Origin: a virus
Strand: one strand, 5' to 3'
Length of the DNA: 44,607 nucleotides
Virus record (IMG/VR): IMGVR_UViG_3300044843_000293
Span: 1-44,607 of that record
Shown: piece after piece, positions 1 to 44,607 of the stretch
Position numbering within the stretch: the stretch's first letter is position 1
Layout: each line of letters opens with the position of its first letter
Notes under the pieces: generated by a model
Databases searched by the model: none
What the model saw: the letters and a program-made list of their open reading frames with translations, nothing else
What the model was told of the DNA's origin: nothing
Made by a program: the position numbers and the translations under genes

Positions 1-621
1 ACCAGCGAGCAAGAGGAGAGCCTCAAACAATTCGTCAACGAAAACTTCCCCAAGATGGGCGGATGGTGCGATATCGAAAAGGCCATCCAAATCGGACAGA
101 TTGTTCTCGATACCAAGCCGCAGCGCATTGCTGAAGTCGGCGTCTTTGAAGGCAAATCAACGCTCGCACTTGCTCAATGCTGCAAGATGAATGGCAGCGG
201 AACGGTTTACGCCATCGACTCTTGGAAGAAAGAGGACTGCATTGACGATGAATCCTCCGCCAACCAAGAGTGGTGGTCGAATTTAGACCTCGAGTACCAT
301 TACGAGCAGTTCGTCTCGCATTCGGTTCGCACAAATCTTGTTCGCCATATCCAATTCTGCCGCATGTCGTCATGGGACGCGTCGCGATTTCTGCCTGACA
401 TGGACATGGTTCACATCGATGCCAACCACGCTGAATGGCCGTCCACAAGCGATGTGGTCAACTGGCTTCCGAAGCTCAAGGTTGGTGGATACCTCGTCAT
501 GGACGATGTGAACTGGGAATCGACGCAGACTGCGTTGAAGTTCGTTCTCAAACGCTGCCAATTCATTTCTCGGTTCGAACTTAAGGAAAGCGTGTTCGCA
601 ATCTACCGCAAGGAAAAGTAA
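1..621 (+). CDS. SAM-dependent methyltransferase (5' end at the other end of the window)
   Basis: The reading frame is open from base 1. Its true start codon is the ATG at 44472 of the overlapping right end, giving 207 aa once the genome is closed. It looks like a class I SAM methyltransferase of the Methyltransf_24 type. Glycine-rich motif I (EVGVFEGKS) lies at about residues 46-54, AIDSW follows about 25 residues later, and an acidic VHIDANHAEW lies at about 138-147, before KVGGYLVMDDV. This family often modifies sugars or other small acceptors; the substrate here is unknown. It follows the portal gene by 5 bases and precedes a glycosyltransferase, suggesting a glycan-modifying unit inside the head operon. 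An internal ATG at 55 is not needed as a start. Confidence 0.8.
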   Translation, partial: TSEQEESLKQFVNENFPKMGGWCDIEKAIQIGQIVLDTKPQRIAEVGVFEGKSTLALAQCCKMNGSGTVYAIDSWKKEDCIDDESSANQEWWSNLDLEYHYEQFVSHSVRTNLVRHIQFCRMSSWDASRFLPDMDMVHIDANHAEWPSTSDVVNWLPKLKVGGYLVMDDVNWESTQTALKFVLKRCQFISRFELKESVFAIYRKEK

Positions 622-624
622 TTC

Positions 625-1227
625 ATGGAATCCATTGTCATCACTATGCGGGGTTCAAACCGCATCCCGCGCATACAAAAACATTTTAAGGAAAACGGGG
701 TCGATAATTACCGCTTTTTCTATGGCATTGACGGTCCAAAATCTGGACTTGTTGCAAGCGTTTCGTACGAAGTTGATAAGCCTGAAAGCAAGTTGGTCAT
801 ACATCCAAAACAGCTCGGATGTTTTTTATCCCATTGGATGCTTTGGAAATCGTTAGACTTTGACCCAAGCACCCCAGATGCAGTTCAGATTTTTGAAGAT
901 GATGTTCTTCTTAGGCCACGCTGGAAGGAAACCGTTGAACGCGCGCTGACGAAACTACCAGAAGATTGGGACATTTTGTTCCCAGGATCTTGCTGCGCTG
1001 GCGACAAACGAAAAAAAGAATACGATTCAAATCTTTTTGAGGGATTTCCGCTCTGCACTCACCACTACATTGTCAGGAAAAAGGCTCTAAAAACACTGAT
1101 CGAATCCAATGAGGAGGTCTGCCAGCCGATAGACATTCAGTCTTACCACAGAAGTGGGCCACTGCTTCAGTCGTTTATTATTTTTCCGAGAGTTTCAGAT
1201 CAAGTTGACACTGTGTTTCCAGACTAA
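625..1227 (+). CDS. glycosyltransferase family 25-like protein
   Basis: This 200-aa protein has the GT25 (LPS/beta-1,4-galactosyltransferase-like) pattern. It starts with a strand carrying ITMRGSNRIPRI, then has YGIDG, then LGCFLSHWMLWKSL at about residues 64-77, then the acidic metal-binding strand QIFEDDVLL at about 88-96. GT25 enzymes transfer sugars to lipopolysaccharide cores or proteins. The start ATG lies three bases after the methyltransferase stop, with AAGGAAAAG as a weak ribosome-binding site. Together with its neighbours it probably alters a host surface glycan or decorates virions; that role is inference. The family assignment is fairly firm and the acceptor is unknown. Confidence 0.8.
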   Translation: MESIVITMRGSNRIPRIQKHFKENGVDNYRFFYGIDGPKSGLVASVSYEVDKPESKLVIHPKQLGCFLSHWMLWKSLDFDPSTPDAVQIFEDDVLLRPRWKETVERALTKLPEDWDILFPGSCCAGDKRKKEYDSNLFEGFPLCTHHYIVRKKALKTLIESNEEVCQPIDIQSYHRSGPLLQSFIIFPRVSDQVDTVFPD

Positions 1228-1229
1228 AA

Positions 1230-2573
1230 ATGAAAGACATCATCCGAGAGCTGTCTCTTAAAGCACTCAAGCGATTCGCAAATGGCGGTGATGGCCAAGC
1301 GGATCTTCTGAATGAAATTGAGGATCTGAAACGAACGCTTGAGATTCGAACCAAAGAACATGAGGAGCATCTGACCGAGGTCCGCGAGGAACGCGATCAT
1401 TGGCTTGCTCTCTACGATGAAATCAAATTCGCAGCAGAATTCCTAATGAGCTACGCAAAAAATGACGTTCCCAAGTTGGCCGAACAGGTTGACTGGGAGG
1501 TGGGCAAAATTGTCCTGCCTGAAGAAACTGGAACCTATTACTTCAATCCGGCAATCGTCCAAGATCCTGATGGAAAGATTCTCCTATTCACTCGCCGCTG
1601 CCGTAACAAGCGCGAGAAGGATGAGGACGTCTACGTCGAGAAGAACGACATCGTTATTTTCGAACTCAGCCAGAACCTGCGAGCCACCAAGAAGGCCCTA
1701 GCAACGCTGATTTCTCATTATCCGAATGAGCAGTTCGAAGACCCGCGCGTCGTTAAGTTCGGCGACAAGTATGGACTAAGCTGCTGCACGTTCGTCCCAT
1801 TCAAGTCGTACGCGCACCAGGGGATGTTCCTGCTCGATAAGCAGTTCCTAAACGTCGGTCGTTTCGATCCGATCTACGGAAACAACTACGCGCAGGCCAT
1901 GATCAATGATGGCCATGAGAAGAACTGGCTCTACTTCGTCCACGACAACGCGCCACACATGGTGTATTCGGCCAATCCTCATGTCGTAGTGCGCCTTAAT
2001 GGGCGTCTTGAGAAGGAAGCTGAATACGTTACCGACGAGTTCAACCCTCTTTGGAAGTTTGGAGATGTCCGAGGCGGTTCAAATCCAATCTACGTTGACG
2101 GTCTGTACTGGACCTTCTTCCACAGCTCCTTGCCGTGGATAAACAAGAAGCGTCGCTACTACATGGGCGCGTACGCATTCGAGGCAAAGCCTCCATTTCG
2201 CATCGCTCGGATGACGACTTTGCCGATTCTGACCGGAACAAATCAGCAAGACTGGTGGCCAGGACTTCCTGCGGTCGTGTTTCCGTGTGGCGCATTCTAC
2301 GACAGTGCAAAGAATCAATTCGTCGTGTCTTACGGCATCAACGATGTTGATTGCGGCTACATCAAGCTGCCGCTGGGCGACATGCTTGAAATCACCAAGG
2401 TCATCCGGCCGAATCGCGATGTCGTCAACAAAGAGAATCCAATCCGATTGGATGAGGTTCTCGACCCAATTCCCCCAAAGCACAAACTGAAACGAAACAC
2501 GAAGACAAGATATGATGAACTGGCTAAGAGGCTTGAAGAACGAGAACCCGAAGAACCTGCTGGAGCTGCCTGA
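1230..2573 (+). CDS. beta-propeller glycosidase-like protein (GH130/GH43-type fold)
   Basis: This is a 447-aa protein. Residues about 20-66 form a charged coiled coil rich in E, K and R. The rest resembles five-bladed beta-propeller glycoside hydrolases or phosphorylases: YYFNPAIVQDPDGKILLFTR, then FEDPRVVKFGDKYGLSC (EDPR is typical of GH130), then GSNPIYVDGLYWTFFHSS, then a late VVFPCGAFYDS...VSYGINDVDCGYIKL block. GH130 proteins act on mannosides; catalytic activity here is not proven. The coiled coil could mediate oligomerisation or virion attachment. It sits just after a GT25 gene and overlaps the next gene by 62 bases. Confidence 0.65.
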   Translation: MKDIIRELSLKALKRFANGGDGQADLLNEIEDLKRTLEIRTKEHEEHLTEVREERDHWLALYDEIKFAAEFLMSYAKNDVPKLAEQVDWEVGKIVLPEETGTYYFNPAIVQDPDGKILLFTRRCRNKREKDEDVYVEKNDIVIFELSQNLRATKKALATLISHYPNEQFEDPRVVKFGDKYGLSCCTFVPFKSYAHQGMFLLDKQFLNVGRFDPIYGNNYAQAMINDGHEKNWLYFVHDNAPHMVYSANPHVVVRLNGRLEKEAEYVTDEFNPLWKFGDVRGGSNPIYVDGLYWTFFHSSLPWINKKRRYYMGAYAFEAKPPFRIARMTTLPILTGTNQQDWWPGLPAVVFPCGAFYDSAKNQFVVSYGINDVDCGYIKLPLGDMLEITKVIRPNRDVVNKENPIRLDEVLDPIPPKHKLKRNTKTRYDELAKRLEEREPEEPAGAA

Positions 2574-2835
2574 CGTAAATGTATCTGACTGGCAGACTGA
2601 TGCCCAGCAGGCTGAACTCGCTCAAATTCTGCAAAATCCGATTCTTCGGATGGCTTTACGCATCGTGGCTGAATCAATGCCAGTTCCGATGCCGTCTCAT
2701 GGCAGTAAGGAATCGGACATTATTTTCGCTGCCGGTGTAACCGCTGGCTACGCGCATTGTCTTGAAAACCTTCGTAAATTGGCAGTAACTGAAACAGCGA
2801 AAGAACCAGAAGCGACATTCGATAAGCAATACTAA
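2512..2835 (+). CDS. small conserved-type phage protein, function unknown
   Basis: This 107-aa protein is mostly helical. It begins out of frame within the last 62 bases of the propeller gene, with two adjacent ATG codons at 2512 and 2515; either may be used. It contains a helix rich in L, A and M around ILRMALRIVAES, then an AAGVTAGYAHCLENLRKLA segment. Its position just before the scaffold-like gene suggests a role in head assembly, but I recognise no family. Only six bases separate its stop from the next start, which supports co-translation. Confidence 0.65.
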   Translation: MMNWLRGLKNENPKNLLELPDVNVSDWQTDAQQAELAQILQNPILRMALRIVAESMPVPMPSHGSKESDIIFAAGVTAGYAHCLENLRKLAVTETAKEPEATFDKQY

Positions 2836-2841
2836 CAAATT

Positions 2842-4026
2842 ATGGAAGAACCACTGAACTCACCTCTCACCAACAGCGGAACAACCCCTGACTTCGGCAG
2901 CTCGTTCATCGACGCTTTCAAGGCAAGTGGCATTGATGACGCCGCATTGGCTGATGAGTCGGCCAATTCTGCCTCGCAGATTACGGAAGAGCCGAAAGCT
3001 AAAACTCAGAAGCCAGCCGCAAAGTCCGCAGACGCTTCCAAGCTCAGCAAGGCTGAGATGGATATTGAGCGGATGTTTGGTACGAAAAAGCAGCAGGCCG
3101 AGGCTCCGGCTTCTACGGACACTGATTCCGATATTCCCGAGACGATCAAGTCTACGAAGGCCGCTGATGCTTTCCGCAAGATCAAGGAAGAGAAGGCTTT
3201 GTTGGCCAAGCAGTTGGATGAGCTGAAGTCTGGAAAGACTGCCAATCCGAACTACGAAGCTCAGCTCAAGACCTTGCAAGAAGAGCGCGACGCGCTTTCC
3301 GAGCGTGTTCGCATCCTCGATGTCGAGCGCCACCCTGAGTTCGTCAAGAAGTACGAAGGCAAGATTAGCGGCGTCTTTGATTCCGTGAAGAACCTTGTCG
3401 GAACTGACGGCGAGCGACTTGTTTCGCTCCTGAAATCGCCCGATAGCGACTATCGAAACTCACAAATCGACGACATCGTTGAGGGTCTTTCGCCGTCTAA
3501 GAAAGCCAAGCTCGGCGCGCTGATTGTGAAGTACGACGAAATCAACGGCGAGCGCGCGTCAGAGATTTCCGAGGCGAAGGCTGATTACGACGCCGTCATC
3601 TCGAAATACCAGCAGGACAACGAGGAGGGTACTAAGGCTGCACTGGAGTCGGCCACCAAGACCTGGGCTAAGGTGAGCGAGAATGCTCGCGCACTTGAAA
3701 TCTTTGAACCGCGCGAAGGCGATGATGAGTGGAACACCGAGTTGAATGGCCGACTGAGTCTCGCCCAGCAGATCTTTAATGGCGAGAACAGTGAAGAGGA
3801 CTTGGCTAAGGCTGCTCTGTGGGCCGCTGCTGCGCCGAAGTACCGCGAACTGCTCTATGCTCAGGTTGAGGTGAACAAACGCCTGCAAGCTGAACTTTCA
3901 AAGTATCGCGGAAGCGAGCCTGGAGTTACCTCGAAAGCGACATCTGGAGGTTCTCGTCCATCGAACACGAACACTGCGAAGAGCGAAGACTTTGTTGCCA
4001 GCGTGATGAAGTCGCTCGGACGCTAA
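2842..4026 (+). CDS. scaffold-like head assembly protein
   Basis: This 394-aa protein is acidic and highly charged, with a low-complexity A/S/K/E N-terminus (residues 1-100), long predicted coiled coils (about 105-160 and 230-275), few aromatic residues, and a short helix ending in VASVMKSLGR. That composition is typical of phage scaffolding proteins, which assemble inside the procapsid and interact with the capsid protein through a C-terminal helix. It follows the portal and accessory genes on the same strand and is the last gene before a strong terminator. The capsid gene itself is on the opposite strand. No protease signature was seen. The assignment rests on composition and position. Confidence 0.6.
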   Translation: MEEPLNSPLTNSGTTPDFGSSFIDAFKASGIDDAALADESANSASQITEEPKAKTQKPAAKSADASKLSKAEMDIERMFGTKKQQAEAPASTDTDSDIPETIKSTKAADAFRKIKEEKALLAKQLDELKSGKTANPNYEAQLKTLQEERDALSERVRILDVERHPEFVKKYEGKISGVFDSVKNLVGTDGERLVSLLKSPDSDYRNSQIDDIVEGLSPSKKAKLGALIVKYDEINGERASEISEAKADYDAVISKYQQDNEEGTKAALESATKTWAKVSENARALEIFEPREGDDEWNTELNGRLSLAQQIFNGENSEEDLAKAALWAAAAPKYRELLYAQVEVNKRLQAELSKYRGSEPGVTSKATSGGSRPSNTNTAKSEDFVASVMKSLGR

Positions 4027-4033
4027 AACAATT

Positions 4034-4066
4034 ATCCCCCGATGGTTCTCATTACCACCGGGGGAT
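4034..4066. terminator. bidirectional hairpin terminator
   Basis: A 12-base inverted repeat with one mismatch pairs 4034-4045 (starting ATCCCCCG) with 4055-4066 (ending CGGGGGAT) around a 9-base loop. It is followed by TTTTCGTTT on the plus strand and by an AATTGTTTT run on the minus strand. It lies 7 bases after the scaffold-like gene and 15 bases after the end of the minus-strand lysis block, so it can stop transcription from both sides. Confidence 0.85.
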
Positions 4067-4081
4067 TTTCGTTTAAATCAC

Positions 4082-4225
4082 TTATCTACGGTAAGGACCG
4101 CTTCCGATCGGAACCGGCTTTGCAACCGGCTTAATCGGAGGCTTCGGCGGAGGAGACTGCTTGTAAGGTCCGCTGCCGCCAACCTTAACAGACGGCGAAC
4201 CTTTGTACGGTGCGTTATTGCTCAT
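4082..4225 (-). CDS. 47-aa proline-rich small protein at the end of the lysis cassette
   Basis: This short frame starts at an ATG whose last bases form the TGA stop of the lipoprotein gene (ATGA overlap). It encodes 47 aa made of a repeated GSGPYK/R element (about residues 17-22 and 42-47) and a basic proline-rich middle with PPPKPPIKPVAKPV. There is no membrane segment. The start/stop coupling and the repeated motif make it likely to be real. It could be a cell-wall-spanning or anchoring peptide, but the function is unknown. Confidence 0.55.
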   Translation of the reverse strand: MSNNAPYKGSPSVKVGGSGPYKQSPPPKPPIKPVAKPVPIGSGPYRR

Positions 4226-4452
4226 TCTTTTGGGAGTGCATACCAGCCTTCATGGATGGTAATACGGTTCTGACTACGCACCGATTTGCCGCTCGCGTCA
4301 ACGACCCAAACCTTAGCCTTAACGTCCTCAGCAAGCCTCACCGGCTCACCGTGGGGGACGTAAATCACTCGGCTCGCGCAGCTCACGCTCATGCTCGCGC
4401 ACACGATCAAGAAGACCGCGCTTAAGATCAGGTTGTTTCTTGGCGTCTTCAT
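4222..4452 (-). CDS. small outer-membrane lipoprotein, o-spanin-like (Rz1-type)
   Basis: This 76-aa protein has a basic N-terminus, a hydrophobic stretch (residues 8-20) and a lipobox SVSC with Cys25 as the predicted lipidated residue. The mature part contains VPHGEPVRLAEDVKAKVWVVD and ends in EGWYALPKE. Its start lies out of frame inside the upstream 59-aa membrane protein gene, the architecture known for Rz/Rz1 spanin pairs that fuse inner and outer membranes at lysis. Lipidation is well supported by sequence; the spanin role is inferred from context. If right, the host has an outer membrane. Confidence 0.65.
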   Translation of the reverse strand: MKTPRNNLILSAVFLIVCASMSVSCASRVIYVPHGEPVRLAEDVKAKVWVVDASGKSVRSQNRITIHEGWYALPKE

Positions 4453-4525
4453 TTGTTGTGTCCTGCTTGGTCAGCGCATGAAGCCAGATGACCAGCTTCA
4501 TAACGAGGTCGGCCAGGAAGTTCAT
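4346..4525 (-). CDS. 59-aa membrane protein, i-spanin-like (Rz-type), overlapping the lipoprotein gene
   Basis: The ATG at 4525 overlaps the TGA of the holin-like gene (ATGA). The product has one N-terminal hydrophobic segment (FLADLVMKLVIWLHAL, residues 3-18) followed by a strongly charged tail rich in K, R, D and E that could form a helix (about 28-52) and ends PPR. The lipoprotein gene starts within it in another frame, and the two overlap for 107 bases. A membrane anchor plus charged tail, with a lipoprotein nested in it, matches an i-spanin/o-spanin pair. It is shorter than lambda Rz, so the assignment is tentative. Confidence 0.55.
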   Translation of the reverse strand: MNFLADLVMKLVIWLHALTKQDTTNEDAKKQPDLKRGLLDRVREHERELREPSDLRPPR

Positions 4526-4716
4526 TCCGTCTGTTTAGCGGGTGCAGCAGCGGCTGATTGCTTGTTCTTCCACATAGACCAAGCGACGCCAGAAATGCTG
4601 ACAGCAGCACCGGCCAATTCAGCAACCTGATCGGCGCTGGCCAACCCTTTGGCAACGATGAATCCACCGGCAGCGGTCAGGATGTGGCGGAGAAGAGAGG
4701 AGATATTAGCGTTCAT
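4522..4716 (-). CDS. holin-like protein (Pam3 gp28-type)
   Basis: This 64-aa protein starts at the ATG at 4716, which overlaps the stop of the upstream gene (ATGA); an upstream in-frame extension is ignored. It has the helix SSLLRHILTAAGGFIVAKGLAS, a linker with DQVAELAG, a second hydrophobic helix AAVSISGVAWSMW, then a charged/alanine-rich tail. This matches the small two-segment holins of the Pam3 gp28 type found in phage lysis cassettes, which permeabilise the inner membrane. A C-terminal AAAAPAKQTE tail is unremarkable. The next gene starts on its TGA. Confidence 0.7.
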   Translation of the reverse strand: MNANISSLLRHILTAAGGFIVAKGLASADQVAELAGAAVSISGVAWSMWKNKQSAAAAPAKQTE

Positions 4717-4907
4717 TTGTCGTTTTTGAGTTTGCGATAAAGTTCGACTGCTTTCACGACGCAAGTAAGAAGCGCGGCGAGCGCGCCAAGTGCCAATGAC
4801 GCAGTCTTGAGATGAGGATCGGAGAATACCGCGTTCCCCAGAATGCCGATGGCCGGACCACCGACGCCGATTGAGATGTCTCTTAAAAATGCGTGGTGGT
4901 CCGTCAT
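4713..4907 (-). CDS. second small membrane protein of the lysis cassette
   Basis: This 64-aa protein has two likely membrane segments, about residues 11-28 (ISIGVGGPAIGILGNAVF) and 34-53 (TASLALGALAALLTCVVKAV), followed by a short basic tail (RKLKNDK). It starts 8 bases after the preceding stop and its own stop overlaps the start of the holin-like gene. Size, topology and position fit a holin or antiholin; which of the two tandem membrane proteins makes the hole cannot be told from sequence. Confidence 0.6.
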   Translation of the reverse strand: MTDHHAFLRDISIGVGGPAIGILGNAVFSDPHLKTASLALGALAALLTCVVKAVELYRKLKNDK

Positions 4908-4915
4908 CGTGGTGG

Positions 4916-5074
4916 TTAGTTAGTGTCCGCCTGCGATTGCTTGGCAGCTTCCAAAATCAGTTCGGCCAGAGGTACGCCGACCTTTGCATTCTGGAAACCG
5001 CCAGCCTTGATAGCGATATCGATGAGTTGGAGGAGTTGATTGGCCTGCTCAGTGGTAAGTTCGATTGTAATCAT
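4916..5074 (-). CDS. 52-aa small protein, function unknown
   Basis: This short frame starts at the ATG at 5074, overlapping the TGA of the upstream gene (ATGA). It encodes 52 aa in two helices: TTEQANQLLQLIDIAIKAGG and VPLAELILEAAKQSQADTN. It has no membrane segment or cysteine. Coupling on both sides and a helix-turn-helix-like length suggest a real protein expressed with the lysis cassette. I do not recognise a family. Confidence 0.55.
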   Translation of the reverse strand: MITIELTTEQANQLLQLIDIAIKAGGFQNAKVGVPLAELILEAAKQSQADTN

Positions 5075-5523
5075 GCCACCGGAGCATCCGAAACAACCGG
5101 CTGTTCGTCAACAGCGGCGACAGGAGTTTCCGCATTGACGAGCGGCGGCTCCACCTGCGGCAACATCGGAGGAACGATTTCAACCGGAGGCAACCACGGC
5201 AGCGGAGGAGCGATAATCGGCGGGTTGATCTGGTCGTTGATCTGCTGCGTCACGTTGGCTTCGATGGCAGTCTTATCGACGCCGTTGGCGAAGCACCAAT
5301 CCAGCACCTGCTGCTCGGTCAGATCCTCGTAAGGCGTGAAGTTCTCGCTCGGCGGAGCGAACGACGCGCTGCCGTAGCAAGTGCCGCTGTAGGTCTTTGC
5401 GTCGTCGCCGGTGCCGATGGTTTCGGTGCCGTTGCATCGCCAATCGGCGGTGATGACGACATCGGAGTAGGTGCCTTCGACTTTGCGGACGAGAAGGCGT
5501 TCGATGATCCAAGAGATGTTCAT
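5071..5523 (-). CDS. phage protein with proline-rich C-terminus, function unknown
   Basis: This 150-aa protein has an N-terminal beta-rich domain (about residues 1-60: VEGTYSDVVITADWRCNGTE, then a TYSGTCYGS stretch), a middle helical part (LTEQQVLDWCFANG, TAIEANVTQQINDQI) and a proline-rich C-terminal tail (residues 100-150). Similar proteins lie beside tail fibre genes in environmental phages, so a tail-associated role or fibre chaperone is possible. It lies 11 bases downstream of the fibre gene and its stop overlaps the next start. Confidence 0.6.
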   Translation of the reverse strand: MNISWIIERLLVRKVEGTYSDVVITADWRCNGTETIGTGDDAKTYSGTCYGSASFAPPSENFTPYEDLTEQQVLDWCFANGVDKTAIEANVTQQINDQINPPIIAPPLPWLPPVEIVPPMLPQVEPPLVNAETPVAAVDEQPVVSDAPVA

Positions 5524-5534
5524 GGTGGTATGGA

Positions 5535-6830
5535 TTAGGCGTTAGCGAGCGTGGTGACGGTGCCAGAGCTTCCACGGTACTTCAGCGCACCGGACTCGAC
5601 GTAGAGTTGGCCACCAGTCACGTTGCCAGTGGGAGCAGTACCATCAGCAATCTGAATGGTCTTGGCAGCGGTCGTACCAGCAGTGGCAAGACCCACCAAC
5701 AGATTCCCACTCGCGTCGAGCGTCATCTTGGGACTTGCAAAGTCGGTGATTGTGTTTCCAGCCGTGCCACCAGCAGAAGTGTACCAAGCGTGAGTGCTTC
5801 CAGCGTTCGCACCAGTCACCTGATACAACGCAGGACCAACTCCTGTGTACTGATACAGCCAGTTGGTGTTGTCAAAATACGCACCGTGAGCGAATCGACT
5901 AGCAGTCGAACCCGCTCCAGTAGAGGAAACAGATGCAGTACCACCACCAACCTGCAGTGCTTTGCTGTTGCTTCCCCACGCACTCGGCGTAACCCCCACG
6001 CCGACGTTGCCGGAGGAGTCGATCCGCATCCGAGACGTAAGCGAACCGCCTGAAGTTGTCGTCAGAAAGTCGAGATAACCGGCAACGTTGCCGCTGGTAC
6101 TGTTTTCCTTTCGACCGGCAATTCCTCCGAAAGCGTAATGCGAGGAAGCATTGAAAAGACCGCCAAGCGTAAACTGTGCGCCAATATCTTGAGCTTGAGC
6201 GTCAGTTGATCGGATGTATGCTTGACCAGTTGTATCAGCCAATCTGCTTGCAGCAGCAACAGTTAACCGAGTGTTCGACGCAGGTGAATCCCCCACCCCA
6301 AGTCCGGTGGAGTTGAGGGTCATCCGAGTGCCGCCTGCGCCGTCGTACCAGTTGAAAACGCCGGATGCGCCGATGCGATACTGCTCTGCGTTTGAAGCGT
6401 AGAACCGGAGTTGGTTAGGAGTCGCATAACCAAACGCATCAATCAGCTTGTATCCAGTACCTCCGTACAGAGAAAAGCTGTTGTCGTCCTCTGTTACAAC
6501 GATTCCGCCTTTGTAATTAGCTGCTCCAAGCAGCGAATTGATATTGAACGTCGTGCTGAAAAAACCGCCAGTCTGAGCAAACGACAACTTATCGCTGGTG
6601 GTTACAACCTTTGAAGCGTTGAGATACGGAACACCATTTGTGGTTCCACCTGTCAGCGTCAGTGCGCCGGTGATGGTGGCGGAGCCAGGAACGACGATGT
6701 TATTGCCGCTCGGTCCGACAGCCGTGTACAGCTCGCTGAAGTTGCTGTTCGTGTACTGGAACGCCGTACGCAGCGGAGTTCCCGTTCCGTCATTCGGAGC
6801 TGCGCCTACGTTAATCGTTTGCTGTGCCAT
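5535..6830 (-). CDS. tail fibre / receptor-binding-type protein
   Basis: This 431-aa protein begins with a phage N-terminal motif, [30 protein letters not shown] (residues 5-34), common in virion-anchored fibres. It continues as beta-rich repeats with modules such as [43 protein letters not shown] and [17 protein letters not shown], ending [23 protein letters not shown]. These 'SGNVGVG' repeats form trimeric beta-helical shafts in many phage fibres. No C-terminal chaperone domain is visible. It probably contacts the host surface. Confidence 0.8.
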
Positions 6831-6856
6831 AATCTATGTAAGGGGTTTTCTAACGG

Positions 6857-7066
6857 TTAAATAAATTCGGTCATGTCCGCCGTGATGATCGTGCTGTCAG
6901 CCGTAATCACCGTGTTGTCCGCCGTGATATCCGCATTACCGCCAAGCGTCGCCGCCTCCCAGAGTAGGCCAATCTCCAGCAGGTTCTTCTCGCGGTTGCT
7001 CTTGCAAGACGCGCCATACGCCTCCGCAATCAATGCCGCCGCTTCGCTACAGGAGATGTTTGCCAT
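6857..7066 (-). CDS. 69-aa protein with three TAD heptad repeats
   Basis: This protein has an N-terminal helical part (SCSEAAALIAEAYGASCKSN) and a C-terminal run of three seven-residue repeats, ITADNTV, ITADSTI and ITADMTE (residues 47-67). Its N-terminus resembles that of the next upstream gene (TCDEAETLINEAASLGCRS), so the two are probably related. The repeat also occurs in the nozzle-like protein at 36792-38639. The product is probably a small virion or fibre-associated protein; its function is unknown. Confidence 0.6.
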   Translation of the reverse strand: MANISCSEAAALIAEAYGASCKSNREKNLLEIGLLWEAATLGGNADITADNTVITADSTIITADMTEFI

Positions 7067-7072
7067 GAGATT

Positions 7073-7510
7073 TTAGAACGGATGCGAAGTGATGTACCAA
7101 GCTGTCCCGTCCGAAATGATGGTAATCGAATTCCACTGCGGGGACAGCACATGAGTCAGCGCGCCATCAATCGTCTCAGACGCATAGGCATCAACCGTCA
7201 CCGTGTTCGCACCGCTATTGATGCGCTTGAACACATAGATGCGGCCAGGAACAAGCGCAGCCGGAGGAAGCGTCAACGTAATCGCGCCGCCAGCGGCATT
7301 GCAGATCAAGAAGTAATCGCCGCTCACCACATTGCCGGTCGTCGTAACGGTCCGGTATGCGCCGCGAGTCGCTCCGCCACCCTGAAGATACGTCGCAATA
7401 CGATTCTCCAGCGCGAGCTTGGCCAACTCAATCTCCCACGGAGAACGACATCCAAGCGATGCCGCCTCATTGATCAGCGTCTCCGCCTCATCGCATGTGA
7501 TACTTGGCAT
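7073..7510 (-). CDS. putative tail/fibre-associated structural protein
   Basis: This 145-aa protein has an N-terminal helical module (TCDEAETLINEAASLGCRSP, about residues 4-23) similar to that of its downstream neighbour, a short glycine linker (LQGGGATRGAY), and a beta-rich C-terminal domain (TVTTTGNVVSGDYFLIC, AITLTLPPAAL, YVFKRINSGANTVTVDA, WNSITIISDGTAWYI). That C-terminal pattern is common in phage tail-spike or fibre modules. It lies in a row of small genes between the capsid and fibre genes. Confidence 0.65.
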   Translation of the reverse strand: MPSITCDEAETLINEAASLGCRSPWEIELAKLALENRIATYLQGGGATRGAYRTVTTTGNVVSGDYFLICNAAGGAITLTLPPAALVPGRIYVFKRINSGANTVTVDAYASETIDGALTHVLSPQWNSITIISDGTAWYITSHPF

Positions 7511-7533
7511 ATCGTTTTTCTATGGGTTGCACC

Positions 7534-7821
7534 TCAGGCCATCGGGCCGCCACGACCGCGCTGCATTACCTCGGCGATGAAACCGCCGCCGCCGCCCTCG
7601 GATTCCATCTCCTCGCCCTCCTCCTCCTCCTCATAGCCACGCTCAGCCATCTTCTTACCCTTCGACTTCTTCTCGTAGCCGGGAATAGCCATGCCATCAA
7701 TCTCGATGAACTCAGCTTTACCGTTCTTGCCGAGGACAATCGTCGCCATCGTCTGGAACGCTTCGCCTTCCTTCAGATTCTCGGGAATCTCAACGCCTTC
7801 GGGGAGAGTAAAACTCGGCAT
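7534..7821 (-). CDS. acidic glycine-rich small protein, function unknown
   Basis: This 95-aa protein starts with a short folded part (MPSFTLPEGVEIPENLKEGE, MATIVLGKNGKAEFIEIDG), then a lysine-rich piece (YEKKSKGKK), then an acidic block (YEEEEEGEEMESE) and a GGGGG run near the end. Such low-complexity acidic tails are seen in small head-associated phage proteins. It lies between the HNH gene and the small structural genes. Function is unknown. Confidence 0.6.
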   Translation of the reverse strand: MPSFTLPEGVEIPENLKEGEAFQTMATIVLGKNGKAEFIEIDGMAIPGYEKKSKGKKMAERGYEEEEEGEEMESEGGGGGFIAEVMQRGRGGPMA

Positions 7822-7851
7822 ACGGGGAGCATCAGATTATGGGGTGCGATG

Positions 7852-8619
7852 TCAAGGCATTACCGACTGCGGAACCTTGTCGCTCTTAATGAGGTTCTCC
7901 AACGCTTCCAACGGCTGGAGATTGGTCCAATGACTCAAGCCTTTTACCTCATCGGAAGTACGACCACTAGCCAATGGTATGCGATGATCAACATGCCAGT
8001 GCGAGCCGTAATTATCCCAAGTCATTCCAGGCTTAAACTGCCTCTCCAAATGCTCGCGAAGGAAATCAGGAGTACATCCAACAATCTCGAATGTAGATCC
8101 GCGACGAGTCTTTTTGCTTCCGAGATACGCACGGATTGAACCGCGAATCGCATCCTTCAGTCGGAATATCGGATCTGAGCGACGTTTCTCGCGGAGTTTC
8201 TCCGTCAACTTTGCGCGATGAACTTTGCCGTACTTTCTGGCCCACGCTCTTGTTTTCTCGCGATTCGCGGCGCGGTACTCGTTCTTTTGTTTCTTCAGAT
8301 GCTCGGCGTTTTCCTTTTGGTACTTTTTGTGAATCTCACGCATTTTTTCCCTATTGCTTGCGTAATATCCCCTAGCCGCTGCTTTGTAATACTCCGCATT
8401 CTTGAGATACTTTTCAGCCTGCTTCACGCGGATCGTCTCAGCGTTGTCGGCCATGTACTTGGCCAACCTCTCCTTATCAGCAGCCATCTTCTCAGCAAAA
8501 CGCTCGGGCGTTAGCCACTGATACCGCTTGTTTCCCTGCGGATCTTTCCATGTGTATCCCCAGCAGACCATTCCATCTGATTCGCGTACGTCGCCACGTT
8601 TTGGTTCATCTTGTTCCAT
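7852..8619 (-). CDS. free-standing HNH endonuclease (likely homing)
   Basis: I take the ATG at 8619 (255 aa) because the longer frame starts with TTG inside a terminator. The first 160 residues are a highly charged helical region with repeated N-R-E-K/K-Y-Q-K patterns (YYASNREKMREIHKKYQKEN, EYRAANREKTRAWARKYGK). The nuclease core is at about residues 207-250: HWHVDHRIPLASG, then LSHWTNLQPLEALENLIKSDK. The H-N-H pattern and spaced Asn fit HNH homing nucleases that sit between phage genes. It is inserted between the capsid gene and small structural genes, downstream of the capsid terminator. Confidence 0.8.
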   Translation of the reverse strand: MEQDEPKRGDVRESDGMVCWGYTWKDPQGNKRYQWLTPERFAEKMAADKERLAKYMADNAETIRVKQAEKYLKNAEYYKAAARGYYASNREKMREIHKKYQKENAEHLKKQKNEYRAANREKTRAWARKYGKVHRAKLTEKLREKRRSDPIFRLKDAIRGSIRAYLGSKKTRRGSTFEIVGCTPDFLREHLERQFKPGMTWDNYGSHWHVDHRIPLASGRTSDEVKGLSHWTNLQPLEALENLIKSDKVPQSVMP

Positions 8620-8654
8620 GCGATGTGAAAATAGACGCATCAACTGAACATGGC

Positions 8655-8689
8655 AACAAAAAATCCGCAAGCCTTTCGACCTGCGGATT
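8655..8689 (-). terminator. intrinsic terminator of the capsid transcript
   Basis: On the minus strand, AATCCGCA (8682-8689) pairs with TGCGGATT (8662-8669) and is followed directly by TTTTTTGTT. It lies 21 bases after the stop of the major capsid gene and before the HNH gene, so it can insulate capsid expression from the downstream genes. Confidence 0.75.
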
Positions 8690-8710
8690 CTTGCGTATTT
8701 GCTGGGCTTT

Positions 8711-9958
8711 TCAGCTACAAATGATCTGGGTTAAACTGCCTGTGCAACGCCGGAAAATAATCGTCATTCCTTGGTTCGTGAACACTGGCTCCACGGCATG
8801 AACGAACTCAGCGTAGTGCTGACCCTTCTTCTCCAGAGGATCGGCGCAATCCACATCGAGCTTGTACGCGCCAGTCACCCACTGCCACTCGCCCATGTAG
8901 TTGGTCGGCATCCAGCTCAAGTCGCCAACACGGTTCACGGGGCGAACGATATGGCTCTTGATGACGTACGGAGTCGGCACGAACGCACCTTCGTACAAGG
9001 CGGTCGTCCAGCTCGGGTTGACACTGAACACAGTACCCTTAGTGCCAGACGAGCTGGTGAAGGGCTGGATGAGCGTGTACTTGCCGCCAGCGTAGCTGAA
9101 GCGGGGCGGGAACAGATTCGGAATGTGGCGGAAGTTCTTGATGACCCGATTCGCGCCAATCCGCTTGAGCAGCTCGGCACCCGGACCAGAACCCATATCG
9201 GCGAAGCGCAGATCCTCGCGCAGCGCGGCATTGTTCTGAGCGATACGCTGAGAAGCCTCCAGGCCGATGTAGAGCGGGAACACCGGACCATCGCTAGAGT
9301 AGCTGATGAAACCGGAGCTATCGGGATTCGTCGCGCCATTGCGGATCAGCGTGGCAGCAGCAACATCGAGCATCTCCTGAGTCAGCTCGGAGGTAGCCTG
9401 ATTCAACGCCTGACCAACCGAACCAGTCTGAATCCAGGGCAACTCGTTGATACCGCTCGGAATCGTCTCCACCTGAGTGAAGGACGAGTCGGCCACCGCC
9501 TTGATGGCGTACTTGGCGAACATGTTCTGATAGCGAGTCTCCCACGAACGCTGAGCGCGGATCGAGAGCTTCTCCAAGTACACACGCAGGAACGCCTCGA
9601 CGCGATGATCGAAGGTCAGATCGTCCTTACACAGGAGCGGACCCTTGAGGGCGAAACGCTCAGGCCCCCAAGTGACAGCGTTGAATCCGACCGGAACGTC
9701 ATTGTAGGTGACATCGCAAGCACCACCGTTATCGCCGGGGTTGCCGGACGCGAGGGTGATGGCGGACCACTCCTCAGCCGCAGTCGGCTCGATGGAGGTG
9801 GTGTTGAACGAGGTCTGGGTCAGACCCGTACCCTGAGGATACTCGCCGCGCTCAATGAGGTTGAGCCACATCGAACGGTACGAGGCGCGTTTGTAAACGT
9901 CCTGCGCGAGCGACTCGGTAGCCACCGCGAAGGCGTTAAAGACATTGGGACAAGACAT
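8711..9958 (-). CDS. major capsid protein (candidate)
   Basis: This 415-aa protein starts MSCPNVFNAFAVATESLAQDVYKRASYRSMW and contains an alpha/beta body with WSAITLASG, YNDVPVGFNAVTWGPERFALKG, a long helix with LRVYLEKLSIRAQRSWETRYQNMFAKYAI, and a late MGEWQWVTGAYKLDVDCADPLEKKGQHYAEFVHAVEP block. It has the size, composition and layout of major capsid proteins in environmental short-tailed phages, and no better candidate exists in the window. It has its own structured leader and terminator, fitting a very abundant product. It is encoded opposite to the portal and scaffold genes. Confidence 0.75.
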   Translation of the reverse strand: MSCPNVFNAFAVATESLAQDVYKRASYRSMWLNLIERGEYPQGTGLTQTSFNTTSIEPTAAEEWSAITLASGNPGDNGGACDVTYNDVPVGFNAVTWGPERFALKGPLLCKDDLTFDHRVEAFLRVYLEKLSIRAQRSWETRYQNMFAKYAIKAVADSSFTQVETIPSGINELPWIQTGSVGQALNQATSELTQEMLDVAAATLIRNGATNPDSSGFISYSSDGPVFPLYIGLEASQRIAQNNAALREDLRFADMGSGPGAELLKRIGANRVIKNFRHIPNLFPPRFSYAGGKYTLIQPFTSSSGTKGTVFSVNPSWTTALYEGAFVPTPYVIKSHIVRPVNRVGDLSWMPTNYMGEWQWVTGAYKLDVDCADPLEKKGQHYAEFVHAVEPVFTNQGMTIIFRRCTGSLTQIICS

Positions 9959-10153
9959 GATGAGTAAAATTTCAACCGACGTTTACCGACATCGGTAGGC
10001 CATCAATTCCACCACACGGTGGCTGATAATCCTACCTCCTTTGCGGAGCGTCATTGCCGCTTAGACAGTTTTGCGATGGCTGACCAAGCCGCCGCCTTGC
10101 TTAGGGTCGATGCGCGCACTGACGCATAAGAATGTCTACTAAGTCAATCAGAA
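9959..10153 (-). other. 195-base non-coding leader region before the capsid gene
   Basis: There is no convincing gene here. On the minus strand a 24-codon frame from an ATG near 10059 runs across the hairpin and stops before the capsid start; I see no support for it. AAAGGAGGTAGG (just upstream of the hairpin) looks like a strong Shine-Dalgarno sequence but has no start codon at the right distance. The region probably carries the capsid promoter and leader. Confidence 0.4.
9994..10036 (-). promoter_or_regulatory. structured 5' leader hairpin of the capsid gene
   Basis: A 43-base three-tier stem is seen. GGTAGG (9994-9999) pairs with CCTACC (10031-10036), ATCA (10002-10005) with TGAT (10024-10027), and CCACC (10009-10013) with GGTGG (10018-10022), closed by a four-base loop. 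That is 15 Watson-Crick pairs with small internal loops. It begins about 36 bases upstream of the capsid start codon, on the transcript side. It may stabilise the mRNA or control translation; either is inference. Confidence 0.5.
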
Positions 10154-10678
10154 TTAGTAATTGGCCTCAAACTCATCGGTCAGCTCCGACTGCTCTGCCA
10201 TGTAGCTCTTGTATCCACAAAGTAGGCCAAGTTTGTGAGGTTGAATGATATGCTCCTTCGCGATAACTCCACGGAATGTGTACGGACCTGGGAAGGTTCC
10301 CGTCATCAGAGCGTAGAAATCCACCCCGTCGGTTTTCGATCCTTTGCGCGCATCGACCAATAGCTTTCCATTGTCGTACTTGGTCGTTTTTACATCGATG
10401 CGAAATCCCGGCGGTGGCGGGACAAGCGCGTCATAGAGCGGATGCGGAGGATTACGATCCGTATCCAGATCAGGATAAACATTGAACAGCTTGCAGAAAG
10501 CTAGTTCTCCACAAATCCCCTCAAGATCGACCGTATGCGGATCTTCCGCGCTGATCTTCAGGTTCACCACATTGAAATATCGATTCTTACCATTTCGATT
10601 CTTGGCTACGAAATGGGCGAGCTTACGCTCCGCTGTTGATAGAGAAATACTTTGACCAATTTTGATTTTATTTAACAT
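10154..10678 (-). CDS. PD-(D/E)XK-like nuclease
   Basis: I choose the ATG at 10678 (174 aa); longer frames run into the GC-rich spacer. Visible catalytic-type residues are Glu58 in GICGELAFCKLF, Asp83 in LYDALV and D95-V-K97 in GFRIDVKTTKYDNGKLLVDARK, the order expected of a PD-(D/E)XK nuclease core. The later part has DGVDFYALMTGTFPGPYTFRGVI. It may cut host DNA or take part in packaging or recombination. It lies between the small-terminase-like and capsid genes, which favours a DNA-maturation role, but this is inference. Confidence 0.6.
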   Translation of the reverse strand: MLNKIKIGQSISLSTAERKLAHFVAKNRNGKNRYFNVVNLKISAEDPHTVDLEGICGELAFCKLFNVYPDLDTDRNPPHPLYDALVPPPPGFRIDVKTTKYDNGKLLVDARKGSKTDGVDFYALMTGTFPGPYTFRGVIAKEHIIQPHKLGLLCGYKSYMAEQSELTDEFEANY

Positions 10679-10856
10679 GGTCAAAAAGGTGGAAAATTTT
10701 TGAGGGGGGTATCGTAAACGAAGCCCACCCCCAAAGGGGGCCTCCCCCCTAGGCGTCCAACCTCCTGCCACCCCCTAGGAAAAACAATCCTTTTCTACCA
10801 TAAGCAAAACTCATGCAGACTATCACTTTCCCTGTGATGCACAAGGTGTGTTATAT
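10679..10856. other. 178-base spacer with C-runs/G-runs and a direct repeat
   Basis: There is no gene. The spacer has a CCCCCAAAGGGGG hairpin (10728-10740), a GGGGGG run at 10704-10709, and CCCCCTAGG twice (10745-10753 and 10771-10779, 26 bases apart). The minus-strand transcript would contain at least four G-runs. The hairpin could end the small-terminase-like transcript; the spacer may also carry the promoter of the nuclease gene. Confidence 0.5.
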
Positions 10857-11300
10857 TCACTTGTCAGGCTGTTCGTTCACGACTTGCACCTCCGCGATTC
10901 GGTCGGGCATTGAACCTAGCAGATTGATGGACACACTCGCTTGTTCCCCTTGTTCCGACCAGCCAAACACAAGCGCCGATCGCTTTGCCACACTGCCCAG
11001 AATAGTCTCTCTCACGCTTTCGTCTTTTATCCCGTCCAATGCGTAGGAATCGATGCGTTCAAGCGTACTTGCGGCATCGGCCGCTAGTTTGGAACGGACT
11101 AAAGCCGATAGACTTTCTAGGGATTGAGTTTCTTTAGTGGAAACTATGTCACGCATCCCCTTCCTGAACTTCGTCCAGTCGTCCCGTGAAGCTTTAGACT
11201 GCAGAGTTGACTGAACTATTCCCGTTTCGTCTGAAATCGCTTTCCATGACTTTCCGGCCAAGTACAAAGTCTTAGCCTTTTCCCATTGCTTCTCTTTCAT
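10857..11300 (-). CDS. small terminase subunit-like DNA-binding protein
   Basis: This 147-aa protein is counted from the ATG at 11300; a GTG at 11426 would add 42 residues. The N-terminus is a helix-turn-helix: KAKTLYLAGKSWKAISDETG, then IVQSTLQSKASRDDWTKFR (about residues 7-47). It is followed by a long helical stretch (LSALVRSKLAADAASTLERID) and a C-terminal tail. An N-terminal HTH with central oligomerisation helices is the layout of phage small terminases, which recognise the packaging site. It is far from the large subunit gene, so a regulator is an alternative. Confidence 0.55.
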   Translation of the reverse strand: MKEKQWEKAKTLYLAGKSWKAISDETGIVQSTLQSKASRDDWTKFRKGMRDIVSTKETQSLESLSALVRSKLAADAASTLERIDSYALDGIKDESVRETILGSVAKRSALVFGWSEQGEQASVSINLLGSMPDRIAEVQVVNEQPDK

Positions 11301-11455
11301 GCCAAGTACCTTGCAATCCAAGGCACTGTTTCGCAATCCTTCCTTTTCGCTCCCTTTCACTTCACCAGGCGTTCCGCTCTCAAAAATTTTCCCCTCGTTT
11401 TCCCCAATGAAACCGACCCTTTTCACTCTCTCTCAAAAATATTTTTACTTTTCTT

Positions 11456-11484
11456 TTGACTTCTTTTTCCGTTTCCACTAGTCT
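11456..11484 (+). promoter_or_regulatory. putative promoter of the early plus-strand block
   Basis: TTGACT (11456-11461) is followed after 17 bases by TAGTCT (11479-11484): a perfect -35-like box with a weak -10 box at ideal spacing. It lies in the divergent region between the minus-strand block and the first plus-strand early gene. A start about 7 bases downstream would coincide with the GTG at 11492. The region 11301-11455 upstream is T/C-rich on the plus strand and has no other clear signal. Confidence 0.4.
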
Positions 11485-11491
11485 GTCCGCC

Positions 11492-11599
11492 GTGAAAAGC
11501 ACCCTGCGTCAAAAATTCCTTAGCCTAGCCTTTCAGGCCTTGGCATATGCTGTCGTTTCCTACGCTTTCTTCCTCGTTTTCTTCCGTTCCCAATTCTAA
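11492..11599 (+). CDS. 35-aa single-pass membrane peptide
   Basis: A GTG-started frame encodes a basic N-terminus (KSTLRQKF) followed by a hydrophobic segment LAFQALAYAVVSYAFFLVFF and FRSQF. It is the first possible gene of the early block, just after the putative promoter, and ends 20 bases before the next start. A tiny membrane peptide made first could inhibit a host process, but its existence rests only on topology and position. Confidence 0.4.
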   Translation: MKSTLRQKFLSLAFQALAYAVVSYAFFLVFFRSQF

Positions 11600-11619
11600 C
11601 CCTCAACCGATCAAATCCC

Positions 11620-12291
11620 ATGAACGTTCACCTAACTCTCAAATCATCAAACGTCAAAACCGGCCCTATTCCGGTTTCAACGTCGGCCGCCGATACCTGC
11701 CCGGAAGCCTGCCCATTCAAGAAAGACGGTTGCTATGCTGACTCCGGACCGCTTGCGCTTCATTGGTCTAAAGTGACAAGCGGTCAACGCGGTTTTGATT
11801 GGTCCGCCTTCCTGTCCAAAGTCCGCTCTTTCCCAGCTGGTCAATTATGGCGGCATAATCAGGCGGGTGATTTACCGGGTGTTGGTGATTCAATTGACGC
11901 AACCGCACTAGACGAACTTGCAACCGCCAACACCGGCAAACGCGGTTTTACTTACACCCATAAACCGTTGACACCCGACAATCTGTCCGCAATTCGGACC
12001 GCCAATGAGCGCGGTTTCGTTGTCAATCTGTCCGCCAATTCGGTGTCGCATGCTGACACCCTTGCCAAGACAGGCCTCCCGGTTGCGGCCGTTGTCCCTC
12101 AGGACAGCGCGGACCGTTTCACCACACCCGATGGAAACCGCGTAGTTATCTGTCCGGCCCAAAGGGTTGACGGGATATCCTGCAACACGTGCCGCCTATG
12201 CGCGAAAGGAAACCGTGGGTTCATTGTCGGTTTCAAGCCACACGGAACGGGTGCCAAACGGGTGCAACGCATCACAACGGCCGGAAATTGA
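11620..12291 (+). CDS. Cys-cluster phage protein (DUF7227-like), function unknown
   Basis: This 223-aa protein starts at an ATG preceded by CGATCAAATCCC. It has an N-terminal CxxxCx6C cluster (Cys27, Cys31, Cys38 in TCPEACPFKKDGCYA), a middle part with QLWRHNQAGDLPG, TYTHKPLTPDNLSAI and GFVVNLSANSV, and a C-terminal CxxCxxC cluster (Cys188, 191, 194, with Cys178 nearby). This layout resembles a family of uncharacterised phage/plasmid proteins; a metal or iron-sulfur site is likely. Middle motifs recall proteins that act on tRNA or nucleotides, but I would not assign a reaction. Confidence 0.7.
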   Translation: MNVHLTLKSSNVKTGPIPVSTSAADTCPEACPFKKDGCYADSGPLALHWSKVTSGQRGFDWSAFLSKVRSFPAGQLWRHNQAGDLPGVGDSIDATALDELATANTGKRGFTYTHKPLTPDNLSAIRTANERGFVVNLSANSVSHADTLAKTGLPVAAVVPQDSADRFTTPDGNRVVICPAQRVDGISCNTCRLCAKGNRGFIVGFKPHGTGAKRVQRITTAGN

Positions 12292-12305
12292 CGGTCCGCT
12301 TCAAT

Positions 12306-12321
12306 CTATCCGAAAGGGTAG
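12306..12321 (+). promoter_or_regulatory. GAAA-tetraloop hairpin between early genes
   Basis: CTATCC (12306-12311), GAAA and GGGTAG (12316-12321) form a six-pair stem (one G-U) with a GNRA loop, in the 88-base spacer between two Cys-rich genes. A similar GGGTAG/CTATCC pair occurs at 13383-13400. Confidence 0.4.
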
Positions 12322-12379
12322 GTTGACGCGTCTCTTCAATCTCAATCTCAATCAATCAAAACTCAATCCATCAAATCCA

Positions 12380-12613
12380 ATGATCAACCGATACCCCGGC
12401 CAATGCGTCCAATGCCACGAATACGTTCCCTCAGGCTTAGGCACCGTCACCAAACGCAACCGCGCATGGCGCATAGACTGCAACGCATGCACCGGCCGCA
12501 TGCCCGAAAACTCCGGCCTGGTCTGCGTCAAGACTTCATCCGGTTGGACTGGCACGCGCAATGCGCGCGGCCGTTGCGAAGACGCGCCATGTTGCGGGTG
12601 CTGCTCTTTCTAA
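12380..12613 (+). CDS. 77-aa zinc-ribbon-like Cys-rich protein
   Basis: It starts at the ATG at 12380, preceded by CATCAAATCCA. It has CxxC pairs in QCVQCHEYV (about residues 9-12) and DCNACTGR, and a terminal CGCCSF with further cysteines nearby, so it probably binds zinc. The middle contains GTVTKRNRAWRIDC. Small Cys-pair proteins of this type are frequent among early phage genes; the function is unknown. Confidence 0.65.
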   Translation: MINRYPGQCVQCHEYVPSGLGTVTKRNRAWRIDCNACTGRMPENSGLVCVKTSSGWTGTRNARGRCEDAPCCGCCSF

Positions 12614-12645
12614 GTCTCAATCCCAACGAATCCAAATCAAATCCC

Positions 12646-12984
12646 ATGTTATCCAAATCCCAAGAAATCCAAATCCTCAGTGATGCCGCAGATAAATTAG
12701 GCTCCAGCTCCTATTGTGGCGCGTGGCTCCGTGAACAAATCCCATTCATCGAATCCGATATTCGCTCGGACTTCGCGCCGGGAATTCTAGCCTCCGCATC
12801 AATTCAGGATTGCGCGCGCCGTTGCGCGGAAATGCGCGCCGATGCCATGCGTGAGCGTGACAAAATCATTTCCGATGCGCGTAAGGAAGCCGATCAAATC
12901 CGCGCGCAAGCGGTACGTTTCAACGAACTGCAACGGGACGAACTAAAGCGAACATTGAAGGCTATCCTTTCCCGAATCGATTGA
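12646..12984 (+). CDS. 112-aa helical protein, function unknown
   Basis: It starts at the ATG at 12646 after AAATCAAATCCC. The first half has LSDAADKLGSSSYCGAWLREQIPFIESDI; the second half is a long charged helix (MRADAMRERDKIISDARKEA, then QLQRDELKRTLKAIL-like residues) likely to be a coiled coil. The in-frame extension upstream overlaps the Cys-rich gene and has no supporting start. No family is recognised. Confidence 0.6.
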   Translation: MLSKSQEIQILSDAADKLGSSSYCGAWLREQIPFIESDIRSDFAPGILASASIQDCARRCAEMRADAMRERDKIISDARKEADQIRAQAVRFNELQRDELKRTLKAILSRID

Positions 12985-13063
12985 TTCCCCGCGAGACGCT
13001 ATCGGAAACGGTGGCCTCCGGCGGGTAATCAATTCCGGTTCCCGAATCAAAAGCACAAAATCC

Positions 13064-13336
13064 ATGCAAGCAATCCACTCAAAGTATCTACCCGCCACCA
13101 ATTCACGCGGTTCACGCATCAAGGCCGCGTGTGAACGTGGCTCCGTGACAATCCCGTATCCTCACGAATTATCGGGCGACGAATGCCACCGGGAAGCGGT
13201 TCGAAAACTCGTTGCGCGTTTCTGCGCGGAGGATTTCAAGTCCTATCAAACCCCGATTGAATCGAATCCTTGGAACCGCTCTTTCGCAACTGGCTCTCTA
13301 CCCGACGGTTCCTGCGCTCACGTCTTCACTGTCTGA
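13064..13336 (+). CDS. 90-aa conserved-type phage protein, function unknown
   Basis: It starts at 13064 after CACAAAATCC. Motifs HSKYLPATNSRGSRIKAACERG, VTIPYPHELSGDECHREAV and NPWNRSFATGSLPDGSCAHV follow a pattern I recall from uncharacterised proteins on phages and plasmids, usually near small early genes. It is a compact mixed alpha/beta protein with no catalytic motif visible. Confidence 0.65.
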   Translation: MQAIHSKYLPATNSRGSRIKAACERGSVTIPYPHELSGDECHREAVRKLVARFCAEDFKSYQTPIESNPWNRSFATGSLPDGSCAHVFTV

Positions 13337-13382
13337 ACTTTGACCTATCCTCCGCGCGCCATGCCGCAAGCGTGACGCGAAA

Positions 13383-13400
13383 GGGTAGGCCAATCTATCC
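13383..13400 (+). promoter_or_regulatory. intergenic hairpin
   Basis: GGGTAG (13383-13388) can pair with CTATCC (13395-13400) around GCCAAT, just before the CAATCAATCC leader of the next gene. It repeats the elements of the hairpin at 12306-12321 in reverse order. Confidence 0.35.
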
Positions 13401-13415
13401 GCAATCAATCCAAGC

Positions 13416-14018
13416 ATGAAAACCATTCACCAAGTCATTCACGAAATCCAATTCTTCGACCCTGCCGTCCGCGCATTTGACGCGCATGATCTACCGCAAT
13501 CCGTCCGCGCGTACCTGCACCATAACTACCGCATGGACGCGCGCCTGACGGACGATGAGCAGCAACTTGTTGAAACCTCTTTCGAGCATTTCGCCGACAA
13601 CCTCCGCGAAGCATTTCAGGACGATCCTCGCCCGGACGCAACTCGCTTCTATCTGTTCGACGACCTCAGCCTTTACGTCCGCAGCAATGCCGGACCGGAA
13701 CTCTGGGCCGACGCGCAGGTATTTGTAGTGGAACGCATTCTCCCCAACATGCGCCTGACGCGCCTTGAAGCGGACTTGATGCGCGAAATCGGAATGGACG
13801 ATCAGGTCAGCGAGGTCCGCGACGACTTTTTCTCGGCCTTCGCGCATGTCCTGCACCGCGATTGCGGCATCCCGCATTGCGACGCGCGCGAACACTGGAA
13901 CGCCTGGAGCCGTCAAGCTCCCGATTCGCTGACAGAGAGCCTAGAACTAGGCGGCGGCGAATCAGGCCGCGCCGAAGGCCTTCGTTTCGCGTCCGAATAC
14001 ACCGTCACCAACGCCTGA
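13416..14018 (+). CDS. 200-aa protein, function unknown
   Basis: It starts at 13416 after CAATCAATCCAAGC. This acidic, helical protein has DLPQSVRAYLHHNYRMD, VETSFEHFADNLREAFQDD, a TRFYLFDDLSLYVRSNAGPE stretch, and HVLHRDCGIPHCDAREHWNAWS near residue 160. The last 30 residues are glycine/serine-rich. No family or catalytic motif is recognised. Confidence 0.6.
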   Translation: MKTIHQVIHEIQFFDPAVRAFDAHDLPQSVRAYLHHNYRMDARLTDDEQQLVETSFEHFADNLREAFQDDPRPDATRFYLFDDLSLYVRSNAGPELWADAQVFVVERILPNMRLTRLEADLMREIGMDDQVSEVRDDFFSAFAHVLHRDCGIPHCDAREHWNAWSRQAPDSLTESLELGGGESGRAEGLRFASEYTVTNA

Positions 14019-14023
14019 ATCCA

Positions 14024-14281
14024 ATGAAAACCCATACCCCTGGCCAATGGCGTCTCGATCCTCACGGTTGCAATGACTCACCTGCAATCGTCCGTGTTTT
14101 CGCTTGTGGCGACTCGGAGCCGATAGCTGTTCCTATCAATTCAGGATTCGATGCTTTGCCGCTTATGTCATGCGCGCCTGACTTACTCTCCGCTCTCGAA
14201 CGCTTGGCGCATCCAATGGCCGACGACGACGACCTAGACTACGCGCGCGAAATCATCAAGAAAGCGAAAGGCCAGCTATGA
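14024..14281 (+). CDS. 85-aa small protein, function unknown
   Basis: It starts at the ATG at 14024, six bases after the previous stop and preceded by GAATCCA. It starts THTPGQWRLDPHG, a pattern common in small phage proteins, continues with VFACGDSEPIAV and a helix SAPDLLSALERL-like region, then an acidic DDDDLDYAREIIKKAKGQL. Its stop overlaps the next start (ATGA). Function is unknown. Confidence 0.65.
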   Translation: MKTHTPGQWRLDPHGCNDSPAIVRVFACGDSEPIAVPINSGFDALPLMSCAPDLLSALERLAHPMADDDDLDYAREIIKKAKGQL

Positions 14282-14415
14282 AAGTCTATTGGACGGCATT
14301 TTACGGAAGGAGTGAATACACGTTTCAAGGTCGCAACGCCAAGCGTGACGCGTATCGACTGGTCAAACGATTCGGTGGGCGTGTGGTTCGTGAAATCATC
14401 AAATCCCACGAATAA
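14278..14415 (+). CDS. 45-aa basic small protein
   Basis: The ATG at 14278 overlaps the previous TGA. The 45-aa product starts KVYWTAFYGRSEYTFQG and ends in a basic helix with KRDAYRLVKRFGGRVVREI. Stop/start coupling supports it. It may bind nucleic acid, but no family is recognised. Confidence 0.5.
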   Translation: MKVYWTAFYGRSEYTFQGRNAKRDAYRLVKRFGGRVVREIIKSHE

Positions 14416-14436
14416 ACCGCATCCGCGCATCAAATT

Positions 14437-14826
14437 ATGCATCCATTGCTTTTATCCGCTCTCATTCAGGTCGAATCCGGTGGAAACGATCAGGCCCGAG
14501 GCCGTCACGGCGAACTCGGCGCGCTTCAAATCAAATCGATCATGGTCCGCGACGTAAACCGAATCATGGGTACATCCTACGCGCACCAACAGGTAACCAA
14601 CCGCGCCATCTCGATCTTCATCGCGGAAAGCTATTTCGCGCACTATGGCAAACACCTCAGCGACGAATCTTTAGCTCGGATCTGGCAAGGTGGGCCAAAA
14701 GCCCTTAAAAGATCATCATCACGCGCGTATGGCCGCCGGGTCATGCGCGAGCTTGAACGCCAGCGAACCGTCAAGGATTCCATGACAGTTCAATTCACTG
14801 AAAAGCCCATTTTCACCGCACGGTAA
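14437..14826 (+). CDS. lysozyme-like (SLT-type) muralytic enzyme, possible endolysin
   Basis: This 129-aa protein has the start of a lytic-transglycosylase/lysozyme fold: LLSALIQVESGGN with Glu13 as the likely catalytic acid, then GRHGELGALQIKSIMVRDVNRI, where GALQI is the second conserved part. ISIFIAESYFAHYGK and ARIWQGGPKAL follow. It would cleave peptidoglycan glycan strands. No signal peptide or cell-wall-binding domain is seen, so release would depend on the holins at 4.5-4.9 kb, unusually far away on the other strand. An entry-related role is possible. Confidence 0.7.
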   Translation: MHPLLLSALIQVESGGNDQARGRHGELGALQIKSIMVRDVNRIMGTSYAHQQVTNRAISIFIAESYFAHYGKHLSDESLARIWQGGPKALKRSSSRAYGRRVMRELERQRTVKDSMTVQFTEKPIFTAR

Positions 14827-14840
14827 AACAGCAGAAAACA

Positions 14841-15086
14841 ATGAAACTAACCATTCAGTCCAAAACCAACGCCCAGACCATCGTTGACCTCTTCAACGCA
14901 ATCATCACCGGCGAATGCGAAACTCAGGGCGTCAAACCGCTCTCAATTTACGATGAGGATAAGCATATCTGTTCCATCACGGACGCGGACGGCAATCAAA
15001 TCCTTGAACTGATCATCGAGCGCGAGCAGGGCGACAAGTTGTGTCCTGCGTTCGAAGGCAACCCTGATGATGAGAAACTGCCATGA
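14841..15086 (+). CDS. 81-aa protein, function unknown
   Basis: It follows the lysozyme-like gene by 14 bases, after ACAGCAGAAAACA. The product starts KLTIQSKTNAQTIVDLFNAI, a helix-strand layout, and has SIYDEDKHICSITDADGNQILELIIE. Its stop overlaps the next start (ATGA). It is acidic and has no recognisable domain. Confidence 0.6.
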   Translation: MKLTIQSKTNAQTIVDLFNAIITGECETQGVKPLSIYDEDKHICSITDADGNQILELIIEREQGDKLCPAFEGNPDDEKLP

Positions 15087-15346
15087 GCCGCAACATCCCG
15101 CTTAGCGAGCTGATAACAACGCTCGAAAGCCTGTCGGACATGATGCAATCGCCAATGCTCAGAGAGGCATCCTATCGACTCGACACCGCCAACAGCGCGC
15201 TATGCTGCCTTGAACACGCGCTTTTCTACGTCCGCATGTATCGGTCAGCCGATAATACAGGCGAGGGCGAGAAGCGACGCCAAGAACTCATCGACGATTC
15301 GGAAGCACTCATCAAAATCATCCGCGAGGGAGGGCTGTATCCATGA
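15083..15346 (+). CDS. 87-aa helical protein, function unknown
   Basis: It starts on the previous stop (ATGA). It is almost wholly helical: LSELITTLESLSDMM, LDTANSALCCLEHALFYVRMY, RRQELIDDSEALIKIIREGG. Its stop in turn overlaps the next start. No family is recognised. Confidence 0.6.
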   Translation: MSRNIPLSELITTLESLSDMMQSPMLREASYRLDTANSALCCLEHALFYVRMYRSADNTGEGEKRRQELIDDSEALIKIIREGGLYP

Positions 15347-15588
15347 ACCGCAATCTATTCGCCCCGCCCCGCTTCAAGGTTCAAATCAGCGGCGCGATTG
15401 GCTGGTCCGATCTAAAGGAACGGGTCGTCCGTTTCGAAACGCTCGAATTCCGCGCGCGCAAGGATGCTGAGGCGACGGCTAAGGAACTGAATCCCGGCGA
15501 GTACACGCAAGGTCGGATTCGCGTCGTGCCGGTCGAAGTGCCAGAGGATTATGATGTTTATCCCACGCCCGAAAGGTCCAAACCATGA
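15343..15588 (+). CDS. 81-aa protein, function unknown
   Basis: It starts on the previous stop (ATGA). The sequence has APPRFKVQISGAIGWSDLKE, then VVRFETLEFRARKDAEATAK and QGRIRVVPVEVPEDYDVYP, so it is a small mixed alpha/beta protein. Its stop overlaps the next start. Function is unknown. Confidence 0.6.
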   Translation: MNRNLFAPPRFKVQISGAIGWSDLKERVVRFETLEFRARKDAEATAKELNPGEYTQGRIRVVPVEVPEDYDVYPTPERSKP

Positions 15589-15857
15589 GCGACATTCGAG
15601 ATGAACTGGCCGAAATCGATCCTGACCTGCTTCTCATGGACGGCTTCGATGACTGCATCATCGGGATATGCCATAGCTTCGGCGGCGAGCCGGTCGTCGC
15701 CTACGATTACGAGAAGGTCATCGCGCAACTTCAAAGCCACGGCATGACCTACGAGGAAGCGGTCGAGTACCATGAGTTCAATCAGGCCGGAGCCTACGTC
15801 GGCGAGCTAACACCCGTCTTCATCGTCCGCATCGAAAATCCAAAATCCGCCGGATAA
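15585..15857 (+). CDS. conserved-type phage protein with EYHEFN motif, function unknown
   Basis: This 90-aa protein starts on the previous stop. It shows a pattern I recall from many phage genomes: DLLLMDGFDDCIIGICHSFG, then VVAYDYEKVIAQL, then GMTYEEAVEYHEFNQAGAYV and a TPVFI strand. The function of that family is not known to me. It closes a run of four ATGA-coupled genes. Confidence 0.7.
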   Translation: MSDIRDELAEIDPDLLLMDGFDDCIIGICHSFGGEPVVAYDYEKVIAQLQSHGMTYEEAVEYHEFNQAGAYVGELTPVFIVRIENPKSAG

Positions 15858-15911
15858 CTTCTTATCCGACAAGAGTAGGCCATTCAACCCCATTCCAGCG
15901 CATCCAAAACC

Positions 15912-16193
15912 ATGACCTCCGACCGATTCGATTCTGGCGTCGCAAACACCGCATTCGCTACCAACACATCATCCGGCAATCAAAACGCGCCATTAAGGCG
16001 TTTAGAGCGTTTGGCGAGCATTCGAAACGAGCGATTGAGCGGCAGAAACGCATCTCTCCCCAATTATTCGGAACGGCTCGGGCGGCGTTCACAGCCGCAC
16101 CGAGGAGCCGTTTCCGAATTAACCCCCCTTATTTATAAGGGGGTAATGTTTATCTTTCAGATGAATAGCTACAAATTTAAGCTAACTTTCTGA
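15912..16193 (+). CDS. doubtful 93-aa protein
   Basis: This frame starts at an ATG preceded by the usual CATCCAAAACC leader, but its C-terminal third runs through a hairpin (16123-16147). Another frame in the same DNA has no start codon but encodes a more natural basic protein (WRRKHRIRYQHIIRQSKRAI, then FGEHSKRAIERQKR) ending with a stop inside the hairpin at about 16138. The real product may use that frame after a frameshift, or neither may be made. Confidence 0.3.
   Translation: MTSDRFDSGVANTAFATNTSSGNQNAPLRRLERLASIRNERLSGRNASLPNYSERLGRRSQPHRGAVSELTPLIYKGVMFIFQMNSYKFKLTF
16123..16147 (+). terminator. C/G-rich hairpin, probable terminator
   Basis: ACCCCCCTTA and TAAGGGGGT form a nine-pair stem (one bulged C) around a TTTA loop, followed by AATGTTTATCTTT. 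Position and shape fit an intrinsic terminator between the small early genes and the regulatory genes that follow. Confidence 0.6.
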
Positions 16194-16260
16194 TGGAGCA
16201 ATGTGTCGCATCAAGTTCTCAGTTGACGGTGCGTAGTCTTTATTTCACTTTCTTTGCAGT

Positions 16261-16836
16261 ATGAGTTATCTAGAAAACGGAGCCACACACCGCAGCATGT
16301 TCAGATTGATGCCGCCTCTGCATCACGACATCGATCCGAGCCGCTCGCAGATTGTGGCCTACATAATGGACAACACGGGCTGGGAAATTGGCCGTGCGGT
16401 TGCCGCTTTCAACAGCATGCGAAATCCAAGGTCGAGGGTCTTGGTTTTCGATAAGACGCATCGTGTCTGGAAGGGGTGCGATTGGATGCCGCCGAAGGAT
16501 GAAAGCTCGCATCAGATGATTCTCGCCGAGCATCGTGCCTTGGAGCGTCGGGTCATCGCGATGGATGCCGAACTCCGTAAGGCGACGCGAGAAATCAAAA
16601 GGCTGTCCAAGCAGTTGGCCAACCTAAAGGAATCGGTTGTCGATGATGATGACGAGGGCGATGAAACCGAGGAGGAGTATCTAGAACGCCGCAAGATGGA
16701 GAACGATGAATTGAACCGCGATGAGGAGAACAAGGAACGAATCGAAGCAGCGCAGAAAGCGGCATGCAAAGGCTTGAAAAAGCGCGATGATCCGTCGTCC
16801 CAACTAGCCGCAAACATCGCCGCAGCATGGAGCTGA
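16261..16836 (+). CDS. 191-aa protein with acidic coiled coil, function unknown
   Basis: The N-terminal 85 residues look folded (MFRLMPPLHHDIDPSRSQIV, MDNTGWEIGRAVAAFNSMRN, RVLVFDKTHRVWKGCDWMPP). Residues about 95-175 form a charged coiled coil (HRALERRVIAMDAELRKATR, REIKRLSKQLANLKE), interrupted by an acidic DDDDEGDETEEEYLE stretch. The GWEIGRA helix may be a DNA-binding helix-turn-helix. It lies upstream of an HTH gene and a region of inverted repeats, so a regulator or DNA-binding protein is plausible. Confidence 0.6.
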   Translation: MSYLENGATHRSMFRLMPPLHHDIDPSRSQIVAYIMDNTGWEIGRAVAAFNSMRNPRSRVLVFDKTHRVWKGCDWMPPKDESSHQMILAEHRALERRVIAMDAELRKATREIKRLSKQLANLKESVVDDDDEGDETEEEYLERRKMENDELNRDEENKERIEAAQKAACKGLKKRDDPSSQLAANIAAAWS

Positions 16837-16856
16837 AAAAAACTTTCGATTGTCCA

Positions 16857-16885
16857 TTGACACCATTCCAGACAACTGCAACACT
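16857..16885 (+). promoter_or_regulatory. putative promoter
   Basis: TTGACA (16857-16862), a perfect -35 box, is followed after 17 bases by AACACT (16880-16885), a weak -10 box. It lies just after the coiled-coil gene and would drive the HTH gene and the recombination/replication block. Confidence 0.5.
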
Positions 16886-16909
16886 ACGTCCGCAACAATG
16901 ACCAATTTT

Positions 16910-16993
16910 CTGCAATCGGGAATAGTGCGCGAGGAGAACTCGCGACGGGGTTTTTAATTGGATTTTTATCCCTGATTAAACACCCGATTGCAG
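16910..16993 (+). promoter_or_regulatory. nested inverted repeats upstream of the HTH gene
   Basis: A perfect 11-base inverted repeat (CTGCAATCGGG at 16910-16920, CCCGATTGCAG at 16983-16993) encloses two smaller perfect hairpins: CGCGAG/CTCGCG (16928-16944, loop GAGAA) and GGAT/ATCC (16960-16971, loop TTTT). GGGGTTTTT follows the inner hairpin, so it could act as an attenuator. The whole element ends 11 bases before the HTH start codon. It may be an operator, attenuator or origin structure. Confidence 0.55.
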
Positions 16994-17004
16994 TCGATTT
17001 TTGA

Positions 17005-17310
17005 ATGAAAGCTTATACGGCCAAACAAACGGCAGCGATGCTTCAAATCTGCACCGAGACGCTAAGGCGAATCGTTCGCAATGACGGCATCCAGCACAGG
17101 AGAATTGGCCGACGAATCCTTTTCACGGAAGCCGACATCGCGGCGATTCTTGAGAGTCGAGCAATGACCGGAGCTGTGAATCCGTACGCAAAGAAGACAA
17201 ACAAACAACCGCAGATAGAGAATACAACCTATGAGCAACCAAGCAGCCACACTGACGGTAGCAGTACCGTCCCAGCAAGCACCGCAAGCCCTGACTCCAA
17301 CCAGTCCTGA
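17005..17310 (+). CDS. MerR/excisionase-type HTH DNA-binding protein
   Basis: Residues 3-52 form a typical HTH_17 (excisionase-family) domain: YTAKQTAAMLQICTETLRRIV, then IQHRRIGRRILFTEADIAAIL with a winged strand. The rest (60-101) is a Ser/Thr/Pro/Gln-rich tail. Such proteins bind repeated operator sites, and a large inverted-repeat region lies directly upstream, so autoregulation or replication control is likely. No integrase is present, so true excision activity is unlikely. The next gene overlaps it by 80 bases. Confidence 0.75.
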   Translation: MKAYTAKQTAAMLQICTETLRRIVRNDGIQHRRIGRRILFTEADIAAILESRAMTGAVNPYAKKTNKQPQIENTTYEQPSSHTDGSSTVPASTASPDSNQS

Positions 17311-18061
17311 CTTCTACGACCGCATCGACAGTCCGATGGATGCGGTGAAAACGATGGGCGACTGGATTAGCCACTCCGGCATGTTCGGATGCGTCAAGCC
17401 TGAGCAGGGCTACGTCCTCGCTCTGGAATGCATCGCAAGCCGAATGACTCCGCTCTCATGGAAGCGCGAGAATCATTTGATCAATGGCAACATCACGATG
17501 AAGAGCGAATCGATGCTCTCCGGTCTGATGAATGCCGGATGGGATATCGACTGGGTGCAGTTCGACATTCAGGCCGCAATCGCCGACTTCAGTAAGGGTG
17601 CGAAGAAGGTTCGCGTCTCATTCACCGCAGATGATGCGAAGCAAGCTGGACTTATCCCCGCAAAGCCAGGAAGCGGCTGGGCAAAGTTTCCTGCTGAGAT
17701 GCTCCGCGCGCGTCTGATCAGCAAGGCGACTCGCATGCTCGATCCGCGAATCACGCAAGGCCGCTACACCCCCGAGGAAGTGGCCGACTTCTCCGCCACC
17801 CCATCAGCACCCGCTCAACCCACTCCGACGCGCCAGACCGTCAATGTGACGCCGGAATCAACCTTCTCGCTGGTCGAGAAACTGGAGCAGATTCTTGAGC
17901 CACATTCCGAGACAGCGAATGCGTTTCTCATCAGCAAGAACCTCATCAAGGAAGGTCAGAACTTCCGCGATGTCAGCACCAAGGTGGCCAACATGATCAT
18001 CGCCGATGCGGATGGTTTCATCTCCAAGGCTAAGGCGTTCTCAGCTCCCACACTCGAATGA
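17231..18061 (+). CDS. recT: RecT-like single-strand annealing protein
   Basis: This 276-aa protein has a RecT-like core: AVKTMGDWISHSGMFGCVKPEQGYVLALEC, a NHLINGNITMKSESMLSGLM stretch, and WAKFPAEMLRARLISKATR with LDPRITQGRYTPEEVADF, the usual end of the RecT fold. The N-terminus (1-30) and residues 190-215 are Pro/Gln/Thr-rich linkers. It would anneal complementary ssDNA, working with the exonuclease encoded next. It starts inside the HTH gene and its stop overlaps the nuclease start. Family assignment is by pattern. Confidence 0.7.
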   Translation: MSNQAATLTVAVPSQQAPQALTPTSPDFYDRIDSPMDAVKTMGDWISHSGMFGCVKPEQGYVLALECIASRMTPLSWKRENHLINGNITMKSESMLSGLMNAGWDIDWVQFDIQAAIADFSKGAKKVRVSFTADDAKQAGLIPAKPGSGWAKFPAEMLRARLISKATRMLDPRITQGRYTPEEVADFSATPSAPAQPTPTRQTVNVTPESTFSLVEKLEQILEPHSETANAFLISKNLIKEGQNFRDVSTKVANMIIADADGFISKAKAFSAPTLE

Positions 18062-18852
18062 ACATTCTAAACCGCCACGTTAATTTCGACATGCCAGCCG
18101 AGAAGTATCACGCCGTTGATGCGCTGAGCAAAAGCATGATGACCAAGATCCTCAAGTCACCGGCCCATTACAAAGCCGCGCTGGATGAGCATCAGGAGCC
18201 GAGCAAGGCGATGCAGCTTGGTACGGCGATTCATACCGCTGTTCTCGAACCGCACCTGTACTCGCAGGTTGTCGCCGTGATTCCGCCGGATATCGACGGT
18301 CGGACGAAGGAAGGCAAAGCGTGGAAGGAGCAGCACAAGAGCCGCATTCACCTGACTCATGCTGAAGACATCGATGTGCAGGGCGTGGCCAACTCTGTTC
18401 GTCGCCATCCGTTCTGGGACATCACGCATCTCGACAACAAGATCGAGGCATCGGTATTCGCTCAAGATGAGGAGACTGGCCTACCTCTCAAAGCGCGTCC
18501 CGACATGTGGGTCGAGGATCATACCCTCGTCGATGTGAAGACGACCGACGACGCGACACCCGAGGGTTTCAGTCGCACCGTGACGAGCTTCGGCTATCAC
18601 ATTCAGGCGGCACACTACCTTGCCATGACCGGCGCGGAGAACTTCGTCTTCGTCGCCGTTGAACGCAAAGCACCATACGCAATCGGAATCTATCGTCTGG
18701 ACGCCGAATGGCTTCAGGCCGGTGAGAACCTTCGCAGGAAGGCTATCTCGACGCTGCATGAGTGCCGCGCACTGGACAGTTGGCCAGCCTATCCCACGGC
18801 AACCATCACACTTTCATGCCCAAAATGGGTGCTGAATAAATCGGAAAACTAA
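18058..18852 (+). CDS. RecE-like PD-(D/E)XK exonuclease
   Basis: This 264-aa protein starts on the RecT-like stop (ATGA). It shows LSKSMMTKILKSPAHYKAAL, GTAIHTAVLEP (residues 55-65, His60), then the core LKARPDMWVEDHTLVDVKTT (Asp149, D159-V-K161) and YHIQAAHYLAM (Gln183). This is the order of the YqaJ/RecE-type PD-(D/E)XK exonuclease (PDDEXK_12). It degrades DNA ends to expose ssDNA for the annealing protein. Together they form a RecET-type recombination system. Confidence 0.8.
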   Translation: MNILNRHVNFDMPAEKYHAVDALSKSMMTKILKSPAHYKAALDEHQEPSKAMQLGTAIHTAVLEPHLYSQVVAVIPPDIDGRTKEGKAWKEQHKSRIHLTHAEDIDVQGVANSVRRHPFWDITHLDNKIEASVFAQDEETGLPLKARPDMWVEDHTLVDVKTTDDATPEGFSRTVTSFGYHIQAAHYLAMTGAENFVFVAVERKAPYAIGIYRLDAEWLQAGENLRRKAISTLHECRALDSWPAYPTATITLSCPKWVLNKSEN

Positions 18853-18875
18853 ACCAAAATCGAAGCCTAACAATT

Positions 18876-19298
18876 ATGTTCAAAGTCAATCGTAAGGACG
18901 CCGGAGGCAGCTACATCAATGCTGAAGGCGAGTACACTGTCACCGTGATGAAGGTCGAGGAAACGCTCGACGCGAAGGGCCGCGAGGTCTGCAAGGTGAC
19001 ATTCGCAACCGAAGACGGATCGAGCATCGCCGACCGTTTCATCAATCAGGAAAACGTCTGGTTCCGCGTCAACCAGTTGGTTGCCGCCACCAACCACAAC
19101 GTGCCAGATGGAACCGAGGTGGACTTCCTTGGCAAGAAGGGCAGCTACGCCAACTTCCTCAAGTCGATGATCGGTCTTGAGCTTACCATCGTCGTTCGCG
19201 CTGAAGAGTACGACCTGAATGGCGAGAAGAAGAAGGCGTTTCGCATCAAGGCGATGAAGCCTGCTGTGGCCACGGCCCCAGAAGAAAAGCCGTTCTAA
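18876..19298 (+). CDS. ssDNA-binding protein-like (DUF669 type)
   Basis: This 140-aa protein starts after CTAACAATT and looks like the OB-fold DUF669 proteins often encoded with RecT/RecE: YINAEGEYTVTVMKVEETLD, VCKVTFATEDG, DRFINQENVWFRVNQLV, SYANFLKSMIGLELTIVVRA. It ends in EEKPF, a short acidic tail ending in Pro-Phe as in bacterial SSBs, where the tail docks partner proteins. It probably coats ssDNA in recombination. A second SSB is encoded at 25447-25806. Confidence 0.65.
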   Translation: MFKVNRKDAGGSYINAEGEYTVTVMKVEETLDAKGREVCKVTFATEDGSSIADRFINQENVWFRVNQLVAATNHNVPDGTEVDFLGKKGSYANFLKSMIGLELTIVVRAEEYDLNGEKKKAFRIKAMKPAVATAPEEKPF

Positions 19299-19314
19299 TC
19301 CAAAACAGGGAGGG

Positions 19315-19337
19315 GTGCGTATTCCCTGATAACGCAC
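19315..19337 (+). promoter_or_regulatory. hairpin between SSB-like and thyX genes
   Basis: GTGCGT (19315-19320) and ACGCAC (19332-19337) form a perfect six-base stem around 11 bases, in the 69-base gap before thyX. There is no T-run, so a processing site or regulator binding site is more likely than a terminator. Confidence 0.35.
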
Positions 19338-19367
19338 AACCAATTCTAACGCATCCAATTCGTATCC

Positions 19368-21059
19368 ATGAAAGTCAAACTTGTAGCTATTACAAAACCC
19401 CTTATCGGCGACGGGACAATGACCGCGTCCGATTTCATCACGTTCGCCGCCCGTGTCAGCAATCCGAGCAATCAGATGAGTCTGCTCACCGCTCCGAAAC
19501 TACTGGCCTACTGCATCAGGCATGGCCATTGGAGCATCTTCGAACAGGCGTCGATGACAGTCGAGATTCAGACGAGTCGTGCTATCTCCGCCCAGATCAT
19601 TCGCCATCGCAGCTTCTGCTTCCAAGAATTTTGCGTCGCCGGGGATACACGCATTACGCTTGAGCTTCCAAACGGCGCAAAGAAAGGAAAACGATCAGCC
19701 TACTCAAGGACGATTGAACACTTGTATCGGCTTCAGCAGAGAGGCGCAAAGATGCCCTCAAACATTCGCGTTTTCGATGAGGAAACTAGGACGTTTGTGA
19801 ACACTCAAATCGCTGAGGTGTTTCAGGCAGGGGTGAAGCCGCTCTTCAAAATCACGCTAGAAAATGGGAAGAGCATTGAGACTACAAAGGAACACAAGTT
19901 TTTGACCTCTGATGGCTTTAAGTCGCTTGAGGATGCAGTTGGACTTTGCCTTTCAGGGAATACTGCTACATGGAAAAACAACGAGGTTGAGATTGGATGC
20001 AACGGTGTGCCTGCATATCAAGATAAGCAGTGGCTTTTGGATGCGAAACTCAAGTCTATCGAGAGCAAGCTAGGACTTAACGGGATTGCTGAAGATGCAG
20101 GAACCTCGACACACACCATAAGGAAGTGGCTGAAAAGGCATGGTGTTCAGTTTACGAAGCGTGAGGTTTCGTCGTTCACTCCAGTTTGGAACAAAGGAAT
20201 CAAGTGGAGTCGTGGAAGTCATTCGATTGAAACGATTTCCAAGATGAGGGATTCGGCCAGAAAAGGATCTGCAAGTAACCTTTGGAAAGGTGGTGTTTCC
20301 AGGGCTGAACGTCTTTCTGTGGCCGACTGGTGCAATGCAAATCGATCCGAGTTTCTGATCAAGTTTTCTCACAGGTGTAATCGATGCGGAGGAAGCAAGA
20401 TGCTTGAGCTTCACCACATTGTTCCGGTCAGCGAAAATCCGAGTCTTGCTCGTGAAAAGTCGAACATCGAGGTGCTTTGCAAGCGATGCCATGCAGAGCA
20501 TCACAGAATCCTAGGCCATGCGAAAAGCTGGAGAGAGAAGCATCCTGGAAACACGCTCACAGTCCATTGGAGCAAAATTAAATCCATCGAGTTCGTTGGC
20601 GAAAAAATGACCTACGATCTTGAGGTCAAACATTCATCGCACAATTACGTTGCAAACGGAATCGTCACGCACAACTCACAGCGATATGCGCCGACCGATA
20701 CTGCCGAGCTGGTTGAGCTTCGCACCCAGGACCGTGTTAATCGCCAGGGAAGCGGAGAGGTTTATCCGCAAGAGTGGGCCAATGAAGTTGTTGCCAAGTC
20801 TGTCGATCTGGCTTTCAGGACATATCGAACGCTGATCAATGAGGGTGTGAGCCGAGAGACTGCTCGCATGGTTCTTCCGCTCTGTACGCAGACGACGCTG
20901 TACATGACCGGCAACATCCGCTCATGGATTCATTACCTCGAACAGCGTTGCGCCAAGGGTACACAGAAGGAGCATCGCGACATCGCCATTGCCATTCGCG
21001 ACACGATCTTCGCCATTGAATTCTCGCACATTCACGCGGCATTGGAGGAATCGAAATGA
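19368..21059 (+). CDS. thyX: ThyX thymidylate synthase precursor with an in-frame intein
   Basis: This 563-aa precursor has an N-extein (1-88) and a C-extein (437-563) that join into a 215-aa ThyX, a normal length. The signature is rebuilt as RHRSFCFQEF + SQRY, matching the RHRxxSxxxxSxRY motif of FAD-dependent thymidylate synthases that make dTMP from dUMP. The C-extein has ELRTQDRVNRQ and SRETARMVLPLCTQTTLYMTGNIRSW. The intein (348 aa, 89-436) sits exactly in the active-site motif. The gene supplies dTMP for phage DNA; it starts after GCATCCAATTCGTATCC. Its stop overlaps the next start (ATGA). Confidence 0.9.
   Translation: MKVKLVAITKPLIGDGTMTASDFITFAARVSNPSNQMSLLTAPKLLAYCIRHGHWSIFEQASMTVEIQTSRAISAQIIRHRSFCFQEFCVAGDTRITLELPNGAKKGKRSAYSRTIEHLYRLQQRGAKMPSNIRVFDEETRTFVNTQIAEVFQAGVKPLFKITLENGKSIETTKEHKFLTSDGFKSLEDAVGLCLSGNTATWKNNEVEIGCNGVPAYQDKQWLLDAKLKSIESKLGLNGIAEDAGTSTHTIRKWLKRHGVQFTKREVSSFTPVWNKGIKWSRGSHSIETISKMRDSARKGSASNLWKGGVSRAERLSVADWCNANRSEFLIKFSHRCNRCGGSKMLELHHIVPVSENPSLAREKSNIEVLCKRCHAEHHRILGHAKSWREKHPGNTLTVHWSKIKSIEFVGEKMTYDLEVKHSSHNYVANGIVTHNSQRYAPTDTAELVELRTQDRVNRQGSGEVYPQEWANEVVAKSVDLAFRTYRTLINEGVSRETARMVLPLCTQTTLYMTGNIRSWIHYLEQRCAKGTQKEHRDIAIAIRDTIFAIEFSHIHAALEESK
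19632..20675 (+). mobile_element. intein with HNH homing endonuclease domain inside thyX
   Basis: This 348-aa intein starts with Cys89 (block A CVAGDTRITL). It has block B with T-x-x-H (ETTKEHKFL, 171-179), and ends with YDLEVKHSSHNYVA (block F) and NGIVTHN (block G: penultimate His, terminal Asn); the +1 extein residue is Ser. These are the residues needed for splicing. In the middle lie a helix-turn-helix-like piece (GIAEDAGTSTHTIRKWLKRHG), a NUMOD-like segment (HSIETISKMRDSARKGSASN) and an HNH core with two Cys pairs (337/340, 371/374) and HHIVPV at 349-354. Confidence 0.88.
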
Positions 21060-21250
21060 ACAAAAACGAAAACGAAACCTATCGAATCACACTAAGGGGG
21101 ATTCTTTACCTCTATCTTCCAAAAGAGAAGGCCAATGAAGTGTACAACGCCATCGAGCTGTCCTGCCGTCGCAACGGCTGGGGAATCGCAATCAACGAAG
21201 AGAACACGCTGGATTTTGTTCCGATGGTGAAAGTGGAGGAATCGAAATGA
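21056..21250 (+). CDS. 64-aa protein, function unknown
   Basis: It starts on the thyX stop (ATGA). It is a small alpha/beta protein: TYRITLRGILYLYLPKEKAN, VYNAIELSCRRNGWGIAI, TLDFVPMVKVEES. Its stop overlaps the next start. It opens the chain of coupled tiny genes that continues to 24.1 kb. Function is unknown. Confidence 0.6.
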   Translation: MNKNENETYRITLRGILYLYLPKEKANEVYNAIELSCRRNGWGIAINEENTLDFVPMVKVEESK

Positions 21251-21543
21251 GCGACACCCCAATATCAGACAGCACTCCGCACAACGTGGCCGATCTTGGT
21301 ATGCTGTGCAGGAGGCTGGAACGAGAACTCACCGCGTCCAACTCAATCATCCGGCAGCAGCAATTGTTGGATGAGGAGAACCTGCGGCTTCAAGAGCGTA
21401 TCAAGCGGCTGGAGAAGTGGATTGCCTGCCTCAATCCCATAGCACAGCACAGCGGCCAATCCGAAAACCGAGAGTGGCACGGTGTTGACATTAGATGGCT
21501 CTACCCGTCGCAGGTTGTTTATTTAGGGGAGGCCAAGCCGTGA
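21247..21543 (+). CDS. coiled-coil small protein with RIKRLE motif
   Basis: This 98-aa protein starts on the previous stop (ATGA). It begins SDTPISDSTPHNVADLG, a common start of small phage proteins, then has CRRLERELTASNSIIRQQQL and ENLRLQERIKRLEKW, which form a coiled coil. Its C-terminus EAKP lies in the repeated junction GGGGAGGCCAAGCCGTGA, which also supplies the SD and GTG of the next gene. It is the first clear member of the junction-linked array. Confidence 0.65.
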   Translation: MSDTPISDSTPHNVADLGMLCRRLERELTASNSIIRQQQLLDEENLRLQERIKRLEKWIACLNPIAQHSGQSENREWHGVDIRWLYPSQVVYLGEAKP

Positions 21544-21896
21544 ATACCGTACCAGAGAAATGTCCGTTCTGCGAGTCTCCGATCATGGTTCATGGCGGAA
21601 ACCTACTGAGGTCGGATAACTGCGGATTCGCTACCTACGAATGCAGGACAGTTTACGATACTGAACTAGCTGACAATCAATGGAAACGGGCAGAGCAATC
21701 TTTGGCATGTCGGACTCGTGAAAATCAACTGCTGACAAAGCAGCGTGATGAGGCACATGAGCGTATCAAGCGGTTGGAGGAGGCGTTCACTGAACTGGAA
21801 CAATGCAATTTAACAGACGAAAACTGCGCCAATATGGATGTTGCTACTAGGCGCATTCGTAATTTTGCAAGGAAAGCCAAGGAGGCCAAGCCGTGA
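21540..21896 (+). CDS. zinc-ribbon plus coiled-coil small protein
   Basis: I choose the GTG at 21540 because GTGA overlaps the previous stop and AGG/GAGG lies upstream. The 118-aa product has CPFCESP near the start (a CxxC) plus further Cys (NCGFATYECR), then a coiled coil with AHERIKRLEEAF. It ends FARKAKEAKP, encoded by the repeated junction at 21879-21896. It probably binds zinc; function is unknown. Confidence 0.65.
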   Translation: MNTVPEKCPFCESPIMVHGGNLLRSDNCGFATYECRTVYDTELADNQWKRAEQSLACRTRENQLLTKQRDEAHERIKRLEEAFTELEQCNLTDENCANMDVATRRIRNFARKAKEAKP

Positions 21897-22183
21897 GCGA
21901 TACAATTATTCTTGATAGCAAAAAGTGCAACGCGGAATTACTAACCATCCACGCCGATGGACGCATCACTGTAGCCGAGCATCTGAAGCCTACGGAGACA
22001 GCGGCGAAGGTGTTACAGATCATGCGAGAGCAATGGCTGGCCGACATCCAATCCAAAAAGATCCGCGATCAAGAGGAACGCATCAAGCGGCTGGAGGAGG
22101 CGGGGGATTTGATGGTGCAGCATTTTTACACTGACGAACCACGTTCCGAAATGTGGGAGAAAGCCAAGGAGGCCAAGCTGTGA
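21893..22183 (+). CDS. 96-aa coiled-coil protein with RIKRLE motif
   Basis: GTG start on the previous stop, with AAGGAGG as ribosome-binding site. The N-terminus (SDTIILDSKKCNAELLTIHA, DGRITVAEHLKP) is beta-rich; the rest is helical with KVLQIMREQW and QEERIKRLEEAGDLM. It ends KAKEAKL, encoded by the junction at 22166-22183. No known family. Confidence 0.65.
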   Translation: MSDTIILDSKKCNAELLTIHADGRITVAEHLKPTETAAKVLQIMREQWLADIQSKKIRDQEERIKRLEEAGDLMVQHFYTDEPRSEMWEKAKEAKL

Positions 22184-22413
22184 GCGCAATGAATTGTATT
22201 GGAAAGATACTCAAACGGTTTCTTGGAATTGCGTGTTCTCATTATTGGCAACCGCTAAACGACAGTTTCCATGGCTCACATTCTCACTGGGACGTTGCAT
22301 TCAATGTTAAAAGAAAATGGAAATGCATCCATTGCGGTAAGCAGACGCTTTCAGCAAATCCAATTAGCTTCATCAATCAAAATAGAAACAAAGCCAAGGA
22401 GGCCAAGCTGTGA
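22180..22413 (+). CDS. 77-aa Cys-containing small protein
   Basis: GTG start on the previous stop, with AAGGAGG upstream; an ATG at 22189 is an alternative. It has CIGKILKRFLGIACSHYW, then WDVAFNVKRKWKCIHCGKQTL with a CxxC pair, and ends NRNKAKEAKL, encoded by the junction at 22396-22413. It probably binds zinc; it lacks the RIKRLE helix of its neighbours. Confidence 0.6.
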   Translation: MSAMNCIGKILKRFLGIACSHYWQPLNDSFHGSHSHWDVAFNVKRKWKCIHCGKQTLSANPISFINQNRNKAKEAKL

Positions 22414-22613
22414 GCATTGAAGAACGAATACTGAGGATGATTCCAGTTTTGGATCTACCTTCAGATCAAAAAGAACTCCGCGCAATCGCTCTCGACGCTC
22501 GCAAGCTGGAGGATCGGATTAAACAGTTGGAGCAAGAGAACGACGCAATGCGAGCGGATCTGCTGTTGTGGGACAAAGCTGGCATCGGATTCACAACGGA
22601 GGACAAGCCGTGA
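22410..22613 (+). CDS. 67-aa coiled-coil protein
   Basis: GTG start on the previous stop, with AAGGAGG upstream. It begins SIEERILRMIPVLDLPSDQK, then has a coiled coil LEDRIKQLEQENDAMRADLL ending in LLW. The ENDAMRADLLLW segment is nearly repeated in the gene at 22888. It ends TEDKP within a variant junction. Confidence 0.65.
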   Translation: MSIEERILRMIPVLDLPSDQKELRAIALDARKLEDRIKQLEQENDAMRADLLLWDKAGIGFTTEDKP

Positions 22614-22891
22614 ATCTCACCGATTCCCAGCGAAAGATCCTCATCAAAAAGCTCCATGAGGTCTGGAAAGGAGGCAGACCGTGTCCCATCTGCATCACCC
22701 CCACCAAGTGGGGCATTGGAACCCTCGTCGAGGTCCGAGAGTTCAACGAAGGTAATCACTGTCCCGGTGCTGCAATTACTCCGCTGATCCAAGCTCAGTG
22801 CAACAACTGTGGGTACACCGTGTTGTTCAACGCCATCGGTCTTGGCGTCGTTGACCCAGACACCGGCAAGGTAAAGGAGGCCAAGCCGTGA
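22610..22891 (+). CDS. 93-aa zinc-ribbon-like protein
   Basis: I choose the GTG at 22610, coupled to the previous stop and preceded by CGGAGG. It begins NLTDSQRKILIKKLHEVWKG, then CPICITPTKW and later CNNCGYTVLFNAIGLG: two CxxC pairs that would form a zinc ribbon. It ends GKVKEAKP, encoded by the junction at 22874-22891. This fold is common in small phage proteins; its target is unknown. Confidence 0.65.
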   Translation: MNLTDSQRKILIKKLHEVWKGGRPCPICITPTKWGIGTLVEVREFNEGNHCPGAAITPLIQAQCNNCGYTVLFNAIGLGVVDPDTGKVKEAKP

Positions 22892-23094
22892 GAACATCAA
22901 CCGAAACACTGATCGCCGCCATGCGGATATTGTCTCAGGATATTCAATCCGAGGACGGCGCGGCCAACGCGGCAGTCGCTGAAGCGGGAGAGCGACTAGC
23001 GGAACAGCATATGCGCATCGCCAAACTAGAGCGAGAGAACGACGCCATGCGAGCGGATCTGCTGCTGTGGAATGAGAAGGAGGGGAAGCTGTGA
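22888..23094 (+). CDS. 68-aa coiled-coil protein related to the gene at 22410
   Basis: GTG start on the previous stop, with AAGGAGG upstream. The helical product has ETLIAAMRILSQDIQSEDGA and a coiled coil RIAKLERENDAMRADLLLW, the last 12 residues identical to the gene at 22410. It ends NEKEGKL, encoded by a variant junction (23077-23094). The two genes probably arose by duplication. Confidence 0.65.
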   Translation: MRTSTETLIAAMRILSQDIQSEDGAANAAVAEAGERLAEQHMRIAKLERENDAMRADLLLWNEKEGKL

Positions 23095-23336
23095 GCGATC
23101 ATATTCCTGACCTCACGAAAATGATCGGAGAGACAGCGTGCAATGCAACACCACGAGAAGAACTTCGCAATCAAATCATGTCTTCGGTCATTCCAAAAAA
23201 TGAAAGAGAGTGGTGGGCCAATAGAACCATTGAACAACTCGAACGCGAACTCAACGCAGCCAACAACCGCATCAAACAACTCGAAGCCAAAGTGGATGAA
23301 CTCCATGACCTCGAGAAATGGTTGGAGGGAAGATGA
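23091..23336 (+). CDS. 81-aa coiled-coil protein
   Basis: GTG start on the previous stop. It begins SDHIPDLTKMIGETACNATP, then a long helix with RTIEQLERELNAANNRIKQLE, KVDELHDLEKWLEG. It lacks the KEAK ending: the array's junction pattern ends here, and the next gene starts with ATGA. Confidence 0.65.
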   Translation: MSDHIPDLTKMIGETACNATPREELRNQIMSSVIPKNEREWWANRTIEQLERELNAANNRIKQLEAKVDELHDLEKWLEGR

Positions 23337-23551
23337 TTGTACCCATCGGCCCTGCCGCATTCGTGTTCCGCCACAATCGAACCGGCCAGATTGTCGTCGC
23401 ACCCAGCGAGCGGTGGCATGAGTACTACGACAACAAAGAGGACTGGGAACACACCGCGAGCGTGAATGCTTGCGGAGCTTTGCAGTACATCATCGACGCC
23501 AAACCGGCTGAGAGGAAACGATACATCAAGTCACTTACGGAAAAGCCATGA
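23333..23551 (+). CDS. 72-aa protein, function unknown
   Basis: I take the ATG at 23333, which overlaps the previous stop (ATGA). The protein has AAFVFRHNRTGQIVVAPSE, WHEYYDNKEDWEHTAS and LQYIIDAKPAERKRYIKSL. It is a small alpha/beta protein; its stop overlaps the next start. No family is recognised. Confidence 0.6.
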   Translation: MIVPIGPAAFVFRHNRTGQIVVAPSERWHEYYDNKEDWEHTASVNACGALQYIIDAKPAERKRYIKSLTEKP

Positions 23552-24093
23552 CCTACTCACAAGCAGGCCAATTACCTCACCATCAGTACTGCTTCGTCGA
23601 AGCATGCTTCCTCGGATTGTCCGAGATAGCATTCATCCCCTGCGTCTGGTTCGGACTGGTATCCATACCCGGCAGAATGTGGGGCTGCACCATCATGCTC
23701 GAATGCGGAGCGGTCTATCGCGCCGTTCCACCCCACGCCATAACGTTTAGCTCCGATCCAGAGCTTTTATGGACACCACAGCAAGCCCAGCGGTGGGACT
23801 GCTACGGAACCGACTTCACCACCATCGAGTACACCTTCCTGCGAGGACTCGAATGCCAAGTCAAATGCGCCGATCAAATCACCACCGGCGACTACCTCTT
23901 CACCGCTGCGCCTATCGGCGATAGCTGGAGCCGCCAACCCAACCAAGCCAAGGAGTTCATGTTCATCCGAACCGATGGCGAACGGCTCACCATCCAACCC
24001 ACCGACAAGGTCATATTCATCGAGAAGTCATTCACCGAACCACAATGGCCCACCGGCCTGCGAACCACCGACAAAATCTACACCTGCGAATAA
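23548..24093 (+). CDS. 181-aa conserved-type phage protein, function unknown
   Basis: It starts on the previous stop (ATGA). The sequence is rich in beta strands and aromatic residues: FGLVSIPGRMWGCTIMLECG, FTTIEYTFLRGLECQVKCAD, RTDGERLTIQPTDKVIFIEK, FTEPQWPTGLRTT. Its strand-rich pattern suggests a compact beta-barrel. It resembles uncharacterised phage proteins that follow similar small-gene arrays. Function is unknown. Confidence 0.65.
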   Translation: MTYSQAGQLPHHQYCFVEACFLGLSEIAFIPCVWFGLVSIPGRMWGCTIMLECGAVYRAVPPHAITFSSDPELLWTPQQAQRWDCYGTDFTTIEYTFLRGLECQVKCADQITTGDYLFTAAPIGDSWSRQPNQAKEFMFIRTDGERLTIQPTDKVIFIEKSFTEPQWPTGLRTTDKIYTCE

Positions 24094-24097
24094 AACC

Positions 24098-24295
24098 ATG
24101 AAAAAAGAAAAGATGACGCGAGTCGTCACAATCGATACGCAGCTCCATGACGACCTCAAGGAGTTCTGCAACCGCAACGGACTGAAGATCCAATTTGTCG
24201 CTCGGGAGGCGCTAAGGAAGTACATGGAAAGCAAGCACACGACGCAATCAAGTGCTGCCCAATCCGCCTCATCCTGCGCCGCTACCGCCCAGTAG
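24098..24295 (+). CDS. ribbon-helix-helix-like regulator
   Basis: This 65-aa protein starts at the ATG at 24098. It has one basic strand (TRVVTIDTQLHDDLKEF) followed by two helices (DDLKEFCNRNG, FVAREALRKYMESK), the RHH/CopG pattern of small dimeric repressors. A Ser/Ala/Thr tail follows. A perfect dyad lies six bases after its stop (24301-24316), a possible binding site near the next promoter. Confidence 0.65.
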   Translation: MKKEKMTRVVTIDTQLHDDLKEFCNRNGLKIQFVAREALRKYMESKHTTQSSAAQSASSCAATAQ

Positions 24296-24300
24296 CGATT

Positions 24301-24316
24301 CGTACCGTGTGGTACG
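24301..24316 (+). promoter_or_regulatory. dyad site (possible RHH operator)
   Basis: CGTACC (24301-24306) and GGTACG (24311-24316) form a perfect six-base dyad around GTGT. It lies between the RHH gene and the helicase gene, whose start is at 24374. Small RHH dimers bind such palindromes, so this may be its operator. Confidence 0.35.
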
Positions 24317-24373
24317 GACAACACCCTTCGGCCACCATGAAGCGGCGGTCGGAGGGACAAATTTCCTAAAACT

Positions 24374-25450
24374 ATGAATCTAAGAGAATACCAACAGAAA
24401 GCAGTCGAGTGGGCCAAAACTGACGATGGCCTGATCATCGCACCGGCAGGCAGCGGCAAGACATGGATTGCCGCGAGCATCATCCAGTATTTTCACAAAC
24501 ATCAATCCATAGGAAGATTCGGCTGGCTTGCTCCAACCCGTGAGACATGTCAGCAAGCGCGCACATCGCTCCGCGTTGCTGGTGTACCTGACGAGATTGT
24601 GGATATCCGCTGTCCGCATGAATCAGTGGACTTCAGCAAGAAGGACATGCTGATCGTGGACGAAGCAAAGCACAGCCCTGCTGCCGGATGGCGTCGCATC
24701 ATCGAGTCCTGTAACGGACCGCGTTATGGCTTTGATGCGACTCCATGGTGCGACGATGAAGAGCGCAACGCCGTAACTCGAACGCTCTTCTTCAACCGCA
24801 CCTACGAAATCAAGCGCAGCGACATCGGCGATTCATTGGCCGACGCTTACCTCGAAATCAGCGATGCCACCGACCTCAACATCCAGCAGAAGATCGATGA
24901 CAACATCGACCGACTCTTCAATGCGCGGCGTCGGTACATGCGGATAAGTGACGACGAATTGAAACGCATGTGCGCCTGGGAATCGCTCGTTGAAATCGGC
25001 ATCTGCGAGAACCGCGAACGCAACGATTACGCCATCAATTACGCGCTGGAGCATCTCGACATGCAGACGCTTATTCTCATCCCGCGCATCACGCTTGGCG
25101 AGGAGTACGAAAAGCGCATCCCTAGTTCGCTCCTCGTCCATTCGAAGATCGGCAAGAAGCAGCGCAAGGCGGCGATGGAGGAGTTCAAGGCTGGCAACCT
25201 ACGAACCATGATTGCCACATCACTGGCCGACGAAGGACTCGATCTTCCGAATGTCGAACTGCTCATTATGGTGAGCGGAGGTCGGTCGTCGCAGAAGACG
25301 ATTCAAAGGGCGAGTCGCGCATTGCGAAAAACAGATTCCAAAAACTGTGCGACAATCGTTGATTTTTCGGACAAGTTTCATCCCATCGGAGCGTTCCACG
25401 CAAAGAAGCGAATGAAATGCTACCGTGAACTAGGTTGCGTTTTCCAATGA
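24374..25450 (+). CDS. SF2 DNA helicase (DEXH/D type)
   Basis: This 358-aa protein has the helicase motifs in order: REYQQKAVEWA; Walker A APAGSGKT (23-30); motif Ia WLAPTRETCQQA; Walker B LIVDEAKHSP with DEAK (96-99); YGFDATPW (motif III-like); LILIPRITLGEEYEKRI and LLVHSKIGKKQRK; IATSLADEGLDLPN (motif V); IQRASRALR (motif VI). It looks like the small UvsW/RecG-like helicases that remodel forks and branched DNA. It ends with GAFHAKKRMKCYRELGCVF. The following SSB gene starts on its stop. Confidence 0.85.
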   Translation: MNLREYQQKAVEWAKTDDGLIIAPAGSGKTWIAASIIQYFHKHQSIGRFGWLAPTRETCQQARTSLRVAGVPDEIVDIRCPHESVDFSKKDMLIVDEAKHSPAAGWRRIIESCNGPRYGFDATPWCDDEERNAVTRTLFFNRTYEIKRSDIGDSLADAYLEISDATDLNIQQKIDDNIDRLFNARRRYMRISDDELKRMCAWESLVEIGICENRERNDYAINYALEHLDMQTLILIPRITLGEEYEKRIPSSLLVHSKIGKKQRKAAMEEFKAGNLRTMIATSLADEGLDLPNVELLIMVSGGRSSQKTIQRASRALRKTDSKNCATIVDFSDKFHPIGAFHAKKRMKCYRELGCVFQ

Positions 25451-25806
25451 GTGCATCAATTACAACAACGAATGAAACAGCCACGCCCACAGAGAACGTG
25501 GTTTATCTGATCGGCGAACTGCGAGGCATCAGCCGTCAAACCGAAACCAAGACAGGCGCGCTTATGGTGCGCCGCGTTATATCCGTCGCTCGTCATTGGA
25601 CGGATGCGGACGGCAGGTTTCACGAAGATTACGATGAATTCGAGCTGTCCTCATGGGGGCAGGTTGCGGAGAAGATTATCGAGATTCAGAACGGCGCTCT
25701 AGTGCGAGTCAAAGGCCGCGTGAAGGTCGAGAAATGGAGTGATGGCGGTGAAACCAAGAGCGCTGTGCGTATCGCGGCGGAACAAATAACGGTCCTTTGC
25801 TACTAA
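25447..25806 (+). CDS. ssb: single-stranded DNA-binding protein
   Basis: This 119-aa protein starts on the helicase stop (ATGA at 25447). It has an OB-fold layout: NVVYLIGELRGISRQTETKTG, MVRRVISVARHWTDADGRFH, FELSSWGQVAEKIIEIQNG, LVRVKGRVKVEKW, KSAVRIAAEQITVL. It would protect ssDNA and assist replication. It has no acidic C-terminal tail, unlike the other SSB-like protein of the window. Confidence 0.75.
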   Translation: MSASITTTNETATPTENVVYLIGELRGISRQTETKTGALMVRRVISVARHWTDADGRFHEDYDEFELSSWGQVAEKIIEIQNGALVRVKGRVKVEKWSDGGETKSAVRIAAEQITVLCY

Positions 25807-25807
25807 A

Positions 25808-26269
25808 ATGAAATCAAACCAAACAATCGTTGCGGTCGATCCTGGTGTGGGAGGCGGATTCGCGGTCAAAACAGCAGATGAAATTTTGCTATTTCCAATG
25901 CCTGAATCATTGCCCGACATGGCGCAACTACTAAGCGGATTCAAATTAGCAGATAGCCACTTGTGGATTGAGAAGGTTCCCAAGTTCGTGTCCAAGCTGA
26001 CACCCGCCGCGAGTGTTGCGACACTCCATGAAAACTACGGCATTATCCAAGGACTGGCCTACGCTCAAGGGTATGCGCTTCACCGTGTAGAGCCGAAGAT
26101 ATGGCAGGATCCTCTTGGACTCGGAGGTAGAAAGGCGTGTGCCACCGGGCCTGAGTGGAAGCGAAAGCTACGCGCCAAGGCTCAGGAGTTGTACCCACAT
26201 CTGGATGTCAGTCTCAAAAACTGTGACGCCCTGCTCATTCTCCATTACGCTCAAGGAGGCGGACGCTGA
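25808..26269 (+). CDS. RuvC-like Holliday junction resolvase
   Basis: This 153-aa protein has an RNase-H-like nuclease fold with acidic residues in order: IVAVDPGVGGGFAV (Asp11), LWIEKVPKF (Glu55), and a C-terminal KNCDALLILHY with Lys138 and Asp140. GIIQGLAYAQGYALHRVEPK lies between. The pattern matches phage RuvC-like resolvases that cut Holliday junctions and branched DNA before packaging. It overlaps the convergent metallopeptidase gene by 19 bases. Confidence 0.75.
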   Translation: MKSNQTIVAVDPGVGGGFAVKTADEILLFPMPESLPDMAQLLSGFKLADSHLWIEKVPKFVSKLTPAASVATLHENYGIIQGLAYAQGYALHRVEPKIWQDPLGLGGRKACATGPEWKRKLRAKAQELYPHLDVSLKNCDALLILHYAQGGGR

Positions 26270-26523
26270 TGAATGCGACGATAACCATCCTTCCACAACA
26301 CCCTAGCAATAAACGCGGCAATTCGGATGACGTGTTTTTCAGACCAGTGTGGTTTTGCAAGATGAAGCAATTCGTGAATCACCGTGTCGATTCGATCTTT
26401 CTCGCTTTGTCTCGGATCGATTTCGATCAAGTTTGTGTCCATCCACACCTGACCGAACGCATTTTCGCGTCCAAGTTTCTTCTCAACGATCTTAACCCTT
26501 GTGACGGATTTCGCTCGCTTCAC
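26251..26523 (-). CDS. small HExxH metallopeptidase-like protein
   Basis: This 90-aa protein begins with GTG at 26523. It has QVWMDTNLIEIDPRQSEKDR, then a zinc motif HELLH (50-54) in a helix TVIHELLHLAKPHWSEKHV, and RIAAFIARVLWKDGYRR. Similar short phage proteins carry this one motif and are SprT/metallopeptidase-like. It is the only minus-strand gene inside the long plus-strand block, overlapping the resolvase gene by 19 bases. It may be a late addition; the substrate is unknown. Confidence 0.65.
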   Translation of the reverse strand: MKRAKSVTRVKIVEKKLGRENAFGQVWMDTNLIEIDPRQSEKDRIDTVIHELLHLAKPHWSEKHVIRIAAFIARVLWKDGYRRIHQRPPP

Positions 26524-26525
26524 GC

Positions 26526-26657
26526 ATGAACGCTCCCATGAAGTTCTTCAAAAACAAACGCCCAACTAACGAAGAATTCAAACAAGCGTGTGTCGCCGCA
26601 TTCGCGATGGGCGTCGTCATCACCAGCGCGTACTTCATTCTCTTTGTCCTCAAATGA
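26526..26657 (+). CDS. 43-aa membrane peptide
   Basis: This frame starts two bases after the divergent metallopeptidase start. It encodes a basic N-terminus (KFFKNKRPTNEEFKQ) and one hydrophobic segment (VAAFAMGVVITSAYFILFVL). Its stop overlaps the next start (ATGA), which supports expression. The role is unknown. Confidence 0.5.
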   Translation: MNAPMKFFKNKRPTNEEFKQACVAAFAMGVVITSAYFILFVLK

Positions 26658-26860
26658 GCCAAGAACTCGAAGACATCAAAGAAGAGCTGGCAGAGTACAA
26701 ATGGATTTCCAAGGAGCTTGCGAAAGCACTTGGCTGCGGATGCACAATCGGAGGAGACTTCGACCTGTGCATTGACTGCACCGACACACAGAAAGCATAC
26801 AAACGAATACAGAAAATATATGAGCCTAAACAGTGCGAACAAAATAGTCAGAATCGCTGA
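26654..26860 (+). CDS. 68-aa Cys-containing helical protein
   Basis: It starts on the previous stop (ATGA). It has a helix SQELEDIKEELAEYKWISKE, then a Cys-rich LGCGCTIGGDFDLCIDCTD with a CxC and CxxC, and a basic helix KAYKRIQKIYEP. It probably binds zinc. The next gene overlaps it by 41 bases in another frame. Confidence 0.55.
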   Translation: MSQELEDIKEELAEYKWISKELAKALGCGCTIGGDFDLCIDCTDTQKAYKRIQKIYEPKQCEQNSQNR

Positions 26861-27032
26861 AGCCGATGAATCAACGCCACGCATCGATTTCGCGTACATC
26901 GACAAGAAGTATAAGGAATGGCTTGTCCGCCGTGGATTCGCCAGCGAAGAGCAAACTGAACTCGGCATGCGACGTTCCGGCGGTCGTCGCAGTCGTGCGG
27001 TCAAACGAATCAATTCCGATGAAAGCATCTGA
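26820..27032 (+). CDS. 70-aa basic protein, function unknown
   Basis: It starts at 26820 inside the previous gene. It has NKIVRIAEADESTPRIDFAY, IDKKYKEWLVRRGFASEEQ and a basic RRSGGRRSRAVKRI tail that may bind nucleic acid. The next gene overlaps its end by 14 bases. No family. Confidence 0.5.
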   Translation: MSLNSANKIVRIAEADESTPRIDFAYIDKKYKEWLVRRGFASEEQTELGMRRSGGRRSRAVKRINSDESI

Positions 27033-27225
27033 AATATCCCGAGAACAACTCTTGAAGGAAGCTCCGCGCCTCATTGACTATGCGATTCTTCGAGGTTGGA
27101 TGAGCAAGCCAGCGAAGCCAAAACGCAGCGTGGATGGCGGATGGCAAGCGGTTGGAGTCGGCCATCTCGACGACGCTTCTGAAGATGAAATACAAGAACT
27201 CAGGAAACAGCTCAGTGGAAGTTGA
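27019..27225 (+). CDS. 68-aa helical protein, function unknown
   Basis: It starts at the ATG at 27019, overlapping the previous gene by 14 bases. It has KASEISREQLLKEAPRLIDY, AILRGWMSKPAKPKRSVDGG and SEDEIQELRKQLS. It may be a small helical DNA-associated protein; there is no firm family. The next gene starts 41 bases before its end. Confidence 0.55.
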   Translation: MKASEISREQLLKEAPRLIDYAILRGWMSKPAKPKRSVDGGWQAVGVGHLDDASEDEIQELRKQLSGS

Positions 27226-27370
27226 ACTCCTGTCCGACGACGTAGAAATACGCATCGGAGAAACCAAGTGGTCAGGCGTGGCCTACATGCGCGAGGGCAA
27301 GGCCAAGATCTACGTTCGAACGAAAGCTGAATTCAAAGCTAAGTTCGTCCTGATAGATGCGAAGCCCTAA
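27185..27370 (+). CDS. 61-aa protein, function unknown
   Basis: It starts at 27185, 41 bases inside the previous gene. The sequence is beta-rich: SSVEVELLSDDVEIRIGETK, GVAYMREGKAKIYVRTKAEF and FVLIDAKP. The next gene overlaps its end by 14 bases. Function is unknown. Confidence 0.5.
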   Translation: MKYKNSGNSSVEVELLSDDVEIRIGETKWSGVAYMREGKAKIYVRTKAEFKAKFVLIDAKP

Positions 27371-27581
27371 ACTTTACATCGCCGCACAAGAGCAGCTCTT
27401 TGCGAAGTTTCAGTCACGCTCCATCGCCATTCAGCATTGGAGCAAATATCTGATGACTCCCAAAGAGCTTGCTCTCCTTTTCAGCAAGTTAGAGAAATCA
27501 AATTCAGTCCTCTCCGAAATCGCCAAGACTGATCTTGGTCGAAGCGGGGAAATAGCGAGAAAACAACTTGGAATCGAATGA
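27357..27581 (+). CDS. 74-aa helical protein, function unknown
   Basis: It starts 14 bases before the previous stop. It is helical: PKLYIAAQEQLFAKFQSRS, HWSKYLMTPKELALLFSKLE and NSVLSEIAKTDLGRSGEIA. Its stop overlaps the primase-helicase start (ATGA), suggesting it belongs with replication. No family. Confidence 0.55.
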   Translation: MRSPKLYIAAQEQLFAKFQSRSIAIQHWSKYLMTPKELALLFSKLEKSNSVLSEIAKTDLGRSGEIARKQLGIE

Positions 27582-29416
27582 ATCAATCAAAAGTAGATCG
27601 TGCGCGCGCATGGCTTCGTAACACGCCAGGAGCCGTCTCAGGTCAGAATGGGCATGGAGCAACCTTCGCAGTAGCAACCTCGCTCATACACGGTTTTGAG
27701 CTGAATGCGGGGGATGCTGAAACGCTCATGCATGAGTACAACTCGAAATGCCTCCCACCGTGGAAGCCGCATGAACTGGCCCACAAGCTGAGCGAGGCTG
27801 CAAAAGTAGCGCACGACAGGCCGCGCGGATGGCTTCTGGAATCGCATCCCGGTATCGGCCAGGGTGGCACTCCCGTATCTCCAACCGGTAAGTTCGTGGT
27901 GCGTAAGATCCAAGCAATTCCGCAATCGGACTTTCGATTTTCAACCATAGATTTCTTAAAAGCCTGCTTCGAACCGGACGAAGTTGTCTGCATCTGCAAT
28001 GACATCGTAAGCGACGAGGAAGGTCGGACTCGACCAAACTCCAAAGGCACGTTCCTCAAGCGCGACGAATGGATTGAGAAGCATTTCACGCCGCCAATTA
28101 GTTCCATGTGGAACGGTCCTGACAGTCGTGGCGCATACGTCCGCGTAAACCCGTGCTTCGATGAGAGCGGTTCTGATTCCGGCGTAGCAGCATTCCGCCA
28201 TGTCCTGGTCGAGATGGACGAGAAGACCAAGGACGAGCAATGGACGATCCTCAAGGAGTCGAAGCTGCCGCTATCTGTCGTCATCGATTCCGGCGGTAAG
28301 AGCCTGCACGGCTGGGTGCGCGTCGATGCAGCGAACAAGGAGGAATGGAACGAGCGTCGTGATGTCGTTTATCGCCAGCTAGAGACGCTCGGCATCGATC
28401 CGAAGAACAAGAACGCGAGCAGGTTCAGCCGTCTTGCCGGTGTGATGCGCGATGGCAATGAGCAGAAGCTGTTGGCCATCAATGTGGGTTCTGTGAATTG
28501 GGATGCGTTCACGGACTATCTTGAGTCGCAGGACATGCCTCAGGAGTTCTCGCTCGATAGCATCATCGAGTACGACCCAAAGAATGATCCTGACAATCTG
28601 ATCGGAGACAGATGGCTACGTCGCGGTTCATCGCTTCTCTTCGTCGGCCAAAGTGGTTGCGGCAAAAGCTCAATGGCCGCGTATCAGGGGATGAAGTGGG
28701 CGTCCGGTGAAGCGTGGTTCGGTGTAAAGCCTGTTCGCGCGCTGAAGGTGGCCTACATTCAAGCTGAGAACGACATCGCCGATCAGCATGACGCGCTCAA
28801 AGGCGCTGCTCAGATGACGTTCGGAAAAGAGAACTGGGAGCGAGGATTGCGGAATGCGAACATGCTCTTCTTCCGCGAAACGGTTCGAACCGGGGCTGAC
28901 TTCGCCGTGATGTTGCGCCGCTTAGTCAGGAAGACTAAAGCCGATCTGGTCTACATCGATCCGCTGCTCTCCTACATGGGCGGCAATCCTGCGGACATTG
29001 AGGTATGCGCGAACTTCACGCGACATCTGCTCCAGCCGATTATGATGGAGACAGGCGTTGTCCTAGTACTCGTCCATCACTTCCCTAAGCCGAAGGGCAA
29101 GGACGACAAGCCGGAGAGCGTGGCAGATTTGGCCTACTCAGGATTCGGATCGTCGGATCTGACGAACTGGGCGAGAGAGGTGATTGTGATGAAGGAGGTT
29201 GGCTTCAACAATCCGCGCAAGTTCATGCTTGGCATGGCGAAACGGGCAGACCGTTCCGGCATGACAGACAAGGACGGAAAAGTCACCGGATCGATTATGA
29301 TCCAGCGTGGAACAGGCGGCGACATCTCATGGAACTACGCGGAGCCTGAGAAGTTCGTCGTTGATAAGGAGTCGGCGAAAAAGCCGTACTCCAAAGGACG
29401 ATATCCTAAGCGTTAG
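27578..29416 (+). CDS. primase-helicase with AEP-like and RepA/AAA_25-like domains
   Basis: This 612-aa protein has an N-terminal PriCT-like helical part (1-90), a middle region like archaeo-eukaryotic primases (FRHVLVEMDEKTKDEQ with acidic EMD at 211-213, LSVVIDSGGKSLHGWVRVDA, ASRFSRLAGVMR at 280-291), and a RepA-type ATPase with Walker A FVGQSGCGKSSM (GQSGCGKS 357-364), IQAENDIADQHDALKG, and Walker B KADLVYIDPLLSYMGG. It probably primes and unwinds phage DNA. No separate DNA polymerase is recognised in the window. The stop overlaps the end of the convergent minus-strand gene by 11 bases. Confidence 0.75.
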   Translation: MNQSKVDRARAWLRNTPGAVSGQNGHGATFAVATSLIHGFELNAGDAETLMHEYNSKCLPPWKPHELAHKLSEAAKVAHDRPRGWLLESHPGIGQGGTPVSPTGKFVVRKIQAIPQSDFRFSTIDFLKACFEPDEVVCICNDIVSDEEGRTRPNSKGTFLKRDEWIEKHFTPPISSMWNGPDSRGAYVRVNPCFDESGSDSGVAAFRHVLVEMDEKTKDEQWTILKESKLPLSVVIDSGGKSLHGWVRVDAANKEEWNERRDVVYRQLETLGIDPKNKNASRFSRLAGVMRDGNEQKLLAINVGSVNWDAFTDYLESQDMPQEFSLDSIIEYDPKNDPDNLIGDRWLRRGSSLLFVGQSGCGKSSMAAYQGMKWASGEAWFGVKPVRALKVAYIQAENDIADQHDALKGAAQMTFGKENWERGLRNANMLFFRETVRTGADFAVMLRRLVRKTKADLVYIDPLLSYMGGNPADIEVCANFTRHLLQPIMMETGVVLVLVHHFPKPKGKDDKPESVADLAYSGFGSSDLTNWAREVIVMKEVGFNNPRKFMLGMAKRADRSGMTDKDGKVTGSIMIQRGTGGDISWNYAEPEKFVVDKESAKKPYSKGRYPKR

Positions 29417-29594
29417 CCTTCTCACGCATGGCGCGGCGACGGCCTTTCGCAGCGAGCGATTGGAACTTCGCCTTGCCGTATTTTTTGCGGCCAATGGCTG
29501 CACTTAATGCAGCAGGATCTTTCACACCCTTCTTCTCAAGCTGACCAACGAGTTTCTCGTAACGTCCGCCACCGCCAAGTTTCATCTTGTCCAT
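29406..29594 (-). CDS. 62-aa basic small protein, function unknown
   Basis: It is very basic: GGGGRYEKLVGQLEKKGVK, DPAALSAAIGRKKYGKAKFQ and KGRRRAMREKANA. It may bind DNA or occur as a small head protein. It is the last gene of the large minus-strand structural block and overlaps the end of the primase-helicase gene by 11 bases; no terminator is seen between them. Function is unknown. Confidence 0.6.
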   Translation of the reverse strand: MDKMKLGGGGRYEKLVGQLEKKGVKDPAALSAAIGRKKYGKAKFQSLAAKGRRRAMREKANA

Positions 29595-29598
29595 AAAT

Positions 29599-29913
29599 TC
29601 AAATAGGGTTTGAGGTTAAAACCGACAGAACAATCGCCAGAATCCAAGCGGCGCAGGACCAAAATTTAGGCGTCGTCTTGTCCTTCGCACTGGCGCAGTT
29701 ATGCCGCGCGCGGAAATTCTTACGACGCTCAGGATTGTCGCGTTTGATTTCCATGTTCGGATCGCCGAACCGAACGATGACAACCTTGCCAGCCGGATTC
29801 TTGACGTACACCGCACTCTTCTTCCGCTCGCCAGGAGTGTAGAACGGCTTGTTGAGTGTCACCTTCTTGCCCTGATAGGTGCTTCTACCTTTTTTGGAGA
29901 GGGAGGTTTTCAT
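29599..29913 (-). CDS. phage structural-block protein with GDPNMEIKRDNPERR domain
   Basis: This 104-aa protein starts on the previous stop (ATGA). The central VVIVRFGDPNMEIKRDNPER followed by RKNFRARHNCAS matches a small domain I recall from environmental phage structural genes (DUF6321-like). The C-terminus has an FWSCAAWILAIVLSVLTS hydrophobic helix, possibly a membrane segment. Its role in the head or in maturation is not known to me. Confidence 0.65.
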   Translation of the reverse strand: MKTSLSKKGRSTYQGKKVTLNKPFYTPGERKKSAVYVKNPAGKVVIVRFGDPNMEIKRDNPERRKNFRARHNCASAKDKTTPKFWSCAAWILAIVLSVLTSNPI

Positions 29914-32885
29914 CGTTCAAGGTTCTGAAGTTCATCGATGTCTGGAGCATCTTCGCCCTCAGTGACAGCAATCGCTGCGGCTGTTCCACGAAGAACAGCA
30001 TTCAACTCATCCTTCGAGAACCTGCCAATCGGCTTCATCGCAAGCTCTCTCAACTGGGGCGTCGAAAGAACGTGAGCCGCTATCTTGTACCTCACGCCGG
30101 GAGTTAACTTGGCAACTCGCACAGCCTGATTTGCCACCCCAATAGGTCCAACCCTTGCAAAACCTCCAAGAGCTTCACCAGTTGCAGCGCCAAGTCCCCT
30201 AATGACCGCCTCTGCAAATGGGTCGTTAGAAGCCACTGGAGTCTTTAGTTTTTCAAGGCGAGCAACATTTTCCAAAACAGCCTTAAGTTTAGAAACTTTT
30301 CCGGTTCCAAGAATTGCGTCAGCATAGTTTCTAGTTTTGCTTGCTTTTCCGACAATCGACTCCCCAGTAAGTTCAGACGCCAACTGCTTTGAATTTAGAA
30401 CACCCGATTCAGAATACTTCCTGATCAAGTCGTCAACATATTGAAACTGAAGTTGCTCGACGAGCATCGGGCTTTCACGACCAATCATGTCGAGGGCAGC
30501 ACGGCTTTGTTCAGGGGTGTATGTTTCATCAACAATTCCGCTAATGAATTTTTTTGGATTCTGAGAAACAATGTCCGTCACATCGCTGGAAGACGCTTTC
30601 TTTAGCGCACCAAGAATTGTTCCCCGCAATTGCTTTTCCATCTCCGCCTTCTTTTTTATGGCATCAGCGATGGTATCCATGATTGTCAAATCCCTTCTTC
30701 CAACTGCGTCAGACAAAAGTTTTGCGTCAACCGTGAGACTTGAAATTATTTTGTTAGGATCAAGACCCGCTAGCGCGGATTGCTTTTTTGCCAACTTCGC
30801 AATTTCTTTCGCATTGGGGAAGAATTGGCTTTGGATTTCAGGCGCAAGTCCGTTGATGTAGTTGACGACTTTTGAAACCGAAATCTCGCCTGTAACCGGA
30901 TCAAGGCCAGACTTTGCGGCCTGATTGAAGAGATATTCTTTCGCGGCAGAATCGATTGCTGTAGCGTCTTCAGGTCGAGCTGCACTCTTAATAGACTCCA
31001 GAAAAGTCGGAGCATCGGCAGACTCTAAATTCCTAGCGATTGACGCAGGTCCAGCGCCACCTTCTGCGCCAACATTTTTAATAATTGACTGAACCTGTTT
31101 TCCTAAAAAATTATCCGCGTTTTCTCGGTGAAACTTGTTGGCATTTTGAAACTGCGTTTTGAACTCCTTGTCTGCCACTCCGTCAACCGCAGCCTCGATA
31201 TCTTTAGTGAAAGCATTATACAGTTGTTTTTTTGCTCGGTCGGAAATTCCAGGCAAGATGGAATCGTTTCCGATAGAGTCACCGATGATAGTCCTGTATT
31301 TTCTCATGGCATCAATTGACTGCTCTGGGGCCATGTTCCCAATTGCTGCTACATACTTTTGAGTTTCAGCGGGATATGTGGACGGTATACCCTGTGTTGT
31401 TACAGTTGAAGGCTTGCTAACAACTTTTCTTCCAAATTGATCGACAATAAGTGACGACTCTTCTGGTGTCGTCCTCAAAGATTGAATTGCCTCTGCGTCA
31501 ATATCGTTGGCCCACTCAACAATGTTTGATGTTTTTGATTTTAACTGCTGATAAGTTGGGTTTGCTCTAAGACCGTTAAAGTTTTTGGCGTCTGTTTGTT
31601 TGAAAAAATTATATCCAGCCTGCTCAACATTTCGAAAAATGTTCCCAAGAAACGATGGTGTTGATGCGGTTCCAGGAATCAGCGCATTTGCTTGGTTCTG
31701 AACATCAATCAAACCTTTGTCGATTGAAGGCTTCAACTGCGCTGAAAGCGTTCCGATTGCGTCTTCGTAAGGCTTAGAAACGGCTCCAAGTCGCCCCCTC
31801 AAAATATCGACAGCACTCTTTGCCAGCTCGTCGGTTGTGATTCCAGTGTTCTTTCCGCCAAGCTCGGTGGCATTCAGGACGATCAGCCTCTTAAGGCTTT
31901 CCATGTGTTGAGGTGTCACCTCTGCACCAACTGGGGCGTTCTTGATTGCTTCGACAAGTCCCGGCTCGCCAATTGCCTCAGCAACACCGAGTGGAACTCT
32001 TACGCCAGTAGAAGACTCAATGGTGTCCCGAATCTGCGAAGTCTCCAGAGAGCCAACGCGAGGAGCGTAGCGAGGTCGAAAAAACGTCGTTGCTGCACCC
32101 CTAAATCCACCTCCAGTAAGAAACTCCTTTGCAGCGATTGCAGGCTTAACAAACTGCCTAGCCCCAGCGGCGAGAACGGGAACGCCCACCTCACTGATAA
32201 GTGGGCCAAGAGCTGTTCCAGCCAGAATGTTTTCGCCGAGCGTTTCAGCAGCTTTTCCGTATTCTCCGCGAGCAAGTTCAGGCAACGCTTCTACCGCTCC
32301 AGTTGCAGTGCCACCCGCTCCACCTCCAAGTGCTTGAGCGCCTGAACGCTCAAGAAATTGACCAGTGCGAGCCAGCCGTGTAGCTCCTCCCGCTGCGGTC
32401 ATTCCAGCGGCAACCTCTGGAACCGCTGCGGCAAGAAGTTCAGGGGCAACTATTCCAGCTCCAGTAGCGGCCTGAAATCTTGCTGCCTGACGAAACTTTT
32501 GACCTTCGGGGGTTTCAGCTCCAGCAACAGGCGCGCGAAGAACTTCACCCCCAGCAAGTCCAGCACCTCCCGCTCCGAGTCCGCTGAACGCCTCCTTTAG
32601 CGTTCCAAGAAAACCCTCTTGCTTTCCAACATCCTTCGCATCCTGAACCGCTTGTTCGAGCTGTTGAGGAGAACCAACCTGAGCTTGAACCTGAGCAGGA
32701 GTTAGCGCGGAGACTTGGCCAGCCTCCTCACGCCGACGCATCTCAGCGATGGTGGCTGGACCTGATGGCTGCGCCGATCCACGCAACGCAGACAGAACAT
32801 CGGATTCAGTCGGCTGCGAGTCGGACTCCAAAACAACGCGCTTGCGAACGCCGTTGTCGTTAACCGTTACAGCAAATTTTGGCAT
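29910..32885 (-). CDS. large internal virion protein (DNA ejection-type)
   Basis: This 991-aa protein has a short beta-rich N-terminus (FAVTVNDNGVRKRVVLESDS), then Gly/Ala-rich segments (about 95-250) such as GAGGAGLAGGEVLRAPVAG and AATGAGIVAPELLAAAV that could form membrane-active helices. The remaining residues are helical and charged. No lysozyme motif or transglycosylase Glu is obvious. In short-tailed phages such large proteins are packed in the head core and ejected to make a channel through the cell envelope. It lies next to other helical virion proteins; tape-measure activity is an alternative. Confidence 0.65.
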   Translation of the reverse strand: MPKFAVTVNDNGVRKRVVLESDSQPTESDVLSALRGSAQPSGPATIAEMRRREEAGQVSALTPAQVQAQVGSPQQLEQAVQDAKDVGKQEGFLGTLKEAFSGLGAGGAGLAGGEVLRAPVAGAETPEGQKFRQAARFQAATGAGIVAPELLAAAVPEVAAGMTAAGGATRLARTGQFLERSGAQALGGGAGGTATGAVEALPELARGEYGKAAETLGENILAGTALGPLISEVGVPVLAAGARQFVKPAIAAKEFLTGGGFRGAATTFFRPRYAPRVGSLETSQIRDTIESSTGVRVPLGVAEAIGEPGLVEAIKNAPVGAEVTPQHMESLKRLIVLNATELGGKNTGITTDELAKSAVDILRGRLGAVSKPYEDAIGTLSAQLKPSIDKGLIDVQNQANALIPGTASTPSFLGNIFRNVEQAGYNFFKQTDAKNFNGLRANPTYQQLKSKTSNIVEWANDIDAEAIQSLRTTPEESSLIVDQFGRKVVSKPSTVTTQGIPSTYPAETQKYVAAIGNMAPEQSIDAMRKYRTIIGDSIGNDSILPGISDRAKKQLYNAFTKDIEAAVDGVADKEFKTQFQNANKFHRENADNFLGKQVQSIIKNVGAEGGAGPASIARNLESADAPTFLESIKSAARPEDATAIDSAAKEYLFNQAAKSGLDPVTGEISVSKVVNYINGLAPEIQSQFFPNAKEIAKLAKKQSALAGLDPNKIISSLTVDAKLLSDAVGRRDLTIMDTIADAIKKKAEMEKQLRGTILGALKKASSSDVTDIVSQNPKKFISGIVDETYTPEQSRAALDMIGRESPMLVEQLQFQYVDDLIRKYSESGVLNSKQLASELTGESIVGKASKTRNYADAILGTGKVSKLKAVLENVARLEKLKTPVASNDPFAEAVIRGLGAATGEALGGFARVGPIGVANQAVRVAKLTPGVRYKIAAHVLSTPQLRELAMKPIGRFSKDELNAVLRGTAAAIAVTEGEDAPDIDELQNLER

Positions 32886-32891
32886 AGGTTA

Positions 32892-34226
32892 TTACGGTAT
32901 GACTTCAACGGATTCAATCTTGATGCCACCAGACGAAGGTGCGGCAGTGGTGGATTGCTGCTGACCAAACGGAGTCAGAGGAAGCTTGTAACGACCAACA
33001 AGATCGTTAGCCAACTTCACTTGCTCACGGGTAATTTTGTACCTCGTCTTAAACGAATCAATCGTGTTCCACAAATCTTCCGCCGCAAAATTGGCGAAGT
33101 TGTTAACATCGTTGGCGAAGTTGTTGCTCTTAATGTCGCCGATAGCTTTTTTGAGTCGGGTTCCTTCAGACTGAGTGACTGCTTTTCCTGAAGTAGCGAA
33201 TGCTTCTTCGTTAAAAACCTTTTGAAACCTTTGAAGAAGTCCATAGGCATTCTTCTCCTCATCAGTCTTAGCCTCCTTTGTTTTTCTGAGAAGCTCCTCA
33301 AGATTTCCGTCAATAATGCCGACGTACTTTTGAATTTTTCCTTTTCCGTACGTTTGTTCGAACTTGTTCAGCTCATCGATGAGTTTTGAAGAGTTTCTCG
33401 CCGTAAGTTCGTCACCTCGAATCTGACGTCCATCTTCTTGCTGAGGGTATTTCCAATCATTTTGCATCACATTGTTTTTGATTCCTGAAGCAGTGCGAGC
33501 ATCGGGTGTCCCAAACAGCTCTTGCCAATCCGCCACGGCATCATTTGCAATGGTTATTTTCATGCTGTCAGAAGGATTGATACGCCCCGCTCGACGAGCC
33601 TCGACATTGGTACGAGCAGTTTTAATCCGTTCCTGAAGAGGAATTTTTTTATCCAACAGAAAAACCTCTTCTGACATTTCTGTGCCAAGGTCTTTGATTG
33701 TCTGCCTTTCCTTCATCTGCTCCCTGATGACAGGAAGATTCGTCCGGTAAACCTCTTCGTTAATTTGGCCGGTCTGAGGGTCGAAAACGTCGATACCTTG
33801 TTTCTGCATCTCCTCGATGCTGTCTGCTCTAAGTTTATCGAACTGTTCGCGAGCCTTGATGATTTTCGCTCGCGGAGAATACTGCTGAAGACCTTGATAG
33901 GCTCTAGTCGCCTCCTGATTGAAAACCTTTGACCTGAAGCGAGGAAGCGCAGGCATTGGAGACTTCAGCTCAGGATCGTTGAAATAGGTTCCAACATCCT
34001 CGTTGAACTTCTGAAACGTGTCGTACTCCGCAGCTTGAGCCTCCTGCTCCGCCAACGCCTGAGCATAAGCATTCGACTGAATCTTGTTCTGAAGATCGTA
34101 CTGCCGTTGCTGCATGACCTGCTGGGCAGCGTTCATCTGCAACTGCTCCATCATCCGCTGCTGCGTCTGCGCGCGGTCGAACAGCGATGCGCCTAGCTGA
34201 AACGCTTGAAGAGATTGGTCGGCCAT
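32892..34226 (-). CDS. helical internal virion protein
   Basis: This 444-aa protein is almost wholly helical, with a Gln/Met/Ala-rich N-terminus (DRAQTQQRMMEQLQMNAAQQ, VMQQRQYDLQNKIQ). It continues with charged coiled-coil-like segments and ends in TTAAPSSGGIKIESVEVIP. It follows a 290-aa virion protein by 5 bases and precedes the 991-aa protein by 6. This composition and position fit internal core proteins of short-tailed phages that enter the host with the DNA. Confidence 0.6.
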   Translation of the reverse strand: MADQSLQAFQLGASLFDRAQTQQRMMEQLQMNAAQQVMQQRQYDLQNKIQSNAYAQALAEQEAQAAEYDTFQKFNEDVGTYFNDPELKSPMPALPRFRSKVFNQEATRAYQGLQQYSPRAKIIKAREQFDKLRADSIEEMQKQGIDVFDPQTGQINEEVYRTNLPVIREQMKERQTIKDLGTEMSEEVFLLDKKIPLQERIKTARTNVEARRAGRINPSDSMKITIANDAVADWQELFGTPDARTASGIKNNVMQNDWKYPQQEDGRQIRGDELTARNSSKLIDELNKFEQTYGKGKIQKYVGIIDGNLEELLRKTKEAKTDEEKNAYGLLQRFQKVFNEEAFATSGKAVTQSEGTRLKKAIGDIKSNNFANDVNNFANFAAEDLWNTIDSFKTRYKITREQVKLANDLVGRYKLPLTPFGQQQSTTAAPSSGGIKIESVEVIP

Positions 34227-34231
34227 AAGAT

Positions 34232-35104
34232 TTAGAGTCCGAAATTGGACGAGCTGTATTCAGGGAATAGGCTGGTAGATTGCGGCCCTATTTCAGAGGT
34301 ATTTGTTCTCGGGAAAGAATAAAGCTCAGGATCGTTCTGGGGATTGTAAGACGATGGCGGTCGATATCCTCCTGGCAGTTGAGACATCAACGCACTCGAA
34401 ATTCCATATTGCGACAGCGCACCGCCAACCTGACCACCAAATCCAGTGACAGCACTCTGCAACGCTTGCTGCATCGGAGAAGCGGAAGCAGCGGCCTGAG
34501 CGGCTTGCAAATCGCGTCCATACTGAAGCTGTTGCTGTTGCTGCATAAATCCAATCCGCTGAGACGGAGTGATAAACATGCTACTCACCGAGAATGGCTG
34601 AACCATTCCAACAGACCGCTGCTGCTGAATGAAACTCTGAGCTTGAGCCAGACCCTGATTCTGAAGCTGCATCCCAGTCAACCCCAAGTCGCGAGCGGTT
34701 AGCGCACGACCGAATCCAGATGCGCCGCCAAATCCTCCAGACAAAGCTCGTCCAGCGGCAGAGCGTTGAACCTGAGCAGAAACCTCTGGTGAGATTTCGC
34801 CTCGCAAGGCCGACCCAATGTTCTTGCCAGCCTGCTGAATCAACTGGTCATAGCCTGGAATCGCGCGACGAAGCTGCGCCTCAAGCTGAGACTGCTCAGC
34901 GGCGGTCGTCTTGGTGGCCAACTCAGTTGCAGGCTCAAGCGATGCGATATTCTGCTGAATCGCCTTTTGCTGTTCTCCAGCAAAATCAATCGGCTTCAAT
35001 TCTGGAACCTTTGGCTTCTTTCCGCCAAAAAGCCCACCAAGCAGGCTTCCCGCTGCGGAAATTCCTGCTCCACCCAAAATTGAACCTACAAGTCCTATTG
35101 CCAT
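34232..35104 (-). CDS. internal virion/head-core protein
   Basis: This 290-aa protein starts with a Gly-rich hydrophobic helix (GLVGSILGGAGISAAGSLLG), then helical Gln-rich segments (FAGEQQKAIQQNIASLEPAT, LQNQGLAQAQSFIQQQRSVG, GFMQQQQQLQYGRDLQAAQA) and a Pro/Ser/Tyr-rich tail. The N-terminus may insert in a membrane. Similar proteins occur in environmental phages between the adaptor and ejection proteins. The start is preceded by AAAAGGATAATTT, a weak ribosome site. Confidence 0.6.
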   Translation of the reverse strand: MAIGLVGSILGGAGISAAGSLLGGLFGGKKPKVPELKPIDFAGEQQKAIQQNIASLEPATELATKTTAAEQSQLEAQLRRAIPGYDQLIQQAGKNIGSALRGEISPEVSAQVQRSAAGRALSGGFGGASGFGRALTARDLGLTGMQLQNQGLAQAQSFIQQQRSVGMVQPFSVSSMFITPSQRIGFMQQQQQLQYGRDLQAAQAAASASPMQQALQSAVTGFGGQVGGALSQYGISSALMSQLPGGYRPPSSYNPQNDPELYSFPRTNTSEIGPQSTSLFPEYSSSNFGL

Positions 35105-35120
35105 AAATTATCCTTTTGGT

Positions 35121-36092
35121 TCAGAACCATTGCGAGAATCCACCGCCATTCAATCCTACACCGACCATGCGTATCGTTGCGACAGCGTCGCCCAGATACT
35201 GCATCGTCTGCTCCTGCACAGCTTGAACCGCTTTGGCTTCGTAGGCCACTGCTTCCTGAATCAAATCGTTCTCTTCCTTTCGAATCGCCATGACCATCAG
35301 CTTGATGGCATCAGCGCACGGAGGAATAAGGTAGTCATTGACGCTCGTCGCGTTGATGTGGCGCATCTTCGCCATGACCGTCACCGGCTTATCCTCGTCG
35401 TTGTTACAACGATCTGTCAGGTAACTGCGACGATACTGCGGCAAAGTTTCATCAGGGTCGTAAACTGCCAGATCCGTTTCCAGAGCGGTCGTCGCATCGT
35501 ACTCGTACAAGCGGCTGACCGTGTTCGTGGCCTCACGAATGACGCCGGTCAGTTCGATAAATTTCTTGGTAGACTGAACGTACGGCAAAGCGAGCGTCAG
35601 CTTTTCTCCGTCAATCCACGCGCCACCGGACTGCGTTCGAATCCACTGACCGTTCTGATCGACACCTTGCAGCGTGATGGTTTTGCCGACATCCGAAGCG
35701 TCGCCAGGGTAGACTCGAAGATAGCTGTTAGTACCGCCAGACATGTCGCGGTAAGAAACCACAGTACCACGATCAATAAGCTGCTTCCCAACGCACACTT
35801 GATTGCCATTGAGAAGTCCATATCCGGTTTCCTGAAACTCGAACCATTGATTGCGAACCGTTCCGACTCCGCAGCAGTCAGCTACAGCCTCGATGGTTTC
35901 GATCTGTCGCGGCCAAGTGATGCAGCCACCTACGGTGTGAATCGTGAAGCGTCCGTACGCTCCAGCCCACAACCCCTTGTGTAGAAGCCTTCGACACGCC
36001 TGATTGATGTAATCATAAACGCGCTGATCATCGACACATGTGCCGATGACCCGAGCGATTGTGGAGCGAATGTCCTGAACGATTAGCTTCAT
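35121..36092 (-). CDS. head-tail adaptor / tail tubular protein A-like
   Basis: This 323-aa protein begins with a helical adaptor motif: LIVQDIRSTIARVIGTCVDD, DYINQACRRLLHKGLWAG. A beta-rich middle follows (RFTIHTVGGCITWPRQIETI, GKTITLQGVDQNGQWIRTQS), then an end helix ADAIKLMVMAIRKEENDLIQ. This is the layout of adaptor proteins that sit between portal and nozzle in short-tailed phages. It lies next to a fibre and the nozzle-like gene. Its start overlaps the previous stop by four bases. Confidence 0.65.
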   Translation of the reverse strand: MKLIVQDIRSTIARVIGTCVDDQRVYDYINQACRRLLHKGLWAGAYGRFTIHTVGGCITWPRQIETIEAVADCCGVGTVRNQWFEFQETGYGLLNGNQVCVGKQLIDRGTVVSYRDMSGGTNSYLRVYPGDASDVGKTITLQGVDQNGQWIRTQSGGAWIDGEKLTLALPYVQSTKKFIELTGVIREATNTVSRLYEYDATTALETDLAVYDPDETLPQYRRSYLTDRCNNDEDKPVTVMAKMRHINATSVNDYLIPPCADAIKLMVMAIRKEENDLIQEAVAYEAKAVQAVQEQTMQYLGDAVATIRMVGVGLNGGGFSQWF

Positions 36093-36790
36093 TTGGTGTA
36101 GTAGACTCGGCCAGTTCGCTTGATAAAGTAAACACCGTAAAACGGCGGCAGGTTGTTATGGGCCGCATCACCCCCAGTGGATGAGGTGGCTACATTCGCT
36201 GTAGTTCCATACTGAACACCGTTGGCTCCGCCGTTATTTGCATCCGCAGTTACAAGCGGGAAGAAGTTGTGAGCGTGGGCAGGCATCTCAGGAACTGTCA
36301 GCGTGTGCTTGTCCTCGCCGACAACAGAAGTTGTGGTGGTAGTTCCTTGAACAGAAACAGCGCCGCTTGCGGCAAAAGCACCAGCACCGACCGGGAATCG
36401 AGCGTCAAACGCGTTGTCAAGTTGCCACATCGAACCGGCGTAAGGATTGCCAGAGTAGACAGTTCCATCTCCGCCATCGTACGACAGCACATCAGTGCTT
36501 GTTCCAACAAAAATACGACGCTCAGAACTTCCAGCCGCAACCGGATTTTGGCGCGCCCAATATCCGCCGTTGAACACCCACCAATTCCCATTCTCATCCA
36601 ACCACGGATAAACCTGATTGTTCAGCGCAGGAGTCGTAGAACCAAAGTTGAAGAACGAGTTTCCAATCGCGCTGTTGAACGTCGCCTGAGTGCCTCCGAT
36701 GATATCGTTGGCCAACTGTTGGTAGTTGGACGGACAATAATTGTACGGAAGGCTTGGAGCTGTGAGCGTGATGAGCGTTAGATTTGCCAT
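36089..36790 (-). CDS. tail collar-type fibre protein
   Basis: This 233-aa protein ends with the phage collar/receptor-domain pattern: HTLTVPEMPAHAHNFFPLV, then GGDAAHNNLPPFYGVYFIKR, known from T4 gp12-like short fibres and related tail tips. The N-terminus has LPYNYCPSNYQQLANDIIGG, an attachment domain, and NENGNWWVFNGGYWARQN-like aromatics. It probably trimerises and binds the host surface. It lies between the nozzle and adaptor genes. Confidence 0.75.
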   Translation of the reverse strand: MANLTLITLTAPSLPYNYCPSNYQQLANDIIGGTQATFNSAIGNSFFNFGSTTPALNNQVYPWLDENGNWWVFNGGYWARQNPVAAGSSERRIFVGTSTDVLSYDGGDGTVYSGNPYAGSMWQLDNAFDARFPVGAGAFAASGAVSVQGTTTTTSVVGEDKHTLTVPEMPAHAHNFFPLVTADANNGGANGVQYGTTANVATSSTGGDAAHNNLPPFYGVYFIKRTGRVYYTK

Positions 36791-36791
36791 A

Positions 36792-38639
36792 CTATTCCGA
36801 TGAGTAGAGAAGTGGATTTATGTCGCAACCTTCAAGAATCTTGCACCCCTGGAATGTCCTGCACTCGCCAACGGCAGATTCCTGAACGTCGTAAGCGTGA
36901 ACTCGAATGCTCTTGATGCGGCAGTAACCGGAAATCGAGATGTTAAGCTGAACCTCGTAAAGATTCCTGGTCGGAGTGCTGATCGTGGAATTACACGGGA
37001 TATCCGTAGGAGTCGGCAACCGCATCTTCGGCCTGTACTGAGGCTGAAAGTTGCTTATCGGACAAAGGTTATCACACTGCGTCGTAATCGCGCACTCACT
37101 CCATTCCGCCCACTCAAGCCAGCTAGGGTATTGGTCAGGGCGATACTCCACGTTAAATCCGACGTTGCCATCTAGCGAGTCGATGAAAATGTCGCCCGAA
37201 TCGAGCTTCTTCAGTCCGAACGGAAGCTCGAAATTGTAGGCGCGAGTCTGAACCAACCATTGAATCTCCTTCTTTGGATCGGATAGATTCGAATCGAACT
37301 TGCTGGTCTTGCTGACCTCCCAAATCTGGATTGTGTTGTCCGATCCGCGAGCGATTGCGAAACAAGCGTCTCCGTAAGCGTTCTCGGTCTTGAGAATCTG
37401 CAACACATCCAATCCGGTCCAGATTCCAGCCCAAGCAGGAGGAAATTTTTTCCTCAGCGAGGTAATCAGATCGAAATCAAGAACCATCAACGCCTTGTGG
37501 ATAACTCCGTCAGCCCTGTAACGAGGCTGTCCAGTCATCAGCAGCCGGTTGTCAAACACAACCGCAGAACTGGCCCACAGCAAATTCGTCTGATCGTTCT
37601 CTGCGATATTTAGGATTTCGTTGCTGATGGGTGTATTCCCCCAATCGTTGAACGAACGACGAGCGATGATGAACGAGCGAACTCCATCGACAGCTCGGTA
37701 GAAAACGTCTCCGTTAACCGTGATGGCAGACCTAGAGCCAAGCGCGCCACTGGTCAGCAAGCTAATAGCCTGAATCGGATAATTCAGGTTCTTCCAAGTA
37801 TCACGATCTACTGGAGCTTGGATGCTGAAGACGTATCGCGGAGTGAAGATAAGAAGCGGTCCTTGCCCAAGCGACGTATCTGGATTGCCGGGGACGGCCA
37901 TTGCCGTGATGCCTCCTGAATCCGACGGAACCGCGAAGTCTCCGCCCTCATTAAGGAAGGTATTCTCGGTTTCCTTGAGAACACTGGCTCGCGTTCCATC
38001 CCCATAAACGATGTCAGTCGCTCGAAACGAAAACCCGTCAGGAAGCGCGTACCAGATGCGTCCATTGACGTAGGACATAATCTTCCCGGTCTTTATTTCG
38101 TCGTCGGTTGCGCGGCGCAGATTCGTTCCGTTGAAAATCAACGGCTTGCTGAATCCATCTTGAATGACGACAAAGTTCTCCGCTTGAACCATCCATCCAT
38201 CAAGCAGGTTGGAAGGATTCTCAAGATTCGGAGAAACCGTCAAATTCTGGGCGTTATTTTGAAGGCAGTCGTAAAGCCACACTTTACCACTGATCAGCAT
38301 CAGAATGAACGTCTGACCGTTGTCTCCAATGTACGGAAGCGCGCACTGGAATGTGCCTGTCAGACTTTGAGAGCCATAACAATTCTCCGACCATCCATCA
38401 GCCGTCACGTTGGTTTGATCCGCCGTAACCTCAGCATTGTCCGCTGTAATCGTCGTGCAGAGATTGTAATCCTTCTGAACGAAACCGGGGCGAGGAGAAA
38501 TGAAACTCTGCCGGAAGCTGGCGTTCACCGCAAACGCCACCTGATTCTTGTCCACCTCAGACGGCATGACACCGGCATCAATGCCACCTTCAAAGGTGAC
38601 AGATCCGTCCGTGTACCTCCGTGGTGCGCGTTCGCTCAT
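36792..38639 (-). CDS. nozzle / tail tubular protein B-like
   Basis: This 615-aa protein is beta-rich with many short strands (VTFEGGIDAGVMPSEVDKNQ, AYNFELPFGLKKLDSGDIF-like, GQGPLLIFTPRYVFSIQAPV, YRADGVIHKALMVLDFDLIT) and aromatic turns, consistent with the beta-propeller nozzle of short-tailed phages. It is Cys-rich near its C-terminus. Residues 64-84 contain three TAD heptads (ITADNAE, VTADQTN, VTADGWS) flanked by Cys61 and Cys87. It lies next to the collar fibre and adaptor genes. Confidence 0.65.
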   Translation of the reverse strand: MSERAPRRYTDGSVTFEGGIDAGVMPSEVDKNQVAFAVNASFRQSFISPRPGFVQKDYNLCTTITADNAEVTADQTNVTADGWSENCYGSQSLTGTFQCALPYIGDNGQTFILMLISGKVWLYDCLQNNAQNLTVSPNLENPSNLLDGWMVQAENFVVIQDGFSKPLIFNGTNLRRATDDEIKTGKIMSYVNGRIWYALPDGFSFRATDIVYGDGTRASVLKETENTFLNEGGDFAVPSDSGGITAMAVPGNPDTSLGQGPLLIFTPRYVFSIQAPVDRDTWKNLNYPIQAISLLTSGALGSRSAITVNGDVFYRAVDGVRSFIIARRSFNDWGNTPISNEILNIAENDQTNLLWASSAVVFDNRLLMTGQPRYRADGVIHKALMVLDFDLITSLRKKFPPAWAGIWTGLDVLQILKTENAYGDACFAIARGSDNTIQIWEVSKTSKFDSNLSDPKKEIQWLVQTRAYNFELPFGLKKLDSGDIFIDSLDGNVGFNVEYRPDQYPSWLEWAEWSECAITTQCDNLCPISNFQPQYRPKMRLPTPTDIPCNSTISTPTRNLYEVQLNISISGYCRIKSIRVHAYDVQESAVGECRTFQGCKILEGCDINPLLYSSE

Positions 38640-38642
38640 GGC

Positions 38643-39866
38643 TTAAGCCTGAATCCGTTGGATTGAGAATGAAGCTCCCTCTCGAATGTAATATGTATTT
38701 AGAGAACTAGTCGTAACTAAAACCTCATAGTAATCACCAATCGATGCCTGATCTATGTACTGAATAAAAAATGGTCCAACTAAACCCGTCGAGTTTGTTG
38801 ACTGAATATTTGCAGGTCCAATATCGGTCGTTCCATTTTTTCTAATCTTAAAAGAAACCGTAGATGATGTTCCCGTATCTGCACTTAACATTAAGGCAAC
38901 ATCTATTCGGTAATAACTTGCAAGAGCTGCCGTAAACCGACCTGTAGCCGCAGTAAATCGTGATGCGGTATCAATTCCAGTCCAAGATCCAGACGGAAAT
39001 TCTGTCAAACTAAACGGATTCTTAGTTAAACTCGGGCCGATTTGCGGCGCACCAGCACCAACAGTTCCGCTTACCCTCCGCGTAAAAGTTTCATAAACGA
39101 ACGCCGCCGCAGCTCCCGTGGCAGCGATTGAAATAGTTCCAGCACCCGGCGTAATCGTGATGTTCGATCCTGCGGTCAGACTTGCCAGCGTGTATCCCGT
39201 TCCATTGCCAATGAGCAGTTGGCCATTGGTTGGAGTGGAGGACAGATTTGTTCCACCCTTCGCAATCGGAAGAACCCCACTGATGTCCGCTACAGGAACA
39301 GAGGCAACAGTCGAAACAGCACCAAATCCAACAGATCCTTGAGTCTTGAGGTAGCCAGCAGATAGCGAATCGAGAGCAGTCTCGTTCGTCAGCGTGGCGT
39401 CTGAAGTGCGGCAAATGTACGACGCGCCAACCGGAGCGCCGCCCGACGCACCAGGAGCGCCAGTCGCCCCAATCGCACCAGCCAGAGTGATAAGGGAATT
39501 AGCCGGAATCAGGGTGGTTGGAACAGCGTTGGCGATTCCAAGGACACCCGCAGCAGGGTTTTGAAGCGTCAGTTGCAGTCCATCAACCGACAGCACCTGC
39601 ATGTATCCAAGACCCTGAATCGATACGAAGAACTGGCCAGCAACCGATTCTGGCAGAAATTGGGTATTATCTACGAAAACAAGGACGCTCGACCCAAGAG
39701 CCGGAACAAAAAACGAGGCTGTCGTGTAGGTGAACGAATCGATTCCGTTCGTGCCATTCGTACCGTTGGCTCCCGCAGCCCCTTGAGGGCCGGGGATATT
39801 CACGACTACCGGCTCGGAGTCGCAAGGCTGGCAGCAGCCGGATGAAGAAACAAGTTGCGACGGCAT
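38643..39866 (-). CDS. collagen-like fibre protein
   Basis: I take the ATG at 39866 (407 aa); the longer frame starts with TTG. The N-terminus has SSSGCCQPCDSEPV then a short collagen-like run GPQGAAGANGTNGTNG, and a second GAIGATGAPGASGGAP near residue 130. The middle has a fibre module (VPVADISGVLPIAKGGTNLS, LLIGNGTGYTLASLTAGSNI) and the end a beta-rich C1q-like or fibre tip (FTAALASYYRIDVALMLSAD). It probably forms a trimer and binds receptors. The terminase gene starts 54 bases away on the opposite strand. Confidence 0.75.
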   Translation of the reverse strand: MPSQLVSSSGCCQPCDSEPVVVNIPGPQGAAGANGTNGTNGIDSFTYTTASFFVPALGSSVLVFVDNTQFLPESVAGQFFVSIQGLGYMQVLSVDGLQLTLQNPAAGVLGIANAVPTTLIPANSLITLAGAIGATGAPGASGGAPVGASYICRTSDATLTNETALDSLSAGYLKTQGSVGFGAVSTVASVPVADISGVLPIAKGGTNLSSTPTNGQLLIGNGTGYTLASLTAGSNITITPGAGTISIAATGAAAAFVYETFTRRVSGTVGAGAPQIGPSLTKNPFSLTEFPSGSWTGIDTASRFTAATGRFTAALASYYRIDVALMLSADTGTSSTVSFKIRKNGTTDIGPANIQSTNSTGLVGPFFIQYIDQASIGDYYEVLVTTSSLNTYYIREGASFSIQRIQA

Positions 39867-39920
39867 AATTTTCCTTTCGCAGAACCTCAAGTCCAGCGAG
39901 AACTATTGCAAGGCCAAACT
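39867..39920. promoter_or_regulatory. 54-base divergent intergenic region
   Basis: Only 54 bases separate the collagen-like fibre (minus) and large terminase (plus) start codons. No strong -35/-10 pair or Shine-Dalgarno sequence is visible in either direction. Promoters for two late blocks must lie here or inside the flanking genes. Confidence 0.4.
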
Positions 39921-41606
39921 ATGGCAGAGCAAGCGTCTGAGCATCCACTTATTCAGCACAAGTATGGAATTCGTTCACCGGTCAAGATTCCTGACCTTGA
40001 GCTAGAGCTTTACGCATTCCGAAACCGGCTACAGCCAAACGAAGGCGGCTTAGGCACTTTCGATCATTTTCGTAACGCCACGAAAATGTTATGGCCGAAG
40101 ATGAGCTGGAACCCGTGGCTGGAGGCTCAAGTCGAAAGTCTCTGCGAACATGACTACGTTGGCTGGGCGGGATGCGGCGCGAGCGGAAAGACTTTTGGAG
40201 CAACACTTTTCGCGACAGTCTGGTGGCTGGCCAACCCTTCCAAGACGACCGTCGTTCTGACATCGACGACCGCGAAGATGATCCGAAAGCGTATGTGGGC
40301 CAATCTTCAGGATCTTGTTCGGAAATCGCGCGGATTCCCCGGTAATATGGTCGATTCGAAGATGGCGCTTCAGGCCATCAAAGGCGACGACCGTCATTCG
40401 ATTTCAGCTATTGCCGTCGCCGAAGGCAACACTTCGAAGGCGGTGGCCAACATTCAGGGTATTCACGCCGAGCGGGTGATGGTCATCATCGATGAGGCGA
40501 CGGACACGCCCGAAGCAGCTTTCGAGGCTTGTACCAACCTTTCGAAGGGTTGCCGCGAGTTCAAGATGTTGGTTATCGGTAATCCGGCATCGAAGTACGA
40601 TCCACACGGTCGATTCTGCACACCGGCAAAAGGTTGGCGCAGCGTAACGATTGAAGATCAGCATTGGCTGACCGAGCGCGGCATGTGCCGACGATTCGAC
40701 GGCATGAAGTCGCCCAACATCAGCGAAGGGCGAACGAAGTACCCATACCTTATAACGCATGATCAGGTGTTATCCGCTATGCGACATGAGGGTGAGCAAA
40801 GCCCTACGTTCTGGAAGTACACGCGCGGATTCTGGAGTCCTGACGGCATGGTCAAGACGGTGCTGTCCGAATCACTGATCGAGACGCACACACCTACAAG
40901 AAAGTTGGTGTTTACTACGAATATTCAGTCGGTAGCCGGTCTTGACCCAGGATTTGGCGGCGACAGATGCGTTCTCCGCTTCGCCAAGGTTGGCACAGCA
41001 AACGACAAAGTAAGCATACTTTTTGGCGATGTGGTTCAGATATCTCCAAATGCACAACTAACTGAGCCTGTTCACTACCAAATAGCCAACCGTGTTAAAG
41101 AGGAGTGCAGCAAGCGCGGCGTGTCGCCCGACAGGTTCGCCCTCGATTCAAGCGGTGAGGGTGGTGGTCTTGCGGATATTCTAACCCGCGAATGGGGCGT
41201 CGTTCATCGCGTCGAGTTTGGCGGCTCTCCGTCAGCCATTCCGGTCAGCGATGAAGACAGTCGGCCATGCAATGAGGCATACGACCGCAAGGTGACTGAA
41301 CTGTGGTTTTCGATGCGTAAATGGGTTGTCGAGGAGCGTGTTGGAGGAATGGACATTGAGACTCTTCAGGAGTTCTGCGCGCGCATGTTCGACGATTCCA
41401 AGCGGAAGATATCGGTCGAATCCAAGACCGTGATGAAGCAGCGAACCGGCAAATCGCCTGACTTGGCCGACGCAGCTACAGTCTTGCTTGATCTAGTTCG
41501 AAAAACCGCTGTCCTCGAACCGCGAGCAACCAGAATGGATAAAGTCTGGGAAAAACTCGTTCGGGATGCCGATTCAATCTACCACGACGAAACTATCGAA
41601 GAATGA
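39921..41606 (+). CDS. terL: terminase large subunit
   Basis: This 561-aa protein has Walker A GCGASGKT (84-91) and Walker B VMVIIDEA (186-193) in the packaging ATPase. The C-terminal RNase-H-like nuclease shows GLDPGFGGD (Asp342), ALDSSGEGGG (Asp409) and a late SPDLADAAT motif. It drives DNA into the procapsid and cuts it. I start at the ATG at 39921; the frame upstream to 39855 overlaps the divergent fibre start. The next gene begins on its stop (ATGA). It is far from the small-terminase-like gene. Confidence 0.92.
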   Translation: MAEQASEHPLIQHKYGIRSPVKIPDLELELYAFRNRLQPNEGGLGTFDHFRNATKMLWPKMSWNPWLEAQVESLCEHDYVGWAGCGASGKTFGATLFATVWWLANPSKTTVVLTSTTAKMIRKRMWANLQDLVRKSRGFPGNMVDSKMALQAIKGDDRHSISAIAVAEGNTSKAVANIQGIHAERVMVIIDEATDTPEAAFEACTNLSKGCREFKMLVIGNPASKYDPHGRFCTPAKGWRSVTIEDQHWLTERGMCRRFDGMKSPNISEGRTKYPYLITHDQVLSAMRHEGEQSPTFWKYTRGFWSPDGMVKTVLSESLIETHTPTRKLVFTTNIQSVAGLDPGFGGDRCVLRFAKVGTANDKVSILFGDVVQISPNAQLTEPVHYQIANRVKEECSKRGVSPDRFALDSSGEGGGLADILTREWGVVHRVEFGGSPSAIPVSDEDSRPCNEAYDRKVTELWFSMRKWVVEERVGGMDIETLQEFCARMFDDSKRKISVESKTVMKQRTGKSPDLADAATVLLDLVRKTAVLEPRATRMDKVWEKLVRDADSIYHDETIEE

Positions 41607-42232
41607 GCAAGGTTACTGGATACAAGGTTCTCAACGAACACATGGTCATCCCCGGCGGATGGCATTACCGAGTGCCAGAGACTGGCATCGAAATCATGGG
41701 AGGATCATGGCCGCAGCTCCATGAGTTCGTTCGCAACCATTACACAGCGAACGCCATCGCCGTACCGAGCAACCTTGACACTTTAATCACCGAATATGCG
41801 TGTCGTAACGGTGCAGATTGCGCCTACAACGAGGTTGAACTTCCAAAACCAGAAGGCCGAAAATCGCTGCAAATTGGAGATGTCATCCGATTCAGCATGA
41901 GTTTGCTTCATGGCCTAACAGTCGGCGGCGGAAAAGTCGATCAAGCGGAGGCAAATCGACGCGCAAGCATCTGTTCAGGATGCCGTTTCAACCGGAAGCC
42001 GCTCGGATGCACTGGATGTAATGCTCGCGTTCTAAAAGACTCCGTAAAAACCTTCTCACAACACGGAAATACGCCGTATGATGAGCAGGTTCAGAGCTGT
42101 GAATTTTGTGGTTGCTTTATCAGGAGCATGGTGTGGTTTCCCATTGAAACACTCCATAAATTTACGGACGCTACAGAGAACGAAAACCTTCCGGCTCACT
42201 GCTGGAAAAAACGACCATGTACGGAAACCTAG
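41603..42232 (+). CDS. Cys-rich protein between terminase and portal
   Basis: This 209-aa protein starts on the terminase stop (ATGA). It has TGIEIMGGSWPQLHEFVRNH, NGADCAYNEVELP, and Cys clusters ASICSGCRFNRKPLGCTGC and QSCEFCGCFIRSMVWFP that would bind zinc or another metal, then LPAHCWKKRPC. Such proteins are common between terminase and portal in environmental phages. The portal gene overlaps its end by 16 bases. Function is unknown; a structural or packaging role is possible. Confidence 0.7.
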   Translation: MSKVTGYKVLNEHMVIPGGWHYRVPETGIEIMGGSWPQLHEFVRNHYTANAIAVPSNLDTLITEYACRNGADCAYNEVELPKPEGRKSLQIGDVIRFSMSLLHGLTVGGGKVDQAEANRRASICSGCRFNRKPLGCTGCNARVLKDSVKTFSQHGNTPYDEQVQSCEFCGCFIRSMVWFPIETLHKFTDATENENLPAHCWKKRPCTET

Positions 42233-44466
42233 CCCAACTGCCGCTTGAAACCATCAACGAAAACGGCAAAGCGCCTGAAACGCGCATAGCCGATGCGGCA
42301 TCAGCTCGCGAAATTTTCCAGAAGCTGATCATGGCCGATCAGTTGCGGAACGTGACGCGCGCCAAGTTGCGCGGTCTTGTTGATGGTAACCCTCCGTACA
42401 ATCCTGCCGAACTGCGCCGTAACAACCAAGCGTTCCGAACCAATGTGAACTTCCGCGAATCGGAAGCGTTCCTCACGTTGGCCATGTCTGCCTTCTACGA
42501 TGTGTTCGCCGAGGTTCCGACCTATGCCAACATTCGCACCGCTTACGGCAACGACATGGATAAGCGGGAGGAGTGGTCGAAGATCATTACCGAGGAATTC
42601 GACCGTCTCCAGAAGATGGACAAAGACTTCGACTACCTCATGCAGCTCTCGCAGCGCGAGATGGTTCTCATTGGAGATGGCCCGTTGATTTTTGAAGACA
42701 GCACCGATTGGCGGTGTAAGGCCATCATGGCGACGGATCTTCTCGTTCCAGATGGAACCAAGTCGAACGTCAGCGACTGGAAGGTGGCTGCTGTCCGAAC
42801 CCGCATGGGTGTCGATGATCTTTTCGAGAAGATTCAAGATGAGGAAGCTGCTCGCGCCGCCGGTTGGAACGTGGACTACGTTCGTCAGCGTATTCGCGCT
42901 GCGATGCCAGAACCGTATCGCTCTGGCGTTCAGTACGATTGGGAGTTCTTCCAGCGTCAGCTTCGCTCGAACGACATCACATTCTCGGCTCGCTCCGAGG
43001 TGGTCTTGATGTGCCACATCTTCTACAAGGAGTTCGATGGTCAGATCAGCCATGTCATCATCGATGAGCGTGACAGCGAGGACTTCATGTACAAGAAGCT
43101 GCGTCGCTTCAGCCGGTGGGAGCAGGTTATCCATCCGATGTACTACGACCGTGGCGATGGCGAGCATCATGGTGTAAAAGGCTTGGGCATCAAGATGCTC
43201 CAGGCGATGGAACTGAAGAATCGTCTGCGTTGCTCGATGGTTGATAGTGCATTCGCTCGCACCCAGATTCTCTTCCGCCCTCTCAACCCGAACGCTCTGA
43301 GCAAGACGAGCGTCGTTCAGCAAGGACCGTATGCCATTCTCCCGCCCGACTACGAAGTCATTCAGCAGAACATTGCTGGCGTTCTGGACGCTCCTATGGC
43401 GGTCAACGCGGACCTTGAGAATGTTCTTCAAGGCAACCTCTCTCAGTATCGCCAATCGCTCAACAAACCGTCTGGCAACCCGCGCACTGCCACCGAAGTC
43501 CAAGCCATCGTGGCACAGCAGTCAGCAATCGGTAAGACGCAGTTGAGCCGGTATTACAACCAGTTGGATTCTTTCTTCGAGGAGCGGTACAATCGCGCCT
43601 CAAACCCCAATCTGAACCCGATTACCAAGTCGGACAAAGACGCCATCGAGTTCCAGCGTCGGTGCAAGGAGCGTGGTGTTCCTGTTCAAGCGATGATAGA
43701 CATCGATTACGTCGAGGCGACTCGCACGGTCGGCCAAGGTTCTCAGTTCGCTAAGCAACAGCTTCTTGGAACTTTGCTCGGTCTTGCCGGTTCTCTTCCC
43801 GAAGGCGGAAAAGTCAACCTGCTTAAGGACTACATCGCCGCTCAGGTTGGCCAACAAATGGTGGATCGTTATCTGCCTACTCAGATGCAGTCTGCTCGCG
43901 TTCAAGATCAGGCCGCTCTTGCCGTGCTGGAGCATTCCTCGCTGCGCCAAGGCAACATGGCAATCGTCACCGATACGCAGAACCACATCGTTCACATCGA
44001 CACGCATCTTGCTGCCGCGAACGAGGCTGCTGCATCGCTTCAACAGGGTGGAAATCCGCAGGAGATTGTCCTCTTCCTCCAAGGCATCGGTCAGCACGTT
44101 CAGCAGCACTTGCAGCGCCTGTCCACCGATCCTTCACGCCGTCCGCAGGTCGAGGCTTACACGCAGCAGTTGCAGATGCTTAGTCAGACCATCGAACAAC
44201 TTGGTCAGTTGATTCAGGAACAGGCTCAGGCAATGGCGCAGCAACAGCAGGCGATGGCGATTCAGCAGGGTGTCGATCCGAAGACCGCTGTTCTCAACGC
44301 TGAAGTTCAGGCAAAAATCGCTCGCCAGAATGCCGAGGTTATGGCCAACATCCAGCGTCAGAACACGAAGGCGATGGCGGACTTGTCGCGCCGGAATGCG
44401 AAGACCACCGCTGATATTCAGCGAGCGAATGCAACTGCCGAGTCCAACTTGGCGCGTCAGGGATAA
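42217..44466 (+). CDS. portal protein
   Basis: This 749-aa protein has a portal-like body: NVTRAKLRGLVDGNPPYNPA, NNQAFRTNVNFRESEAFLTL, LQKMDKDFDYLMQLSQREMV, GDGPLIFEDSTDWRCKAIM and a HPMYYDRGDGEHHGVKGLGI region. It is followed by a long helix-rich C-terminus with Gln-rich segments (QLGQLIQEQAQAMAQQQQAM) that could form the DNA-facing barrel. It would sit at one capsid vertex, and follows the terminase as usual. The next gene (methyltransferase) starts 5 bases downstream. Confidence 0.85.
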   Translation: MYGNLAQLPLETINENGKAPETRIADAASAREIFQKLIMADQLRNVTRAKLRGLVDGNPPYNPAELRRNNQAFRTNVNFRESEAFLTLAMSAFYDVFAEVPTYANIRTAYGNDMDKREEWSKIITEEFDRLQKMDKDFDYLMQLSQREMVLIGDGPLIFEDSTDWRCKAIMATDLLVPDGTKSNVSDWKVAAVRTRMGVDDLFEKIQDEEAARAAGWNVDYVRQRIRAAMPEPYRSGVQYDWEFFQRQLRSNDITFSARSEVVLMCHIFYKEFDGQISHVIIDERDSEDFMYKKLRRFSRWEQVIHPMYYDRGDGEHHGVKGLGIKMLQAMELKNRLRCSMVDSAFARTQILFRPLNPNALSKTSVVQQGPYAILPPDYEVIQQNIAGVLDAPMAVNADLENVLQGNLSQYRQSLNKPSGNPRTATEVQAIVAQQSAIGKTQLSRYYNQLDSFFEERYNRASNPNLNPITKSDKDAIEFQRRCKERGVPVQAMIDIDYVEATRTVGQGSQFAKQQLLGTLLGLAGSLPEGGKVNLLKDYIAAQVGQQMVDRYLPTQMQSARVQDQAALAVLEHSSLRQGNMAIVTDTQNHIVHIDTHLAAANEAAASLQQGGNPQEIVLFLQGIGQHVQQHLQRLSTDPSRRPQVEAYTQQLQMLSQTIEQLGQLIQEQAQAMAQQQQAMAIQQGVDPKTAVLNAEVQAKIARQNAEVMANIQRQNTKAMADLSRRNAKTTADIQRANATAESNLARQG

Positions 44467-44471
44467 AAAGT

Positions 44472-44607
44472 ATGACCAGCGAGCAAGAGGAGAGCCTCAA
44501 ACAATTCGTCAACGAAAACTTCCCCAAGATGGGCGGATGGTGCGATATCGAAAAGGCCATCCAAATCGGACAGATTGTTCTCGATACCAAGCCGCAGCGA
44601 ATCGCCG
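44472..44607 (+). CDS. 5' end of the methyltransferase gene (same gene as 1-621)
   Basis: The ATG at 44472 starts the same frame found from base 1. Bases 44475-44607 equal 1-133 except for three third-codon-position changes (matching positions 126, 129 and 132). This shows the true start of the methyltransferase and the closing point of the genome. Confidence 0.9.
   Translation, partial: MTSEQEESLKQFVNENFPKMGGWCDIEKAIQIGQIVLDTKPQRIA
44475..44607 (+). repeat. terminal overlap with positions 1-133
   Basis: These 133 bases repeat the first 133 of the window with three mismatches at the very end. The most likely reading is a circular or circularly permuted genome of about 44,474 bases whose assembly stops at a strain variant. 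Confidence 0.85.

Follow-up and report, generated by a model that had tools for sequence, protein, structure and literature searches.

The spanins described so far belong to many families that are unrelated to one another, and a match to one of these families is usual rather than required. Among the two-component systems, Rz/Rz1 of lambda and LysB/LysC of P2 are the prototypes of the overlapped arrangement, and according to a survey 196 of 528 two-component systems had no annotation at all for the o-spanin gene (PMC6139136). Here we describe a pair of overlapping genes, i59 and lip76, that lie directly behind a predicted holin gene in the record of an uncultured freshwater virus and for which, with moderate confidence, we propose a spanin-like role in the outer-membrane step of holin–endolysin lysis. 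We use the label 'spanin-like' rather than calling the pair a proven spanin because neither protein has a sequence match to spanin families, because the type II topology of the inner partner is doubtful, and because the survey's criteria left other topologies or anchors unconsidered (PMC6139136).

Layout of the proposed lysis cassette

The window is the whole 44.6-kb virus record, and the cassette lies on its minus strand at 5074–4082. An earlier note had described six small minus-strand genes here with four ATGA junctions, and our reading of the record agrees, with all frames found as described. The features discussed below are the following:

5071–5523, minus strand: 150-aa DUF7936 protein (PF25590, 72.5 bits), the cassette's syntenic neighbour, which adjoins tail-fibre-like genes
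4916–5074, minus strand: p52, a 52-aa soluble helical protein of unassigned role; ATGA start on the stop of the 150-aa gene
4713–4907, minus strand: m64, a 64-aa small membrane protein with a hydrophobic segment (KD19 2.06)
4522–4716, minus strand: 64-aa predicted holin of the Pam3 gp28 family (PF23987, Phage_holin_10); ATGA start on the m64 stop
4346–4525, minus strand: i59, a 59-aa EDA-motif protein, candidate inner subunit of the spanin-like pair; ATGA start on the holin stop
4222–4452, minus strand: lip76, a 76-aa lipoprotein in the +1 frame inside i59, with a signal peptide and Cys25; candidate outer subunit
4082–4225, minus strand: p47, a 47-aa proline-rich protein with GSGPY[KR] repeats; ATGA start on the lip76 stop
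4034–4066, minus strand: terminator-like hairpin with a 13-bp stem, which closes the gene cluster
14437–14826, plus strand: candidate endolysin, a 129-aa SLT transglycosylase domain (PF01464) without an obvious export signal

Named by the lengths of their products, the four junctions are 150/52, 64/64, 64/59 and 76/47, and p52 and m64 are separated by an 8-nt gap. The lipoprotein with lipobox Cys25 that the earlier note placed out of frame inside the 59-aa gene is also present in the sequence: lip76 starts 73 nt into i59 in the +1 frame, and 107 nt are common to both genes. The gene arrangement of a two-component spanin, with a +1 overlap directly behind a Pfam holin, is thereby found in this record. 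No obvious strong Shine–Dalgarno site was seen at any cassette gene (4222–5523, minus strand), which may bear on the host.

As the earlier note had suspected, the product of 4522–4716 belongs with the holins. In an HMM family search it matched nearly the whole PF23987 model (Phage_holin_10, Pam3 gp28; positions 2–51 of 52) and scored well above the curated cut-off (66.1 bits versus 27; E 2.8e-18), making it an ordinary member of Phage_holin_10 with a predicted holin function. Profile searches gave no confident family for m64, which is a candidate second holin or antiholin, and only weak DUF7180 and DUF7438 matches for p52.

Two further regions of the window were of note. Adjoining the cassette, a cargo block at 55–2573 (plus strand) carries methyltransferase-like, LPS-glycosyltransferase-like (Glyco_transf_25) and other genes. 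The 563-aa product of 19368–21056 (plus strand) resembles a flavin-dependent thymidylate synthase at its start. Thy1 and an intein splicing domain are among the Pfam matches of the window proteins; probably both belong to this one protein, in which case it would be a ThyX with an intein.

Both overlapping frames are under selection

To ask whether i59 and lip76 are both genes, we analyzed 100 distinct homologous sequences from IMG/VR. The absence or breakage of either frame in close relatives had been named beforehand as the outcome that would tell against the pair. Instead, i59 keeps its ATG and an unbroken frame in 100/100 sequences (lengths of 51, 59 or 70 aa) and the lip76 frame is open in 100/100, with a start at or near codon 1, while the third frame over the same stretch contains 5–9 stops. 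That the second frame is open across the overlap is weak evidence by itself because 32% of synonymous recodings of the i59 gene keep that frame open. For the same reason, chance openness across these 35 codons is not rare, and i59 might have been no more than a reading frame open by chance across the lipoprotein leader. The pattern of change tells against this. In tree-based parsimony counts, lip76 codon position 3 undergoes 1.0 changes per site inside the overlap versus 5.4–6.2 outside, a five- to sixfold drop, and i59 codon position 3 goes from 4.1 changes per site outside to 2.8 inside. Both frames are therefore constrained, the i59 frame more strongly. Since changes in the overlap fall mainly at i59 position 3 rather than at lip76 position 3, and since the i59 ATG and frame are kept throughout, the conservation data refute the chance frame, to which we assign almost no probability. 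i59 and lip76 are both real, overlapping genes.

The pair is kept together across divergent phages

More distant relatives were found with a degenerate DNA pattern for EGWYALP that was designed to exclude close relatives. The divergent lipoproteins have C25, R28, G35, PVRL, V44, VW, G55 and EGWYALP in common with lip76 and differ in their signal peptides, and each has, just upstream, a small out-of-frame gene with the motif [TS]xEDA...L..R. This EDA gene and the lipoprotein gene occur together in 319/320 loci, a count that includes repeated fetches of some contigs, and always in the +1 relation; a comparable ORF was found in 29/400 random stretches of the same contigs. The overlap measures 62–140 nt except in two loci (L228 and L248), where the two genes are separated by 184 nt with a DUF1508 gene between them.

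Across 80 divergent loci, the DUF7936 gene persists in 56, p52 in 62, the EDA gene in 64 and the lipoprotein in 78 (the last by construction), and m64 is found in only 4, the Pam3-type holin in 5 and p47 in 3. Other small membrane proteins replace m64 and the holin, one of them a PHROG holin (phrog_2359, E 5e-15), the surrounding structural genes differ, and in another phage the pair follows a PF23987-like protein. Since the holin, m64 and p47 are exchanged while the pair persists, the lipoprotein/EDA pair is the kept unit and p47 is accessory. The best reading of these comparisons is that the pair would be a mobile spanin-like module with a +1 overlap, passed on in one piece among different phages.

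The distribution of p47 does not support it as part of the lysis core. It is present in 72/80 close loci, 16 of which carry ∼407–416 nt between lip76 and p47, and most of the divergent relatives with the pair do not have it. On these grounds p47 was rejected as a lysis gene, and by gene content it is accessory, outside the conserved lysis core. The insert of ∼410 nt between the lipoprotein and p47, seen in L016 and 15 other close loci and variably present among close relatives, has two small basic genes (MKKNVPTNTSLYSKMKSAAKAKFDVYPSAYANAWLVREYKKRGGKYK... and MSDKKVRGGLGRWFAEKWVDIKTGKPCGR...).

Searches of 50,697 phage records (cultured phages) with lip76, i59 and their divergent homologues returned no convincing relative, and plasmids searched with the divergent lipoprotein gave nothing convincing. 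Sub-threshold matches of the relatives' signal peptides to Rz-like PHROGs had E-values of 0.02–0.04. Terminase and primase placed the virus near no cultured phage. One MAG contig of 4.8 kb (L082), labelled Nitrosomonadales, also has the pair, and among 398 genomes from the phylum of this MAG the match was in that MAG alone. The contig is short and may be a stray phage contig or misbinned, so we claim no host.

lip76 is a predicted lipoprotein with a compact modelled beta domain

With its signal helix, Cys25 and Ala at +2, lip76 has the lipoprotein signal and lipobox cysteine expected of an o-spanin. Cys25 is invariant in 100/100 distinct sequences, and position 18, a cysteine in some, is Leu or Phe in others. 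The lipobox SVSC is off the consensus [LVI][ASTVI][GAS]C at −3 and fits a looser PROSITE-type pattern, as is general in the family: 10/150 lipoproteins match the consensus and 141/150 the looser pattern as coded. The +2 residue is Ala or Gly in 141/150, which is consistent with predicted sorting to the outer membrane.

The structure model of lip76 has a small all-beta mature domain of six short strands (pLDDT 81–88 over residues 31–70). A fold search of the PDB gave no match below E 0.3, and among viral models the sole stand-out was A0A6J7WFE6 (E 0.0067, 42% identity), an uncharacterised 61-aa protein from an uncultured phage that is the nearest named structure model to lip76. The spanin-family HMM search called for by the earlier note gave no match for the window proteins, and profile and fold searches together found no convincing match of lip76 or i59 to any spanin family or solved fold.

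A folded, strongly conserved beta domain, rather than the proline-rich unstructured tail of Rz1, could also point to a role in the envelope instead of lysis, with lip76 blocking superinfection or altering the cell surface and its gene placed among the late genes for convenience. Receptor-blocking functions are known for small phage lipoproteins such as T5 Llp. We regard such a function as very unlikely, since lip76 stays behind the holin whichever of several holin families is present and keeps its out-of-frame partner, and since a survey reports lipoprotein genes to be uncommon in phage genomes and to be the usual lead to spanins (PMC6139136).

i59 is not a clear-cut membrane protein

The earlier note had called i59 a membrane protein and likened it to an i-spanin. 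Its position and overlap are spanin-like, and its N-terminal segment is weakly hydrophobic, but that segment scores below a normal transmembrane helix (KD19 1.39 versus 2.63 for lambda Rz). Among homologues, KD19 ranges from 2.43 in L228, a good transmembrane helix, down to 0.56 in L239, where there is clearly none, and reaches only 0.56–1.24 in group C. Of the invariant residues (D6, K10, H16, E26 and D27), the first three fall within this segment. The positive-inside rule does not favour an N-in/C-out orientation because no positive charge precedes it. The i59 model, of modest confidence (mean pLDDT 68), has two helices (2–19 and 32–49) joined by a linker. What stands of the earlier proposal is the holin, the nested outer-membrane-type lipoprotein, intact in all relatives, and the lysis context, while the i-spanin identity of the 59-aa protein is not clearly supported. 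If the C-terminus of i59 is outside, the parts following its N-terminal helix and Cys25 of lip76 give a combined periplasmic length of ∼41 + 51 = 92 residues, inside the 62–300 residues of known two-component spanins (PMC6139136).

The N-terminal segments look amphipathic in several EDA-family groups, with hydrophobic moments of 0.53 in L230 (shuffle P <0.001) and 0.46 in L228 (P 0.0004) versus 0.11 for lambda Rz, and some EDA homologues are without a transmembrane segment. Together with the position of the EDA gene directly behind the holin, this could suit a different division of labour, in which disruption of the outer membrane falls to lip76, by itself or together with a partner from the host, and the EDA protein is an amphipathic, antiholin-like regulator of the holin on the cytoplasmic side, the overlap only coupling expression. 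We consider this possible but unlikely. The EDA gene tracks the lipoprotein and not one holin type, as holins change and the pair stays; the pair members in L228 and L248 remain neighbours despite the intervening DUF1508 gene; and i59 itself is not significantly amphipathic (P 0.12).

Amphipathicity could also be accommodated within a spanin-like system if the inner partner, instead of being a type II transmembrane protein, attached to the membrane through a short amphipathic N-terminal helix with the conserved EDA motif and acted with a compact beta-domain lipoprotein. We put this forward tentatively, as a doubtful case. If true, amphipathic anchoring would be a third mode, in addition to those of unimolecular spanins and of two-component spanins that have a transmembrane helix, and in either event the pair offers a compact natural system for probing the least inner-membrane anchoring with which spanin-like proteins can work.

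A candidate endolysin and a proposed lysis pathway

An endolysin inside the cluster was rejected, as profile searches of the cluster genes gave no such family. The SLT gene, 10 kb from the cassette, scores 26.8 bits against PF01464 (cut-off 21.3), the only muralytic family among the matches listed (25 of 33 families; 54 window proteins), and is present in 16/17 relatives >38 kb, one copy having stops. The endolysin is thus probably encoded outside the cluster, and we infer from the domain match that the 129-aa SLT protein is the likely endolysin. G008 (the 46.9-kb record behind L075) is the only relative >38 kb without the SLT gene, and its i59 is the short 51-aa form. A replacement muralytic enzyme was looked for in G008 and not found, and an alternative lysozyme-like gene in L244 does not account for the missing gene.

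In the pathway that we propose, the Pam3-type holin, probably modulated by m64, would open the inner membrane, and the SLT transglycosylase encoded elsewhere would then degrade the peptidoglycan. lip76 would be exported, lipid-modified at Cys25 and sorted by its Ala at +2 to the outer membrane, provided that the host has one. i59 would be anchored to the inner membrane via its N-terminal helix and pair with lip76, and the two would jointly disrupt the outer membrane, in the manner of Rz/Rz1, on release of new viruses. We infer these localisations, the lip76–i59 contact and the outer-membrane disruption from the features above. A spanin-like role is the best explanation because of the holin, the lipobox, the co-conservation, and the same place and frame as the pair in Microcystis phage Mae-JY04 described below.

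Gene callers miss genes this short and overlapping. The family of the pair spans hundreds of environmental contigs with different phage backbones, has no relative that could be recognised among the cultured phages searched, and supplies a profile for annotating outer-membrane lysis in such viruses.

Comparison with known systems

As in the overlapped two-component spanins, a small gene behind the holin is overlapped by a +1 lipoprotein gene that runs beyond it; separated versions also exist within the family, and the combined length is similar. Unlike those systems, i59 and lip76 have no detectable sequence relation to them, the inner partner is short (59 aa) and its transmembrane helix doubtful, and lip76 has a conserved beta-rich domain rather than a proline-rich tail, with a lipobox that departs from consensus.

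Microcystis phages encode a weak homologue of the window holin (E 0.02), and the gene for it immediately precedes an Rz/Rz1-like pair. In the cultured phage Mae-JY04 (PP395637), the stop of this holin homologue is overlapped by a 195-aa gene that has a clear transmembrane segment, a weak match to Rz-like spanins and a proline-rich lipoprotein frame in +1. Annotated as hypothetical, this gene (L350, 3725–4312) resembles one for an Rz-type i-spanin, and the proline-rich o-spanin that it seems to hold in +1 (MNWKQLSALMLLATTACAGSSQ...) is missing from the annotation. A published statement that cyanobacterial phages are without spanins (PMC12596118) appears to conflict with this pair. The Mae-JY04 pair has no sequence relation to i59 or lip76, and its i-spanin, in contrast to i59, has a clear transmembrane helix and a long helical region, with a proline-rich o-spanin. 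Even so, the window pair has the same place behind the holin, the same overlapping start and the same +1 lipoprotein frame within. The protein family of the pair is undescribed in the databases searched, its arrangement is itself of a known kind, and its inner partner is unusual.
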